Assembly (NCBI GenBank): GCA_963969495.1
Contig: OZ018333.1
Coordinates: forward strand, 85,849,256-85,913,255
Source of the DNA: Ceratothoa steindachneri
Taxonomy: Eukaryota > Arthropoda > Malacostraca > Isopoda > Cymothoidae
DNA: 64,000 bases
Direction: 5' to 3'
Shown here: positions 1 through 64,000 of the stretch, piece after piece
Position numbering within the stretch: position 1 is the stretch's first letter
Layout: every line of letters starts with the position of its first letter
Notes under the pieces: generated by a model
The model's input: only the letters and a program-made list of their open reading frames with translations
What the model was told of the DNA's origin: nothing
Databases searched by the model: none
Made by a program: the position numbers and the translations under genes

Positions 1-929
1 CAGACATACCAGAGTGAGCAAAAATATTGCAGGAGTAGTTGTTTTCATACTATTCATGATATCAAACATTCGTATGTTGGGGCCCCTAAAGGAGACAATT
101 ATCCCGCACCCTCAGATCCCTAGCTACGCCACTGGATGGTGGTCGTGGTTGGCTTCATAAAATCCCGCCTGGTTACCAACGTGAGGGACAGCTCTAAACG
201 GGCTTCTCAATGATGCTTCACACCTTATCATTTCAGGGGTGAAAATCATCCATGGGTACAAATAATACACTTTTCTCTACTTAATTTCTATTCTTTTTAT
301 TTCCCCCTTGGTTTCACAGGGCGAGGTTAGTTGGTAACGACACACCCGTCCATTACTACCCTGGACCCCGTTCGCATCTCCCAAGGGAGATGAACGCAGC
401 CTCTCCCCCAGATACGTGTTGAAGAACCCCCATCAAGCCCCTCTCCCTTGGCTGCGCAAGAGGATCTTAGACGATCCTTGAACACTAGTGTGCCCTCCAG
501 GCCCCAGTACCGAAGTTTGCCTTGTCTCGCTCGTGATCTTCAAACCTCCCCTTCTTTGTCACCATTCGCCCCCCCCCCCGCCCCATCCTTAATCGTCTGA
601 TGGGTGGGGTCGGTCGTAGGAATATTACAGAGCGCTTCATCGGGGAGGGGTCCCATAGGGGCCAAGGATAATCAACCCTCTTCTTGCCCCTTCTTTGGGT
701 CCTTCATTTATTATAAGATCAAAATACAAAGAATAAAAGAAGAGTAAAAAGATGTGAAAATAAAAATGCGGAAAAATTATCTGGAGAAAAGGAGGAAAGG
801 TCCAGGTGGTGTTGATGGTTGAAAATGAGGGTCCAGAGTCCCGGTGAACTGATATACCCTCAAGGTATGGCCACTAGGATCGGCGGAACTTGTGTGAGAT
901 GTGGTGGAGGGTAGATCCGCTGAGATGGT
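1..929. other. Non-coding flank, no gene seen
   Basis: I see no open frame or RNA gene here. The stretch is GC-richer than most of the window and holds a C-rich run near 569-585. It lies beyond the 3' side of the minus-strand reverse transcriptase remnant, so it may include that element's 3' untranslated part or terminal repeat, but I find no matching copy in the window to prove this. Confidence 0.4.
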
Positions 930-2045
930 CTAGGATTTCTTCGGGTATTTCCCATAGACGTGTTTTTGGGTGCAGTGCGACGAGATTCCGGCGTTACGGA
1001 CGATTAGCAGAGTTAGCCACAAAATGAAGGACTCGTAGTGGAAGAAGTATTGTGGTAGCTTGAAACAAATGGTGGCGATAACTAAGGAGACGAAACCATG
1101 GGTGATGGCCGGGGTAGAGGCCTTGCCTCCACCAGACCTCAAGCGCGTGTCGATGAGAGGAAGGAGTGAGTAGAAATCTCTCCTCCTGGAGGTGATGGAG
1201 ATTATTAGGATTGCAAAGCTTTGTCCAGAAAAAAGGAAGTTGGAGGATGGTTAATTAGGAGATGGTTCTGCGTACCTCATCGCGCATGAGTGGAGGTAGG
1301 GCTGTTGATTTGCGTCAAGATTTAAGCGAACGCCGAGGTATTGGATACTAGAGGTTGGTATGATGATGGTTTTAGCGGTGTTCAGTTGTAGAGAGCTGCC
1401 GAAAAGGCTATTCAAATCGCTCACTAGAAGCACATCGTCTAGGTAGGTAGAGGCATTTATATTGTTAGAGCTGACCCAGGAGTTAGCGATGCTTTCCAAA
1501 CTGGTCTGAATCAACAAGGGGGACCCTCAAAGGACCATGAGCAGTCTTTCGAATTGCCAGCACTTGTCCCCGATCTTCACCCCAAACTGTTTGGTGTCTT
1601 GCCTTCGGATGCCAGGGCAAATAGTAGAAACCATTCTTCAAGTCGATCATTATGGCTATGTCCCCTGGTCTCTTATTCCGGAGGACCTTGGCAATCTTCG
1701 GTAGCTTGAAGCAAACCGGGGTGAACTCGGGAGTAAGAAAAGATATATCATGGACCCAACTGGCTTGGGGACCCCGAAAAACCGTGTGCACGGGTGAGTC
1801 GACTCGTTTCTTCTAATATGTATATCTTTCTTGGTAAGTAGGTCCACAGCCTCCACCATTTACGGAGCCGTCCATTGGAAGTGGTCATGGCTCCTGGTTA
1901 GGAAAATCTCAATTCCGTTTCCCTTGGCGCTTTTGACGATATTATTTACCCTTGTGGTATTGGTATAGTCACCGCGGTTGGTAATTTTCAATTTGCCAAA
2001 CCATTTGGTGATTTGGGGGTGAAAAGGATCGGCCACCGGGCTCAC
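930..2045 (-). pseudogene. Decayed reverse transcriptase with YLDD motif
   Basis: Read right to left, broken frames give successive reverse transcriptase blocks: FFGVPKP (finger region, about 1790), a long block with MIDLKNGFYYLPWHPKA (motif A region, about 1640), and TYLDDVLLVSD (motif C, 1446-1435) followed by LNTAKTIIIPTSSIQYLGV (motif D/E region). At least two frameshifts and several stops separate the blocks. The YLDD box with a following NxxK and YLGV suits the LTR, DIRS-like or related branch rather than a non-LTR enzyme. I cannot assign the class. The portion below about 1250 carries only short open stretches that may be the connection and RNase H region. Confidence 0.6.
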
Positions 2046-2144
2046 TTAATCCTGTTTGCCGTCGTTGTGATTATTTCCATGGTTTTGGTTTTTGCTACTG
2101 CGTTATCATTCTGATTTCATCGTTGGTTTTGGCGTCTTTACTTC

Positions 2145-2540
2145 CTATACCCCCGATATGGGGAGGTTCCCATCTAGGAAGTCCCTCATTGGACTCATGG
2201 TATTAGAATCGCTATCGTCCTTAGAGTCCTTTGATTCATAGATATTAATTACCGTGGGAACTACAAGGCCTGGTTTAGAAATTACTGTGATGAGTTCTGG
2301 TTGTGTCACGCAGTGTATTGGAGATAGCGACGTATGCACGATATAGACTCGTCCATAGACTCGAAATAGGCCGTAAGAGGAAGCAGATTGGAATTTCCCA
2401 CGACATCGTAGAGTATGGATGGGCGAACGGGAGATGTAGGGTCTATTGAGGTCAGATGGGCCAGACGTCCCGTATTTATACCCTTTTCCCCGCTTTCTAT
2501 ATCGACCCTTCCCGGAACACATTTTGTTACGCATTTTCAA
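2145..2540 (-). CDS. Basic 131-codon open frame, unknown
   Basis: A 131-residue frame that begins with a cluster of Lys, Arg and Gly (residues 3-24) and ends with an acidic, Ser/Asp-rich tail near residues 100-115. It lies directly upstream of the YLDD reverse transcriptase remnant on the same strand, so it could be the remains of that element's nucleic-acid-binding first product. I recognise no domain. It may also be a chance frame. Confidence 0.25.
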   Translation of the reverse strand: MKMRNKMCSGKGRYRKRGKGYKYGTSGPSDLNRPYISRSPIHTLRCRGKFQSASSYGLFRVYGRVYIVHTSLSPIHCVTQPELITVISKPGLVVPTVINIYESKDSKDDSDSNTMSPMRDFLDGNLPISGV

Positions 2541-2584
2541 TATTTGGAGGAAAAAAATGACAATTTACAACATTACCTAAAAAA

Positions 2585-3210
2585 TTAAATCTAGTGAAAT
2601 TTGGCAAAATACATCTTTCCCTGAGCTTTATGATGCTGTCAAGCGTCTTTATGACAAGCTGAACAGAAATTCCATAGATGGCTACTTTGGATATCAAAAA
2701 GCGTGTTCTTGGTGTGTGAAAAAGAGGAAGAAACTTACCAAAATGTCCACTGTTGCTTCAAAAGAGCTCCTACCTACCTAGAAAACTGAATTCACCACTG
2801 CTAGTAGTTCATTTTGTGTTCTGAAATACCTGACCCTGAATGGTGAACTAGTTTTCAAATCTAATAGACTGTGTGGTAAAACTAAATCTACAAGATGTTT
2901 TATCAGTTGATTGGATCCATAATGAATTCTGCAATCTTACTTTTCTGTTGCCAAACATGGACAAGGCTGCCAGTCATTGAGAAGTAGAACAACTATTCAC
3001 CGAATGCAAGGAACTTAAGAACCTCTTTACCCCTTCAAATGTTCAGGTGGAGAGTGTGTTCTCCCTGATGGCCCATGGGGTGGGTGCAGGAACACATGCG
3101 GTGTAGAGCTGATCAAGTCGGAGCTACAGATACAGTGCTATTTCACACTGTCCTGTTCCGAGTTCATCCCATATGCTCAAACCACTTGAGAGCAGTTGGA
3201 TCGAATGCAA
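2585..3210 (+). pseudogene. hAT/ZBED-like transposase pseudogene
   Basis: The first 180 bases translate without stop in one frame (ending at an in-frame TAG near 2780), with peptides such as ELYDAVKRLYDKLNRNSIDG and ACSWCVKKRKKL. A second stretch continues to about 2907, and a third near 2980-3190 contains NVQVESVFSLM followed in another frame by ELIKSELQIQCYF and CSEF. A VESVFSLM box followed by ELxKSELQI and CSEF resembles the C-terminal dimerisation region of hAT-type transposases and their domesticated ZBED relatives. Stops and frameshifts show it is dead. The assignment rests on that C-terminal resemblance only. Confidence 0.4.
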
Positions 3211-4334
3211 ATTATGACCAATAAAAAATTAAATACTAACAACAAAGGGGGAGGGGAACTAATTTTAAAAAGATTATGGAAAAGTTTTCATATGCATTTA
3301 TTTTCTGCAATTTACTGAATATATTCTGGCAAGTCACTTTAGTTATAGTATTTGTTAAAAATCCAAAATATGCATGATTACAATATTGTAATGCTTTGTC
3401 ACATGTAATGAACAGCTGTTTGTAGCAAGATCTACAATGAACACAAAAGAACAATGAACAAAAAAAAAGTTAATGAAGTAAGTCCTACACCACCTGGACC
3501 CCAGCTGAGAGGGACTTCGCGCTGCGTGCGTAACTTCACGGAAGTTGTATGGGTCCTGCATATTGTTCAACTACCTGTCCAATTTAGGTGTCCCTTATTT
3601 CAGTTTTCAAAATCTGGTCACCCTAAGTGAGATTGACCTAACTTCGTCCAGGTTGACATTGATCACTTCCCGAATACTCTATGGTGGGGGATGGGGGGGA
3701 TGCTTTTGTCTTCTATGTTATGATAATGTGGCCAGCCCCTGTAAGTGGAGGCTTGCCTCTTGAGTGCTAATCCTTAGTACCAATAAGGGGTTTGGTTGCC
3801 CGGTTAGTGGTAACGTTGCTACTCAAAGGGGTGAGCTTGGTAGGATAGGGATAACGCTTGCCACCGGCAATGGTAACAAGTTATTTGAATGCGCAACGGA
3901 AATATCCCTTTAGGTAGCCTTGTACTTGATCCGAGAAGAGAGAACCAGCTGAGATGAATAAAAGAATCTGTTTATAGATGCAAACAATTCTCCGTCTATT
4001 TATTTTACTTTGCACCGAATAAGAAATACTCCGAATACAATTCCAAGATTCGATTTTCAAACAAAGTAATGCGGGAAAATGGAAGAGCGACCGGACGATT
4101 ATAATGATCGACTTATTGAATTAATGAACGCATAACAATTACATTACTAATGATGAATGATCTTTTTAACTTATCTGCACCCATTTATAAAGGGAGAGTA
4201 ACGTCCATCGAGTAAACCTTACGCCTCGCCTACAAATGATGTTGGCGCTTGTGTTTGGCTGCTCATTCCCTTAGCTCGCCTCCTGATTGGTTTAAATTAA
4301 TCCCTTATTTAATTTTGATTGGATTGCGGATAAA
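3211..4334. other. Non-coding, no gene seen
   Basis: Short frames on both strands here have no recognisable motif. The sequence is mixed AT-rich and G-rich. Nothing repeats elsewhere in the window as far as I can see. It is the left flank of the Gag-only element. Confidence 0.4.
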
Positions 4335-4376
4335 CTGCCGTACCTCGTTATGGTCTGCCGTACCTCGTTATTGGTC
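4335..4376. repeat. Short tandem repeat of about 21 bp
   Basis: The unit ctgccgtacctcgttatggt is followed directly by ctgccgtacctcgttattgg, differing by one inserted base. The second unit contains the start of the left 13-bp direct repeat of the Gag-only element, so the tandem predates or accompanied the insertion. Confidence 0.7.
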
Positions 4377-4595
4377 AAAGTAGAGTACCTAGTACGAGTA
4401 GTAAGTAGAGTAGTAGAGAGAAGTCTTGAGTCGTGCGCGTAGTGTCCCAATCCGGTAAAGGAGGAAACCGTTAAGGCAAGAATCGGCAAAACGCCAAAGC
4501 CGCTCAATTTCGACGAACACGGAGTGGTATTCTCCACCCCCCGAGAAGAAAGTGAGATACACTAGGGGGAAGGGCAACACTGCCCGAAGGGGGAC

Positions 4596-6173
4596 ATGGG
4601 TCCCACCGCCCCCCAGGACACCAAACGGATCCCCCTCCGTCTAATAACGGGGAAACAGAAACCAACAAGAGAAACGGTCTTCCAAACAGTGATCGGAGAA
4701 ATAAACATTGAGCTCACCCGTCTCATCGAGACTCCAAATGGGTGGGCGGCAGTCTGCTGGAAGAACAAGGACGTGGAAACCCTTGTTTCAGACCAGGCCA
4801 GACAACCCCTCCGCGAGATAGGGCTCGAAGCGGTAGTCCCCTATGAGCTGCTCGTAAGGAGGGCCGTCATACTAAAGAGATTGGACCCCTACTTTTCGGA
4901 ACACACCACGGAAGAAATACAAGAAGAGCTGAATGACAAACAGTCATGGGCAAAGGTGGAGAAAGTGGACAAAATAGGCAAGACCCTCATTAAAGTCACT
5001 TTCGCTACCATCGGGATGGCTCAGAGAGCGTTAAGGGAAGGCCTCCTGGGCTTTTACCTTCGCGTCGCCCCAGAGCAGATAGAGGCAGAAGAGTATATCT
5101 TCATAGAAAACTGCCAGATCTGCCTGGCCATCGAGAGCCACCCGACACGAGACTGCCCGTCAAAAATACAAATCTGCGCGACATGCTCCAGAACCGGACA
5201 CGGATGGAGAGATTGCCGGGAAGAAAAGCCTAAGTGTGTGAATTGCGGAGGGGAACATCGGGCTCTGGCCATGAGATGCCCTCTACGCAAGGAAGCGATT
5301 AAGAACAAGAGGTTGAAGCTCAGGCAGCGAAAGGAGGAAAAGTCAAAGGCAACATATGCCACCGCGACTTCGACTCCTGGAAGCGCCACTCCATCAGCGG
5401 ACAGAGTCACTCCAAAATTAATCCTACCGGCCGAGAGCGAGGAGATTATGACGATGGTCATAGTCGCCCACCTGGCGAACCTTGCTCGCCCCGGCAGTTT
5501 TTCGGAGGAGCTCAACGCTATGCTGAAAAACAACGGAGTAAAGAAAAAGTTATGGTTCCCCCCGAACCCAGCATCCCATGACGTGCTGAACATCAAATTC
5601 ATTGATGAAACGCAGTCAGAAAACCCCGAAGAAATAAAGAAGAAAGAAGATCCAACCATCAACCGAGAAGAGGATGGGAATCAAGAACGAATAAAAGAAG
5701 ATACCGCGCAAGTTAAAAGCCCCCCGAAGGAAAAGAAACCAAAAAAGAAGAAGAGCAGCAAACCCCCTAAACAAGTGGAAGAAGAAAGCATGGATGGAGA
5801 ATCTGAAGACGATGATTCATACCCCGCAGTTCCCCTAACCGAAAAAGCCAAAGTCCTGGAAAAGGGACGTTTTTTCGACGGGGAAGAACTGAAAATAAAA
5901 GTTTTCGGGACTACTGGATGTAGACCCGAAAAAGCAAATCAAACCCAATTGGTAAAGGGCATTAGGAGTGGTGACTTCAAATGGACCTTTGAGGGACCCT
6001 GGTCCCCGAGGGAAATGGAGAGCCTCCTATGCAGCGGCACCATGTATGTATATTCCGGAATCAAGCTGTCACACAGTGAATTCATCAACTTTCAAAAACA
6101 TAAAGTGCGGAATGAAGACCTCATCGATAAACTAAAAATTAAAAGTGATAAGAAGTGTAAAGCGCGAAAATAG
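4596..6173 (+). CDS. Intact Gag-like zinc-knuckle protein, 525 aa
   Basis: One unbroken frame from ATG to TAG. Residues 1-165 form a mixed alpha/beta region typical of the part before the knuckles in arthropod non-LTR ORF1 proteins. Three zinc knuckles follow at about residues 171-230: C-x2-C-x5-H-x4-C, C-x2-C-x4-H-x4-C and C-x2-C-x3-H-x6-C, the usual triple of I/Jockey/HeT-A-type Gag proteins. Residues 340-410 are very Lys/Glu-rich and probably disordered. A C-terminal block of about 95 residues (after residue 425) contains KWTFEGPW and is unfamiliar to me. The likely role is binding element RNA in a ribonucleoprotein particle. Intactness among ruined neighbours suggests recent insertion or selection. 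No polymerase gene follows. Confidence 0.8.
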   Translation: MGPTAPQDTKRIPLRLITGKQKPTRETVFQTVIGEINIELTRLIETPNGWAAVCWKNKDVETLVSDQARQPLREIGLEAVVPYELLVRRAVILKRLDPYFSEHTTEEIQEELNDKQSWAKVEKVDKIGKTLIKVTFATIGMAQRALREGLLGFYLRVAPEQIEAEEYIFIENCQICLAIESHPTRDCPSKIQICATCSRTGHGWRDCREEKPKCVNCGGEHRALAMRCPLRKEAIKNKRLKLRQRKEEKSKATYATATSTPGSATPSADRVTPKLILPAESEEIMTMVIVAHLANLARPGSFSEELNAMLKNNGVKKKLWFPPNPASHDVLNIKFIDETQSENPEEIKKKEDPTINREEDGNQERIKEDTAQVKSPPKEKKPKKKKSSKPPKQVEEESMDGESEDDDSYPAVPLTEKAKVLEKGRFFDGEELKIKVFGTTGCRPEKANQTQLVKGIRSGDFKWTFEGPWSPREMESLLCSGTMYVYSGIKLSHSEFINFQKHKVRNEDLIDKLKIKSDKKCKARK

Positions 6174-6179
6174 CTAAAT

Positions 6180-6905
6180 ATTAGTGCAAAACGTTTAAAG
6201 TATAAATAATTAATGTGTAAATAATTAAACTAAATAATAGTGCTGAACGATTAAAGTGTAAATAATTGATCAAATAATTAATTAAACAAACAATATGTGA
6301 ACACAGTGAATAAAAATTAAGTAAATAGTTAAATGTGACAATTAATAAACAAGTGATAAATCAACTTAAACAAGTGAAAATTTAGTGAAAAATATAAATA
6401 GGAAAATATAAAATTAAAACTAGACAATTAATAGACAAGTGATAAAACAACTTAAACAAGTGAAAATTTAGTGAAAAATATAAATAGGAAACTATACAAA
6501 TAAAACTACTAACCAATGTACAAATACAGTGAATTATAATTAAGTATATTATAAATAGAATTAAGTATGTAAATTGAAACATTCAAGTGATAAAACAACT
6601 TAAACAATCTAAAAGTTAACGAAAAGTATAAATAGGAAACCATAAAATTAAAGCTACTAATCTTTATGTGAATACAGTGAATAAAAATTAAGTATTTTAT
6701 AAATAAAAGTAAGCGAAACAGTATCTTAAAACTTAAACTCAAGTGACGAAGTATGAAACGTAACAAAATCAAACAATGATATATAAACCAAATTTAATGT
6801 AAAAATTGAAACGATATATAAACCAAATTTAATGTAAAAATTGAAACCCAATTAGTGGGTATAATTAACTTATATATTAAAACCCAGTTAGTGGGTATAA
6901 CTTAA
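6180..6905 (+). repeat. A-rich irregular tandem repeats (3' region)
   Basis: The sense strand is dominated by A. An 84-bp block starting with acaattaatagacaagtga occurs at 6339-6422 and 6423-6506, and a diverged third relative starts near 6580. A second motif, acagtgaataaaaattaagta, recurs near 6303, 6530 and 6675. A 35-bp block (gatatataaaccaaattta...) is duplicated at about 6777-6811 and 6812-6845, and cccaattagtgggtataa repeats near 6847 and 6881. This is the 3' untranslated part of the Gag-only element. Confidence 0.8.
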
Positions 6906-7101
6906 AACCGTAAAGTGTTAAAAAGCTGAGCTCCTGCGTTCATTTCTCCAGGAGAAACCTCTGTATGTACCTTTGCCTTCGACTACTTCTTCCTCTCCTC
7001 AACTATAATTTTTTTTTCAATTTTTTTCCCCACTTTTGACTATATATTTTTGCATTGTGTAAATTTATTTATTTAATGTATAAAATACTTGTACTTTTTC
7101 C

Positions 7102-7107
7102 AATAAA
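7102..7107 (+). promoter_or_regulatory. Polyadenylation signal AATAAA
   Basis: AATAAA lies 10 bases before the right 13-bp direct repeat, following a T-rich segment. It fits the 3' end of the Gag-only element transcript. Confidence 0.6.
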
Positions 7108-7130
7108 TATATCATCGCGTTATTGGTCAA

Positions 7131-7670
7131 TATTTCTATAGGGCGGAGCTTTTTTATAAGACATACATTTGTTTAATTTCTGACTATCTTTGTTACATAA
7201 TGGTGAAATGCGCTACCACACGCCCTTGTATTACCTCCAGACATTCTTAATTTCCCAATGTTTATTCCCAGGCGCTCGTCTGACTTGAGCCCAGATACGG
7301 AAACTACCACTTTATTACAGTGAGAAAGTCGAGCCTTTACCTCGAAATTCCAGACTCGCTTTCTCTCCCAGTCATCGGGTTCCGTTGTGAAGGGTATTAA
7401 CATGTACACCCTTCAGGTGAATACATGTGTGCACTACAACTCCACCCAGGAGGTGGCCCCGTGTCTATATCCCATTCCGCGCCCAAATAAATACTGTCAA
7501 GCATGAACGACCTAATTCTCTCAGAGACGGGAGATATGGGCTCGTAATTAAAAGGAGGAATAATGATGTTTAAGGCAAGGAACCAGTTGGGCAGCTGCCG
7601 AATCCAATTGGCTTCTAAATGGCAGCGACAATAGAACGAAGCAAATTAGTTATAAAAAGGAGAGAAGACC
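7131..7670. other. Mostly non-coding; one unknown minus frame
   Basis: A 78-codon minus frame (7409-7173) has a plausible amino-acid mix with the segment RACGSAFHHYVTKIVRN at its end, but I recognise no family and it may be chance. The rest holds no clear feature. Confidence 0.25.
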
Positions 7671-7760
7671 ATCACTTGCCCACGCAGGAGGTTAGATTGG
7701 GCCGAAACCGGCCGTTGTAGAGGAGTCTCTACCCGGTTTGCGAAAAGAGAGAAAGAAAAG
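7671..7760 (-). pseudogene. Family A reverse transcriptase fragment
   Basis: The minus strand reads RKPGRDSSTTAGFGPI then a stop, matching the RKPGRDHSTPTGFRPISLTS block of the copy at 35.3 kb. It is a short piece of the finger domain of the I-like non-LTR family that fills this window. Adjacent bases to about 7870 cannot be aligned by eye. Confidence 0.65.
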
Positions 7761-7872
7761 GGGCGCTCGCCGCAAGAGGAGAGTCGCAGGGGATAAACCT
7801 TCAAAATGGAGGAGAAGCAGGAGGAGGAAACCACCAAACTAGAGGAGAGGGAGAGACGCCCTCTTCCCAGGA

Positions 7873-8140
7873 CTCTTCAGGGGTGGCACTGATGAAGTAT
7901 AGGGGACCCCACGCTACTCTAGATCCCTAAAGGTAACACAATACGAGGGAGTGAGGGGAGAAACTCCCGAACCCGTAAATATTGGATAAGGGGTAATTCC
8001 TCACCAAGGAGAATTTTAGAGTGTCCTCTGGGGGCCTCTAAAAAGCATAAAGGAGAACCATCTTTATCAATCAGTAGTGGATAGAAGGGAGCCCCTTTAT
8101 CAAGACTGAAGGGTGGGGGGGCTTGGTCAAACATGGCTGT
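7873..8140 (-). pseudogene. Family A ORF1 N-terminal fragment
   Basis: The minus-strand frame contains PRGHSKILLGEELPLIQYL, matching the FRGHSKFLLPEREGLLLLS segment at 31.8 kb, the N-terminal region of family A ORF1. It is out of order with the neighbouring reverse transcriptase piece, so the locus is rearranged or holds two insertions. Confidence 0.55.
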
Positions 8141-8559
8141 TATTTAAAGTGTTACTGCCCCCCTGCCCGCGGAGGCCTTACTTTGACACCGGCAAATGAC
8201 GCCGGAACGGGCAGGATACGCCTCTACTACCCCTCTTTGGGAACCCCAAAACCAAACGATAGGGTTGTATACGGATCGAACTGGCAACCTGCCTCGGAGG
8301 GCTCGGGGTCACCACGCCCAGTAGTCCAGCGGTGGCAGTATAAGAAGGGGGCTAAGAAAGGTCAGGAAGATGTAATAGTGAAAGGGGCACAGAAAAGGGC
8401 TGGGGCATGCAACACCTTTTATCTAGAGCTGTACCCAGAGTGAAGGTCTCCTCTGTGTTGGGTCTATCCTCAGGGGCACTTTAGGGAGAAAGGGCGAAAC
8501 CTCCGAATTTCTAGCAATTAGAGAGGGTTAAACGGCTTCAGAAAAAGAGACCTGTGCTG
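8141..8559. other. GC-rich stretch, unknown 106-codon plus frame
   Basis: A plus-strand frame at 8123-8443 is open for 106 codons and rich in Pro, Gly and Arg, but it overlaps ORF1 remains on the other strand at its start and shows no known domain. It is probably a GC-driven chance frame. Confidence 0.25.
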
Positions 8560-8960
8560 TTGAACGTCTCAACCTTCAGCAATTCACGCTGTTGTGGATG
8601 CATGCAATTCGCATCAGTCGAGTGTCAAGGAAATAAAGGGAGGGTAGAAGAGGAGGGCACTGCGCGATCAACATCCCAGGTTATGAAGTTCAGGGATCGA
8701 ACAATGTCCATGGCGCGGGTATAAGAGACGCTAAAGCTGCGAATATGGAATTCCTGGAGGAGCATTCGGTCGAAAGCAAGACCAAGGTAAAGGTGCGACC
8801 CTATCATGTAAAAGCTAGTCCGCGTCGAAGTGAAAGCCTGGTAAGTGGGATAATTGCCTTACCTTAGTCTCAGCCGAAGTAAACGGAGATCCATACGCTT
8901 GGCCACAGGGGAGATGCGGTTCAAAGCATGGTGGACTGGACGCTCCAGAGTTAAGTGGTA
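8560..8960 (-). pseudogene. Family A ORF2 fragment after the RT core
   Basis: The minus strand reads LLQEFHIRSFSVSYTRAMDI followed by a diverged version of the next block, matching IHSRRVSCTRAMDIFCS at 34.6 kb, the stretch after the reverse transcriptase core. Further minus-strand similarity runs to about 8960. Stops interrupt it. Confidence 0.6.
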
Positions 8961-9389
8961 AGAGAGAAAGAATGTGTGGAGAAGAGCAAAAGAGGAATGT
9001 AGATAGACGGGTACATTAAAGAGGGCGAATGACATCCATCACCCGAATGGTTGATGGTGTAGCAGGTGATGGTTTCCTTCACCATTTAGTTTCCTGCACA
9101 GATGAAATCCAAAAATGAAAGGTGCAAATTTTATTGACAACTGGACACAGTTTAAAGACCTATTTTCATTTATGATAATTAAAAGAATTAAATTTGTAAA
9201 TATTTTAAAATATACTTTCGGAGTTTATTTTATAAATAAACGAATAAGTATGATCGCAGTTTAAAGGTTTTAAAGATGATAATTTTTTGACCTTCATTAT
9301 TCCTTTTTATTTATTCCAGCTTGTCCACTTTCCTTAAAGACGAGTTAATTAAGTTATCAACTATATTCTATTTTTATTCTTTTATATTG
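8961..9389. other. AT-rich spacer, no gene seen
   Basis: From about 9100 the sequence is strongly AT-rich with no coding signal. It is the left flank of the plus-strand family A copy. Confidence 0.4.
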
Positions 9390-10636
9390 TCAACCCAACC
9401 ACCCCAGGTTGGAGGCCTGGCAGGAGGATGCGCTATTTATACCCGGCATGAGGTCTCCCTTCTTCTTTTCGCTTTAGAAACTTCCTTTCAGACAGTAGCT
9501 GTGCAGCTACAACTGGAAATGAGGTATACTGTTCTTTCTGCGTAGATTCCACCTTCAGCCAACTTCGACGGGGGGTACTTTTGCCGCGTAGTGTCACGGT
9601 TGCTGAGGCTCTTTATCTTGCTCGGGGACTTGAACGGGAAATACCCATTATCAGTAGACTAATCGATCAATCTCAAAGGGCAGGTCCTTGTTGACTTGAT
9701 TGACGAGCTGTAGATAGGTATCTTAAAAGTGGATGAGTTTAAGCATCGCTGCCCAAGAACCGCTTCATTTTCCTGTCTCGAGCTAATCTCTGTGTTCTCT
9801 GGGTGTACAGCCTTATTTTGGGTAGGGGTTAGTTGACGACCTCCGTGGGAGTGATCTCTTCCCATACAATTAGCATTTTCTAGGCCGCTTCGTCTGAGAG
9901 CACGCCCCGGTAGTGCTTGGTGCGGGTGAAGTTGTTCGCATTTAAGGAAATAACTGATTTTTTTATCTTAGTCGAGGAGTTTAGCTCGGTAGATGAGGCC
10001 GTTGAGTTCTTCTCCGGCAACCTCATCGCCGCGGGCCTAACTACCATTTCTAGATCGTCTGGCCTTTTGCACGACACCTTCTGTCGTGGTGTTCAGCCCA
10101 GTGTGAGGCGGCCTCCAAACAGAAACGTTATGCCTAAATGCGCTATAATCCCTACCCAAACACTTTTACTATTGATAAATTTTGTCGAGTTTGGGCTTTG
10201 TTCAGGTATGTTTCTAATAATGCCCGCCACTATTAACGCCGAGCATCCGTTTCTTCACAGAAGTGGAAGATGCCCTCTAGCAGAGGTGTGGAAGCGAGTC
10301 AAAAGGATTCAGGGCTATTTCTCGTAAGACTCCCCCCCCCCCCTCCCGTTCTGCAGAAGAAGGAGACCGCAATCTAGGACCCCGTTACCGTTGCGGAGTC
10401 CTTCGCGACCACTTTCTCCGCATTCTCTAGCCGGAAAGTTGCTCCACCAGCATTTAATACACGTCGTGATATCGCGCGGGATGCCGCCAATTGCACCCTA
10501 CCTCCAGAGGCGAAGAACTCTTCATCGACAGGTTTACATTGAGTGAGTTCTGTTTCGCTCTCGCTTCGTGCGTTAACACCACCCCTGGTCTGGAAGATAT
10601 CTCGTACGCCATGCTCTGACACCTTTATGAGCAAGG
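9390..10636 (+). pseudogene. Family A ORF2: endonuclease and start of RT
   Basis: Plus frames match the copy at 33-36.8 kb block by block: GGCAIYTRHE and TSFQTVAVQLQLEMRYTVLSA, then LGDLNGKYPL (catalytic Asp/Asn region of the APE-type endonuclease), then a diverged tail of the domain. From 9900 the linker reads SAQCEAASKQKRYA in the middle of stops, and from about 10390 the start of reverse transcriptase appears with EDISYAML just before the mariner insertion. The protein would have nicked target DNA and primed reverse transcription. Many stops and frameshifts make it dead. Confidence 0.75.
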
Positions 10637-10638
10637 TA

Positions 10639-11570
10639 CGACGGGCGGTCAATAAGTTTTGCAATTCGGATATAAGGAAACGAGATATGAGGAAAAGTGT
10701 TTTATTATTTTTCAATGTAACTACCCTCGACTTCAATGCACTTGCGCCATTTGCCACTGAGGCTTCGAATTCCCGAAAACTAGAAATCTCCCGACTGCTG
10801 TTCAATCCACTCCTGGACGGCGAGCTGGACATCTTCATCGTCCCCAAACCGGCGTCCACGCAGTGCAGCCTTGAGCTAGCGGAATAAAAAGTAGTCTTTA
10901 GGGGCCAGATCTGGACTATAGAGGGTATGATTGAGATCCTCGAATCTGCACTCGCGCAGGGCAGCTTGTGCAACTCTGGCCTTGTGGACTTTGACGACGT
11001 TGAAGTCGATCATGGGGCGTGAAGTTTCTAGGGACCCAACGAGTAGAGACTTTGGCTATGGCCAAATTGTCGTGGATGATGTTGATAACACTTCCATGTG
11101 ATATTCCAAGTTCTCGTTCAATTTCTTCGACCTTCACCCGTCGATTTTCGAGGATCATCCTCCCCACACGGGCCACATTGTCCTCGTTGGTCACATCTGA
11201 CGGGCGTTCTGGACGGGGTTCATCTTCAAGGGACTCACGACTATGGCGTAACTCCCTATTCCAGTGAGCAAGGGTTGCATAGGAAGGGGTGGTGTCGGTG
11301 TACACTGCAACCATGCGTTCATGGATCTCTTTTGCATTTTTGCTTTCCTTGGTGAAAAATTTGATCACTGCGCGGTGCTCAACCTTCTCCATTGTTGAAA
11401 GATTTGTGACTGACGATCTGCGATCAGCTACTGCTTCTTAAATAGACGAAGCTGGAGCGTGCGGCTGCAGGTCCTGACTTGTCAAACCTTGTCCTAACAC
11501 CCCCACAAACAGCCATTTCCCTTCCTCTGTTTTGCCCTACCGATTCGCAAACCTTATTGACCGCCCCTAG
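10639..11570 (-). mobile_element. Internally deleted mariner, 932 bp
   Basis: Terminal inverted repeats face each other: gacgggcggtcaataagttt on the left (from 10640) and, on the other strand, taggggcggtcaataaggtt on the right (to 11570). TA dinucleotides at 10637-10638 and 11571-11572 are the expected target duplication. The element split the reverse transcriptase of family A copy C1, whose frame resumes at 11573 with LLDLFNRI. At 932 bp it is about 370 bp shorter than usual mariners because the middle of the transposase gene is gone. Confidence 0.9.
10680..11392 (-). pseudogene. mariner transposase, catalytic middle deleted
   Basis: The frame opens at 11392 with a canonical mariner start (MEKVEHRAVIKFFTKE) and runs through both helix-turn-helix halves, including GISHGSVINIIHDNL, to the linker RWVPRNFTP at about residue 128. 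It then jumps, in a shifted frame, to VHKARVAQAALREC and YSPDLAPKDYFLF, the C-terminal region carrying the third catalytic Asp. The first catalytic Asp is deleted and the second is lost at the junction. An in-frame stop follows KDYFLFR. The N-terminal DNA-binding part is intact, so it could still bind terminal repeats. Confidence 0.9.
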
Positions 11571-11572
11571 TA

Positions 11573-12325
11573 TGTATTTTCTTTTAGATTTGTTCAACAG
11601 AATATGAGTAGAGAGTATCCTGCCAGACTCCATGCGAATCACTACCGTGTTCGCTTTGATCGAACCCGGGAGAGATCACTCTATACCCCCGGTTTTCACC
11701 TATTCCCTCTAACCTCCTGCGTGTGCATGTTGGTGGAGAAATTGGTAAATAATGGATTAGCCTTTTTTCTGGACAGCGGAAGCCACGTTTCTTCCTCACA
11801 GTGCGGCTTCCACAAGTTTCACTACGCGTCGGCTATTCCGCTCCGATTGGAAAATGCCGTCTCCGAAGCGTTCCTTCCGAGATAGCACTACGACACAGTG
11901 CGTTTTAATCTGTAAAAGGTCTACGATACCGAATGACTATACGGTATCATGGAGAGTCCAAACGATGGGTTTGAGGGGACGCCGACCAATCTTTATATTT
12001 GAATTTTTGCGGGCTGTCGATTCCGAGTAAGAGTTCGGGAAGCCCTCTCCGATGAGCATGCAGAGTGTCTTGCGAAGGAAGTGCTCAGTATCACTCTCTT
12101 TTCCCTGAGCATCAACGGTCGATATTCTCGCTACACTCTACGTGGACTACCTTTTAATCTCTTTTTTGGCGGCTCAGATGCCAATTGTAGATCGTCGACT
12201 CCAATAAGCATTGGGCTTTGTCTCTTGCTATGCCGAAGCACACATGCTTCGGTTTTCTTTGGCCAAGAATAAGTTAGTGCATTTCTACAGCCATCCACGG
12301 CTCCAACCTCATTTAGGGTGACAGG
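11573..12325 (+). pseudogene. Family A ORF2: RT continued
   Basis: Reading resumes after the mariner with LLDLFNRI, then PGRDHSIPP, then ILATLYVDYLLISF, the position of the YxDD catalytic box, here YVDY. The block AAQMPIVDRRLQ follows as in the copy at 34.8 kb. Several stops are present. The stretch normally lying between this point and RNase H is missing, so an internal deletion occurred near 12300. Confidence 0.7.
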
Positions 12326-13200
12326 AAGTATCACGTTGGTACTGTGTCAGTGTATACGAATGGCTACAAGTCCCAAGATGGGGTCGGTGCGGTGTCCACA
12401 CCGTATCTTCTCTGTTATAAGTCAGGGGGGCACTGGCAGGCTATGCTTCTGTCTTCACGGTCGAACTGGTTGTAATTCATCTCTCATTACAAGAGATAAC
12501 GCGACGTGCCCGGTTTGGGGAACAGAATGTGATTTATAAAGACTCCCAAAGCGCCCCGAGGGCTCTTGAGGCAAAGGAATCTCTGCATTCCCTTTGTGCC
12601 GATGTACGTGACGCCACAGTTTTGGCGAGCTGGCAGATGTTGAGATTATATTCTTCTGGATTCCTGGACATGTAGAAATTGCAGGCAATGAGAGTGCCAA
12701 AGAGTCGGTGAGGACTGGGTGACCAAACTAGCGTCTCACTTCTCTTCACACCGATCACATAGCAGGAATGCGGGCATCTCTCCCGGTTGTTTGACAAAGA
12801 AGATCAGAGACGGTCGATGATAATATAAAGTTGCATCCTATTGCCATGCGACTTTTCCCACGTACCCCCCACCCCCCCATCCCTCCCAATGTCGCGACGG
12901 CTTCAGGTTGCTTTCTGTCGTCTTCGAATTGAACACAACCGCGGGACGCACTGCCAGTTGATGGAGCACTCGGCTGCGACTTATTGTGACGATTGCGTTG
13001 TACCCCAGAATGTTGAATGTCCAAGTCTGGGTGACCTTTGCACACGCTACCTGTCCCGGTACCGGGTTGAGCTGGGTCGCTATCGCTTGTGCCTTGTACT
13101 CGCAACGGGTTCATATGCACAGACTTGCGAACGATGCAACCTTTTCGAGGAAGCTGGCCTCCTCTACTTTGACTGTTTGTTGTAGGTCGCATGTTTCTAC
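12326..13200 (+). pseudogene. Family A ORF2: RNase H and Cys/His tail
   Basis: The block VYTNGYKSQDGVGA matches the VYTDGSKSQEGVGF of the 34-kb copy (first catalytic Asp now Asn). ADVEIIFFWIPGHVEIAGN follows with the typical PGH of the RNase H end. From 12895 the frame reads on to a decayed version of the C-terminal region with the Cys pair after the H-x-LxxR stretch. The 3' untranslated part then runs to about 13370. RNase H would remove the RNA strand during cDNA synthesis. The copy is dead. Confidence 0.7.
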
Positions 13201-13370
13201 GCCGGATGGGTGGGGGAAGCGAGCCTACTTCCTTCTTGTTGCCTTTTGCTTTTTCTTACTTTTGTTGGGTATTTTTTGCCCGTTTTTTATCGCTGCCATT
13301 TATTATATACCTATTGTTATGTGTTTTGGGGTAGGTGGGGGGTAGCCTAGTAGTAAGTAGGCTGTGGTGA

Positions 13371-14960
13371 GTACAGAGGTTTTTGCCCTAGTAGGGTTTC
13401 CCTCCCTCGTCTCGGAAAAGACGAGGGAATTCGAAGCTCCCTTCTGGTCAGTGGAGAGGCTGCCCTGTTACCACCGCCACGCTGCAAAGGGGTTTCCGCT
13501 CTGCCATCTTTGGGGCCACCCTCCTCTCGGGCATCTCCACTTCTGCAAAGAAGGTGACCACCCCTTTGCTTCATCCGGAGCCACTCTAACTCACTTCTAC
13601 CGGAGAGGAGGTTTACTCCTCTCCTATAGTTATGGGTGCGTGGCCTGCCCTCTCACAACCTTCTTTGGAGGCGACCATATTTTCCCCCCAATGGCTGTCC
13701 TTCATTTCCTCTCACAGGCTACTGCCAAGAGAGGAGACAGGCGGTCAAAAGGTTATCTCTCCCGGTCAGAGTTGCTCGATAGGGATAACCCCCTTAGGTT
13801 GGCCAAGGAGATGAGGGCCCTTAAAGCCCTGCATTTTAAGACTGCAGGACTAGATGAAATACGACAAGATAGAGTCCTAGAATGGGATCCGTGATGGCTG
13901 GGGAGGTGGCACTTGGAGGCCCTCCCCTGAGATGGATATGGTGCCGGAAGCCACCCAGGCACGTATGGCAGGATCTTACATAAGGGCGAACCTGTGCTCG
14001 GCGCCAAACACTCAACCTACATCCGCCCATGTGCAAGCTTTTCTTTGTCTGGCTTGGGCGCCGCGGGCCCACAAGGAGGACTCCTCTCTCGGTTGGTGAC
14101 TTTTTGATAGCTAAAACATTTCCACCTAGGAGTAGGATCTTGCTGAATTCCGTCAGTTCCACCGACCTAGGGGTTCCTTCCTGTATTGGAGAGAAGCGCG
14201 TTCATTCTCCGCACTTCTCTACCCAAAGAAAAAGAAAAACTATGATGGGGGACAAAATATTCTTCTCGCTCATTGGGGATTCCGAGGACTGACAGCTCCA
14301 ATGCCCTTTCGGTGAGAGACCTGGCCGTAATCGGTGCGTCCTATTCCTAGGCTTCCTTAGGTGGGAGGGCCCAGAGTAAGTCCAAACTTGCAAGGGCGCT
14401 GATCGTATCTTGGATTACGCCGGGACCAGTCATTGAGAGAGTACCTGGTGTGTTCGTTCGAGCCCTCTGGCTTCAAAAGCTTCTGGTTATTCGCTCCACT
14501 GATGGCATCATGTTGCCCAGGGGCAATACGGTCCATCAAATGAGAGCATTAGCTGGCTATATTTTTGGTGAGCCAAAGGTTACCCATTTCTCAGACGGGA
14601 GCCTTTCTAGCGAATGCACTGAATCCCTTCGAAGGGGCCATGATTAGTGCCCTTTGGACACTTAATGCCTCGCCGGTGAGTGGGACGCCGCACTCTACCA
14701 TGAAGTTTTTGAAATGAGTGGTTTAAGTGAGGGAATCGGGGGACTACTACATAGAAGGCATCACCTTAGAGTTGGCCAATCATGAGTCGTGTATGGTCCA
14801 AAGTGTGATGAGAAAACAGGAAGTGGCCTCGAGACCCACTCCTATATTCTTCATCATGCTGTACCCTGACAGGCTTCTTTAGTTGGTGGTGCCAGTTGGC
14901 ATTCCTGCCGCATAAAGGCATTCGTTCCACTGCCGTGGTGCTGCTCCCCCGAGCGGGGAG
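13371..14960 (+). pseudogene. Family A ORF1 copy, sense strand
   Basis: Plus frames match ORF1 of the copy at 36.8-39.2 kb. Near 13590 they read YRRGGLLLSYSYGC, then RDNPLRLAKEMRALKAL, and from 14175 EKRVHSPHFS, then a diverged version of the RFLVIRSTDG block near 14480. It lies directly after the 3' end of copy C1 in the same direction, so two partial copies are in tandem here. It stops before the zinc knuckles. Multiple stops and frameshifts. Confidence 0.65.
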
Positions 14961-14984
14961 TCCCAGACCAAGACCAAAAGTGCG

Positions 14985-15130
14985 CAGAGGGAAGCCTCGA
15001 AGTAAGGAGGCAGGGTAAGAAGACAGGGTGTCAGAAAGAAGAAGAGACTAAGCTGGGGCCGAACAGGGCGCTGGCCCCTTCAGCACGTTGGCCGGAAGGC
15101 AAATCACCGCGCCCATTGCGGTATGTAGCT
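14985..15130 (-). repeat. Family A 5'UTR repeat fragment
   Basis: The segment with gacagggtgtcagaaagaag and gctaagctggggccg matches the 5' untranslated repeat units at 23.3, 32.0, 39.6 and 40.7 kb, in the minus-strand orientation. Nothing of ORF1 follows on this side. Confidence 0.7.
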
Positions 15131-15169
15131 TCGCTAAAGAAGCCATGAGAGCAAGTACGGCGGCATATT

Positions 15170-17840
15170 TTCTCATAAGGTCTTCATATGCTGGTCGAAT
15201 TTAGATAGTTGACAACTTTGATTGGTGATCCAGAAATAGCAAAGCTTATCCTAGAAATCGATTTGTCTCGGTTATAAATAACGGCCGTTGTTTTAAGGAG
15301 GGAGGTGGTTAATCCAGTCGATGAGGAATGAGCCACTATTGAATCGACAGCTCGCTGGAACAAAGTGGTGGCTATCGCAGCGGACGAGCTCACCTCCCAC
15401 CCCCGATGGCAAACGGTAATTTTGGTTTTGAGAAAGAATATATGGCAATTATAAAAAGAGTAGTGCTAAGCACGCTCGCTGGAGAAGGGGGAGGGGGCAC
15501 TCTCATATAATATGAGCTTTAAAGAGCGGGTGAATCGAAAATCGACATAGAAGCAGCTGTCTTTTAAGAAGTTACGTATAAATAATGCCAAGGGTCCACG
15601 AACTCTCATGTCGTATAGCTGTTGTAGAATCAAGCGCTGCCAGTCCGTATGCATATTCTAAATCGAAGAAGATTGGTTGACGAAGTTTCATCTAGAGAAA
15701 GCAAGGCCAATAGCATGGTCAAGTAGAGTAAGAGAGTCCAGTATGGAGCAATGTGGGCGAAACCCAAATTGGGACGGAGAGAGAAGCTCCTGTTTTTCAT
15801 GATACAGCATGAGGCGGGACTTCACCATGCGCGCGAGAACCTTGCATAGACACGAGGTGAGGGCAATTGGGCAGTAATTTGTTCGATTGGAAGGGTCTTT
15901 TCCTGGTTTGAAGAAGGGAAGGATAGTGTCGTGGCGCCATTCTGGAGAAAGTTCCAGGACGAAAATATCATTAAAAATTGTTAAGAGACACTAAAGGGCA
16001 TCTGCAGGGGCGTGCTGAATGAGAGTATATGATATTAAGTCATCTGAGGGCTTGAATTCTTACACAATTAAAGTGCCTCCTGGAGTTCTTTAATCGAGAA
16101 TAGTTCGTTGTAGCAGTTTTCTGGACGTTTCAAACATTAATGGTTACGATTCTAGTAGTGTTTTATGTCGGTTGAATTTGGGGAGGAGGGATCCATGGGA
16201 GATTGAGCTGAGCTAGTTCGCAATTAGCTATGACGGAGGATGGATCGGTGGAGATGTCGTGAGGAGCCGCAGACTTTATGTCTTCTTCCCCAGAACTTGG
16301 CTAGAGGAGAGTAGGGTGAGATGGAGGATATGTATTGAATCCAGGAGTGACGTTTTGCCTGGCAGAAGGTCCGGTGGGCGAGGGCGCATTTTCTTTTATA
16401 ATTAATGTAAGACGACGTGTGAGGATTATCTCGAAAGCTACGATAGAGCATGTTTCGTTTGCGCTTAGCTGTGCTACACTCATTGTTCCACCATGTGACC
16501 GCTAATTTGAGTCGAACGTTACGGAGTGGAACATGTTTGTGGGTCGTTGCTGTAAAAGCTCCACAAACTGTTATAAGTGACATGTACCATCAGTTGTTTC
16601 ATCAGACAAGGTTATGGAAGAGGACGACGTTACAAAAGCTTCAAAGTCAGCTTTCAGGTACGCCCAATACCGTCTTGTGGAGATGGGGAAAGGGGGGAGT
16701 AGATATGTGAGCAAATGTTAATGATAGCTTCCACACAGATCATCAGAGACTCTTGAGCAAGTGATCGGGCGAGAAATCAGTTGAACACAGACAGAGATCG
16801 ATGTAGGTAAAAGAGTCTGTCTGGGGATAATAATGAGTAGGAGCTTCGTCGTCGAGGACTTTCAAATTTTGTTGTAAGACTACAGCTAGTAGAACATATC
16901 CTTAGCTGTTGTTTATGATATCGTGCCAGTACTGATTACGACAGTACTAGTTGAAAGAATGGTTTTGGAGTTGGGAGAAAAGTTCATTCAGGGAGGCAAA
17001 GGTGATTGGCTTGGAAGGTGGGAGGTTTATTGTTCTCTCAGTTAAGAACATAGATCGGTGGAAATGAACAGTGAGGGCGTTAATGTTTGTGCGGAGGGGG
17101 ATGTTGGTAAATAGTATATCCGTGTAGACTAAGGGGAGATTGACATAAAATTGGGGTTGTAGAAGGCTGACCTAGGTGTAGCCGGCGGGAGAAAAGTAAC
17201 TGGGGTCTGGGAAGCTTTGTTTCACATAGGCAACTCACTTCAGGGAAACACTGTTTTAAGCAGGCCTGCAGCCATAGTTTGCCCGGAATACAATACAGGG
17301 ATATTCCATGTTAGACAGAAGTTTGAAGACGTTGGAACTTTCAGAGTTGAGTTAGGCAAAGGGGTGGAAGTATGTTTCATCTGTTTTAGTCCAGGTATGC
17401 TCAGAGAGGAGGCAGTACATTATCAGTGAGTACATCACGAGCGTGGGTTAAAGGGTTTGATGGCGATTGAGAGGTAGTTTCCTTGGTGGTCGGAGAAGAA
17501 TCTGGAGAGGAGGATGTCAAGGTTGTAGGATGCTATATGGGTATCTGTACAACCTAAAGACAGATCGTAATCTGTAATCAGGAAGGTGCGGTTAAGTAGT
17601 GTGATGGGCATAAGGCAAGGCGATGAGTCAGCTAGGTGATCACATGAGTGACGGGTCAATAGTTAGGGAGGACTCGGGGTTTTTATTTAAGCATGGTGAT
17701 ATCCGAGTGTTATTGTTATCGGTACAGTCAAGGGGATCTGATGTACCGTTTCCATGTAGTTTAGCAAGCGAGCGATCTACAAGATCTCTCGTCGGGTGAT
17801 GGTATTTTCTCTGATAGTATGCTTTGCGAGGGGCCATACG
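15170..17840 (-). pseudogene. Jockey-like non-LTR ORF2 (EN and RT)
   Basis: Minus frames, read from right to left, give an endonuclease region with DSFTYIDLCLCS near 16830, then a linker (16583-16224) with VTWWNNECSTAKRKRN and YKRKCALAHRTFCQAKRHSW, then reverse transcriptase: FFKPGKDPSNRTNYCPIALT, SQFGFRPHCSILDSL, DWQRLILQQLYDMRVRGPLA and LFQRAVDSIVAHSSSTGLTT. The order and the WWNxEC linker suit the Jockey clade. It is distinct from family A. The catalytic YxDD segment is not preserved. Stops are frequent, so the element is inactive. Confidence 0.75.
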
Positions 17841-17859
17841 ATGTATATGATTTAATGTC

Positions 17860-18821
17860 TTAAAGCCACGTTTCTTCTGAAGACCCTATTGCTCCAGGCG
17901 AGGGTGGGACGTCCTCTTCGGGGCAGGTGCGTTTATCGTTGCAGGGGCTCAAAGAGGAGGAATCGGAAAGAGAAGGTAGAGAACGCTTACAATCTCCACC
18001 TCTTTCACGATAGGCCAGCGGGTGACTAAGGGATCCACCATCGGGTGAGACATTGGGTAGTGATAGCCTGCAGTCAAGGAGAACGGGTAGTGGTTTATTC
18101 GGGGAAAGAATAGCTTCCACACTCATCGGGCCCTTAGCAGTGGAAGGCACCAGAGTAGATGTATGATCTATAAGTTCATCATCGTGCGTATCGTATAGGG
18201 TTAGGTGTAGTTTTTACATGGGCGGGTTCATGATTGGCTAAATCTAAAGGGGAGGGAGGTGATCAAGTTCGGTCTTTGCCTCTTCAACGGTTCTTCTTGC
18301 GATTAGAGGAAGAATCGTATTTTGAAGATAGTTGAAAGAGAAGTACTTCGGGCGAGAGTGGCACTCTTCAACGGAGAGAGATGGGTTGTGATTCATCAAG
18401 ATTGGGAGGTGATATTGCTTCCTCTATTGCGTCACCTTGATGCCAAGGCGTAGCTAGGTGTGTTTGCAAAGGTTCCTTGTTGCGTTGTTTCAAGGGAGAA
18501 GTGACCGTTGGAGGGGCTGTTGTTGGGTGGTCGGTTCTGAGCACCGATGTGCTATGTGCAGATAGAGAGCCGATAATGCTAGGAGCACCACTCGTCAAAG
18601 CGAAAAAGGTGGGTGTTGACAGTGTGATTCCTTCCTCACGCATGTCTAGTTTCGCTTGGCATCTATAGATACCGCATCGTAGGGACTGAGCGCGGATATC
18701 CTGGTAATAGAGGTATTGAGGGAACTTCTGTGGTGGGCATGAGGCAGCGCTTCTCTTTTGTACAATCGGGGACATCGTGTCCAAATTGTCCACATCGGAA
18801 GCACGGATTCCCGTTGCTCTT

Positions 18822-18900
<79 letters not shown>

Positions 18901-19082
18901 TTGGGCAAATCTACTGCAGTTACGTCACTGTGTGGCGTGGGGAGTTCTTCTTGAGCTCCTATGCTTGTTCCTACACATTTTATAAAAATTCGTATCGTTT
19001 GCTGTTTTAGAGTTATCTTAGCAACCCTAAATGGAGTGGAAGAACGAGAAGATGACTTAAAAAATACTGACTGACTCAACAT
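17860..19082 (-). pseudogene. Jockey-like ORF1 with zinc knuckle
   Basis: Located upstream of the Jockey-like ORF2 on the same strand. A 139-codon open frame (19082-18663) carries a zinc knuckle of form C-x2-C-x4-H-x4-C (CFRCGQFGHDVPDC, about 18770-18810), and two further frames (18793-18368 and 18150-17860) are Ser/Pro-rich as expected for the tail of such Gag-like proteins. A (TA)36 tract sits just before the knuckle and is read as alternating Ile-Tyr. The protein would bind element RNA. Frameshifts divide it. Confidence 0.6.
18825..18896. repeat. (TA)36 microsatellite
   Basis: Seventy-two uninterrupted bases of alternating A and T inside the Jockey-like ORF1. The tract is open in all frames on both strands because it encodes Ile-Tyr repeats. 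Confidence 0.98.
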
Positions 19083-19099
19083 TATGTTGTTGGTCGGTA

Positions 19100-20690
19100 A
19101 AGACTTCTTTGATGACGGAAGCGTTGAACTCTTCTGTGGCGGCAGGTTTGGGGAAGAAGTTATCCAAGGGATCGTGCAGGTCCGGACATTAAATTCGTTC
19201 TTGTCACTGGCAAAAATTTTTAGAGAGCCGAAAGATTGTAGGCTAGGCAGGCGTTAAGAAAATTACTTGGGTAGCACAAATTATTATCTCCGCACGTGAG
19301 TCCGAAATTCCGAAGTCAGGGGCGGATTTAGGAATCATTTCTTTTAAGGCGTTGTGTGTAAGCCATAGACCTTTTATTCTTCTGGAATACGTAAAGATAT
19401 ATAGAGACATCAAGCAGAGGGAACTAGGATGCTTTGTAGGTTTCTCATCGCTTTTCAGCAAAGGTTGAGATGCTGTTGAGCACTAGATGGTTGGTTGATA
19501 TTGCAGGGTGGTGACCTCGAAGTTGTTAGTGGGACGATTTCCGTTTGAGGGCGAGATATAGGCTGTCGTGTAGACGAGTTTAGTTCGATGATCTATTAGC
19601 ATGTCGCGCGCACAGTTTATTAAAAGATCATAATGTCTCAAAGTGTCAATGCCTAATAACGGAGAGCTGGTATCTGTTGCAACGAACGACTACCTAAACG
19701 ATCAGTGAAGCTTGGGGACAACTATATCCGTATGAATTTCGCCGTGGACTTAAATTTTTCCGCTATTGGCTGTTGAAATCTTAATGCTAGATTCAGGTAC
19801 ATATAACCTGATTTCACGAGTTTAGCGGCCGTGTTTAATATGACATGCCCTCTTAGTTTTCCGCCGCTGCTGGCAAAGATGGTTTAGAGGACGGTTGCAT
19901 TTGCACGGATCCTTCTTCTTTCGATCACCTGCATCAGGGTTTACAGAATTTAGCCTTTTCGCCCAAATATATATGCCAGCGACAAACTACAGATTTGGGG
20001 GCTTTATGGAATGGTTGCAATCTCCCCGATGGATCATTCACACTGTAAATACTTTCGGCCACTGATTACGCATTTCTCACCGAATTATCTCTATAGTTAG
20101 TACTCATATTATTATAGGGCATAAACGCATTTAAAACGGCACTGCGTCCTCTCGACTCACTATATGTATATTATGGCACTGCGCTCGGTTGAATGGTTCA
20201 AGTTCATTCTTAAGTTTTCATAATTGTGCTAGGCTTAATTTTTTTTAAGTGGCGATATTAGTTGGCAATGATTGTATGAGGTCTTCACCCACTTCTACCT
20301 GAATGGCTGTCTTCCGTATCTCTTCTAAGTTAGTTGAGGGTCGGCCTGTGAGCGGGGAGGATTCGATAAGCTTATCAAAGAGCTCGGGCTTGTTCCTCTC
20401 GAATAGGCCAATAACTTTAAATCCTGGTAGTTAAGCCTGGTATAATGTCTGCCGGAAGACGATTAACAGTCTCGGGAGGTAATGAGGCTAAAATATGAAA
20501 AAAAAACACAAGTCTCCTTCTCCCTCCCAGAGATGTAAAATTGGGCCTCCACAATTTGGAACCGACCTGAGACTGATGCTTCACCGAAGATGAGCGGCTT
20601 GTCGCTGACTGAGTTCAAGAAATGCCCTTCACCTTGTCCTGTCTGGCGATTGCTTGACAAGTCCATTCTTTACTTAATGCCTTCTCTGTC
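19100..20690 (-). pseudogene. Gypsy-type gag and protease remnant
   Basis: A frame at 20666-20463 contains FQIVEAQFYISG, the hallmark WFxQVEAQF-type motif of a large group of arthropod Ty3/Gypsy Gag proteins, and broken frames continue through the Gag region to about 20050. Near 19950 a Cys-poor remnant of the usual pre-protease block appears (KDPCKCN), and at about 19730-19590 the protease tail reads FVATDTSSPLLGIDTLRHYD, which matches the ADVxxPILGxDFLxxYxL block of that group. Below about 19500 the frame at 19461-19243 (APDFGISDSRAE) may be downstream Pol sequence. Heavily broken. Confidence 0.6.
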
Positions 20691-21330
20691 CAGTCAAAAG
20701 ATGGGTCACCAGTTATGGGGTGTTTGGTAAATGGTACTGTAGACGACTGGGTTACCAGTTGTGTAGGGCCGGATGACGATGAAACAATTTTATGTGAATG
20801 AAAGAGGTGTCCGTAATCACCACCTTATAAGGGCGCGACGAGTTCCATTGGAGTTATAGAGATTTATGTGAATCCAAAGATAAATTATTTTAAGGTGGTT
20901 TTCTACTAAGCTGGGCTTACCGAAGGTTTTAAGGCAAAAATGGACATCCAAAAATAAACACTTTATTCTAATAACGGAATATTACGGGCAAGCAGATCAA
21001 CACGAAGCGTACTATGCGAGAAACTAGTAGTCTATATATTATGAACGTTAGTACCGAAACGGGAGCGTGAACGCGACTGAATTCCTCTAAAATTGGATGT
21101 ATTAATCAATGAATGAAATCTGCATATTTTCTTTTTTATCTATGCGCTCCTAATGGAAAGGGCGTGACCTGGAAATGACGGTGCGATGACCTACCTCTTT
21201 TGTGGTTGCATTTCTCCACTCTCTGAGCGGGGTCAGGAAGCTTGTGCACAGTATGTACATTTACATGATTAGACGCTTGTGTAATTTAATACGATTGTCG
21301 CAGCACCACTTCTTACGGTCAACAACGGTG
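20691..21330 (-). repeat. Probable leader and LTR of the Gypsy remnant
   Basis: On the minus strand, taactggtgaccc near 20710 and a second version, caactggtaaccc, near 20757 look like the primer-binding region used by this Gypsy group, duplicated about 45 bases apart. An AATAAA lies near 20963 on the same strand. The outer limit of the terminal repeat cannot be set because no partner LTR is in the window. Confidence 0.35.
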
Positions 21331-21868
21331 TTGATCCGAGCTTCTAATTAAATATCCGTCTTTGATAATTCTATCGAGACACAACTTGGGCAGTTTTATC
21401 AGAGCAGGCGTTCAACCATTTTTATTTTCCTATGTAGGGTGAGGAGGAAGAATACCGACCGAATGCTCTGGTACGATAACTATTTCAAATTGCCCGTAGC
21501 CACTCACCACCAACACAACACTCATCCTGAGTGAACAACAGGTTTCCGCCATCACGATGTGTGTGTTTACCAGGTAAGAAAATTCATTTTCCGATGTCTG
21601 TTGTTATTTTTCACGGTTCTCATATAGTGTCTCACGTCGGTGAACATGGCGTGATTGTTTTGAATTAAATTTCATTATGATATTTAGCCATATTAACATG
21701 TTATCGAGTGAAATGAAGTGCGTCCTTTCGAAGTGGCCACCATGGCATTGTTGTAAAAAAAAATGGTGGTGCGGGAGAACATCGACCGCCAACATTTGGG
21801 GGAACACCGATGCGTGAATTTTTGAAAATTAGATATACTTTGAAAAACAACAAAAAGTTACTGATTGT
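21331..21868. other. Non-coding, no gene seen
   Basis: No frame with recognisable content. It borders the paired direct repeats below. Confidence 0.4.
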
Positions 21869-22330
21869 GGGCACAGTTTGCACTCGCTCAGGTACAAAAT
21901 GGAATTTTTATGCAAGTTTTTCTACTAATAGGTCGGTGTTCCCCCACCCTGCCCTAATCGAAAATTGAACATCTTATGTATTTTGTACGTTGAATATAAA
22001 TTCAGTATTAGAATACACAAATAGTAAAACATTGATTTATATCGACAAAAAAGTGGCTAGGGTTATCATATATGTTGATTTCAGGCAAAAAAACACAAAT
22101 GTTTTTTGTTTTATGGGCTTTAAAAATAAGGATCAACGTTCCCCTGCGGTAGGGAAACCCTGATCGAGGTCCCCCTAAATTTTGAAATGCCCAAAATGAC
22201 ACTTATTTTCTGAGTTGAGGATTTATGAGTATACCATAGGTGGGCCATGTTGTGAAGTTTATTTTGGGCACAGTTTGCACTCGCTTAGGTACAAAATGGA
22301 ATTTTTATGCAGGTTTTTCTATTAATAGGT
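21869..22330. repeat. 65-bp direct repeat pair
   Basis: The block beginning gggcacagtttgcactcgct is present at 21869-21933 and 22266-22330 with only about four differences. The spacer holds two G/C-rich pieces with ggtcggtgttccccc and caacgttcccctg. The pair may be the termini of a small non-autonomous element or a local duplication. Confidence 0.75.
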
Positions 22331-22360
22331 TCCACCACCCCACCCTACATCATTTACAAA

Positions 22361-22709
22361 TCATATTTGTCATACAATATTGATTTTTTACATTATATAT
22401 ATATATATATATTAGTCAGGCATTCTTGGATTTAATAGTTCAATAGGACCACTTTGCGGAGGTATATTTTGGGCCTATTGAATCCAGCAGTCCGTCCATT
22501 ACAGGTAAAATCAAAGTAGGAGTTAAACCATTTTCCTTTGCTCCTGATGTCTCATGTTTGCTTGCTTATATAAAAAATATATCTACATTTGAAAACCTTA
22601 TTTATCATACAATATTGAATCTTTACATTTTATATATATTAATCAGGCATTCTTGGATTTAATAGGATCACTTTGCGGAGCTATCTTTTGGGTCTATAAA
22701 ATCCAGCAA
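22361..22709. repeat. About 120-bp direct repeat pair
   Basis: The block containing tcatacaatattga, a TA tract, tcaggcattcttggatttaa, actttgcgga and aatccagca occurs at about 22361-22490 and again at about 22590-22709. The first copy has a longer TA tract and an extra ttcaatagg. The intervening 100 bases are unique. Confidence 0.75.
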
Positions 22710-22889
22710 TTTTGGCGCCAAAAACCTACTTATTGAGTAGTCCGATTACAAGCCTACCAACTGCGTAGTCCGACCACTCCAAAACTCGCTTGGTCCGAAG
22801 AGAAGTCCATGATCGTATCCAGTGGGGGAGCAAGTGTCGGGTGATCAAGAGTTTTCATTGATGGGCATCGGGAACCCTGTTATTATTGC

Positions 22890-23440
22890 GGGATGAAAAA
22901 GCTAATCACCCACCACAATAGCCAGCTATACAACTGATACGAGGCCGCCGAAGCTAGCTGCCGCCATTTAAGGCCCCACCTCTACCCCAGTGACCAGGCA
23001 ACCCATCAACATGGGGGCTCCCCTTGGGTTGGGCGTATAGTTAATAGTCCGCGGAAATAAAGAGAAGGCATGCGAGGAAGATGAGGGTGGGAATGAAGCA
23101 GGTTGTTAAAAACTCACCACCCCAAACCGGAACTCGGGGGTGAGGGGATAACGTACCCTCCCCCCTCAGCCCTATCCGGGATTTTTTTTTTTTTTTAAAG
23201 AGCTCATCTGGCGACTGCCTACTTGGTCCCGATCCGGGATAGTTGGGCGAGAGGAAGCTGGTCGGCGTCTTCCCTGTGAAGTTAGAGGCCAGCCAGAGAA
23301 AGTTGTAGAGAAAGTGAGGAAGAATGGTAAAGAGACAGGGTGTCAGAAAGAAGAGGCTAAGCTGTGGCCGGACGGGGCACTGAGTCCCGTCGGCCAGGAA
23401 AGTAAATCGCCATGCCCCTGACAGGGACTAATATTACATA
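22890..23440 (-). repeat. Family A 5'UTR copy with nested insertion
   Basis: On the plus strand the order atcaccc...cgccatttaaggcc...gggaatgaagcaggttgttaaaa...cccctcagccctatccggga...gtcggcgtcttccctgtgaa...gacagggtgtcagaaagaag matches the 5' untranslated region at 39.25-39.75 kb. It is the minus-oriented leader of a family A copy with no ORF1 attached. A 46-bp piece of the family's own 3' end interrupts it. Confidence 0.8.
23182..23227 (-). mobile_element. 46-bp 5'-truncated family A insertion
   Basis: Fifteen Ts followed by aaagagctcatctggcgact and gcctacttgg equal the complement of the extreme 3' end plus poly(A) tail of family A, as seen at 32.90-32.94 kb. The flanks ccctatccggga (23170-23181) and cccgatccggga (23228-23239) are a 12-bp target duplication with one mismatch. 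Uninterrupted copies of this leader have only one such word. This is a minimal product of target-primed reverse transcription. Confidence 0.88.
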
Positions 23441-24141
23441 AGCACTCCGGTAGAGTCGGGTCTGACAGGCTGAACTTATACAATTCCATTTAACACGACC
23501 ACATCCAACGAGCAATTTCACATAACTGACATCACCTTTTATCTCTAACCTCACAATGCTGCATTATCACTGAAATTTGATGAGCGTATTGCCACCCCTA
23601 CCTATTAAGAGCACAGGCTGGGTTCAGGAGACCTAGGTGTAGCTGTTAAGGGTTAAAGCCCAGGCTTGAAATACCATTTTGGGATCAAAACGATGGCAGG
23701 ATGATAAAATTATGCCATAATATTAAAGTGTATCCCATGGAGTTTATCCATCATCAGGCTTGTGGTTTGAAAATTGGAGTTTAGTAATGTATATTTTTTT
23801 TCTCCTCCTTCGATGGGGGACAGGAAGACTATCCATATCGTCCTCCAGTGAGTGACGTAAAAGGCGGCTAAACCCAGTTAATATTTGTATTCGAAGTTCT
23901 TAGAGCCCTTCATAGTGTTCACTCTGGCCAACTCTGCAGTTTCTTTTCAAAATCTCTTGAGCAAAGGCATCCCCTTGTTTTTCGCCCGCCTGTCCTGCCC
24001 TCCCCTTCTGTTTGCCGCCGGCCGTCTCACACTCGGTTGACCTACGGAAGCGCCTGATGAATTCACCCATGGTGCAATAGTTCAGGGGGGGGGGGGAGGG
24101 GTTGTTGTAGAGCATTGAGACATTTTGTTTCTCTTTAAGGT
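23441..24141. other. Non-coding, includes likely 3' flank of the zinc-finger gene
   Basis: No recognisable coding sequence. A G-run lies at about 24086-24096. The minus-strand zinc-finger exon ends at 24142, and the word AATAAA overlaps its stop codon on the minus strand (about 24146-24141), so a very short 3'UTR is possible. Confidence 0.45.
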
Positions 24142-25626
24142 TTATTTATCACCAGTGTGGGTTCTTAAATGTGCCACAAGATTGTCCTTTCTCTGATCCT
24201 GATAAGGACAAAGACTACATTTGGACGACTGCTCGCCTGTGTGAGTACGTGAATGGTCTTTGAGCTGATATTTCCTTGCAGCTTGATAAGGGCAAAGGCT
24301 GCATTTGAAAGCCTTCTCACCAGTGTGAGTATATGAATGGCTTTTAAGGTGACCTTTCGTTGCAGCTCGATAAGGGCAAAGGTTGCATTTGAAAGACTTC
24401 TCGCCAGTGTGAGTAAGGGAATGCATCTTAACTTGTCCTTTCGTTGCAGCCTGATAAGGGCAAATACTGCATTTGAAAGGTTTCTCATCTGTGTGAGCAT
24501 ATAAATGGATTTTAAGACAAAATCTCCTTGAAGTCTGATAAGGGCAAAGGCTGCATTTGAAAGACTTCTCGCCAGTGTGAGTAAATGAATGCATCTTAAT
24601 CTGTAGTTTCCTTGCAGCCTGATAAGGGCAAACCCTGCATTTGAAAGGCTTCTCGCCAGTGTGAGTATATAAATGGCTTTTAAGGAGACCTTTCGTTGCA
24701 GCCAGATAAGGGCAAAGTCTGCATTTAAAAGACTTCTCACCGGTGTGAGTAAGCGAATGCCTCTTAATCTGTAGTTTCCTTGCAGCCTGATAAGGGCAAA
24801 GGCTGCATTTGAAAGGCTTCTCGCCAGTGTGAGTATATAAATGGCTTTTAAGGAGACCTTTCGTTGCAGCTCGATAAGGGCAAAGGCTGCATTTGAAAAA
24901 CTTCTCGCCAGTGTGAGTAAATGAATGCATCTTAACTTGTCCTTTCGTTGCAGCCTGATAAGGGCAAAGGCTGCATTTGAAAGGCTTTTCGTCAGAGTGA
25001 GTATATGAATGGCATTTAAGTTGACTTTTGCTTGAGGCCTGATACGGGCAAAGGCTGCATTTGAAAGGCTTTTGGCCAGTGTGAGTCATTGAATGTCTTC
25101 TAACATCCTTTTTCGTTGCAGCCTGATACGGGCAAAGGATGCATTTGAAAGGCTTTTTGCCAGAGTGAGTATATGAAGAATGGATTTTAAGTAGACCTTT
25201 CGTTGCGGCCTGATAAGCGCAAAGGCTACATTTGAAAGGTTTCTCACCAGTGTGATTATATAAATGTTTCTTAAGATCTTCTTTTCTGGCAGCCTGATAA
25301 TGGCAAAAGTCGCATTTAAAAGGCTTCTCGCCAGTGTGGGTCCTTAGATGTATGCTTAAAACTCCCTTATGTGCAGTCTGATAATGACAGGAGCAGCATT
25401 TATAGGTTTTCTTAGTCATTCTTGCATGATGTAGCGCATGTGAATTTGTGTGTGCCGACTGGGAGGGTTTAGAGTTTTTTTCGGCGCATTTTCCTGGGCT
25501 TTCAGATCTTGAATATACACCAGTAGCCCAATTTTGGTCATACTCAAGGGCTCGAGGTGGCGTTGATATCATATCACTAACTTGTGGAATAACCATAAGG
25601 TTATTTGACGAACGCAATTTCATCAC
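24142..25626 (-). CDS. C2H2 zinc-finger protein, 15 fingers, 3' terminal exon
   Basis: The exon starts after a good acceptor (tgtttctttttcag at 25640-25627) with GTG ATG AAA and runs 494 codons to TAA. About 80 residues of Ser-rich leader are followed by fifteen C2H2 fingers in tandem, each about 23 residues plus a TGEKP-like linker. Finger 3 has an x4 spacing between its histidines; the rest are regular. Most fingers share the core CxLCPYQAA, so the array expanded by recent duplication. Such proteins bind DNA in the nucleus, usually as transcription regulators. The frame upstream of the acceptor has an in-frame ATG, but it would be intronic. The phase matches the small exons at 41.1-41.5 kb. 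The alternative is an intronless start at the ATG at 25623. Confidence 0.88.
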   Translation of the reverse strand: MMKLRSSNNLMVIPQVSDMISTPPRALEYDQNWATGVYSRSESPGKCAEKNSKPSQSAHTNSHALHHARMTKKTYKCCSCHYQTAHKGVLSIHLRTHTGEKPFKCDFCHYQAARKEDLKKHLYNHTGEKPFKCSLCAYQAATKGLLKIHSSYTHSGKKPFKCILCPYQAATKKDVRRHSMTHTGQKPFKCSLCPYQASSKSQLKCHSYTHSDEKPFKCSLCPYQAATKGQVKMHSFTHTGEKFFKCSLCPYRAATKGLLKSHLYTHTGEKPFKCSLCPYQAARKLQIKRHSLTHTGEKSFKCRLCPYLAATKGLLKSHLYTHTGEKPFKCRVCPYQAARKLQIKMHSFTHTGEKSFKCSLCPYQTSRRFCLKIHLYAHTDEKPFKCSICPYQAATKGQVKMHSLTHTGEKSFKCNLCPYRAATKGHLKSHSYTHTGEKAFKCSLCPYQAARKYQLKDHSRTHTGEQSSKCSLCPYQDQRKDNLVAHLRTHTGDK

Positions 25627-26719
25627 CTGAAAAAGAAACAATTAGTTATTTTGCAATCTCTTGTTTAAAATCTTTCTGGTGTACAAGAGAGCATTCCTAA
25701 AATATAAAGAAAGGGAAACATCCTACCCATCCCAAATTCATTCTTTAGGACACTAACTTAAAAAAAATGTGATATTATGTCTTGAGGCATTCCGCACCAG
25801 ACGCTCACGAATTTCTTGGACAAGGCAATAAGAAGAGCCAAAGGAGCGAAGGGATTCCAATATTTCAGACTCAGTATGAATAAAATTATGAGAAGTAAAA
25901 ATAAGGCGGAAATTAAAGAAAAGTTCATAATTCAACAGAGAAGATATTATAGGTAAGGTCAGCTGCAGATATGACAGATACACTGTTACTGCACCCTAAT
26001 TGCGGCTCAACTTTAATCATTCTGTATGGATTGAGCATAAGATCTTTTTTCACTTCAAGAACACTATGTTGGTAGTTGCCACTGAGGCCATGATCACCGA
26101 GTCATGTTTCAGAAACCAAGACCAGAGTAGAGCGGGGTCACGGGATCCATTTTGAAGATGCCACATGCCTCTAAAAATGTTGGAGGAGAGGCCCACTATG
26201 GTGGACATATTGATGGAATAGGCAACAAAACAGGGACACCCATGCAGGAAATATGGTCGCCCATTCAGTGTCAACAAGGAGTAACAACAAGGAAAGAAGG
26301 TACCCTAGGAGACCTTACGGTCCATTCAAAGAGGGTACCATTGGACTTGCAATCGAGCGGGCACAAGGCTGCTCAATTGTTTTGCGTCCCTAAACGGGGG
26401 TTTGGGCATGGAGGGTAGCCTATCGGAGGCTGATAGTGAGGGAGTCGCAAAAATGGCACTTGGTAGCTGCTCAAGAGAATGTATGCACACCTTCAGTATG
26501 AAAGTGGCAAGATGCCACTCTTGATTGACTTTAGTGATAGGTGATGAGTCCACTTGAAAACAGCAACAATGAGCAGTTGCCACAATTATACTTAGCCTAT
26601 TTTAAGACATAAAAAGGAAACAAAACCTAAAGAAGGTCAAGGGCCACTTTACCCAGGAATATGCCATAGAGGAAGGCTTGCTTCTTCCAGAAATTAAAAA
26701 AAATGTTGCAGTCGGGTAA
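25627..26719. other. Presumed intron, no gene seen
   Basis: Directly upstream (minus direction) of the zinc-finger exon. Short frames on both strands carry no recognised motif. It begins with the pyrimidine tract of the acceptor. Confidence 0.45.
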
Positions 26720-27050
26720 CACGAATTCATCGCAAGTAAAAGGACAAGCAGTAGTCACCATGTCCATCCTTGGACATTCAGAATAAACGTGCTGGACAGT
26801 CTGGGGGGTCAGTCAGTCATTGCTTTAAGGTGCAGGGATGCAGCACTCCATCATATGGGTGTGTGCACCATAAGTGAAGCCACTGTACTAGTGTGGGGTA
26901 GGTCTATGAGAACTATAGCAGGGACAAGGATACAACTAGGTTTCGGTTGCCAGATTTAGAGCTACTTTGCCATGTAGGTCAAAGGGATAATCTGATTCCT
27001 GCTATGTAATTAGTATGGGACGAGTGAAATGGTGGCCTGTATGCCAAGTC
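26720..27050 (-). repeat. Strongly decayed family A 3' fragment
   Basis: The stretch ggacagtctggggggtcagt through gtgcagggatgcagcactcc aligns by eye with ggacagtctgggggacgacg through the Cys/His tail region at 33.35-33.40 kb, with flanking agreement on both sides. Many differences are losses of CG to TG or CA. Minus orientation. Confidence 0.55.
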
Positions 27051-27299
27051 CATGCCGACCTTTAGGCTCCCTCATTTCCTAGAATACATGTCCAGGCTAA
27101 TTATTTTTAAAAAATTTTAGGAGCCCATATGGTGACTGCCTACTACGGCATAAGTCGCCGTACTCACCAGAGCCTACTACTAGGCTATATTAATGAACAA
27201 ATAACAATATGTGAATCAAAAATAACAATAAAAAGAAAGGCTAAAAAAACAAGAGAAAGCAAAAAGGCAACAACAAGGAAGCACGCTCAGGGGTAAGGG

Positions 27300-29835
27300 G
27301 GAGGCTCGCTTCCCCCGCGCAGGAACATGAGACCTACATCGGCGCGATCATTCTTCGCAATTTCTAAATGTCCAGGAGCACAGCAGAAGATATTCTAGAC
27401 ATGCGTCCGGCTGATGAAAACCGTAGCTTTTAGGATATCGTGACCAAGGAGATGTGGAGAATCCAATGCCCCGAGAGCACTCAGGCGCTTTGTGAGTCGC
27501 TATAAAATATAATCCGGTCTCCGAACCGGGCACGTCGCGTAATCTTCCGTAAAAAGCGATGTATTGCAATCAGCTCGGCCGTGAAGATAGACGCAGAGCC
27601 TGGTAGAGCCACGCTGACTTCAAACAGAGGGGATACGGCGTGGAAACTGATCCCCTCTTGGGACTTGGAGCCATCCGTAAACACTGGCACGGTTCCAGCG
27701 TGACACGAGGTGTGCTCCAAAAGGCCGAAGGCAATGTTCCCGGCGGTGTAGAAGCTTTGGGAGCAGAGGCGTGGCGACAAATGGTCAAAGGTGGTACCCT
27801 ACAGGGTGTCGTTCAGGGAAGAACCAGGGGCACCAGCGGACCGAGAGCTATACCGAGCTCTCGAACGAGTTTGATAACCCTAAACCCATAGGTCATAGGG
27901 CATGAGTAGTGTCTCTCGGCGGCATAGGCACATTCAAGATCAGATGCGGATGCAGTGGAGCTGTTGGCGACTGAGGGGGGCCCCAGGCTAGTATTTACGG
28001 GCGAAAATCGCACAGTGCATGGCTCAGAGGAAGTAGTATCTCCTGAGCATCAATGGCCGGTGTGGTGGATCGAGTCCACCTTTCACAATAACGCTCGGCT
28101 GCGTATGCATAAAAGTCGCATCCGTAGTCGAGCTTCGAGCGAGCAAAGGATCATTGAAAAATCGCCCCAAGCCGGAGAGGGCTCCCGCCACCCATAAACG
28201 GGATCGACGATCTCGCAAAAATTCGGATATTAAGATTGGGAGGCGTCCCATCACTCCCATCGTTTGGAGAGGATCCATGATGCCGTATCACCATACAGTA
28301 TCATAGGCCTTCTTCAGATCGACAAACACTGTTAGCTACGGAGGAAGGCCTCGCAGACGGCTTTTTCCAGGCGAAGCAGAGTATCCGACAAGAAGTGGAA
28401 CTTGCGGAAGCCGCGCTGTGTAGAAGAAAGATGGCCTACGTTGTCCAGAAAAAAAGGCTAATCTAATATTTATCAATTTTTCATCAACTTGCACACCCAG
28501 GAGGTTTGGTGAGTTTGGGCAGAAACCAGCCTGGGTAGAGTGATCTCTTCCTGGTTTTCGAAAAGCAACCACAGTAACGATTGCCAGTAATCTGGTAGGG
28601 TACCCTCTACCCAGATACCGTTGAAAAATCTAACAGAAAGGCTATGCCTCGCTTCTCCATGTGTCAAGGCATGGAGTACGGGATATCACTCAATTAAATC
28701 TGCCGATGAGGAGTTCTCCGCGTCTGGAAGTAAAGTCAAATCAGAGGCCTTCCGTGACATTGAGACGCGCATTGAATGCTGGCGGAGCAGCATCCTCGAG
28801 AGAGTACTTGGAAAAAGCGGTCGTAATGGATTCCGCCACGAAGGTGGGGTCCGAGATTGGGGTCCCATTCTCCTCGAGAACAAGAGGGAGATCCTGCCAG
28901 AACTTACCTCGAATCCCTTTGACTTGCCTAAACACCTCTGTTAGAGGGATTTCCCGTTAAGTGAAGACACGTATGCCCGCAAGAAGACCGGCGGTCGCGC
29001 TTTGAAATATACCGGAGACTAGCCCTGCTCGACGAAATTCACCGACAGTAAAATCGTTCGGCAGGCGCGTATAGAGTATGTAGGCATAACGCGCTTGTTT
29101 GAGGACTGTCTCACACTCGGCTGACCACCACGGGAGCGGTTGGCGTGCAAAAGGGCTAAACGTTCTAGGAATAGTAGTTATGCTCACGGCGATGAGGTTG
29201 CCGGATAATTCAACGGCCTCATCTACCGACTTAAACTCCACGACTGAGACAGATAAATCACTCATTTCCTGAAATGCGGACCACCAAGTCGGCGCCAAGT
29301 GCCACCGTGGCGGGATCTAAGGCGGCAGCGGCCAATAAAATATTTGAATGAGAAAGTGATCACTACCATGGAGGTAATCGAAAATCCCTCAGCCAAAATC
29401 AGGCTGTGCATCCGGAGAGTACAAAGATAGATCGAGGCAGCAAAATAAGGTGGTTCTCGAGCAGTGATGCGTAAACTCAACCAGCTTTACGACAGCTATC
29501 TCCAACTCGTCGAGCAGGTCAACAAGGATTTGACCCCGGTGATTAATCGAGCTTGTCTCCAGAGGAGGTGTCTACCTCCTAACTAGTGGTTGAAAGGAGG
29601 TATATAAAGTAGAAAGAAGAACGGAGACATCATGCCAGGTGTAAATCGAGCAAAATTTTGATACCCCGGGAGGGTGGGCAGAAAGCACGCGCCCAATATG
29701 GTCTCCTGCAAGAAGATAGAAAACGGGAACGGGAGGAGACGAGCCTCCGTAGCTCCTCTCAGTTGGCCCGGAGTTCGCGGCAATTCCATTGAATGAATAA
29801 GCCCTCCAGCCCTAGCTAGCAAGAGATGCAAGGAC
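27300..29835 (-). pseudogene. Family A ORF2 in C2 (EN, RT, RNase H)
   Basis: Right to left: endonuclease start with IFLQETILGACFLPTLPG (about 29700), a linker with PLPWWSAECETVLKQARYAY (29140), reverse transcriptase blocks, and RNase H with VFTDGSKSQEG, FTAELIAIHR and FYSDSQSA (27690-27480), retaining the three acidic catalytic positions of that domain. The Cys/His tail is shortened. Frames break repeatedly between blocks. The enzyme would have made element cDNA at a nicked chromosomal site. Confidence 0.75.
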
Positions 29836-29859
29836 TCTCTTAGAAAAGAAAACCCTCAC

Positions 29860-31970
29860 GGCAATGGCCGTACGCTTTCCGGAGGCGGAACCCGGGTGCT
29901 GTTGGCCGAACAATGCGCTGAAGGCACTGTCGCATTCGAGGACTTATCAGGACATTGGGCTCGGCATGAAAATAGTTTGCTTCCTCCGCTTCGAAACCTT
30001 AGGTAGGTAGAGCGGCTTCGGAGGCGGGGGTGCCTCTTTTGGAGGATACACAGTCTCCGAGCTACCCAGCCTGCCACTGGGCATGGGCGAAGTAGCCGAA
30101 GCTACTTTATTGCCTCACGACAAACTTCAGGGGTGTTGCCTCCTATGAGTCTAACGACTCGGGGGAGGCGCACGGCCATTTCGCCTTACGGGAAACCGTC
30201 AAGCTGGGATGGGTGGGTAAACCCTCGTTTTAGCCGGGACACTAGGTAAGCACTTTTGTGCCACCAGTTATACCAAGGAAGCCCCCGGGGTGGGTAGAAC
30301 CCATAGATGGGTTACGAATGGGCTTGGAAACGACCGCACTCGTAGGCCTGGAGGGGCCAAGAGCAGAGGGTATCTTTAACTTTGAGGCATAGGATGTCCC
30401 AGTTAGCGCGGGGCACGCCAGGACTATGTCCTTAGCCTCGCAAAATGAGGGAGGACCCTCGGCTGCCAGGATATCCTTCTCAGGTTAATACTGACCGCAT
30501 TGCTTCGAAGAAGCGGCGTGTGGCTCTCAGAAATTGATACACTTGGCCACATACGATTTGGACTTATCGTGTGTGGCTTTGGAGCAACTTACACAGATTT
30601 CGGGTAACCCTGACTTTTCACGTCGACAGGAATGATTCGCATGGCCGAAGTGGTGGCAGTAGTAGTACCTCCGTGGCAGTCGGACGAATGTCTTTACGCG
30701 GTAGCGATACCAACCAGCACGCACCGACTCAGGGAGCTTGTCACAGTCGAACATGACGAAGAGTGTAGAGGTGAATGTCGAGGCTCGAGTGAGTCTCATC
30801 TGATGGATCCTGTTGCCTTTGGCCAACATGCTGCCATAAGTGGGGGCCATAACGAGGAAGCGTTTGAAGCAAGGGGGCTCGAAAATGCCAGCTAACTTCT
30901 GAATAAGGCACCCTCATAATCGAAACTCACTCTGCGCCTTTGCAATTTGGGCCTTAGCCAGGGACTCCTCATTCAGGGGAGCATCGGGACGGGACGTGCC
31001 GATCTTGGCTTGGTCGCTAAGCGAAACCGCAGCTGACCGGTGCTTCTCTGCCGCTCCCGTAGAAGGAGAAGAGCCCCGAGGCTATTTTTTCGTTTCTTTT
31101 TGCGAGAGGAGGGCGGGGAATGAACCCGTTTCTCCCCTTCGCAGGCAGGAGTCCCTAAGCCAGATGGACCGGCCTTAGCAAGATCCTTCTCTGAAATTCT
31201 GAAATGGATAAGGAAGGTCTTGGCTATCATGGGGCTACCAGAGAAGGGAGGAGTTTCCTCCTCTCACTGTGAGGCCTCGGGGACCCGAGCCGTCTGAGGA
31301 GGCGCTTGCAGAGGGGTGGACTCTAGTTCCGTGCGTGGTACCAAAGCCGGGGTTGACCCCATGGAAGATCCTAGCGTCTGGGGCTTGGTCACATCAGGGA
31401 CCATGTCCATCTAAAGGGCAGAGGGCTCCATGTGGCCATCCCTACCCCAAGAGATCACAGATGCAATTCTGTGTTCCTTTTTTATCACCTAATGTCGGGG
31501 AACCAGGATTGTAAGGGAAGAATAATGGGGGAAGGGGCAGATACACTGACCCACAGTAAACTCGTCACGCATTCAAGCAGGACATTAGTGGGCACAGGCC
31601 GACTCTCATGCCATCCCTTACCCCCTTAAAGTGCTTGACCCTATCGACCGGCTCCCAGAGGGAGGGTTCAATATTGGGCCGCGTGCGTACTTTCTTGACA
31701 GTCCAATGTGAAAGAAATGGGGGGACTGCCGCTGGAGAGAGGAAAGCGCCTAAGGGCACCTCCGGAGAATGGTGTTAGGGGGACTCTACCGCACACGTAG
31801 GCAGAGAGGAGGAGTAAACCTTCTCTCTCCGGTAGGAGAAATTTGGAGTGTCCCCTAAAAGGTACAGGAGGGTGGGGGACGCCCTTTTCTGCTGTGGAGC
31901 TGTCCGAAGTCGGCTCCACCTCCAGCCTCGATCCTGAATGGTTGTGTGAGAGGCAGCTGGTCGGCATCTA
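29860..31970 (-). pseudogene. Family A ORF1 in C2
   Basis: Matches the ORF1 of C3. N-terminal block with FRGHSKFLLPEREGLLLLS (31870-31810), EKRVHSPPSS (about 31120), and the zinc-knuckle region at 30660-30535 with YYYCHHFGHANHSCRREK and ICVSCSKATHDKSKSYVAKC. The first knuckle has Tyr where the leading Cys should be. The C-terminal Pro/Ser-rich part follows to about 29860. Several frameshifts. Confidence 0.65.
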
Positions 31971-32120
31971 CCCTGTGAAATTAGAGGCCAAGAAGAGAAA
32001 GTTGTGGGAGAGGTTGTATAGAGAGTAGGCAAGCAGGATAAGAAGACAGGGTGTCAGAATTTCACGAGATCTCTGAGTCCCGCCAACACGGTAATCAGGA
32101 AAGCAAATCGCCTTGCCTCT
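31971..32120 (-). repeat. Family A 5'UTR repeat unit
   Basis: Contains gaaagttgtgggagaggttg and gacagggtgtcagaat, matching one unit of the tandem leader repeat at 39.6-39.9 kb. It is the 5' end of copy C2. Confidence 0.7.
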
Positions 32121-32892
32121 TATGGGGCTCAGTTGGTCCGGAGTCCGCAGCAATTCTATTGAAGAAATATGCCCGCCAGGCCTAGCTCAGAGGAGATGTG
32201 GACGCCGTCTTCGAAGATAAGACCCGCATGGGAATGGCAGTAAGCTTTTGCCACCGGGCGCTGTTGGCTGGAACATGCGCTGAAGGCACTGTCGTCTTAG
32301 GACTTATAGGTGGAGGTTGGGCTCGCCATGGAAATCTTTTCCGCCCTCCGCCTCAAAAACTTATGCAGACCGGGCGGCTTTGAAAGTGGGTGTTCCTCAT
32401 TTAGAGGATCCACCTTCTTCGAGTCACCCAGCCTAGAACTGGGTGTGAGAGTAGGAGACAAAGATCCTTTAGGGATGTTCTTCTTTCGAGGAGCAGCTTT
32501 ACGAACCCCGGAGGACGGCCTCATGACCAACTTCAGGGGGGGGTTGCCTCCTGCGAGTCTAAGACTCGGTGGAGATGCGTGGCTGTTTCGCCTTAAGGAA
32601 AGCAGTCAGGCTGGGGGAACGGAGGGAGCCCTAATTTAGTCGGGGCTGGGTGTGAAACCTTTATGCCGCCAACTGTACCAGAGGAGCGCCCTGGGTGGGC
32701 GTAACCCGCAGAAGGGTTAAGAATGGATGCAGAAAGGCGGATTTCCTTCAAAAGAAGATACGCACTACATTGCTTTAAAAAAAACGGTATGCGGCTCTCA
32801 CCAATTGACACACTTGGACACAGACGATTTGGGCATATGTTTGGTTTTGGAGCATCTTAGACGGAAGTCGGGTGCCCGCGACTTGCACGTCT
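32121..32892 (-). pseudogene. Family A fragment C5: ORF1 C-terminus and ORF2 start
   Basis: Minus frames give MVMRPSSGVRKAAP (32530) and LKQCSAYLLLKEI (about 32770), the C-terminal third of ORF1, matching the copy at 37.1-37.6 kb. The fragment ends at the first zinc-knuckle region, where the poly(A) end of copy C3 begins (cttgcacgtctaca then a T-run). C3 therefore inserted into this copy's ORF1. Confidence 0.65.
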
Positions 32893-33194
32893 ACATTTTT
32901 TATTTTTTTTAAAAGAGCTCATCTGGCGACTGCCTACTTGGGCATTAGTCGCCGTATTAAAAACTGACCTAGTACTAGGCAAATTTAAAATAAAATTGAA
33001 AAAAATAAAAAACAACCTACCCCCCCCCCCCCAGCGAAAAAAAGGGAAAAGGAAGCGATAAGTAAGCAAGCTCCTGCGTCGGGAAGAGGTCACCCCGGTG
33101 AAGGAGCGTGCAACCTATAAGAAAAAAACAAAACAAAAGCAAAGAAACAAAACAAAACAAAAAAACCTGCTTAAATAATAGGAAGAAGGCCGGC

Positions 33195-36100
33195 CTATCC
33201 CCAAAAGTCAACAAGTCGATCAGTCAATGTGCGCGCACTCGTCACAAGTACAAAGGACAGGCGGTAGCGACCCCACTCATCCCGGTACCGGGACAGGTAA
33301 CGTGTGCGAAGATGACCCAGACAGGGACATTGGGAAAGAATGTGCCGAACAGTCTGGGGGACGACGCAGTCGTCACAATAAGGCGCAGATAAGCGCTCCA
33401 TCAAATAGCGATGCGTCACACGAGTGTGTCCAATTCGGAGACGACAGAAAGCGACCTGATGCCGTCGCGGCATTGGGGGATAGGTCCATGGGAACAGTCG
33501 CGGAGCAATGGCACGCAACTTTAAGTTCCCTTCGACCGTCTCACATCTTCTTTGCCAAGCAGTCCGAAGAGCTGCCCGTATTCCCTGCCATGTAGTCGGT
33601 GTGGGGAAGAGCGAAACGCTGGTCCTGTCGCAGAGTCCTCGCGGACTATTTGGCGCGCTTATTCCCCGCAATTCCTACATGTCCAGGAAGCCAACAGAAG
33701 ATAATTTCGACATCCGCCCAGCTCGCCCAAACCGAGGCGTCACGTAAAACGCGAACCAGGGGATGCGGAGATTCCAATGCCCCGATAGCACTCAGGGCGC
33801 TCTGTGAGTTGCTATAGATCACAATCCGGTCTCCGAACCGGGCACGTCGCGTAATCTCCCATACCGACTAGTGTATTGCCCCAGCTCGGCCGTAAAGACA
33901 GACGCAGCGCCTGGCAGAGCACTGCTGACTTCAAACAGAGGGGATACGGCGTGGAAGCCGACCCCCTCTTGGGACTTGGAGCCATCCGTATACACTGGCA
34001 CGGGTCCAGCGTGACACGGGGTGTGCTCCAAAACCGTCGAACGCAATACTCCCGGCGCCGTACAAGCTTTGGGAGCAGAGGCGTGGCAACAAATAGCCAA
34101 ATATGGTACCCTCCAGGGTGGCGTCCTGAGCAGAACCAGGGGAGCCACCGGCCCGAGAGCTAAACCTAGCTCTCGAAGGAGTTTCCTGACCCTAAACCCC
34201 AAAGGGCTTAGGCTATGTCTGGAGCCTCTCGGCGGCATAGGCACCGTCGAGATGAGCTGCGGAGGCAGTGAGAGCTGTTGGCGACTGAGGGAGGCGCCGA
34301 GCTCGCACGTACAGGCGAGTGATGCACTGTACGCGGCGTACAGCGAGTGGCATCTCCCCAGCAACGACCAACAGGCTCTCAATGGGGGAAGTGCGGAAGG
34401 CACCGGTCGCAAGGCAAAGGCCGGTGTGGTGGATCGAGTCCACCTTCCGCAATAAACGCTCGGCTGCGGATGCATAAAACTCGCATCTGTAGTCGAGCTT
34501 CGAACAAACAAATCGATAAAAAAGTAAGGCAGAAGCCCTATCAGCGTCCAAAGCGCTGAACGTCACGGAACAGAAAATATCCATGGCGCGGGTACAAGAG
34601 ACCCTACGGCTGTGAATATGAGCCTCCCAGGGGAGGCGTCGGTCGAATAGAAGGCACGGGAAACGGTGCGAATCAACCACTACCAGGCGCGAAGTCCACC
34701 GCCTTAGTCTTGGCCAAATAAAACCGACATAGCGAGAGACACGGAGTCGACGCTCCAGAGTTGGCATCTGGGCCACGCCAAAATAGATCGAAAGGGCGTC
34801 CCCATATAGCGTAGCGAGAACATCTTCCGGCCGCACCGAGGTGATGCCATTGATGCTTAGGGCAAAGAGTGTGACACTGACGACACTTTCCTGCGGGACA
34901 CCCTCTTCCTGCTCCTTTGGGTCGGAGAGGGCTTCCCCCATCCGTACGCGGAATCGACGATCTCGCAAAAATTCAGATATAAACATTGGGGAGGCGTCCC
35001 ATCGCCCCCATCGTGTAGAGAGTCTCTATGATACCGTATCGCCATGCGGTACCATAGGCCTTCTCCAGATCGAAAAAGACTGTGGCGTAGTGCTGTCTAT
35101 GAAGGAAGGCATCGCAGACGGCATTTTCCCGTAGGAGCCGAGCATCCGACGTAGAGTGGAACTTGCGGAAGCCGCACTGTGCAGAAGACAGATGGCCTCC
35201 GCTGTCCAGGAATAAAGGCTAATCTAACACTTACCAATTTCTCCATCAACTTGCACACGCAAGAGGTTAGAGAGATTGGGCGGAAACCGGTCGGAGTAGA
35301 GTGATCTCTCCCCGGTTTGCGAAAGGCCAGCACAGTAGCGATTCGCCAGGAATCTGCGAGGAGACCCTCCACCCAGATCCTGTTGAACAAATCTAAGAGA
35401 AAGGCCATGCCTCGCTCATCCAAGTGTCGAAGCATGGCGTACGGGACATTGTCCAAGCCATGGGCGGTGTCCGCAAACGATGCAAAAGCGGAGCGCAACT
35501 CACTCACAGTAAACCTGTCGTTGAAGGGTTCTCCGCCTCTCGAGGTAAAGTCCAGCCGGCAGCCTTCCGCAACATCAAGACGTGCATTGAATGCTGGCGA
35601 AGCAGCATCCCGGCTAGAGAATTCGGAGAAAGCGGTCACGAAGAATTCCTCCAAGGACGCGCTGTCCGAGATTGCGGTCCCATTCTCCTGGAGAACGGGA
35701 GGGGGGTCCTACGAGAACTTGCCCCGAATCCTTTTGACTCGCTTCCACACCTCTGCCAGAGGAGTCTTCCCGTTAAGACACGAAAGCCCGCCAAGAAGAG
35801 CGGCGGGCGTGCTTTGAAATATACCGGCACCTAGCCCTAGCCCAACGAAATTCAGCGAAAGTGAAATCTTTCGGGCGGCGCTTATAGCGTATGTAGGCAT
35901 AACGCTTCTGTTTGAGGGCCATCTCACACTCGGCCGACCACCATGGGAGTGGTCGGCGTTCAAAACGGCCAGACGTTCTGGGAATAGTAGTCAGGCCCGC
36001 AGAGATGAGGTTGCATGAGAAGAAATCAACGGCCTCATCTACCGACCTAAACTCCTCGACTGAGATGGAGAATTCAGTCATTTCCTGAAATGCAGGCCAC

Positions 36101-36785
36101 AGCGCCCGCGCCAAGCACCACTGAGGTGGGCTCTCAGGGAAAAGTTGCCTTGAAAATTATATTTGAAGGGGAAAGTGATCACAACCATGGAGGTCATCGA
36201 CCACCCCCCAATCAAAATCAGGCTGTGCATCCGAAGAGCACAAAGATAGATCAAGGCAAAAAAATGAAGCGGTTCTCGGGCAGTGATGCGTAAACTCATC
36301 CACATTTAGGACACCTATCTCAAGCTCTTCGATCAGATCGGCAAGGACTTGTCCCATCGGATTTATTGAGTAATCCCCCCAGAGAGGATGCCTGCCGTTC
36401 AGATCTCCAAGCATGAGAGGGCCTCAGCAACCGTGCCACGACACGGCAAAAGTCCCCCGCGTCGAAGTCAGCTGACGGTGGAATGTACGCAAAAATGATA
36501 GTATACCTCCTATCCAGGTGAAGCTGCACAGCCACTGTCTGAAAGGAGGTATCTAAAGAGAAAGGAAGCACGGAGAGATCATGCCGGGTGTAAACCGCGC
36601 ATCTCCCAGCCCGGACATCTCGTAGTGGTGGGGTTGCAAGACCCTTATTCCACGGGAAGGCGGGCAGGGGGCACGCGCCTAGCATGGTCTCCTGCAGAAA
36701 AATAGCTAACGGGGAACGGGACGAGACGAGCCTCCTCAGCTCCTCCCAGTTAGCCCGGAGTCCACGGCCATTTCATTGAAGGAAC
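33195..36785 (-). pseudogene. Family A ORF2 in C3 (EN, RT, RNase H, Cys/His)
   Basis: Domains in order from 36785 leftwards. Endonuclease: ETMLGACPLPAFP-like start, RRYTIIFAYIPPSADFDAGD, LGDLNGRHPLWGDYS and a C-terminal GCDHFPLQ (SDH position). Linker at 36114-35773 with WWSAECEMALKQKRYAY. Reverse transcriptase at 35654-34700 with LDNVPYAMLRHLDERGMAFL, FRKPGRDHSTPTGFRPISL and LYGDALSIYF at the YxDD box, so one catalytic Asp is lost. RNase H at 34270-33680 with VYTDGSKSQEG. The tail at 33500-33250 has VAFCRLRIGHTRVTHRYLME and YCDDC. At least four frameshifts split it. Confidence 0.85.
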
Positions 36786-36799
36786 ATGCCCCCCATGCC

Positions 36800-39225
36800 T
36801 AGCTCGGAGGAGACCTGAGGGGGCTCTTCGAACAGAAGACCCTCACGGGAATGGCTGTACGCTTCCCGGAGGCATAACCCCGGGCGCTGTTGGCCGGACA
36901 AAGCGCTGAAGGCGCTGTCGCCTTCGAGGACTTATTGAGGGAGGTTGGGCTCGCCATGTGAGTCTTTTCCTCCTTACGCCTCGAAACCTTAGGCGGGCGT
37001 TGCGGCTTCGGAGGTGATGAGAGGGGCCCTATTTTCGAGGAACCACCGTCTCTGAGCCACTCAGCCCACCACTTCTCGTGGGCGAACGAGCCGAAGCTCC
37101 TTTGTTGCTGTCCTGGTTTCAGGGGACAACTTTAGGAACCCCGGAAGATGGCCTAGCGACCATCTTCAGGGGTGTTGCCTCCTGTGAGTCTAACGACTCG
37201 GTCGAGGCGCGTGGCCGTTTCGCCTTACGGTAAACGGTCACGCTGGGGAAAAAAGGTTGAGCCCTGGTTTTAGCCGGGGCTGGGTGTGAACCATTTTTGC
37301 CGCCAGCTTTACCAGGGGAGCGCCCGGGTTGAGTAGAGCACGCAGAAGGGCTCCGAATGGGCGCGGAAACAACAGTGCTCGTTGGCCTGGGTGGGCCAGG
37401 AGCAGAGGGTGTCTTTATAACTATTGAGGCATATGACTTCCCAGGCAGAGCCGGGCGCGCCAGGACCAAGTACTTAGCCTCGCGGAATCAGAATCGATCC
37501 TGGGCCTGAACGGCCAGGATTTCTTTCTCGAGGAGATATGCACCACATTGCTTCAAAGAAGCGGGGTGTGGCTCTCCGCAATTGACACACATGGCCACAC
37601 ACGATTTGGACTTATCGTGTGCGGCCTTGGAGCAATTTACACAAACTTCGGGTGACCCCGACTTTGCACGTCTACAAGAACGATTCGTATGGCCGAAGCA
37701 GTGACAGTAATAGCACCACCGCGGCAGTTGCACGAATGCCTTGACGCGGTAGCGATACTAATCGGCAAGCACCGACTCAACGAGCTTGTCACAGTCGAAC
37801 GTGACGAAGAGTGTAGGGGTGGGTCTCGAGGCCCCTCCCTGTTTTCTCATCACACGTTCGACCTTGACCGCCCCATGGTCGGCCAGCTCTAAGGTGATGT
37901 CCTCTATAGAGTAGTCAACGGGTTACCTCGCATAAACTACTCCTTTCATAAAGTTCATGGTAGAGTGCAGCGTCACACACTCACCGGGGTGCCATCAAGT
38001 GTCCGAAGAGCACTTATCTTGGCCGCCTCGGCGCGATTCGCTGCATTCGCCAGAAGGCTCCCGTCCGAGAAACGGGTCACCTTCGGCTCTCTACCAATTA
38101 CACTAGCTAATCCTCTCCTCTGATGGATCATGTTGCCCTTGGCCAATATGCTGCCATCAGTGGAGCGAATGATGAGGAAGCGTTTGAAGCCAGCGGGCTC
38201 GAAAACGCCAGGTAACATCTGAATGAGGGGCCCAAATGTCATCGAGGCTCCGCCCTGTGTGCTTTTGGTCTTAGTCAGGGGCTCCGCAACCGGGGGATGC
38301 AGAGGGGCCGGATGTGCCGATCTTGGCTTGGTCGATTGCCAGAGTGGCAGCAGACCCATCCGTACCCGCATCTCCCGCGGATGGAGAGGAGCCCCGAGTC
38401 TCCCTTTTTCTTTTTTAGAGAGGATGGCGGGGAATGAACCCGCTTCTCACCTCCGCCGGCAGAAGCCCCTAGGCCAGATGAACCGGCCTCAGCCAGGTCC
38501 TTCTCCGAAATGGAGAAGGTCCTGGTGGTCGCAGGGGCACCGGTCGGAAGAGATCCCTCCCCTCCATGTACTGCCTCAGAAACCCCAACCGTTTGAGGAG
38601 GACCTTGCATAGGGGCAGATTTGGGTTCGGTGTTATGCGCCGAGCCCGGATTCCCCCCCATGGAAGGCCCTACCCTCTGAGACTGGGTTTCCTCAAGGAC
38701 CATTTCTATCACAGGAGGGGCCTCCAGTTGGCCATCCCCTCCCTGGACATCGCAGGTCCCCTTGGCAGTGTCGCCAGTCTTTTTTGGGGAGGCCCCTGCC
38801 TTGACCCCGGCAAGGTTTAAAATTCTTGCCATCAGGTCTTTTGAGGGAAGCGACCGAAGGGGCCTGGCTTCCCTCTCCCCCCTAAGGGGGTTTGCCCTAT
38901 CGAGCCGCATACACGAGGGTTGGTCGGCAATGGGCTGCCTGCTGGCTTTCATGGCAGTCCCCTTAGAAAGAAAAGGAGGGAATGCCGATGGAAATAGGGA
39001 GGTGCCCGAAAGCACCTCCAGAGAAGGGGGTGAGGGGAGTCCCCTACACCCGTAGGCGTAGGAGAGGAGTAAGCCTCCTCTCCGGTTAAAGAAGTATGGA
39101 GGGTCCCCTGCGCAAGCACAAGGGGGGGTACCTCCATTTTTTCGGTGGAGCTGCCCGAGGGCGGCTCCGTTGATGTTACAGGGGAAGTTGGGGGTTGTTT
39201 TTTTTTTATATTCATCATTGGGCAT
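36800..39225 (-). pseudogene. Family A ORF1 in C3 (Gag-like)
   Basis: ATG at 39225 follows the conserved leader hairpin. A 316-codon frame (39225-38275) is Pro/Ser/Gly-rich with EKRVHSPPSSLKKKK near its end. A second frame (38371-37973) contains GFKRFLIIRSTDGSILAKGN. A third (37733-37488) carries three knuckles: C-x2-C-x4-H-x4-C, C-x2-C-x4-H-x5-C and C-x2-C-x3-H-x6-C. A fourth (37469-37119) is the basic Pro/Ser tail. The protein would coat element RNA. Frameshifts between the four frames make it inactive. Confidence 0.78.
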
Positions 39226-39262
39226 GGTGACCCTCTTTTTTACACGGGATGCAATCGCGCAT

Positions 39263-39295
39263 CACCTCTCGCAGTAGCCCGCACTGCAAGAGGTG
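39263..39295 (-). promoter_or_regulatory. Conserved leader hairpin upstream of ORF1
   Basis: CACCTCTCGCAG, a 9-base loop and CTGCAAGAGGTG form a 12-base-pair stem with one mismatch, 38 bases upstream of the ORF1 start. The copy at 52270-52302 has the same stem with a compensating pair change. Confidence 0.55.
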
Positions 39296-39596
39296 CTTGC
39301 AGGCCCGGCAGAGCCAGGCGCCGCAATTTCGGACCACCCCTCCCGCCTGGTGGCCTGGCAGTCCATCGGCATGGCGGCTCCACCTTAGATACGGCGTAAA
39401 ATCAAGGATAGACAGTGAATTTTAGATGAAAGGGATATGAGGAAGGTATGGGTGGGGATGAAGCAGGTTGTTAAAGATCCCCCATCCCGAATCGGAGCTC
39501 AAGGGTTAGGGAACATTGTCCCCTTCCCCCTCAGCCCCGATCCGGGACGGTTGGCTTGAGAAGAAGGTCAGCATCTACCCTGTGAAATTAGAGGCT

Positions 39597-39921
39597 GACC
39601 AGAGAAAGTTGTGGGAGAGGTTGTATGAAAAGCGACGAGGTAGGGGAGAAATACAGGCTATCTGAAGGAAGGAAGAGAGGCTAAGCTGGGGCCGGACGGA
39701 GCGCTGGATCCCGTCAGCACGGCGGCCAGGATGGCAAATCGCCGCGCCCCTCACGGGGCTGACCAGAGAAAGTTGTGGGAGAGGTTGTATGAAAAGCGAG
39801 GAAACCGGGGGGAAACAAGTGTTTTGAAGGAAGGAGAAGAGGCTAAGCTGGGGTCGGATGGGGAGCTGAATCCCGTCTGCACGTCGGCCAGGATGGCAAA
39901 TCGCCGCGCCCCTTACGGGGG
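39597..39921 (-). repeat. Two tandem 164-bp leader units
   Basis: gaccagagaaagttgtggga starts units at 39597 and 39761. Each unit ends with gcaaatcgccgcgcccc and ac-ggg. Single units occur at 15.0, 23.3, 32.0 and 40.7 kb. They lie at the 5' end of family A, where internal promoters of non-LTR elements sit. Confidence 0.85.
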
Positions 39922-40790
39922 TCACACATGCAAACTGGACATTAGGGGTCAGGGGCCAATGGGCACTGTTATCCATTGCTCCCTTAACTGGGATGGCCCT
40001 ATCAAGCAGCTCCCACTTATAGTAGTCAATTATAGGCGATCCGCTGCTTTCTTGCCAGTCACCCTTGAAAGTATGGGGGGACTGCCCCTGGAAAGATTAG
40101 GTCACCCAATGGCGCCTACAGAAAAGGCGGGGAGTCCCCTCCACCCGTAGGGCTATGAGAGGAGTAAGCCTCCTCTCTGGCAGAGAAGTTAGCACGGGTC
40201 TCTAAGAAAGCACAGGAGGGGACCTCCCTTTCTGTGCTGGAGCTGCCCAAGAGCAGCTTACGATGATGGTAGAGGGGAAGATAAAGGATGAATATTTCAA
40301 AGGAAAGTCTCATTGTTTTCACGGGAGGCAAGCGTTAATCACCCCACGCAGTAGCCCGCTCTATGATGGGTGAATCTAGGGCCGGCAAAGCCAGCTGACA
40401 CCATTTGGAGCACTCCTCCCGCCCAGTGGACTGGCTGCCCATCGGCCTTGGAAAAAATAAGGGCTAGGTTAGGAGGGCGTGGATGGGGGTGAGGCCGGTC
40501 GTAAGAAGCCAACCATTCCAAACCAGAGAGCTGAGGAGGAATGGGATGAATGTCACCTTCTCCACAACCCCAATCCAAGATTTCCTGGTGAGACAAAGTT
40601 GGTGAGTATCAATCCTGTAAAATTAGATGCCAACTAGAGAAAGTTGTGTGAGAGTTTGTATTGGAAAGTGAGGAAGCAGGATAAGAAGCCGGTGTCAGAA
40701 AGGAGCGGAGGCTAAGTTGCGGCTAGATAGTAAGCCGAGCCCTTCAGCAATGGGGCCGGGAAAGCAAATCAACGTGCGCCTTATGGGATG
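39922..40790 (-). repeat. Family A fragment C4: leader and ORF1 N-terminus
   Basis: Contains the ORF1 start region (gtaggagaggagtaagcctc-like block at about 40145-40180), the leader with a decayed hairpin (40338-40373) and one leader repeat unit (40610-40785). It abuts the 5' end of C3. With fragment C5 on the far side of C3 it may be one older copy split by C3, though the middle of ORF1 is missing. Confidence 0.6.
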
Positions 40791-40896
40791 AATTTAAGAG
40801 AATGATGAAAAAGAATGAGTCATACCATGAAGAAATAGATAAATGATGTTTTTTCTATGGAAACATTTTTCTTAGTATCAAATAATCCATGCATGG

Positions 40897-40977
40897 GTAA
40901 TGATCAAACCAAGCTCCACTTTAATCTTAATTAAGGCAGTCCCTTAGGCCACTCGGCTAACATCTGAACAAAAATTC
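40897..40977 (-). repeat. tRNA-Leu/Ser-like SINE head, decayed
   Basis: The minus strand reads TTAGCCGAGTGGCCTAAGGG (A-box region, about 40960-40941), then about 30 bases, then GGTTTGATCATTACC (B-box region, about 40910-40896). This order and spacing suit a tRNA-Leu or tRNA-Ser-derived promoter. No matching second half of a tRNA acceptor stem is visible, so it is more likely a SINE head than a gene. Confidence 0.4.
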
Positions 40978-41118
40978 TCATAACTGGCTTTCAATAAAGG
41001 ACTAGATAAAATTCAACCCTCTCAACTTATTTCTCTTTAACCAATAATAGGTTTTAGAGAGATTGAGCTACCATGGGAACATTGCTAAATATTATAACAA
41101 GCAGCTCATTGTAACTAC

Positions 41119-41268
41119 CTCTTTGACTGGGCATTCTTTTAACAGCAATTCATTAGAACCATCAACAATTGCTCGTTCTTGACCTGTGATAAATTTTACT
41201 TCATTTCCATGATCTGAATCAGACAACTCTTCCTTCATTTCTTTGATGGCAGTTTCTTTATAAATATC
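41119..41268 (-). CDS. Small coding exon (exon B) of the zinc-finger gene
   Basis: Bounded on the minus strand by an acceptor (ccctatttttttatattag, AG at 41270-41269) and a donor (GAG|GTAGTT at 41119/41118). The 150 bases hold exactly 50 codons without stop, acidic and Lys/Glu-rich (KEMKEELSDSDHGNEVKF), in phase 0 at both ends. The next exon in phase 0 on this strand is the zinc-finger exon starting GTG ATG AAA at 25626. N-terminal leaders rich in KEE and SD are common in arthropod zinc-finger genes. The link is inference; a transcript would settle it. Confidence 0.55.
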
Positions 41269-41423
41269 CTAATATAAAAAAATAGGGAATTTACTTTTTG
41301 TAACTCTACACAAGTACAGATTTACAGGTTCATCATTAGATAAGTAAAAGTATATTAACCAAAATGTATACAAAAGAATAATGTGGAATGCTAATATAAA
41401 TAAGAAAATCCTGAGATGCTTAC

Positions 41424-41508
41424 ATTTTTATCATCTAGATGAAAATTAAGTGTAAAATCGATATCTTCCTTTTTCATTTCTTCCATTTTTGTAGCCTCTG
41501 AAGAAATC
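41424..41508 (-). CDS. Small coding exon (exon A), likely start of the zinc-finger gene
   Basis: Acceptor ttatttgttatag (AG at 41510-41509) and donor AAT|GTAAGC (41424/41423) bound 85 bases. One base plus 28 codons are open and end in phase 0, matching exon B. An ATG at 41486 (MEEMKKEDIDF) is a good candidate initiator, in which case the first seven codons are 5'UTR. With exons B and the finger exon the product would be about 565 residues. Upstream exons are not recognised. Confidence 0.5.
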
Positions 41509-42672
41509 CTATAACAAATAAAGGCAAAGTTGCTTCAATTTCCTAAAAAATTTAATTCATTGAATCATTAGTTAATTAATATGTCTGTATTTTTGGAGAA
41601 TAGTTGAGTGGCTGGAGCTTAGTAGTCTATAAGTGCTCTCTCTCTCACATGTGTGGTAATTTTTCTGAGTTGTGGCTCATTTAGTCTTGTTTGATGGGAG
41701 GTTGTTTAAGTGTATGTGAATACAGGGTAGAGTGGATGTGTTTTAATAAATTATAAATTGGAGATAAATCTATTATGCTGCTATTGCTAGGATTGGGCTT
41801 GTAATTAATTTGGAGGATGGATAAAGGTAGTTTTCTTGTAGGTTGATGGTTGGGATGAGATTGATTCACGATCATTTAATATCAAAATTAATGAATGTTT
41901 ATTGACATGAATGAGAAAAGATGAATAGTACTTTTTAGCTTAAGTGGTTCTGAAGATGTAGAGCCATGAACTTTTTAAAAGGTATATATGAGGTAATCAA
42001 TGTTTAAATGTCACATTTCAGTTATGATATTTAGAAAACTCATTCTTAAAATATTAATGTGAAACATAATGAGACAAAATACAATAATCTTCACTTTTTA
42101 TAAATAGAAGTATGTCAGTTTTGGTACTCAACTAAAAAATATCTTCTGGTGATCAGAAATTTGTTCTAAATGCTTTTACATATGGGTAATTCAATTGGCA
42201 TCAGTCATGTGCAAAGTATAGTTTCGCCTCATGTAGTATCTGAAAATTGCTGTTCTTTTTGTTACTTTTGTAATATGTTAAATTTAGTGCTTTTATAGTG
42301 ATAACTTTAGTGGCCATTCAACACAAGATCAACTTTTGAATTAAAAAAGTATAGCAAAGAATGAACAGGACAACGATTGACTGATTTTGCAAAAGAATAT
42401 GGTAAGGTCATAACAAACTCTAGCTGAAAGTAAAAAATAAACAGGATTTTTCAGGAATGACAATTTAGAGGTACTGTACTATTGAATAACCCTAGAACTT
42501 TTACTTGCATTGAAATGTTCAATATATATTTTTTTTATTATGAGGGTAACTATTTAGGCCCCAGAACATATTATCTTTAATTACTTGTATTTAAATGGGA
42601 AATAATTATTTGGTTTTGTCATTTCTAGTTTTTGACCTCCTTCCAAGAACCAAATAATGGCAATAATTGAGA
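41509..42672. other. AT-rich non-coding, no gene seen
   Basis: AT-rich sequence upstream of exon A on the minus strand, without recognisable frames or repeats. It could contain the promoter or a further 5' intron of the zinc-finger gene. Confidence 0.4.
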
Positions 42673-42728
42673 GTCCAGTTTATATCATATAAACTGGACC
42701 CTTTAATATACTATATTATAGTATATTA
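42673..42728. repeat. Two adjacent perfect palindromes
   Basis: GTCCAGTTTATAT, one base, and its exact complement occupy 42673-42699. TAATATACTATA, one base, and its exact complement occupy 42704-42728. Both are perfect apart from the central base and are four bases apart. Confidence 0.9.
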
Positions 42729-43539
42729 GAGACTAAAGTTTTTTACAATATACACTGCATTTTTAGCTTTAAGGTGGAAGTAACTGTCTTCACGCCCCTC
42801 GACAAGGTTGGGTAAGGATTTACAAATAAGAAGTTCCAAAATGTTGTAAAACTTATATAAACTTATCAATACCCCAAAATGTGAGGGCTTGGGAACACTG
42901 AAAAGCAATGGTTTGGTGGGCTGTATCCAGCCATTATTGCCTATCCTATTTCGGGTTCAGACTTTTAGTGGCCACTCATTGAGTGGCAATGTTAATGTTT
43001 TCCAAATGTGCAGTGACCAGTGGTTTTCCAGTGGACCAGTCTCAAACCAAATGGGCATTACTCAACTGAGCAGCCAGAGATGCAAGCCAACAGGATAGAA
43101 TTCTTTAATAAGAGATACTAATCCTTGAAAGTATTGCCAAGATCTGAGATTTTTAGTTGGCCTGGTAGCCAACAAGGCAGGAAAGCTTGTACACCATAAA
43201 AATATAGCCTTACGCACACCTAAAGAGCAGCAGGGAGGTGGTTATCCCAAATAACATGCAGATTGGTTATTGGGGATAAACTAATCTTCCAATTAATCAT
43301 GCCCCACTGCCCAGGGTCCCTAAAGTCCTGGCCCTTGGGACCTGTTGGCATTGTTTATTAAGGTTCCAAAGCCTCTCTTCTGACATAGCATGATAAGCTT
43401 GTTAGGCCTAGCTGAGACAAGATTGAGGGGATAGTTATATAAAAAAAAGAATGTCTAGACAGAACACGGGGAGGCCAAACAACAAAGAGGCTTAGGGTAT
43501 ATGATCAGGGTTTCTCATTGGCCATAGAAAAAAAAGAGA
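42729..43539. other. Probably ancient repeat, not resolved
   Basis: No coding frame is convincing. From about 42900 the sequence is less AT-rich and has the CA/TG-heavy look of an old family A copy, continuous with the recognisable fragment that follows, but I cannot align it by eye. Confidence 0.3.
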
Positions 43540-43900
43540 GATGTTGGTGACTAAGGGAGATGATGAAATCACATGTATACATGCATGGTGCATGCCATAA
43601 AGAAAGTCGCAGCACCCTTTCATCAACAAGGAAGTTCTCTATCAGGGACATGCAGTAAGGCACTAGTCACCAAGCGTAGACCAGTGTGTGGTGGATCAAA
43701 TCCATTTTCAACACTAGATACTCAGATGTAGAGTAGTGAATCTTACAACCAGACTAGTTTTGAGCAAACAAAGGAACAGTACAAGATAGAAGCGTAAACC
43801 TAGCAAAACAACACAAAATGAAAAATATCCATGGCTCAGGTACCAAACACCCTAAAGCTATAAATATAAACAAATTATCTCCACACTTTTCACAAAACAG
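43540..43900 (-). repeat. CpG-decayed family A ORF2 fragment
   Basis: Plus-strand order ggtgactaaggga, gcactagtcaccaag, gtgtggtggatcaaatccat, cagatgtagagtagtgaatc, gagcaaacaaaggaac and aaatatccatggctcaggta follows the copy at 34.28-34.61 kb (ggcgactgaggga, gtgtggtggatcgagtccac, gaaaatatccatggcgcggg). Most differences turn CG into TG or CA. It covers the stretch after the RT core. Confidence 0.75.
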
Positions 43901-44736
43901 CTGATGAAATCATCCACAACCTCAAGCACTCAGCTGCCCATGCCCCAGACCTCAGTAATATAGAATACAAGTTAGAAAGGTTTAAAATTAAAGCTACTTA
44001 CACAAGGCAATATCCCAAATTTAGAAGCATTATGTAATCATCATGATACCAAAAACCAATACTACCTTTATCGCACTGTCCACTCCTGTTCCTCTGTACC
44101 CTATCCAAATCATTAAGCACCTCATCATAAATAGATGACTCCACACCTTCCTTTGTTACATTACCTAATATATTAAAGAATTTACTTAATTTATATTAAT
44201 GTTAATGTCATACTAAACTTTTCTTTATATACATATTTGATAATTATAAATAATTAAATAGCTATATTTGGTAAAAAACCTTCACTTTATCAAAATAAGG
44301 CAGTATCAAATTTGTTTAAGAAATTCAAATTGATAAATTGGGAAAAGCCATAGACTGGCGCTGAGCTGCGACAACTCACTAATTGGACTATCATACCATT
44401 CACGCATCATCAACTCCTTGATCTACTGAGTTCTTTGTTGACTTAGAATTTATCTTATACAAAAGATGGCTTCAGATCAATATCCTCAACAAACAATCTT
44501 CTTATTAGGATGTTTAAGTTAAAAGTTATTAAAGAACTCTATACTTGTGGTTGATGCTCGGTAATTAAAGTGCCTGAGGGGATCAGAGAATAGCAAAGAG
44601 CCAAATGGAAGGAGAATAGGTGAGTGTTACTCCGGTATGGAAGTGTGTTGGGTGTAAGGATGTTTGAGTGTGGCCGTGAATCAATAACTGAATGATCCTC
44701 GCACATGCGCCTATCTTTCAGGGGGATCTTCTAAAG
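43901..44736. other. AT-rich non-coding, no gene seen
   Basis: No recognisable frame. It is the left flank of Gypsy copy 1. Confidence 0.4.
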
Positions 44737-45322
44737 TGTGGACCTTGGAGGGCACCTTCCAGTCTCCAGGGAGTAATTGGAGCAGCGCCTCACAGACTGT
44801 AACACAGCAGTGGAAACTAAGGAGTGTACCGGGTCCCTGAGACAGGACACTTCGCCTAGTCCCGGATCTCACGTGTCCCTGTCAAAGGGGGCCTGCCTCC
44901 CCTTACCCTTCCTTTCATCCCCCTGTTCGGCTGGACATAACAAGGTTAAGGGTACACCCATTACTTATGATTCTTTGCACTTCCTGATTCGCGTCAACTA
45001 AGGTTTTTGTAAGACTTTACTTGGAGTTTGGTGTTAGCCCCCTATATAGTCAAGTCGAATTGGCCAAGGTGTTTTGTAAGGCCACCTAAAAATATATATA
45101 TATATATATTTTTTTGTTTAGAAATTGTAAATACTTTGGTGATTGGTTGATTGTTTGCATTTTTATTATTTACTGGGTTTGTGGTTGATTGCCATTATTT
45201 ATTTTTATTTAATAAAATTAGAAAATGGACCCTCTTCAATACCCTCTCCTTGAACCACCACAAGCAGACCTTGTTGGGGTGGCAGGAAGAATTGGTGAGG
45301 AAGTTGCAACCATGCCGCCACA
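44737..45322 (+). repeat. 5' LTR of Gy1 (probable)
   Basis: Begins TGTGG (44737) and ends CCACA (45318-45322), a five-base inverted end typical of LTRs. It includes a TA tract at about 45091-45110 and an AATAAA near 45211. The right end is fixed by the primer site six bases later; the left end is the nearest matching TGTGG and is less certain. The 3' partner is missing. Confidence 0.5.
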
Positions 45323-45328
45323 TATTTT

Positions 45329-45346
45329 TGGCGCCCAAATAGGGAC
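45329..45346 (+). promoter_or_regulatory. Primer-binding site, tRNA-Lys type
   Basis: TGGCGCCCAAATAGGGAC agrees at 16 of 18 bases with the tRNA-Lys3 primer site known from lentiviruses. It would prime minus-strand DNA synthesis. Confidence 0.75.
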
Positions 45347-45426
45347 TGTCCGGTGGTTTAAAGAAGGAGAGGAATGAGAGCCTGTGTGTTTTTTTGTCCT
45401 TGGTGGAAGAGGAACAGATTGGAGCC

Positions 45427-47045
45427 ATGGAGTTGGAACTGAGAAGATGAAGTGAGTTATTGGGGCAGAAAGACAGAGAAAATGCGCAGTTGAGAGTAGA
45501 AAATGGTAGCTTGAAGAGGAAAATGAGAAAGATAGAAGTGAGAGTGGAAGCGAGGATTAAAGATGGTGAGGTGCGAATGGAGGAAAGATTGATGCGAATG
45601 TTGAATGAGAGAATGGGAGAATCAGGTGCAATTGGTGGTAGTGTGGCCTCTACTCCACTTAGAATGGTAATGACGGACAAAAATGGACTGACAGACTTAA
45701 ACGAACCCCCGCAAGTGACTAGGCACCAAAAAAGAAGACCTCAAAGACTAGAATCGCAGACCGACAGGAAAGGACCCAACTAGCTAGCATTAACTCTGTG
45801 TACTTCCGCTCAAATGAAGGCATGAGTGAAAGTGATGCTGAGGTTCATCAGAGTATATTGATCAGAGAAGTGCCAAAGTTAAGTAAGTTTAGAGTGAAAG
45901 GAACAAAAGATGTGAGTTTTTTCAAAGAGTATGAAAGTTATTGTAAGGAGAAATTTTGAGAGAATAATAGGTTTTGGGTGCAAGAGTTGGGCGAGTTTCT
46001 GGAAGGGCATTTAAAAGAGTTTTACCGGACGATTATGTGTGTGGGTGAGCCTAAGTGGGATGTTATGAAAGAGAGAATGATAGAGCAATGTAAGAGGATG
46101 AAGATGAGTGTGAAATATAAGATAAATGGGTTTGACAAAGTGAGAATGAGGAAGAATGAGGATGTGAATTCATATGCGCATCACTTAGAGGCCTTGGCGC
46201 GAATGAAATTCGGAGATGATGGAATAGATTAGAAATAAGGAGATGAAGTTGTTAAGTATGTAAGGTATAAAAGGAAAGAGAAAATGAGAAATGGGCTGGC
46301 GAGAGATGGCTATGGGAGGATGTACTGGAGATGTTAGAGGACCGTGAATTTGAGGATTATGGAAGGGAGGAGGCGTCAACTCACGCTATGTGCAACTCAA
46401 ATATGAGTAATTGCCCCAGTTCGAGTCATATCAGGGGCACTGGTAGAGAACAGGTCAAGATTTTGGAGAATTATAAGGACAGAATGAACAGCAGTGTGTG
46501 TATGTTGGCCGCAAACCAAAAGGGAATAAAAGTAGGAGCAAGAGGCGGCATGGTTGGCGTAAGGTTCAGAATATTCGGATTAGTGGTCACCTGAATGGTA
46601 GGAATAATAGTAGATCTGGAATGAATGAGCCTAGGTGTCTGAGGTGTAAGAAAGTTGGGCACATGAGGGCTCTCTGTCGCTGGTCACAAGGAAGTTGCTT
46701 GGGCTGTGGGCAATTGGGGCATATGATAAAAGATCATGGTTGTGCAAGAGAAAGAGCGTGTTATGGATGTGGAAGAATGAGACACTTGGCATGAGATTGC
46801 AGGGAAGGTGGTCGAGTGAATATGAGTGGACCTGGAGTATTTGTAATTGTGGGCAGATAGGGCATTATGCTAGGATGTGTGCCAGTCCAAAAATTACTGG
46901 TCGTAAGTGTAGAATGGTAGGTCATGCAACAAGGTTGTGTAGGACTGGTGATAGATGCGTGAATGAAAGAATTAATGGGAATGATGCAAGTAATCAAGAT
47001 GGTATGACTCAGGGAATGAGTGTGTTCCTTCTGGTGAATTCTTGA
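45427..47045 (+). pseudogene. Gag of Gy1
   Basis: ATG at 45427. A stop follows after a few codons; a 107-codon frame then holds a Glu/Arg/Lys coiled coil (45460-45600). From 45830 the capsid region reads KFRVKGTKDVSFFKEYESYC and, at 45978-46232, MKERMIEQCKRMKMS and VNSYAHHLEALARMKFG. Zinc-knuckle positions at 46635-46943 read CLRCKKVGHMRALC, CLGCGQLGHMIKDHGC, CYGCGRMRHLA, CNCGQIGHYARMC and KCRMVGHATRLC: five in all, some degenerate. Frames change three times. The protein would form the particle shell and package RNA. Confidence 0.75.
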
Positions 47046-47820
47046 GAGTGCAAGTGATGAATGTGAGAGAAGGATTGTCAAATTGGAGTGAATTGGGGTC
47101 AGAGAGTTAATAGGTATGTGTGTTAAAGTTAAATGTGGAGAACGAGAAGTAAGTGCATTGATTAATACAGGATGTAAGGTGAATGTGGTGTACTATGAAA
47201 CATTTGTGGGAATGAAAGTAAGTGAAGTTGAGGATCATGGATATCATTTAACTGGATTAGGTGAGCAGGATGTGCCGATTGTTGCGAGGTTTAGAGAGTG
47301 TGTTTTGATTGCAGGTGTCAGAATGAATAAGGATGAATTTTGTGCAGTAGAAGGTGTTATTAGGTTATAAGCTTTTGAGAGGGAATGGTATCATGATTCA
47401 CCTTGATGTAGAGATGATTGAATGTAAGAAGAATGGAAGTTTGAAGTGTCAATGGTATGTAGATCCAGATGGAAGTGTGAGAGTGAATATCATGAAATGT
47501 CTGGAGGTATATGCGATTGAGAGTGTGCCTGTTAAGTAGAATGAAACATTGAGTGTAAGGATTGGATAGAATTCTGATTCTGATGTTGAGATAAGTAAGA
47601 ATGATGGGAATATTTATGTCTTGGATGGTAGTACTGCAAACTATTGTTTTAAGCGAGTTGTGCATGTGCTTGAAGGTGTAATTGATATGAAAGATCCGCG
47701 TGTCTACATACAAGTTTGGCCTGATCTCGGAAGGAAGAGTTTGAGAGGTGTGCAAGTGGGAGATAAATTGGGTGTAGTAAATAGTGGTAAATATGGAGAA
47801 TGACACGCATGTGGTTAAGG
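47046..47820 (+). pseudogene. Retropepsin region of Gy1
   Basis: The frame at 47116-47370 contains ALINTGCKVNVVY, the active-site region, with Asn in place of the catalytic Asp seen in copy 2 (LIDSGCKMSLVY). The LLGY block follows at about 47355 (ILGY-like in copy 2). The frame at 47621-47803 is the linker to reverse transcriptase and includes IQVWPDLGRKSLRGVQVGD, paralleled by RVKGQVRGIQVGD in copy 2. Inactive. Confidence 0.7.
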
Positions 47821-48511
47821 CAAGTGTGTTTTCCGTGAGTGTAACATCAAATGTTTGGAAGTATGAAGATTTGATTGAGCAAGTGAAATTGGAAGAAAAG
47901 TTGAGTGAATGTGAGAAGTAAAATGTATACAGGATGTTGTGGAATAGGAGAGGTGCCTTGAGTCAAGGGGATGAAGACTTTGGCAATGCTCGCTTGCCTG
48001 AGTTCAGAATAATTTTGAGCAACGATACAGCAATTTATTAAAGGCCTCGACATTTCCCTATCCCCGTGGCTCAAGAGATGGAGGAACAGTGTGAGGAATT
48101 AGAGAGAATTGGTGTAATTGAGCCAAGTGTGAGTGTCTGGAATAGTCAGATTGTACCTGTACAAAAGCCAGATGGACGGTTGCGACTGTGTATTGACTAT
48201 AGAAGCATGAATGAACGAACATGAAAGACAAGTTTGCTATGAGTGTTGTGACTGAGTGTGTTTATGATATGTTTGGAATGAAACTATTTTCTAAGATGGA
48301 TCTGGTACATGGTTACTACCAGATGCTTGTGGCTGTTACGGCATTCTCATCTCAAAGCGCCATTATCAGTTTAGAAACCTGAGCTTTGGGTTGGCAAAGG
48401 CCCCGGCTGCTTTTCAGCGCACTAGGAATGTAGAGTTGAGTGGCTTTCCGTGTAAGAATGTAAGAGTATTTTTGGAAGATATTTTGTTGAGTGATTTTGT
48501 TTGTTTTATTT
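47821..48511 (+). pseudogene. Reverse transcriptase of Gy1, truncated
   Basis: Broken frames give SVWNSQIVPVQKPDGRLRLC followed by IDYRSMNERT (finger blocks) near 48130-48230, then KMDLVHGYYQM near 48300, and VFLEDILLSDF near 48465-48495 at the YxDD box, where Tyr-Ile-Asp-Asp has become Phe-Leu-Glu-Asp. The element stops there at the family A insertion. Confidence 0.75.
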
Positions 48512-48730
48512 AGGGGGCTATCTGGCAACTAACCACTTGGGCATTAGTAGCCACAAACAAACAACCTAGTTCTAGGCTACTTTAAAATAAAAATTTGAAA
48601 ACAAAACAACAATTTATTTTTTAAGGGGCTATCTGGCGACTGCCCACTTAGGCATAAGTCGCCATAAACAAACAGCCAAGTTCTAGGCTACTTTAAAAAA
48701 ATTGAAAAGAGAGCAACAATAAGAAGAAAT
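48512..48730 (-). repeat. Tandemly duplicated family A 3' end
   Basis: ggggctatctggcaactaac...ttctaggctactttaaaa at 48513-48590 is repeated as ggggctatctggcgactgcc...ttctaggctactttaaaa at 48624-48697, separated by an A-rich then T-rich stretch. The second unit is closer to the 27.1 and 32.9 kb ends. Confidence 0.8.
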
Positions 48731-48790
48731 AACAATTATGAAGCAATAACAATAACAATAACAAAACAATAACAAAAACAACAACTAAAC

Positions 48791-50330
48791 CTAGTTAAAA
48801 GAAAGGGAGAAGGCCGGCCTTCCCCCAAAAGTCAACAAGTCCACCAGACAATGTGCACGCACTCGTCCCGAGTACAAAGGACAGGCGGTAACGACCCCGC
48901 CTATCCCGGTACTGGGACAGGTAATGTGCGCGAAGATCACCCAGACTGGGAACTCGACAAGAATGTACCGAACAGTCTGGGGAACGGCGCAGTCGTCGCA
49001 ATAGGGCGCAAGCGAGCGCTCCATCAAATAGCGATGCATCACACGAGTGTGTGCGATTCGGAGATGACAAAAAGCGACCTGAAGCCGTCCCGGCATTGGG
49101 GGATAGGTCCATGGGAACAGTGGCGGCGCAATGGCACGCAACTTTAAGTTCCCTTCGACCGTCTCCCATCTTCTCTGCCAAGCAGTCCGAAGAGCTGCCC
49201 GTATTCCTGCCATGTAGTCGGTGTGAGGAAGAGCGAAACGCTGGTACGGTCGCAGAGTCCTCGTGAACTCTTTAGCGCACCTCCACACCTCTGCGAGAGG
49301 GGTCTTCCCGTTAAGTGAAGACGCGTATGCTAGCCAAGAAGAGCGGCGGGCATGCTTCGAAATATACCGGAACCTAGCCATAGCCCGACGAAATTCACCG
49401 ACAGTGAAATCGTTCGGGCGGCGCTTATAGCGCATGTAGGCATAACGCTTCTGTTTGAGGGCCGTCTCACACTCAGCCGACCAACATTGGAGTGGTCGGC
49501 GTGCAAAACCACCAGACGTTCTGGGTATAGTAGTCAGGCTCTCGGCGATGAGGTTGTCGGAGAAGAACTCAACGGGCTCATCTACAGACCTAAACTCCTC
49601 GACTGAGATAGAGAATTCAGTCATTTCCTGAAATTCAGGCTACAGCTCCCGCGCGAAACACCCCCGAGGTGGGCTCTCAGGCAGCAGTTGCCCTGAAAAT
49701 GATATTTGAATGGGAAAGTGATCACTACCATGGAGGTCATCGACCACCCCCCAATCAAAATCAGGCTGTGCATCTGAAGAGCACAAAGATAGATCAAGGC
49801 GAGAAAATTTAGCGGTTATCGGGCAGTGATGCGTAAAGTCATCCACATTTACGACACCTATCTCAATCTCTTCGATCAGAACGGCAAGGACTTGTCCCCT
49901 GGGATTTATTGAGTAATCTCCCCAGAGAGGATGCCTGCCGTTCAGATCTCCAAGCATGAGAGGGCCTCGGCAACCGTGCCACGACGCGGCGGAAGTCCCC
50001 CGCTTCGAAGTCAGCTGACGGTGGAATGTATGCAGAAATAATAGTATATCTCCTATCCAGGTGAAGCTGCACAGCCACTGCCTGAAAGGAGGTATGTAAA
50101 GTCAAAGGAAGAACGGAGACATCATGCCGGGTGTAAACCGGGCATCCCTCAGCCTGGCCATCTCGTGGTGGCAGGGCGCAAAAACCTTATACACCGGGAG
50201 GGCGGGCAGGGGGCACGCGCCTAGCATGGTCTCCTGCAGAAAAATAGCTAACGGGGAACGGGACGAGACGAGCCTCCGCAGCTCCTCCCACTTGGCCCGG
50301 AATCCACGGCAATTCCATTTAAGGAATATG
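48791..50330 (-). pseudogene. Family A ORF2 in C6, RT and RNase H deleted
   Basis: Endonuclease region: KWNCRGFRAKWEELRRLVSS (about 50315), IFLQETMLGACPLP, RRYTIISAYIPPSADFEAGD, LGDLNGRHPLWGDYS (49957-49915) and GSDHFPIQ, with catalytic positions kept. A second frame, 277 codons long (49624-48791), starts in the linker (MTEFSISVEEFRSVDEPVEF), passes NGKTPLAEVWRCAKE and continues directly into YQRFALPHTDYMAGIRAALR and the Cys/His tail (YCDDC). Everything between, about 2 kb of reverse transcriptase and RNase H, is gone, yet the join keeps the frame. Confidence 0.82.
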
Positions 50331-52241
50331 CCCTCCATGCCTTGCTCGGAGGAGACGCGGGGGCTCTCTTCGAACAGGAGACCATCACGGGAATGGCCGT
50401 ACGCTTCCCGGAGGCAGAACCCCGGGCGCTGTTGGCCAGACAAAGCGCTGTCGCCTTCGAGGACTTATTGGGGGAGGTTGGGCTCGCCATGCGAGTCTTT
50501 TCCTCCTTCCGCCTCGAAATCTTAGGCGAGCATAGCGGCTTCGGAGGCAGCGGGGAGCCCTCTTTTCGAGGAACCACCGTCTCCGAGCCATTCAGCCCAC
50601 CACTAGACATGGGCGAAGGAGCCGAAGCTCCTTTCTTGCTGTCCTCCTTTCGGTGGACAGCTTTAGGAACTCCAGAAGATGGCCTGGCGACCAACTTCAG
50701 GGGTGTTGCCTCCTGTGGGTCTAACGACTCGGTGGAGTCGTTAGACTCCACCTACTCAGGGAGCTCGTCACAGTCAAACGTGACAAAGAGTGTAGGGGTG
50801 GGTCTCGAGGCTCCTCCCTGTTTTCTCATTACACGTTCGACCTTGACCACACCATTGTCAGCCGGATCTAAGGTGATGTCCTCTATGGAGTAGTCAATGA
50901 GTTCCTTCGCATAAACTACTCCTTTAACAAAGTTCATAGTAGAGTGCGGCGTCACACTCACCGGGGTGCCATCAAGTGTCCGAAGGGCACTTATCTTGGC
51001 CTCTTCGGAGGGATCCGCCGCATTCGCCAGAAGGCTCCCGTCCGAGAAACGGGTCACCTTCGGCTCTCTACCAATCACACTAGCTAATGCTCTCCTCTGA
51101 TGGATCATGTTGCCCTTGACCAACATGCTGCCATTAGTGGAGCGAATAACGAGGAAGCGTTTCAAGCCAGCGGGCTCGAAAACGCCAGGTAACCTCTGAA
51201 TCAGAAGCCCTGATGTTTGTGAGGCTCCGCCCTGCGCTCTTTTCGTCTTAGTCATAGTTGAGGGCTCTGCACCGGGGAGGTAATGAGGCCGGATGTGCCG
51301 AATCTTGGCTTGGTCGTTTACCAAAGTGGCAGCATACCCATCCGTCCCTGCAGCCCCCGCGGATGGAGAGGAGCCCAGAGTCTTAAGGACTTTTTCTTAT
51401 TTTTTTTTTCTTTTTAGGAGAGGAGGGCGGGAAATGAACCCGCTTCTCCCCTCCGCCACATAAGCCCCTAGGCCAGACGGACTGGCCTCAGCCAGGTCCT
51501 TCTCCCAAATAGAGAAGTTCCTGGTAGTCACAGGGGCACCATTTGGAGGAGATCCCTCCCCTCCTTGTAATGCCTTGGAAACCCGGGCCGTTTGAGGAGG
51601 ACCTTGCATAGGGGCGGATTCGGGTTCAGTGCTTGGCACCGAGCCCAGATTCCCTCACATAGAAGGACCTACCGTCTGAGGCTGGGTTGCCTCAAGGACC
51701 ATGTCTATCAGAGGAGGGGCCTCCAGTTGGCCATTCCCTCCCAGGACATCGCAGGTCCCGTTGGCAGCGTCACCAGTCATGTGCGGGGAGGCCCCTGCCT
51801 TGACCCCGGCAAGGTTCAATATTCTTGCCAGCAGGTCTTTTGAGGGAAGCGATCTTAGGGGCCTGGCTTCCCTCTCCCCTTTATAGGGGTTTGCCCTACC
51901 GAGTCCCTTTACTGGGAAGCAGTTGGCTATGAGCTGCTTGCTGGCTTTCTTGGCAGTCCAGTTGGAAAGAAAAGGGGGGGACTGCGGCTGGAAAGGGGAA
52001 GGTGCCCGAAAGCACCTCCAGAGAAGGGGGTTAGGGGAAGTCCCCTACACCCGTAGGCAAAGGAGAGGAGCAAGCCTCCTCTCTGGTTAGAGAAATATGG
52101 AGGGTCCCCTGTGTAAGCACAGGGATGGGGGAGAAGACCTCCATTTTTTCTGTGGAGCTGCCCGAGGGCGGCTCCGTCGATGGAACAGGGGAAGCTGAGG
52201 GTTGATTTTTTTATTAGTTCATCATTGGGCATGGTGACCAT
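50331..52241 (-). pseudogene. Family A ORF1 in C6, knuckles deleted
   Basis: ATG at 52241 (MPNDELIKKSTL) with the same N-terminal blocks as C3. The frame at 51324-50752 covers GLKRFLVIRSTNGSMLVKGN to TLFVTFDCDELPE and then meets, after a short palindromic junction (50721-50752), the C-terminal block DPQEATPLKLVARPSSGVPK. The whole zinc-knuckle region present in C3 is missing. Frameshifts occur near 51350 and 51650-51920. Confidence 0.75.
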
Positions 52242-52565
52242 GTATTTTATACGGGAAGGAATAGCTCATCACCCCTCGCAGTAGCCCACCCTGCGAGGGG
52301 TGCATACAGGCCTGGCAGAGCCAGGTGCCGCCATCTAAGACCACCCCTCCCGCCTGGTGGCCTGGCGGCTCCACCTTGTACATGGCATAAAAAACAAAGA
52401 TAGATGGTGAAGTGAGAAGGAAAGGGGATGTGAGGAAGGTGTGGGTGTGGATGAAGTAGGTTGTTAAAAGCCAACCATCCCAGCCCTGAGCTCAGGGGTT
52501 AGGGAACATTGTCACCTCCCCCCTCAGCCCCGATAAGGGATGGTTGGCTGAGAAGAAGGTCAGCT
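52242..52565 (-). repeat. Family A leader of C6
   Basis: Contains the hairpin, the GC-rich block gccaggtgccgccat, the gatgaagtaggttgttaaaa block and cccctcagccccgataaggga, as in the leader at 39.25-39.58 kb. It ends at ggtcagctgtc, where CR1-like sequence or spacer begins. Confidence 0.75.
52270..52302 (-). promoter_or_regulatory. Leader hairpin, perfect 12-bp stem
   Basis: CACCCCTCGCAG, a 9-base loop, CTGCGAGGGGTG. It is 28 bases upstream of the ORF1 start of C6 and homologous to 39263-39295. Confidence 0.6.
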
Positions 52566-52639
52566 GTCTTAGTAAAAGATTGAGTAAAAAAAATTATCCT
52601 CAAAGCAGTCTAGAAACTTACAACTTGCTCTCTCTCTTC

Positions 52640-53110
52640 CTATCATATTTTACAGGTACACAGAATTGAAATCAAAGTCACCAAGAATAACTGTACCTAC
52701 TTCACATCTTTTACATATTTCCCTGATCATTAAGTCATATTTACAATCAGTCTGTTGGGTGGTCTGTAAAGGGCTCTCAAGTGTATTATCCTATTTTTTA
52801 CTGACCCTAATACCTATCTACAGTGACTCAACTTCTCATTGTTTTATAGAATCATATAGATTTGAAGCAATGCTATATTTTATATAAATAATCAACCCAC
52901 AACCATTCCTATCTCTCCTTTGACTAGTGTACATATAACCATGTAGTTCAAATTCACTCACATTGTCATTAAATTTATTTTCATTAACTCATGATTCTAT
53001 TACACATATTGTATCTATATTTTAATCAGTAATATAACTAAATAACTCATATTTCTTATTTCTAAGACTACGAGCATTAGTATAAAGACAACTCAGCCCT
53101 CCTATCCCTA
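52640..53110 (-). pseudogene. CR1-like ORF2 endonuclease, N-terminal half
   Basis: Minus strand, from 53110 leftwards: LSCLYTNARSLRNKKYELFS, then IDTICVIES, NVSEFELHGYMYTSQRRDRN, CGLIIYIK, and finally VILGDFDFNSVYL at 52660. The NARSLxNK, GGGLxIYIK-like and LGDFN blocks are the start, middle and later part of CR1-type APE endonucleases. The rest of ORF2 is absent, cut near 52640. Internal stops make it dead. Confidence 0.75.
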
Positions 53111-53727
53111 AAGCACCTCTTTTGCCTGTATACCTTCCACTCTATCTTCTCTGCATCTCTTTACTTTCTCTTGCCAAACCTATGCTCTTGTATTTCCATG
53201 ACCACTATCAATAACTAGTTTACTGCCTGCCAAGACCTAATGACATTATCTAACCCCTGCCACAACACATTAACCCCACCCCAGCTTAGATGGAGTCCAT
53301 CCAATGCATACAATGCCTTAATACCCCAAAAGCCATTCCATACATCTACAAATACTAGTCCTGACTCCTCTCACAGGCCTTTCTAACTCATCTTTCTTAT
53401 TTCTAAGACTATGAGCATTGGTATAAAGACAACTCAGCCCTCCTATCCCTGAAGCACCTCATTTAGAATGTATACCTTCCACTCTATCTCTTCTGCATCT
53501 CTTTCCCTTCCCTGCCCCAAACTAAACTCTTATATTTCCCTGACCACTATCAGTAACTAGTTTCCCACCTACAAAGACCAAACGAGACTATCTAACTCCT
53601 GCCACAACATGTCAACCCCAGCCCAGTTTAGATGGAGCCCATCCAATGCATACAATGCCTATTCATATATAACCCATTCCAAATATCTACAAACACTAAT
53701 CCCGACTCCTCACAAAGGCCTTTCACA
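53044..53727 (-). repeat. About 340-bp tandem duplication across ORF1/ORF2 junction
   Basis: ttctaagacta-gagcatt-gtataaagac starts the shared block at 53061 and again at 53401; both units run through the ORF1 end (DGLHLxW block V region). Unit 1 is about 53044-53383 and unit 2 about 53384-53727. They differ at roughly one base in eight. Confidence 0.8.
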
Positions 53728-54491
53728 TACTCATTCAGTCCAATTGCATGAGAAAACCATTCCATCCAAATATCCAATCTCAGAAGCACACCTTTCACTC
53801 TACTTTCACTCATCCTTTCAACTAACTTACACAAACCCACCTTCTTAACATCATTAATTCCTACAAGCATAATCACAACTGCATCCCTCTCACACCCAGA
53901 CACCAGACTATCATACCTCTCAGACAAATCATTTACACCAGCACCCTGCAAACAAACTCTCAGTCCCTTCAATTTGCTCGCACTCAACTCCTATCAAAAT
54001 ATCTAATCTGAGTCACCCATCACAAGCACCTCAGTCATCTTCCTAGGCCTAACTTCACCCTCCTTCCTGTTTTCATTCAAACTACCACTTATTCGACTTT
54101 CTGCCACAAACAACATCAGATAAATCATTTTCAACCACTCCTCTGTCAGGGCATCGAATCTGTTAGTCAATCTAACGGGTTCCATGTCCCCCTTACTCAT
54201 ACACCTAACCTGTCCTAACCCAGCGAATCTATCTATATTCAACCACCATTCATCTTCACTTACATCAGTCACTTGTTTCTCTCCAGTTCCTAGGCAAGGC
54301 CTATCTTCCATCCTCCTGCTCCCAGCCACATTCTTCTTACTTACACTTGCATGCCTTCACACTTCAACACCCAAATCATTTAATCTCTTACATTCATCCC
54401 AAAATTGACTCACCTCCTCTTTCAACACCACAAGAATCACATAATAACATACATCAAATGGCATACTCACTTCATCTAAAGCAACAGCCAT
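53560..54491 (-). pseudogene. CR1-like ORF1 with SGNH-hydrolase domain
   Basis: ATG at 54491 (MAVALDEVSMPFDVCYYVIL). A 108-codon frame (54329-54003) ends in TEVLVMGDSD, block I of SGNH/GDSL hydrolases. The next frame (53987-53628) holds AVVIMLVGINDVKK, block III (GxND), and the last block reads LDGLHLNWAGVDMLWQEL in a shifted frame near 53640-53590, the catalytic Asp/His block. Esterase-like ORF1 proteins of this kind are known from CR1-type and related non-LTR elements, where they may act on membranes or lipids. A stop and two frameshifts inactivate it. Confidence 0.75.
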
Positions 54492-55022
54492 AGTGAGAAA
54501 ACTTTTCAAAACCCTTTAATTAAGCCATCAAGAAAAGTGTAAATAAAAGGGAGAGAAAGTTAGGCCACTCTGAAACAAACAAATGGGAGCTATTTCATGA
54601 TTTAACTTTAGATATAATAAAAAATTCTTTGAGTATTTTGTGAAACACTCAATATGATATACAATGTGATTTCCCAAACTTAAATATATTATACCAAAAG
54701 AAAAAGTCACTGAATAGAGTACTCGCTGAGAACATGTCCATTTACTAGCGCTGCCATTTGTTATCCTTCAACTAAACATTAACAGTATATGCAACAAAGA
54801 AATAGACTCAAAGAATTCCTATCCATGACAACATATGTATATCTAAATCATCCAGCAATCAACATCAAACACAAATAAAAAGGTACCACATTACAGGCAC
54901 ATCTCTTCCTAACCAAGATGTAATGGAAATACAAATTATTGGTTAAATTTCAGAAAATGTCTGCCCTCAATTTTCGTGAGCGCTTTGTATAAATATCCAT
55001 ATTTTTGAAAAATATACAAATA
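54492..55022. other. AT-rich non-coding, no gene seen
   Basis: Sequence upstream of the CR1-like ORF1 on the minus strand, probably including its leader. No other feature recognised. Confidence 0.4.
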
Positions 55023-55057
55023 CTATATAGAGTATATCAAAGATATACTCTATATAG
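55023..55057. repeat. Perfect 16-bp inverted repeat, 3-base loop
   Basis: CTATATAGAGTATATC, aaa, GATATACTCTATATAG. It ends about ten bases before the SINE-like element. Confidence 0.9.
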
Positions 55058-55068
55058 CACTTTCACTA

Positions 55069-55310
55069 GCCTCCTGGCTAGTATAGCGGTTAGCATGCTT
55101 ACCTGGCAAACAATGAATTGGCAGTTTGAATCTCAGTCCAGATTCTTTTTAAGCTGACACTATTTACTGAGGGAGGTTACTTCCGTGACTGGGCATCACG
55201 GTGGGGAGTTGGAACTTGCTCTTGCTAACATCTGCCTGATAAGCAGCAACACAGCAGCTTCATAGGAGGACTGAAACCAACAAACTTTAACTTTAAAATA
55301 GATTGGTCAT
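55069..55310 (+). repeat. tRNA-derived SINE-like element
   Basis: The head reads gcctcctggctagtatagcg then gttagcatgcttacctggca, an A-box-like region, and about 30 bases later gcagtttgaatctcag, a B-box-like region, with tRNA spacing. The body contains ttactgagggaggttac, cacggtggggagttgg and ends near ctttaactttaaaa. No complete cloverleaf acceptor stem closes it, so a SINE is likelier than a tRNA gene. Confidence 0.6.
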
Positions 55311-55480
55311 CATCTTGGGACGCACACTGTTAATTGGAATCGCATATAGTGTATTATATCATTTTGAAGGCCAAATACACTTTCTTCTGAATTAAAATCT
55401 AATAAAATTTCATATTAATCAATTTTAAAGAAAACTTGATTGATTTAAATAGCATTCAGGGATGAGTCTCATATGTCTGA

Positions 55481-55680
55481 AGTCAAGCAACGTGGTATAA
55501 GAATTAGAGGTATACTGACATCAGTCAAGTGGCTTTGAATTCAAATCTAGTGATAGGCTTTTGAATTAGGAATACTATGAGTAAATTTGCAAGTAGCGGT
55601 GGTTGAAACCCACACAATTAAAGAGAGGTATGGGGGTGAAGCCTCCCATTAAGAAATTACCTTAAAAATTATATATAAAA
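55481..55680 (+). repeat. Second tRNA-derived SINE-like element
   Basis: Head gcaacgtggtataagaatta with gaggtatactgacatc (A-box region) and ggctttgaattcaaatctag (B-box region), followed by gtgataggct, all at tRNA spacing. Tail tgggggtgaagcctccc. It differs from the element 400 bases upstream, so it belongs to another family. Confidence 0.5.
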
Positions 55681-56955
55681 CAATATGCAATTGCAAGAAC
55701 CAAAAAAAATAAAACCTTTTTTGTAATTTGCCTGGGAAAAAACTGTCTCTAAATTAAAATTACTTTTGTTTAAGCAAAAATGTATATAAATTATCAAGAG
55801 AAATTGAGGGTGGGCATTATCTGAAATTTAAATTATCTAATCAAGCATAGGATGAGAGAACCCAACTTTCATGAATCTGCATCTACCTCCTCCTCTATCC
55901 TGCTTACAAAGTTGCACTTGATTGCATTCCAACACAAACAGGTAGGTATCTTGATTACTCATCTAGTCACAAGAGCTCTAGCACTTAAAGCAGCAATTCA
56001 GCTTGAACAACCATTCTACCACTACAAACAAACTCTTTTAACACTCATTTCCAAGACACTTCCCAAGATGACATCCTTTACTCAACTGACCTAGAAAGCA
56101 AAAGAATCTGGCGACCCCATATTGCATTACCATCTGACTACCTTCTAATTATTATATGATAAGCCCATACCTGACTGAGTCTTCCTCACCAACTATACAA
56201 AATAAAAACTCCAAGGCTTCTTAGTTGCCCCGTTGAGATATAAACAAGGGCAAACAGACACTTATCTCCACAGCCAGAAAGAAAAGCATAATATAACTCA
56301 AACTTCTCCAGAAATAAGATATAAAAACCACTATGAACCCAAAATACTAATGAGATTAAAAACATTATAGGAAACATCAAAGAAAGAATAAAACCAAGCT
56401 AGGCTGAATCTAGTTTAAGACTGCCAAGGACACTAGAGACAGCAGGATGTGCCATGTTTGGTATAAAGTGTAACAGTCTAGACATGCACCCTCTTGTAGC
56501 TTGTAGAATGATAAAGTGATATAAAAGACAGAAGGCTCTAAAAGTATGATAACCTTGCAACATAATTTGGTCTTTTATCATGTTGAAAATATATAAATAA
56601 ATATATAAATAATTTTAAAACTAAAGGTATCCAACTTTAGAATCTCTATACAGGTGACATTGAAGTATTTTTAATATTAACAAAAATAAAAAAAACTTAC
56701 TCTCTTATTTTCTAAACTACACTCTTGTGAAAATATTTTTCTTACTAGTAAATATATATGATTTAAGGCTTTTCTATTATTATATTTAATAGTTGTTATT
56801 GTTTAAGTATTCTTTTAAAATGCTATATCAGTTTTTAATGCAAAATATAGTGCTCAAAAGATTATTTGCTGCTTTAAATTTATTTAAGATTTTAAAATTT
56901 CATACAAAAGACTAGAAAAAAAAAAATTCTATTATCTCTTTTAATTTGGAAATGT
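55681..56955. other. AT-rich non-coding, no gene seen
   Basis: Frames here lack recognisable motifs. A tctggcgaccccatattg word at about 56107-56124 resembles an LTR primer site but no LTR end precedes it convincingly. Confidence 0.35.
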
Positions 56956-57051
56956 TGTGGTGGAGCGAATGTGAGTGTGTGTGAAAGGCCATTATCCCAC
57001 CCATTTTCCAATACTTTCTCCGTCTCTGTAAGAATGTTTGTGTGAATGGAA

Positions 57052-57115
<64 letters not shown>

Positions 57116-57421
57116 TCTGGATTTCTTGTTTTGTCTAAATTGTTTTTTCTTTTCCTTCACCACCACTCTATTAAATTTCAATAGATAATTAGTACTGCCT
57201 TTTGTAAAGAGTGGCTGGGATTGAAAGTTTGCAGTAACTTAATCAAATCTATAGTAAGTCCTGCTGGGACTGAAGGGCTTTCTTTTTATACCCTCGAAAG
57301 TGCTACCGGATTGCCTTAAAATACCGAGCTCGGAGGTGCCAGCCTTTTTGGTGGTAAGACCTAGAAAACTATTGTGAACAATCGAGTAGCAGCCAGCAGG
57401 ACTTTTCCTGGGGGTACCACA
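56956..57421 (+). repeat. LTR-like unit 1, TGTGG...CCACA
   Basis: 466 bases starting TGTGG and ending CCACA. It holds a (TA)n tract (57057-57116) and a distinctive end, gtgaacaatcgagtagcagc...gggggtacc. It is directly followed by a homologous unit. The ends match the probable LTR of Gy1. Confidence 0.6.
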
Positions 57422-57422
57422 T

Positions 57423-57516
57423 TGTGGTCGAGCGAATGTGAGGGGCCATTCTCCCACCCCCTTTCCCAATACCCTCTCCCTCCCTCTCTAAGAATGTGTG
57501 TGTGAATGGTGAGATG

Positions 57517-57590
<74 letters not shown>

Positions 57591-57920
57591 ATATAAATCC
57601 CAGATTTCATGTTTTAAATAGAATGTTTTTTTTCTCTTCATCAGCTAATTGTTTGTTAATTGTTTTTGTGAAAGGCCACTATTAAATTACAAGATAATCC
57701 TACAATTTGTCAAGAGTAGCGGAGACTGTAGGGTTTGAGGTACACCACAAAGTTATTGTACATCCCAATTGAATAAAGGAGGGCTTTAGTAGCCTCAAGA
57801 CGCGACCGCATCATGTATTATATGAGCTCGGAGGCCAAGGCCTTTAAAAGATGTATGCCCCCCCCCCCAAATTGTGAACACTTGAGTGGCAGTCGGTAGA
57901 ACTTTCCCCCAGGGGTGCCA
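57423..57920 (+). repeat. LTR-like unit 2, tandem to unit 1
   Basis: Starts TGTGGTCGAGCGAATGTGAG and ends gtgaacacttgagtggcagt...ggggtgccac, each paralleling unit 1. Its own (TA)n tract is at 57518-57595. One base separates it from unit 1. The middle parts differ more than the ends. Confidence 0.6.
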
Positions 57921-58033
57921 CGTGAGGCCTTTTCTTTTCTTTGGATCCAGAATGTTTGTTATGCCTGTTTTGTATCCGAATTAGTGTAGGAAGCGGATTG
58001 GGGTGAGAGGATAGATTTTCGTGGCCTGCTACA
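57921..58033 (+). repeat. Deleted LTR copy next to the Gy2 LTR
   Basis: Begins gtgaggccttttcttttctt and ends gtgtaggaagcggattgggg...gcctgctaca, both shared with the following LTR but without its middle 170 bases. Confidence 0.65.
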
Positions 58034-58034
58034 A

Positions 58035-58319
58035 TGTGAGGCCTTTTCTTTTTGTTTGGATCCAGTGTACTTATTAGGCCTCTTTTGTATCGTTGTTTGT
58101 GTGTATATAAATTATTGATTGGAGAGAGTATTGTTTTTTTTTAGTAACGAGATCTCCAAATTATTTACCCCATATCTATTGTAAATATTATTGTAATGGT
58201 TTTGTGAATACAGGACTGTACATCCAATCGTTTCATTCTCCATCGGGTTCTCACATCCGACTTAGTGTAGGAAGCGGGTTGGATAGATTGAGGTTAGTGT
58301 AAGTTTGTGGCCCGCTACA
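58035..58319 (+). repeat. 5' LTR of Gypsy copy 2
   Basis: Starts TGTGAGGCC and ends GGCCCGCTACA, so it has TG...CA ends. The primer site begins two bases later. No 3' LTR lies in the window. Confidence 0.6.
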
Positions 58320-58320
58320 T

Positions 58321-58339
58321 TGGGCGACCGAATAGGGAC
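58321..58339 (+). promoter_or_regulatory. Primer-binding site of Gy2, tRNA-Lys type
   Basis: TGGGCGACCGAATAGGGAC resembles the tRNA-Lys site with one inserted G and two substitutions. It corresponds in position to 45329-45346 of Gy1. Confidence 0.6.
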
Positions 58340-58451
58340 GCGAGATCTCGAAACCGGGAGCGTGACAGGATTAGATTGCAGTCTGTCATCAGATAGGACG
58401 GAGTTGGTTGTTTTTTTCCCTTCTTCTGTCCTTTATTACTAACCTGGGAGG

Positions 58452-60040
58452 ATGGCTTCTGTGGAACAGGGCCTACATGATTAGATTGTGAGACTGAGGC
58501 TGGAGTTGAGGCAGAAGGAAGAGGAATGTACAATGTTGAGGAGTGTGATTGAGGGATTAAAGAGTGATATGATGAGTATGGATGAGAAGACGGACAGGAT
58601 GAAGAAATGGACGAAAGACAAAGGCAGGTTGACCAAAGAATGCAAGACCTATATGACATGATGAAGTGGTCAGGACCAGCCCAAGGACCCTCAACCCTGA
58701 CACCTGCTTACACTGAAGGTGATAAGTAGAATGGGATGAGTGGAAGTGTATGCAATTCTAGAGAAGACAGGATGATTGTGAGTGATAGGAAGGAAGGAGA
58801 ATCGAAGAGAGTGGAAGGCAAGAGAGGAAGGAAGATGGGGTCAAAGGGGAAGGATCGGAATGTGAGAGGAAAGAGTGTAGACTCGTTGTACTCGGATGAA
58901 GGAGAGAGTGAGAGTGAAGTGAATGTGGGGAAAGGAATTTTGATTAGCAAAGTCCCAAAAGTTGATAGGTTCCAATTGCATGGTAGTAAGAGTGTGGGAG
59001 AGTTCTTCGGGGAGTTTAAACGCTATTGCAAGCTAAAATACCCGGAGAATAAGGGATACTGGATGAATGTTTTAGGGAAGTGTTTGGATGGAAAAGTACT
59101 AGAATTCTTCCGACTGATAACGAGTGTGGGGGAACTGAGGTATGAGGTGGTGAAGGAGAGATTGATTGGACAGATGAAACGAATAAAAGAGTGTGAAGTA
59201 TAAAAGGGTTAATGAATTTGAGAAGGCTTGCATGGAAAAGAGTGAAAGTGTGAACATGTATGCACATAGGCTTGAGAGTTGGCGATAAAGAGGTATGGTG
59301 ATGATGGTGTGAATGAATGTAAGCAATTGATGAGAAAGTTCCTTGATATGGTCCCGCAAAAGATAAGTGAATGGCTGAATGGGAAGAGAAAGGAGAGGAT
59401 GAGACTGACAGGTGAATGGTTGGTGTGGGTGGATGTGTTGGAGCTTCTGGAAGATGGGCAATTTGATAAGGATAGATGGTATAGTGTGAATGTTGGGGGT
59501 AAGAAGCCCAGGAGCTTTCCTCCACCACAGCAGTTTGTCAGCTATCGGGATGCTCTGAGGGCTGCGCTAGCTGGGGTGATGTAGAGTTTCCTCGGCTGGC
59601 AGACTGGCTTGGCAGATGGAAGTGGGCAGATGAGTGGTAAGCGTGTGAATGGGTATAAGAGGGAACAACCGAGGTATATCCCAGTGAATGAGAGGCAGAA
59701 TGGAGTGAAAAGGAATGTGAAGTGTCATAGTTGTGGATGAAAGGGACATGTGCTGGCTGAATGCAGATGGATGTCTGGTGCATGTTTTGCATGTGGAAAG
59801 AAGGGCCATATGGTGAAAGATTGTCAGGAAAGTGTGAAGGAATGTTTCGAGTGTAAAGAGAAGGGCCATTTGAAGAGAGACTGTCCGAAGTTAAATGGTG
59901 GAGCGACTGCTGGGGAAAGTATGAAGTATGCTTGTGGTAATTGCAGAAAGGCTGGTCTTATGCGAGGATGTGTCGTGACAAGAAAAATGTATGTAGCTAT
60001 TGTGCAATGGAAGGACATTTGAGTGAAAAGTGTTGAATTA
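58452..60040 (+). pseudogene. Gag of Gy2 with five zinc knuckles
   Basis: ATG at 58452 opens a coiled-coil start (LRLELRQKEEECTMLRSVIE). At 58736-59203 a 155-codon frame gives a Ser/Lys/Glu-rich spacer then capsid blocks RFQLHGSKSVGEFFGEFKRY and VVKERLIGQMKRIKE. Frame breaks follow, with MYAHRLESW near 59260. Knuckles at 59723-60034 read CHSCG-KGHVLAEC (stop inside), CFACGKKGHMVKDC, CFECKEKGHLKRDC, CGNCRKAGLM-RGC (His lost) and CSYCAMEGHLSEKC. Gypsy Gag proteins usually carry one or two. Gag would package the RNA and form the particle. Confidence 0.8.
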
Positions 60041-60186
60041 GACTGAGAGCGCAAGGTGTGAATGGAAAGTCTGAAGCGGGAAACTCAAGTTTAAGAGTGT
60101 ATCTGCTGAAGTATCCTCTGGGTGCATGAGTGCGAGTAATGTGTTGGTAAGTCTGTCTAGTGTGAAAGTGCTGTCTGGTAGGAAAT

Positions 60187-60640
60187 ATGAGTGTAAAGGT
60201 TGAATTGGATAGGATTGAGTGTTTGGATTTGATAGATTCTGGATGCAAGATGAGCTTGGTATATAAGGATGTGTACGACAAGCTGAGTGATAAAACCTTC
60301 CTGTCTAAGTTTAAAGGTAGTTTGGGAGGAATTGGTGGTATGAGAGTGCTTGTGATTGGAATGATAAGGTCAGCTGTTCAAATGTGTGGTATGTGATGAA
60401 TGAGTGTGAATTCTCTGTGATTGATAAGGTGAGTAGTGAGTATGGTGTGATTTTGGGGTATGATTTTATGAAAATGAATCGTATAGTTGTGCATACTGCG
60501 AGTGATCAGATTGAGAGAAAGATTGGTAAAAATGGGGTGTATAAGTTGTATGTAGGGAAAGATGGTAGTGTTTTGAGGAGTGTGTTTACTGCTATGGAGA
60601 GTGTAAGGCTTGTGAAGGGTGAAAGGGTGTGTTAGAGTGA
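60187..60640 (+). pseudogene. First retropepsin of Gy2
   Basis: The frame at 60187-60396 contains CLDLIDSGCKMSLVY, with the catalytic Asp in DSG. After one frame change, 60384-60635 contains VILGYDFMKMN, the conserved ILG block of retropepsins. It stands in the usual place, between Gag and reverse transcriptase, and would cut the polyprotein. The two halves are out of frame. Confidence 0.75.
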
Positions 60641-61095
60641 ATTGAAGTAAGGATCTGAGTTTGAATGTGGGTGAGAAGACTGCATTATTTGATGGAAAGG
60701 GTGCATATTATAAGGTAAGGCGTGTTGCTTGGTGTTTGATGGCTTGATGAGAATGAATGATACTTTTGTATGTATGCAGGTGAACCCCAGAGTGAAAGGG
60801 CAGGTGAGAGGGATCCAAGTTGGCGATGTACTGGGTCACCTCTCCACTGTAAGTGAGGCAGGTGTGGATGATTGTACTGATGTCAGGTAAATGTTGTGAA
60901 TGAAGAGACGTATAATGAAGTGGAAAGAATGGTTAAATTGGATGAATGTTTGACTGAATATGAAAGGGAGGATGTGTATCAAATGCTGTTTGAACGAAAG
61001 GGGGTCCTCATTAAGGGCGATCTGGATTTTGGGGTTGCAAAGTTTCTGGAATTCAAGATTGTTCTGAAGGAGGACACCCCAAATCTATCAGTGGC
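60641..61095 (+). pseudogene. Linker before RT in Gy2
   Basis: Contains RVKGQVRGIQVGDVLGHLS near 60800-60850 and a frame at 60896-61123 with LTEYEREDVYQMLFERKGVL and LEFKIVLKEDTPNLS, the usual stretch ahead of Gypsy reverse transcriptase (Lys/Asp spacing before the HxI block). Confidence 0.6.
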
Positions 61096-61765
61096 CGAGA
61101 CATTTCCCACGTGCGGTTGCTGATTTGATTGAAAAGCAGTGTTTGGAATTAGAACAATTGGGGGTGATTGAAGAAAGTTAGAGTGCATGGAATAGTCTGA
61201 TTGTGCCTGTACGTAAGCTGGATTATCGAAAGGGGAACGAAAGAACTGTGAAAGAGAGGTTTCCAATGTGTGTGGTATCTGAGTGTGTGTATAATATGCA
61301 TCGGATGAAGTGGTTTACAAAGCTGGATCTGGTACAGGGGTATTACCAGATGCCCATTGCTAAGGTGAGCCGACCGGTGACTGCCTTTTCCTCCATGAAG
61401 AGGCATTATCACTTCCAAAACCTCAGCTTTGGGTTGGCTAATGCTCCCGGTGCCTTCCAGCGGGCAATGAATGTTGTGTTGAGTAAGTTTGCGAGTAAGA
61501 ATGTGATTATGTTTATAGATGATACTTTGATCATGACAGAGTTTTGAGGAGCATATAAGATTGGTGAATGATGTGTTGAGAAAGTTGGTGAGTGTTGGTG
61601 TGAAGGTGAAAGTAGCAAAGTGTGAATGATTTGCGAAAGAAGTGGAATTCCTTGGGCATATGGTGAGTGAGAATGGGTTACGAAAGTTGCTGAAGTATGT
61701 TGAGAAGGTGCGCATGTTTCCAAAACCAGGGACTGTGAAGCAACTTTAGTCATTTTGGGGTCTGA
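61096..61765 (+). pseudogene. Reverse transcriptase of Gy2
   Basis: Blocks in order: SLIVPVRK, then a short deletion where copy 1 has PDGRLRLCIDYRS, then FTKLDLVQGYYQMPI (motif A, catalytic Asp kept), HFQNLSFGLANAPGAFQRAM (motif B), VIMFIDDTLI (motif C, both Asp kept, about 61508-61530). After a stop at 61546 the thumb continues in shifted frames with EVEFLGHMVSENG. It would copy the RNA into DNA. Damaged by the deletion and the stop. Confidence 0.85.
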
Positions 61766-62330
61766 TTGAATTTCAGCGGAAGTTTATATGTGATTGTTAA
61801 GGGATTGTTAAGTAAGTTTCTGACTGAGTGGACAGGCAAGAAAAGTAGTACGATTGTCAGGTGGAATGATAAGATGAATGAAGCATATGAGAGACTGAAA
61901 GAGGCAGCGGCTGAAGATTTTGAATTGGCATACCCGGACTATAGTGTGAATGCTAAGATGCTTGAATTGTATACAGATGCGAGTGGATACTGTATGGGAG
62001 GTTTTTTGATGCAAGAGCAGCGCTTGAATGGAGAGAATGTCAGGCAAATAATTGGGTATGTATACAAGGCTATGAATGCAGCAGAGCAAGACTTGGCTGT
62101 GTTAAGGTATTTTTTGAAAGTTTTGTTTTTGTATGGTGTGAGGTTCGTGATTAAAACAAATCATCAACCTCTTGTGTATTTGCAACATATGAAATGGGCT
62201 GATAGTAGGATTGCGAGGACTTTGGAAGATTTGAGTGAGTTTGACTATATGATTTGAGTACATGCCTGGTGAATGGAATGGAGTGGCTGATTTGATGTCA
62301 ATGTATCCTGGTACAAATGATGAAAATGTG
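61766..62330 (+). pseudogene. RNase H of Gy2
   Basis: A 163-codon frame (61766-62257) reads NEAYERLKEAAAEDFELAYP, then LYTDASGYCMGGFLMQ (first Asp), MNAAEQDLAVLRYF (Glu) and VIKTNHQPLVYLQHMK, where the usual third Asp (TDHxxL) is Asn. After a one-base shift, YMPGEWNGVADLMSMYPG gives the conserved PGxxNxVADxLSR-like end. It would degrade the RNA strand of the hybrid. Confidence 0.85.
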
Positions 62331-62340
62331 TGTGGAGTGA

Positions 62341-62753
62341 GTGATCCTGAGTATTTGCCAAAAGGGATTATGAATGTAAAGGAGAGTAAGGGTGGAGGTG
62401 ATTCCTTGTTTGAGAGCGTATGGAATGGTTTGCAAGATTTAAGAGTGGAGTAGATGAGAGAGTACCCAATAGTGTGGATGATTTAAGGAAGGAGGTAATG
62501 AGTGAAGTATGTAGGAAGCCAGAAAGTATTGGTATAGCGAAGGTGTGGAACTTTATGAAAGAATTGAGAGCGATGTGTATGCAAGGGGTCCTGCCATTTC
62601 AGGAAGTGTTGATTGTAGTTAGTCGTTTGTATGGAGTGATTGTTTATGTGCACTTTGGTGCTGAGAGGCCGATTGTGTACAAGGATGAGAAAGTGGAGTT
62701 TGAATGCTAATGTGGTACATCTGCAGTGTTTGAGTGGTGTGCATTACAATTAG
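62341..62753 (+). pseudogene. OTU-like cysteine protease domain in Gy2
   Basis: After the RNase H end the frame reads LPKGIMNVKES then GGGDSLFESVWNGL, matching the P-x-G and DG(N/D)CLF start of OTU proteases with Ser (tcc, 62403-62405) in place of the catalytic Cys (one base from tgc). After a frameshift near 62430 it continues with SVDDLRKEVMSEVCRKPESI (the xxLRxxVxxYI block), CMQGVLPFQEVLIVVSRLYG and VIVYVHFG (the GxWGxxxxLxAxAxxxxxxIxV block), and, after a second shift, VVHLQCLSGVHYN with the catalytic His-Tyr. OTU enzymes remove ubiquitin or process polyproteins. This copy is inactive. OTU domains are known in some non-LTR retrotransposons and plus-strand RNA viruses; I am unsure of precedents in Gypsy. 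Confidence 0.72.
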
Positions 62754-63330
62754 GTGATTGAAAAGTGTTCATATATGAGGGAGAAGAATGATTGTCTGGA
62801 TAAAAATGAGTGTGTGGTGAGTGATGATGTGGGAGTTGATGACGGTGTGGATGTCAGTGCTGATGTTGGTATGGTTGTTCCTACTGTGTATTGTGAACAT
62901 GGTGGACCTGATATGATGGAAGCAAGAGTGAAAGTTGGTGAAAGGTTCTTCTGTGGCTTGATTGATACTGGAGCGCAAGTGTCATTAGTGAACGAGAAGA
63001 TTCTGAGTAAGTATGATGAGTTTAGATGTTGCGAGTATAAGCCTGTGAAGTTACGGATAGGTGGATTGGGGAATGGAATGAGAGAGGCATGGAAACAGGT
63101 TAGTCTGAGAGTGAGTTTGGGCAGCAGTATGAATGTGAAGCATGACTTTGTGATTCTGAAAGATGAGCAAATGCCAGGTTGTTTCTTTCTCGGTGTGGAC
63201 TTTATGAGATTGAATGATTTGTCTTTAGGTGCTGATAGGGATTGTGTTATGAAAGGTGAATGTGAGGTGATGAGGTTGAATGAGTATGTGAAGAATGTTG
63301 TCAAGTTTTGCAGTATGATCGAATTGGTCA
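62754..63330 (+). pseudogene. Second retropepsin of Gy2, between OTU and integrase
   Basis: A single open frame (62754-63620) starts right after a TAG that follows the OTU HYN motif in the same frame. It has an Asp-rich leader, then RFFCGLIDTGAQVSLVNEKI (62940-62999) with the catalytic DTG, a flap-like stretch, and PGCFFLGVDFMRLNDLSL near 63175-63228, the ILG block. This is a complete retropepsin-like fold with intact catalytic Asp, distinct in sequence from the first one. It lies where no Gypsy protease is expected. Confidence 0.75.
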
Positions 63331-63735
63331 TGGATGATGAGAATAGGATTTTAAATAATGATAATATTCTAGAGATGAAAGAGATGTGTCCTTTTGTCAG
63401 TGAGTTGAAGAAGTGTGTGATGACGCATGTTGATTTGAATGAATGGCCAGAGTGTTTAAGTGATTTTAAAAGGTATGCTAAGGATTTTATTGTTTGTATG
63501 GATGTTGTATATTTTGTGAGGCATGTGAAGGGTGGTGATGATATGTATGTACCTGTGATGTCCTTGGTTGGTATGATTGGTCTGGTGAAAGTTGTGCATG
63601 ATAATTATGGGCAAGTTTAATTTGTGGGAGTGTATGTAGAAGCATGTGTTCCATCCATTTCTGAGGATGTTGTAAATGATGTTGCAACTATGTGTGAAAG
63701 GTGTCAGAAGCAAAAGGTGCAGCCTGTTAGTACAC
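63331..63735 (+). pseudogene. Integrase N-terminal zinc domain of Gy2, truncated
   Basis: The frame continues with LKKCVMTHVDLNEWPECLSD, YVPVMSLVGMIGLVKVVHDN and YGQV, then after a stop and shift VEACVPSISEDVVNDV and MCERCQKQKV: the H-x-H and C-x2-C pairs of the integrase HHCC domain. The catalytic core that should follow is absent; unrelated sequence begins near 63735. Confidence 0.75.
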
Positions 63736-64000
63736 TACTCTTAATAAAATTGTATTATTAACTTTTTATGTTTTAGTATCAGGTGGAATTCCTTAAGAAT
63801 TCAAGAATGAACCTGATAATGTGTGATAAATTGAAATACGTTTTATGCATAGTACAATGGCATTTTAGGTCATGACTAGCAGCTGCTAGAAACGAGCATT
63901 GGATAAAGATGTAATTTGAGGATAAAACTGTTTTTGCCTGATTGTTTCTAAAGCAATGGCCAAGGGGAAAGTAAAAGTCTTTTATTATATTAAATCATAT
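63736..64000. other. AT-rich flank, no gene seen
   Basis: No coding signal. It marks the break point of Gypsy copy 2. Confidence 0.5.

Follow-up and report, generated by a model that had tools for sequence, protein, structure and literature searches.

The principal finding of this work is a Ty3/Gypsy clade that appears to carry, within pol, a domain of OTU fold and, behind it, a second retropepsin-like domain. In the OTU-like domain, the putative nucleophile is a conserved serine, and a His and an Asn take the corresponding OTU positions. The explanation that we favour overall, with a probability of about 0.6, is that this conserved Ser-His-Asn OTU-like domain engages ubiquitin, a ubiquitin-like protein (UBL) or a peptide of pol. 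The place, conservation and copy number of the domain are direct observations. One Ty3/Gypsy copy lies on the plus strand at about 58.3-63.72 kb of the window, that is, the whole stretch of 64,000 nucleotides of Ceratothoa steindachneri DNA that was analysed. It presents the Ty3/Gypsy order protease, reverse transcriptase (RT), RNase H and integrase together with gag zinc knuckles, the integrase being represented in the window copy by its start only:

58730..59203, plus strand: gag fragment, an open piece (tblastn match to 45663-46103 in the window's other gypsy copy, 2.3e-27)
59783..59884, plus strand: two CCHC zinc knuckles (PF00098, 1.8e-10, two stretches, in the translation of 59741-60019)
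60166..60480, plus strand: first retropepsin (PR1), broken in the window copy, with DSG at about 60235 (sequence reading)
61182..61547, plus strand: reverse transcriptase piece (PF00078, 3.3e-16)
61766..62257, plus strand: RNase H piece (PF17917, 2.4e-13; PF17919, 5.4e-11)
62343..62774, plus strand: predicted OTU-like domain, decayed (sequence, open host copies, profile and fold of relatives)
62391..62411, plus strand: GGGDSLF, with the Ser codon tcc (62403-62405) at the OTU catalytic Cys position
62736..62750, plus strand: GVHYN, with His (62742-62744) and Asn (62748-62750) at the positions of the OTU His and third triad residue
62919..63236, plus strand: second retropepsin-like domain (PR2), DTG at 62964-62972 (PF00077, 0.0023)
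about 63587..63721, plus strand: integrase start, H2C2-type finger, broken (sequence; PF17921/PF00665 in relatives)

The first piece is named gag from its place ahead of the zinc knuckles, and the last (about 63587-63720) we take, by our own reading, to be an H2C2-type integrase finger; matches to the integrase models PF17921 and PF00665 were obtained in relatives. Homology shared with four other copies stops at 63721 (88-89% identity, blastn). No protease Pfam match was found for PR1 in the translated pieces of the window copy, and the domain is clear in relatives, for instance at residues 79-170 of P0018 (1.7e-16). The window also holds a second decayed gypsy copy (45663-48489), 38% identical in gag and 53-64% in RT to the window pieces above, whose RT DNA is 70-72% identical to open copies of the OTU-bearing element. 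On the element sense strand the GC skew amounts to +0.47 to +0.56 (window 58001-64000 and 46001-48000), C being very scarce.

The initial annotation had placed an OTU-type domain between the RNase H and the integrase of a Ty3/Gypsy pol, based on the motifs GGGDSLF, DDLRKEV, VIVYVHFG and VHYN, and all four were recovered in place, in OTU order and past the RNase H. DDLRKEV and VIVYVHFG lie in a second frame (62414-62710), and VHYN ends at 62750 in the first frame with a stop directly after it; two frame changes and a stop right behind HYN within 62343-62774 indicate that the window copy is dead. The proposed location within pol is supported by the RNase H upstream (PF17917) and the integrase finger downstream. 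A separate nested insertion, which that annotation had named as an outcome that would overturn it, was rejected, since the Ser motif shares one open frame with the DTG of PR2 in 17 of the 28 host loci L001-L028, and 35 relatives from other sources carry the domain. In these loci, the motifs stand in open frames of 98 to 1125 codons, and in L004 a frame of 521 codons covers RNase H, OTU and PR2. Searches of the 3.93 Gb genome were evaluated on 40 of 2514 first-look candidates at the DNA level and on the best 150 of 7350 candidates at the protein level; none of the best 150 has a stop inside the OTU domain, and an open frame of 1782 aa is the commonest length among them (29 copies). A protein search with the 521-aa frame returned no relatives, whereas the longer natural frame did find them, and none was found in IMG/VR. 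According to precomputed Pfam columns, RVT_1 is present in 25 of 32 relatives. Judged from these sequences, the architecture of the clade is PR1-RT-RNase H-OTU-PR2-integrase in a single pol frame.

The assignment to the OTU fold depends on the relatives as a group. A profile check of the translation had been suggested by the initial annotation, and its outcome was divided: no OTU match was found at E up to 1 in a Pfam search of the translated window pieces, nor for a single open host copy searched alone, while the profile of the relatives matched OTU above chance. This profile (A1), which leaves out P0003, P0010 and P0013, the last being a near copy of P0012, matched the PDB entry for OTUD3 at 8.1e-4, and seven of 30 members matched PF02338 at E up to 1, the best at 8.7e-5. 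Its match to four canonical-type OTU domains of the same genome covers just the 25 columns around the nucleophile motif and reached 90.9%, compared with at most 1.0% in 20 column shuffles and 0.2% for the trimmed OTU alignment against PR2. In the fold searches, OTU domains fill the best 50 rows of each search made with the predicted structures, the nearest being OTUD3, yeast Otu2, DUBA/OTUD5 and OTUD1 (the four best structural rows share 14-18% identity with the domain); prediction from a single sequence was poor (pLDDT 47). A chance or convergent likeness of some unrelated linker fold of pol would agree with the failure of single host-family sequences to match any OTU model, but it is countered by the profile, the fold and the shuffle controls, and we consider it very improbable. 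Both profile and predicted structure point to an OTU fold, which is predicted with good support, and we hold the homology of the domain to OTU to be nearly certain. A magnesium chelatase model also matched residues 200-235 of the open frame, where the OTU domain starts (9.1e-5), with 20.2 bits against a cut-off of 1166, and this was taken as chance. In the precomputed Pfam columns, OTU is listed for none of the 35 relatives; as Pfam likewise missed the domain in the single host sequences scanned, it may be unannotated elsewhere.

The active site of OTU enzymes is formed by a Cys nucleophile, a His and a third triad residue. The domain described here lacks the catalytic Cys of OTU cysteine proteases (PF02338), and the initial annotation had explained the Ser of the window copy as decay from an active Cys ancestor. 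That copy is indeed decayed, its tcc is one base from tgc, and OTU as a whole uses Cys, hence a Cys ancestor at some depth. However, Ser occupies the Cys position in all 51 distinct host copies (58 loci minus 7 duplicates; these are the best-scoring copies and biased to young ones), of which 49 have the His. Across the genome, 2867 exact motifs have Ser (control 0), against 72 with Phe, Tyr or Cys (56, 12 and 4, respectively; control 1); Cys motifs are no commoner than other single-step variants, the pattern expected from decay of a Ser codon. Among the relatives with the motif, Ser was found in 31 of 33, Cys in two and other residues in none, the count covering 33 of 35 relatives because the frames of P0003 and P0010 begin at or inside the domain. 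Trees were built from the rows with more than 200 residues upstream (27 and 30 rows); in that of the upstream RT-RNase H part with 30 rows, midpoint-rooted and sampled from the relatives that the searches returned, the two Cys rows, P0028 and P0033, sit apart within Ser branches, so that two changes are needed. On these sequences, Cys-bearing elements may nevertheless exist at the root of the clade. P0028 may be a damaged copy, since its PR2 has DGG instead of D[TS]G; P0033 has a frame of 1885 aa and DTG in PR2. Decay of Cys was therefore rejected for the window copy, Ser being the rule in host copies and relatives, and we assign it next to no probability. What had been anticipated for intact copies was seen for the His, which is kept, and not for the Cys, which is replaced by Ser. 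Taken together, the distribution of residues argues that Ser at the Cys position is a maintained state and not a product of decay.

The remaining columns of the site are also conserved. Among the relatives and the query, His is found in 32 of 33 rows and Asn in 33 of 33, two residues apart, as the OTU His and the Asp/Asn that follows it two residues on. The one row with Tyr in place of the His, P0024, ends soon after the domain (940 aa) and may be damaged or cut off. GGG is invariant (31 of 31 rows, with the query), so that the Asp of DGxC, three residues before the nucleophile, is replaced by Gly in every one of them. The invariant columns include, besides GGG, Arg50, Gln130 and Asn138, and Asp20, Ser21 and His136 are kept at 90% or more; this is what would be expected of a groove that still binds the tail of a substrate.

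Directly downstream of the OTU segment, the window copy has an open frame of 288 codons whose middle resembles a retropepsin, a second retropepsin-like domain that was absent from the initial annotation. In the window, its match to RVP (PF00077) has 18.6 bits, below the cut-off of 20.7. Among rows with letters at these positions, all 32 have the PR2 Asp and all 31 the Gly of the second motif, so that the retropepsin pattern (D[TS]G followed by hydrophobic-hydrophobic-Gly) is found, with exceptions at the middle residue of the first motif in P0028 (DGG) and P0035 (DCG). Profiles of PR1 (23 pieces) and PR2 (30 pieces) matched in hhalign at 99.7% (4.2e-27), although the pieces were chosen by a D[TSC]G-type motif, which favours their match; blastp among 32 proteins, free of such choice, also pairs PR2 with PR1 in P0016 (5e-6), P0014 (1.5e-5) and P0002 (2e-5). 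These matches suggest that the relatives carry two retropepsin-like domains, one ahead of RT and one behind OTU. Between the host family and P0001, identity amounts to 73% in RT-RNase H, 62% in OTU, 25% in the linker, 47% in PR2 and 68% in integrase, so that the OTU domain is kept there nearly as tightly as integrase. All identities are lower in farther relatives, e.g., 53, 36, 11, 28 and 41%, respectively, for P0014, and in each of the 12 relatives compared the OTU domain resembles that of the host family more closely than does the linker that follows it.

Other OTU domains exist in the same genome. A PF02338 search gave 65 matches, and the Gypsy domain was not found among the 16 examined. 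Fifteen of these (L059-L072 and L074) form one family with a canonical-type OTU, common in this genome, which we tentatively label Helitron-like by a downstream motif. One of its members, L060, has a Pfam OTU match of 2.7e-11 and no Helitron domain in the stretch scanned. Another, L072, reads GGGNSLF against GDGNCLF in most of its kin, so that Cys to Ser and Asp to Gly changes occurred there too, probably by decay. The sixteenth, L073 (G000:C6:49840606-49841978), is an OTU-like open stretch with GDGNCF, unlike the other 15, and is either a piece of a host gene or another element.

Compared with known systems, the Gypsy domain shares with the OTU cysteine proteases (PF02338) the whole fold, as predicted, the nucleophile position and the positions of His and Asn/Asp, and differs from them in having Ser in place of Cys and Gly in place of the DGxC aspartate, and in its retrotransposon pol setting. 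Ginger1 DNA transposons are reported to join a Gypsy-like integrase with OTU, as here, with the OTU placed C-terminal to the integrase and alternating with Ulp1 (PMC2836005); the present element has RT and RNase H, and its OTU lies upstream of the integrase. Helentrons and animal Helitrons are likewise described as mobile elements with OTU (PMC4067079; PMC6431247); they are rolling-circle elements with the canonical Cys motif, in which the Gypsy domain differs, and a scan of the window pieces and of an open host frame found no Rep/helicase match. Adintoviruses, which have a retrovirus-like integrase, are reported to carry an OTU-like domain in their replication protein PolB (PMC11071296), although these are DNA polymerase B elements and the Gypsy family is reverse-transcribing. 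LTR retrotransposons with a dUTPase are described as carrying an extra enzyme-like domain within pol, but another domain (PMC6431247). In the portions consulted of the open-licence literature on OTU with retrotransposons, LTR elements or Ser variants, no OTU domain in a Ty3/Gypsy pol was found; it may be described elsewhere, e.g., in Repbase reports.

Serine at the catalytic Cys is reported for the Drosophila OTUs CG3251 and Otu, of the OTUD4 family (PMC4654579), as in the Gypsy domain; these are host genes, whereas in the present case a divergent clade of mobile elements has Ser as its usual residue. According to the same source, both proteins showed no activity in vitro, even with Cys restored, Cys to Ser changes recurred in OTUD4-family members of several insects and a pufferfish, and serine-protease deubiquitinases had not yet been described as of 2015 (PMC4654579). 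However, Otu acting jointly with Bam reportedly removes ubiquitin from Cyclin A (PMC10621935, citing Ji 2017). For SERA5, a papain-like protein with Ser, one report describes a non-enzymatic protein with no proteolysis found (PMC4671257) and an earlier one a chymotrypsin-like activity (PMC3265493). On the whole, most reports describe the Ser variants of clan CA folds as inactive, but others disagree.

We infer ligand, catalysis and role of the domain from these data. Its conserved site is quite probably functional in some way, as the columns suggest, and the domain would keep a function centred on the active site, in which the OTU groove holds the C-terminal tail of ubiquitin, of a ubiquitin-like protein or of a pol peptide. 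For catalysis speaks that solely Ser and Cys were seen, interchanging; against it, that the Asp of DGxC is gone and that the Drosophila Ser OTUs are inactive in vitro. Considering this loss and the conflicting reports on Ser variants, we put catalysis at somewhat under an even chance and a pure binder lower still. Such a pseudo-enzyme would be a non-catalytic OTU-like binder of ubiquitin, UBL or chromatin-bound ubiquitin, used for example in steering the integration complex or recruiting a host factor, with Ser kept as a small polar residue of the groove. This tentative alternative agrees with the inactivity reported for CG3251 and Otu (PMC4654579) and in one of the two reports on SERA5 (PMC4671257), with the lost aspartate and with the position of the domain beside integrase, but it is at odds with the absence of Ala, Gly and Thr at a position where the 33 relatives have either Ser or Cys, with the almost invariant His and Asn, and with the reported action of Otu with Bam (PMC10621935), by which a Ser OTU may be active when a partner is present. 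We also hold, no less tentatively, that the domain could be a natural serine-type OTU hydrolase that arose by an ancient Cys to Ser switch and has a working Ser-His-Asn site, used alongside two aspartic proteases on ubiquitin, UBL or the element's own pol. Within our preferred reading, a domain engaging ubiquitin, UBL or a pol peptide, a slow or narrow Ser-type hydrolase would be slightly likelier than a pure binder, and the domain would probably serve the polyprotein or integration complex of the element itself, e.g., by taking off or recognising ubiquitin marks.

Helentrons and Ginger1 were already known as mobile elements with OTU domains; the domain described here lies inside a Ty3/Gypsy pol together with a second retropepsin. 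Its nucleophile appears to have become Ser and to have been retained as such across a divergent Gypsy clade, and the many natural Ser-type OTUs, together with the two nested natural Cys ones, offer material for asking whether OTU works with Ser. The finding also suggests that ubiquitin may take part in the replication of LTR retrotransposons.
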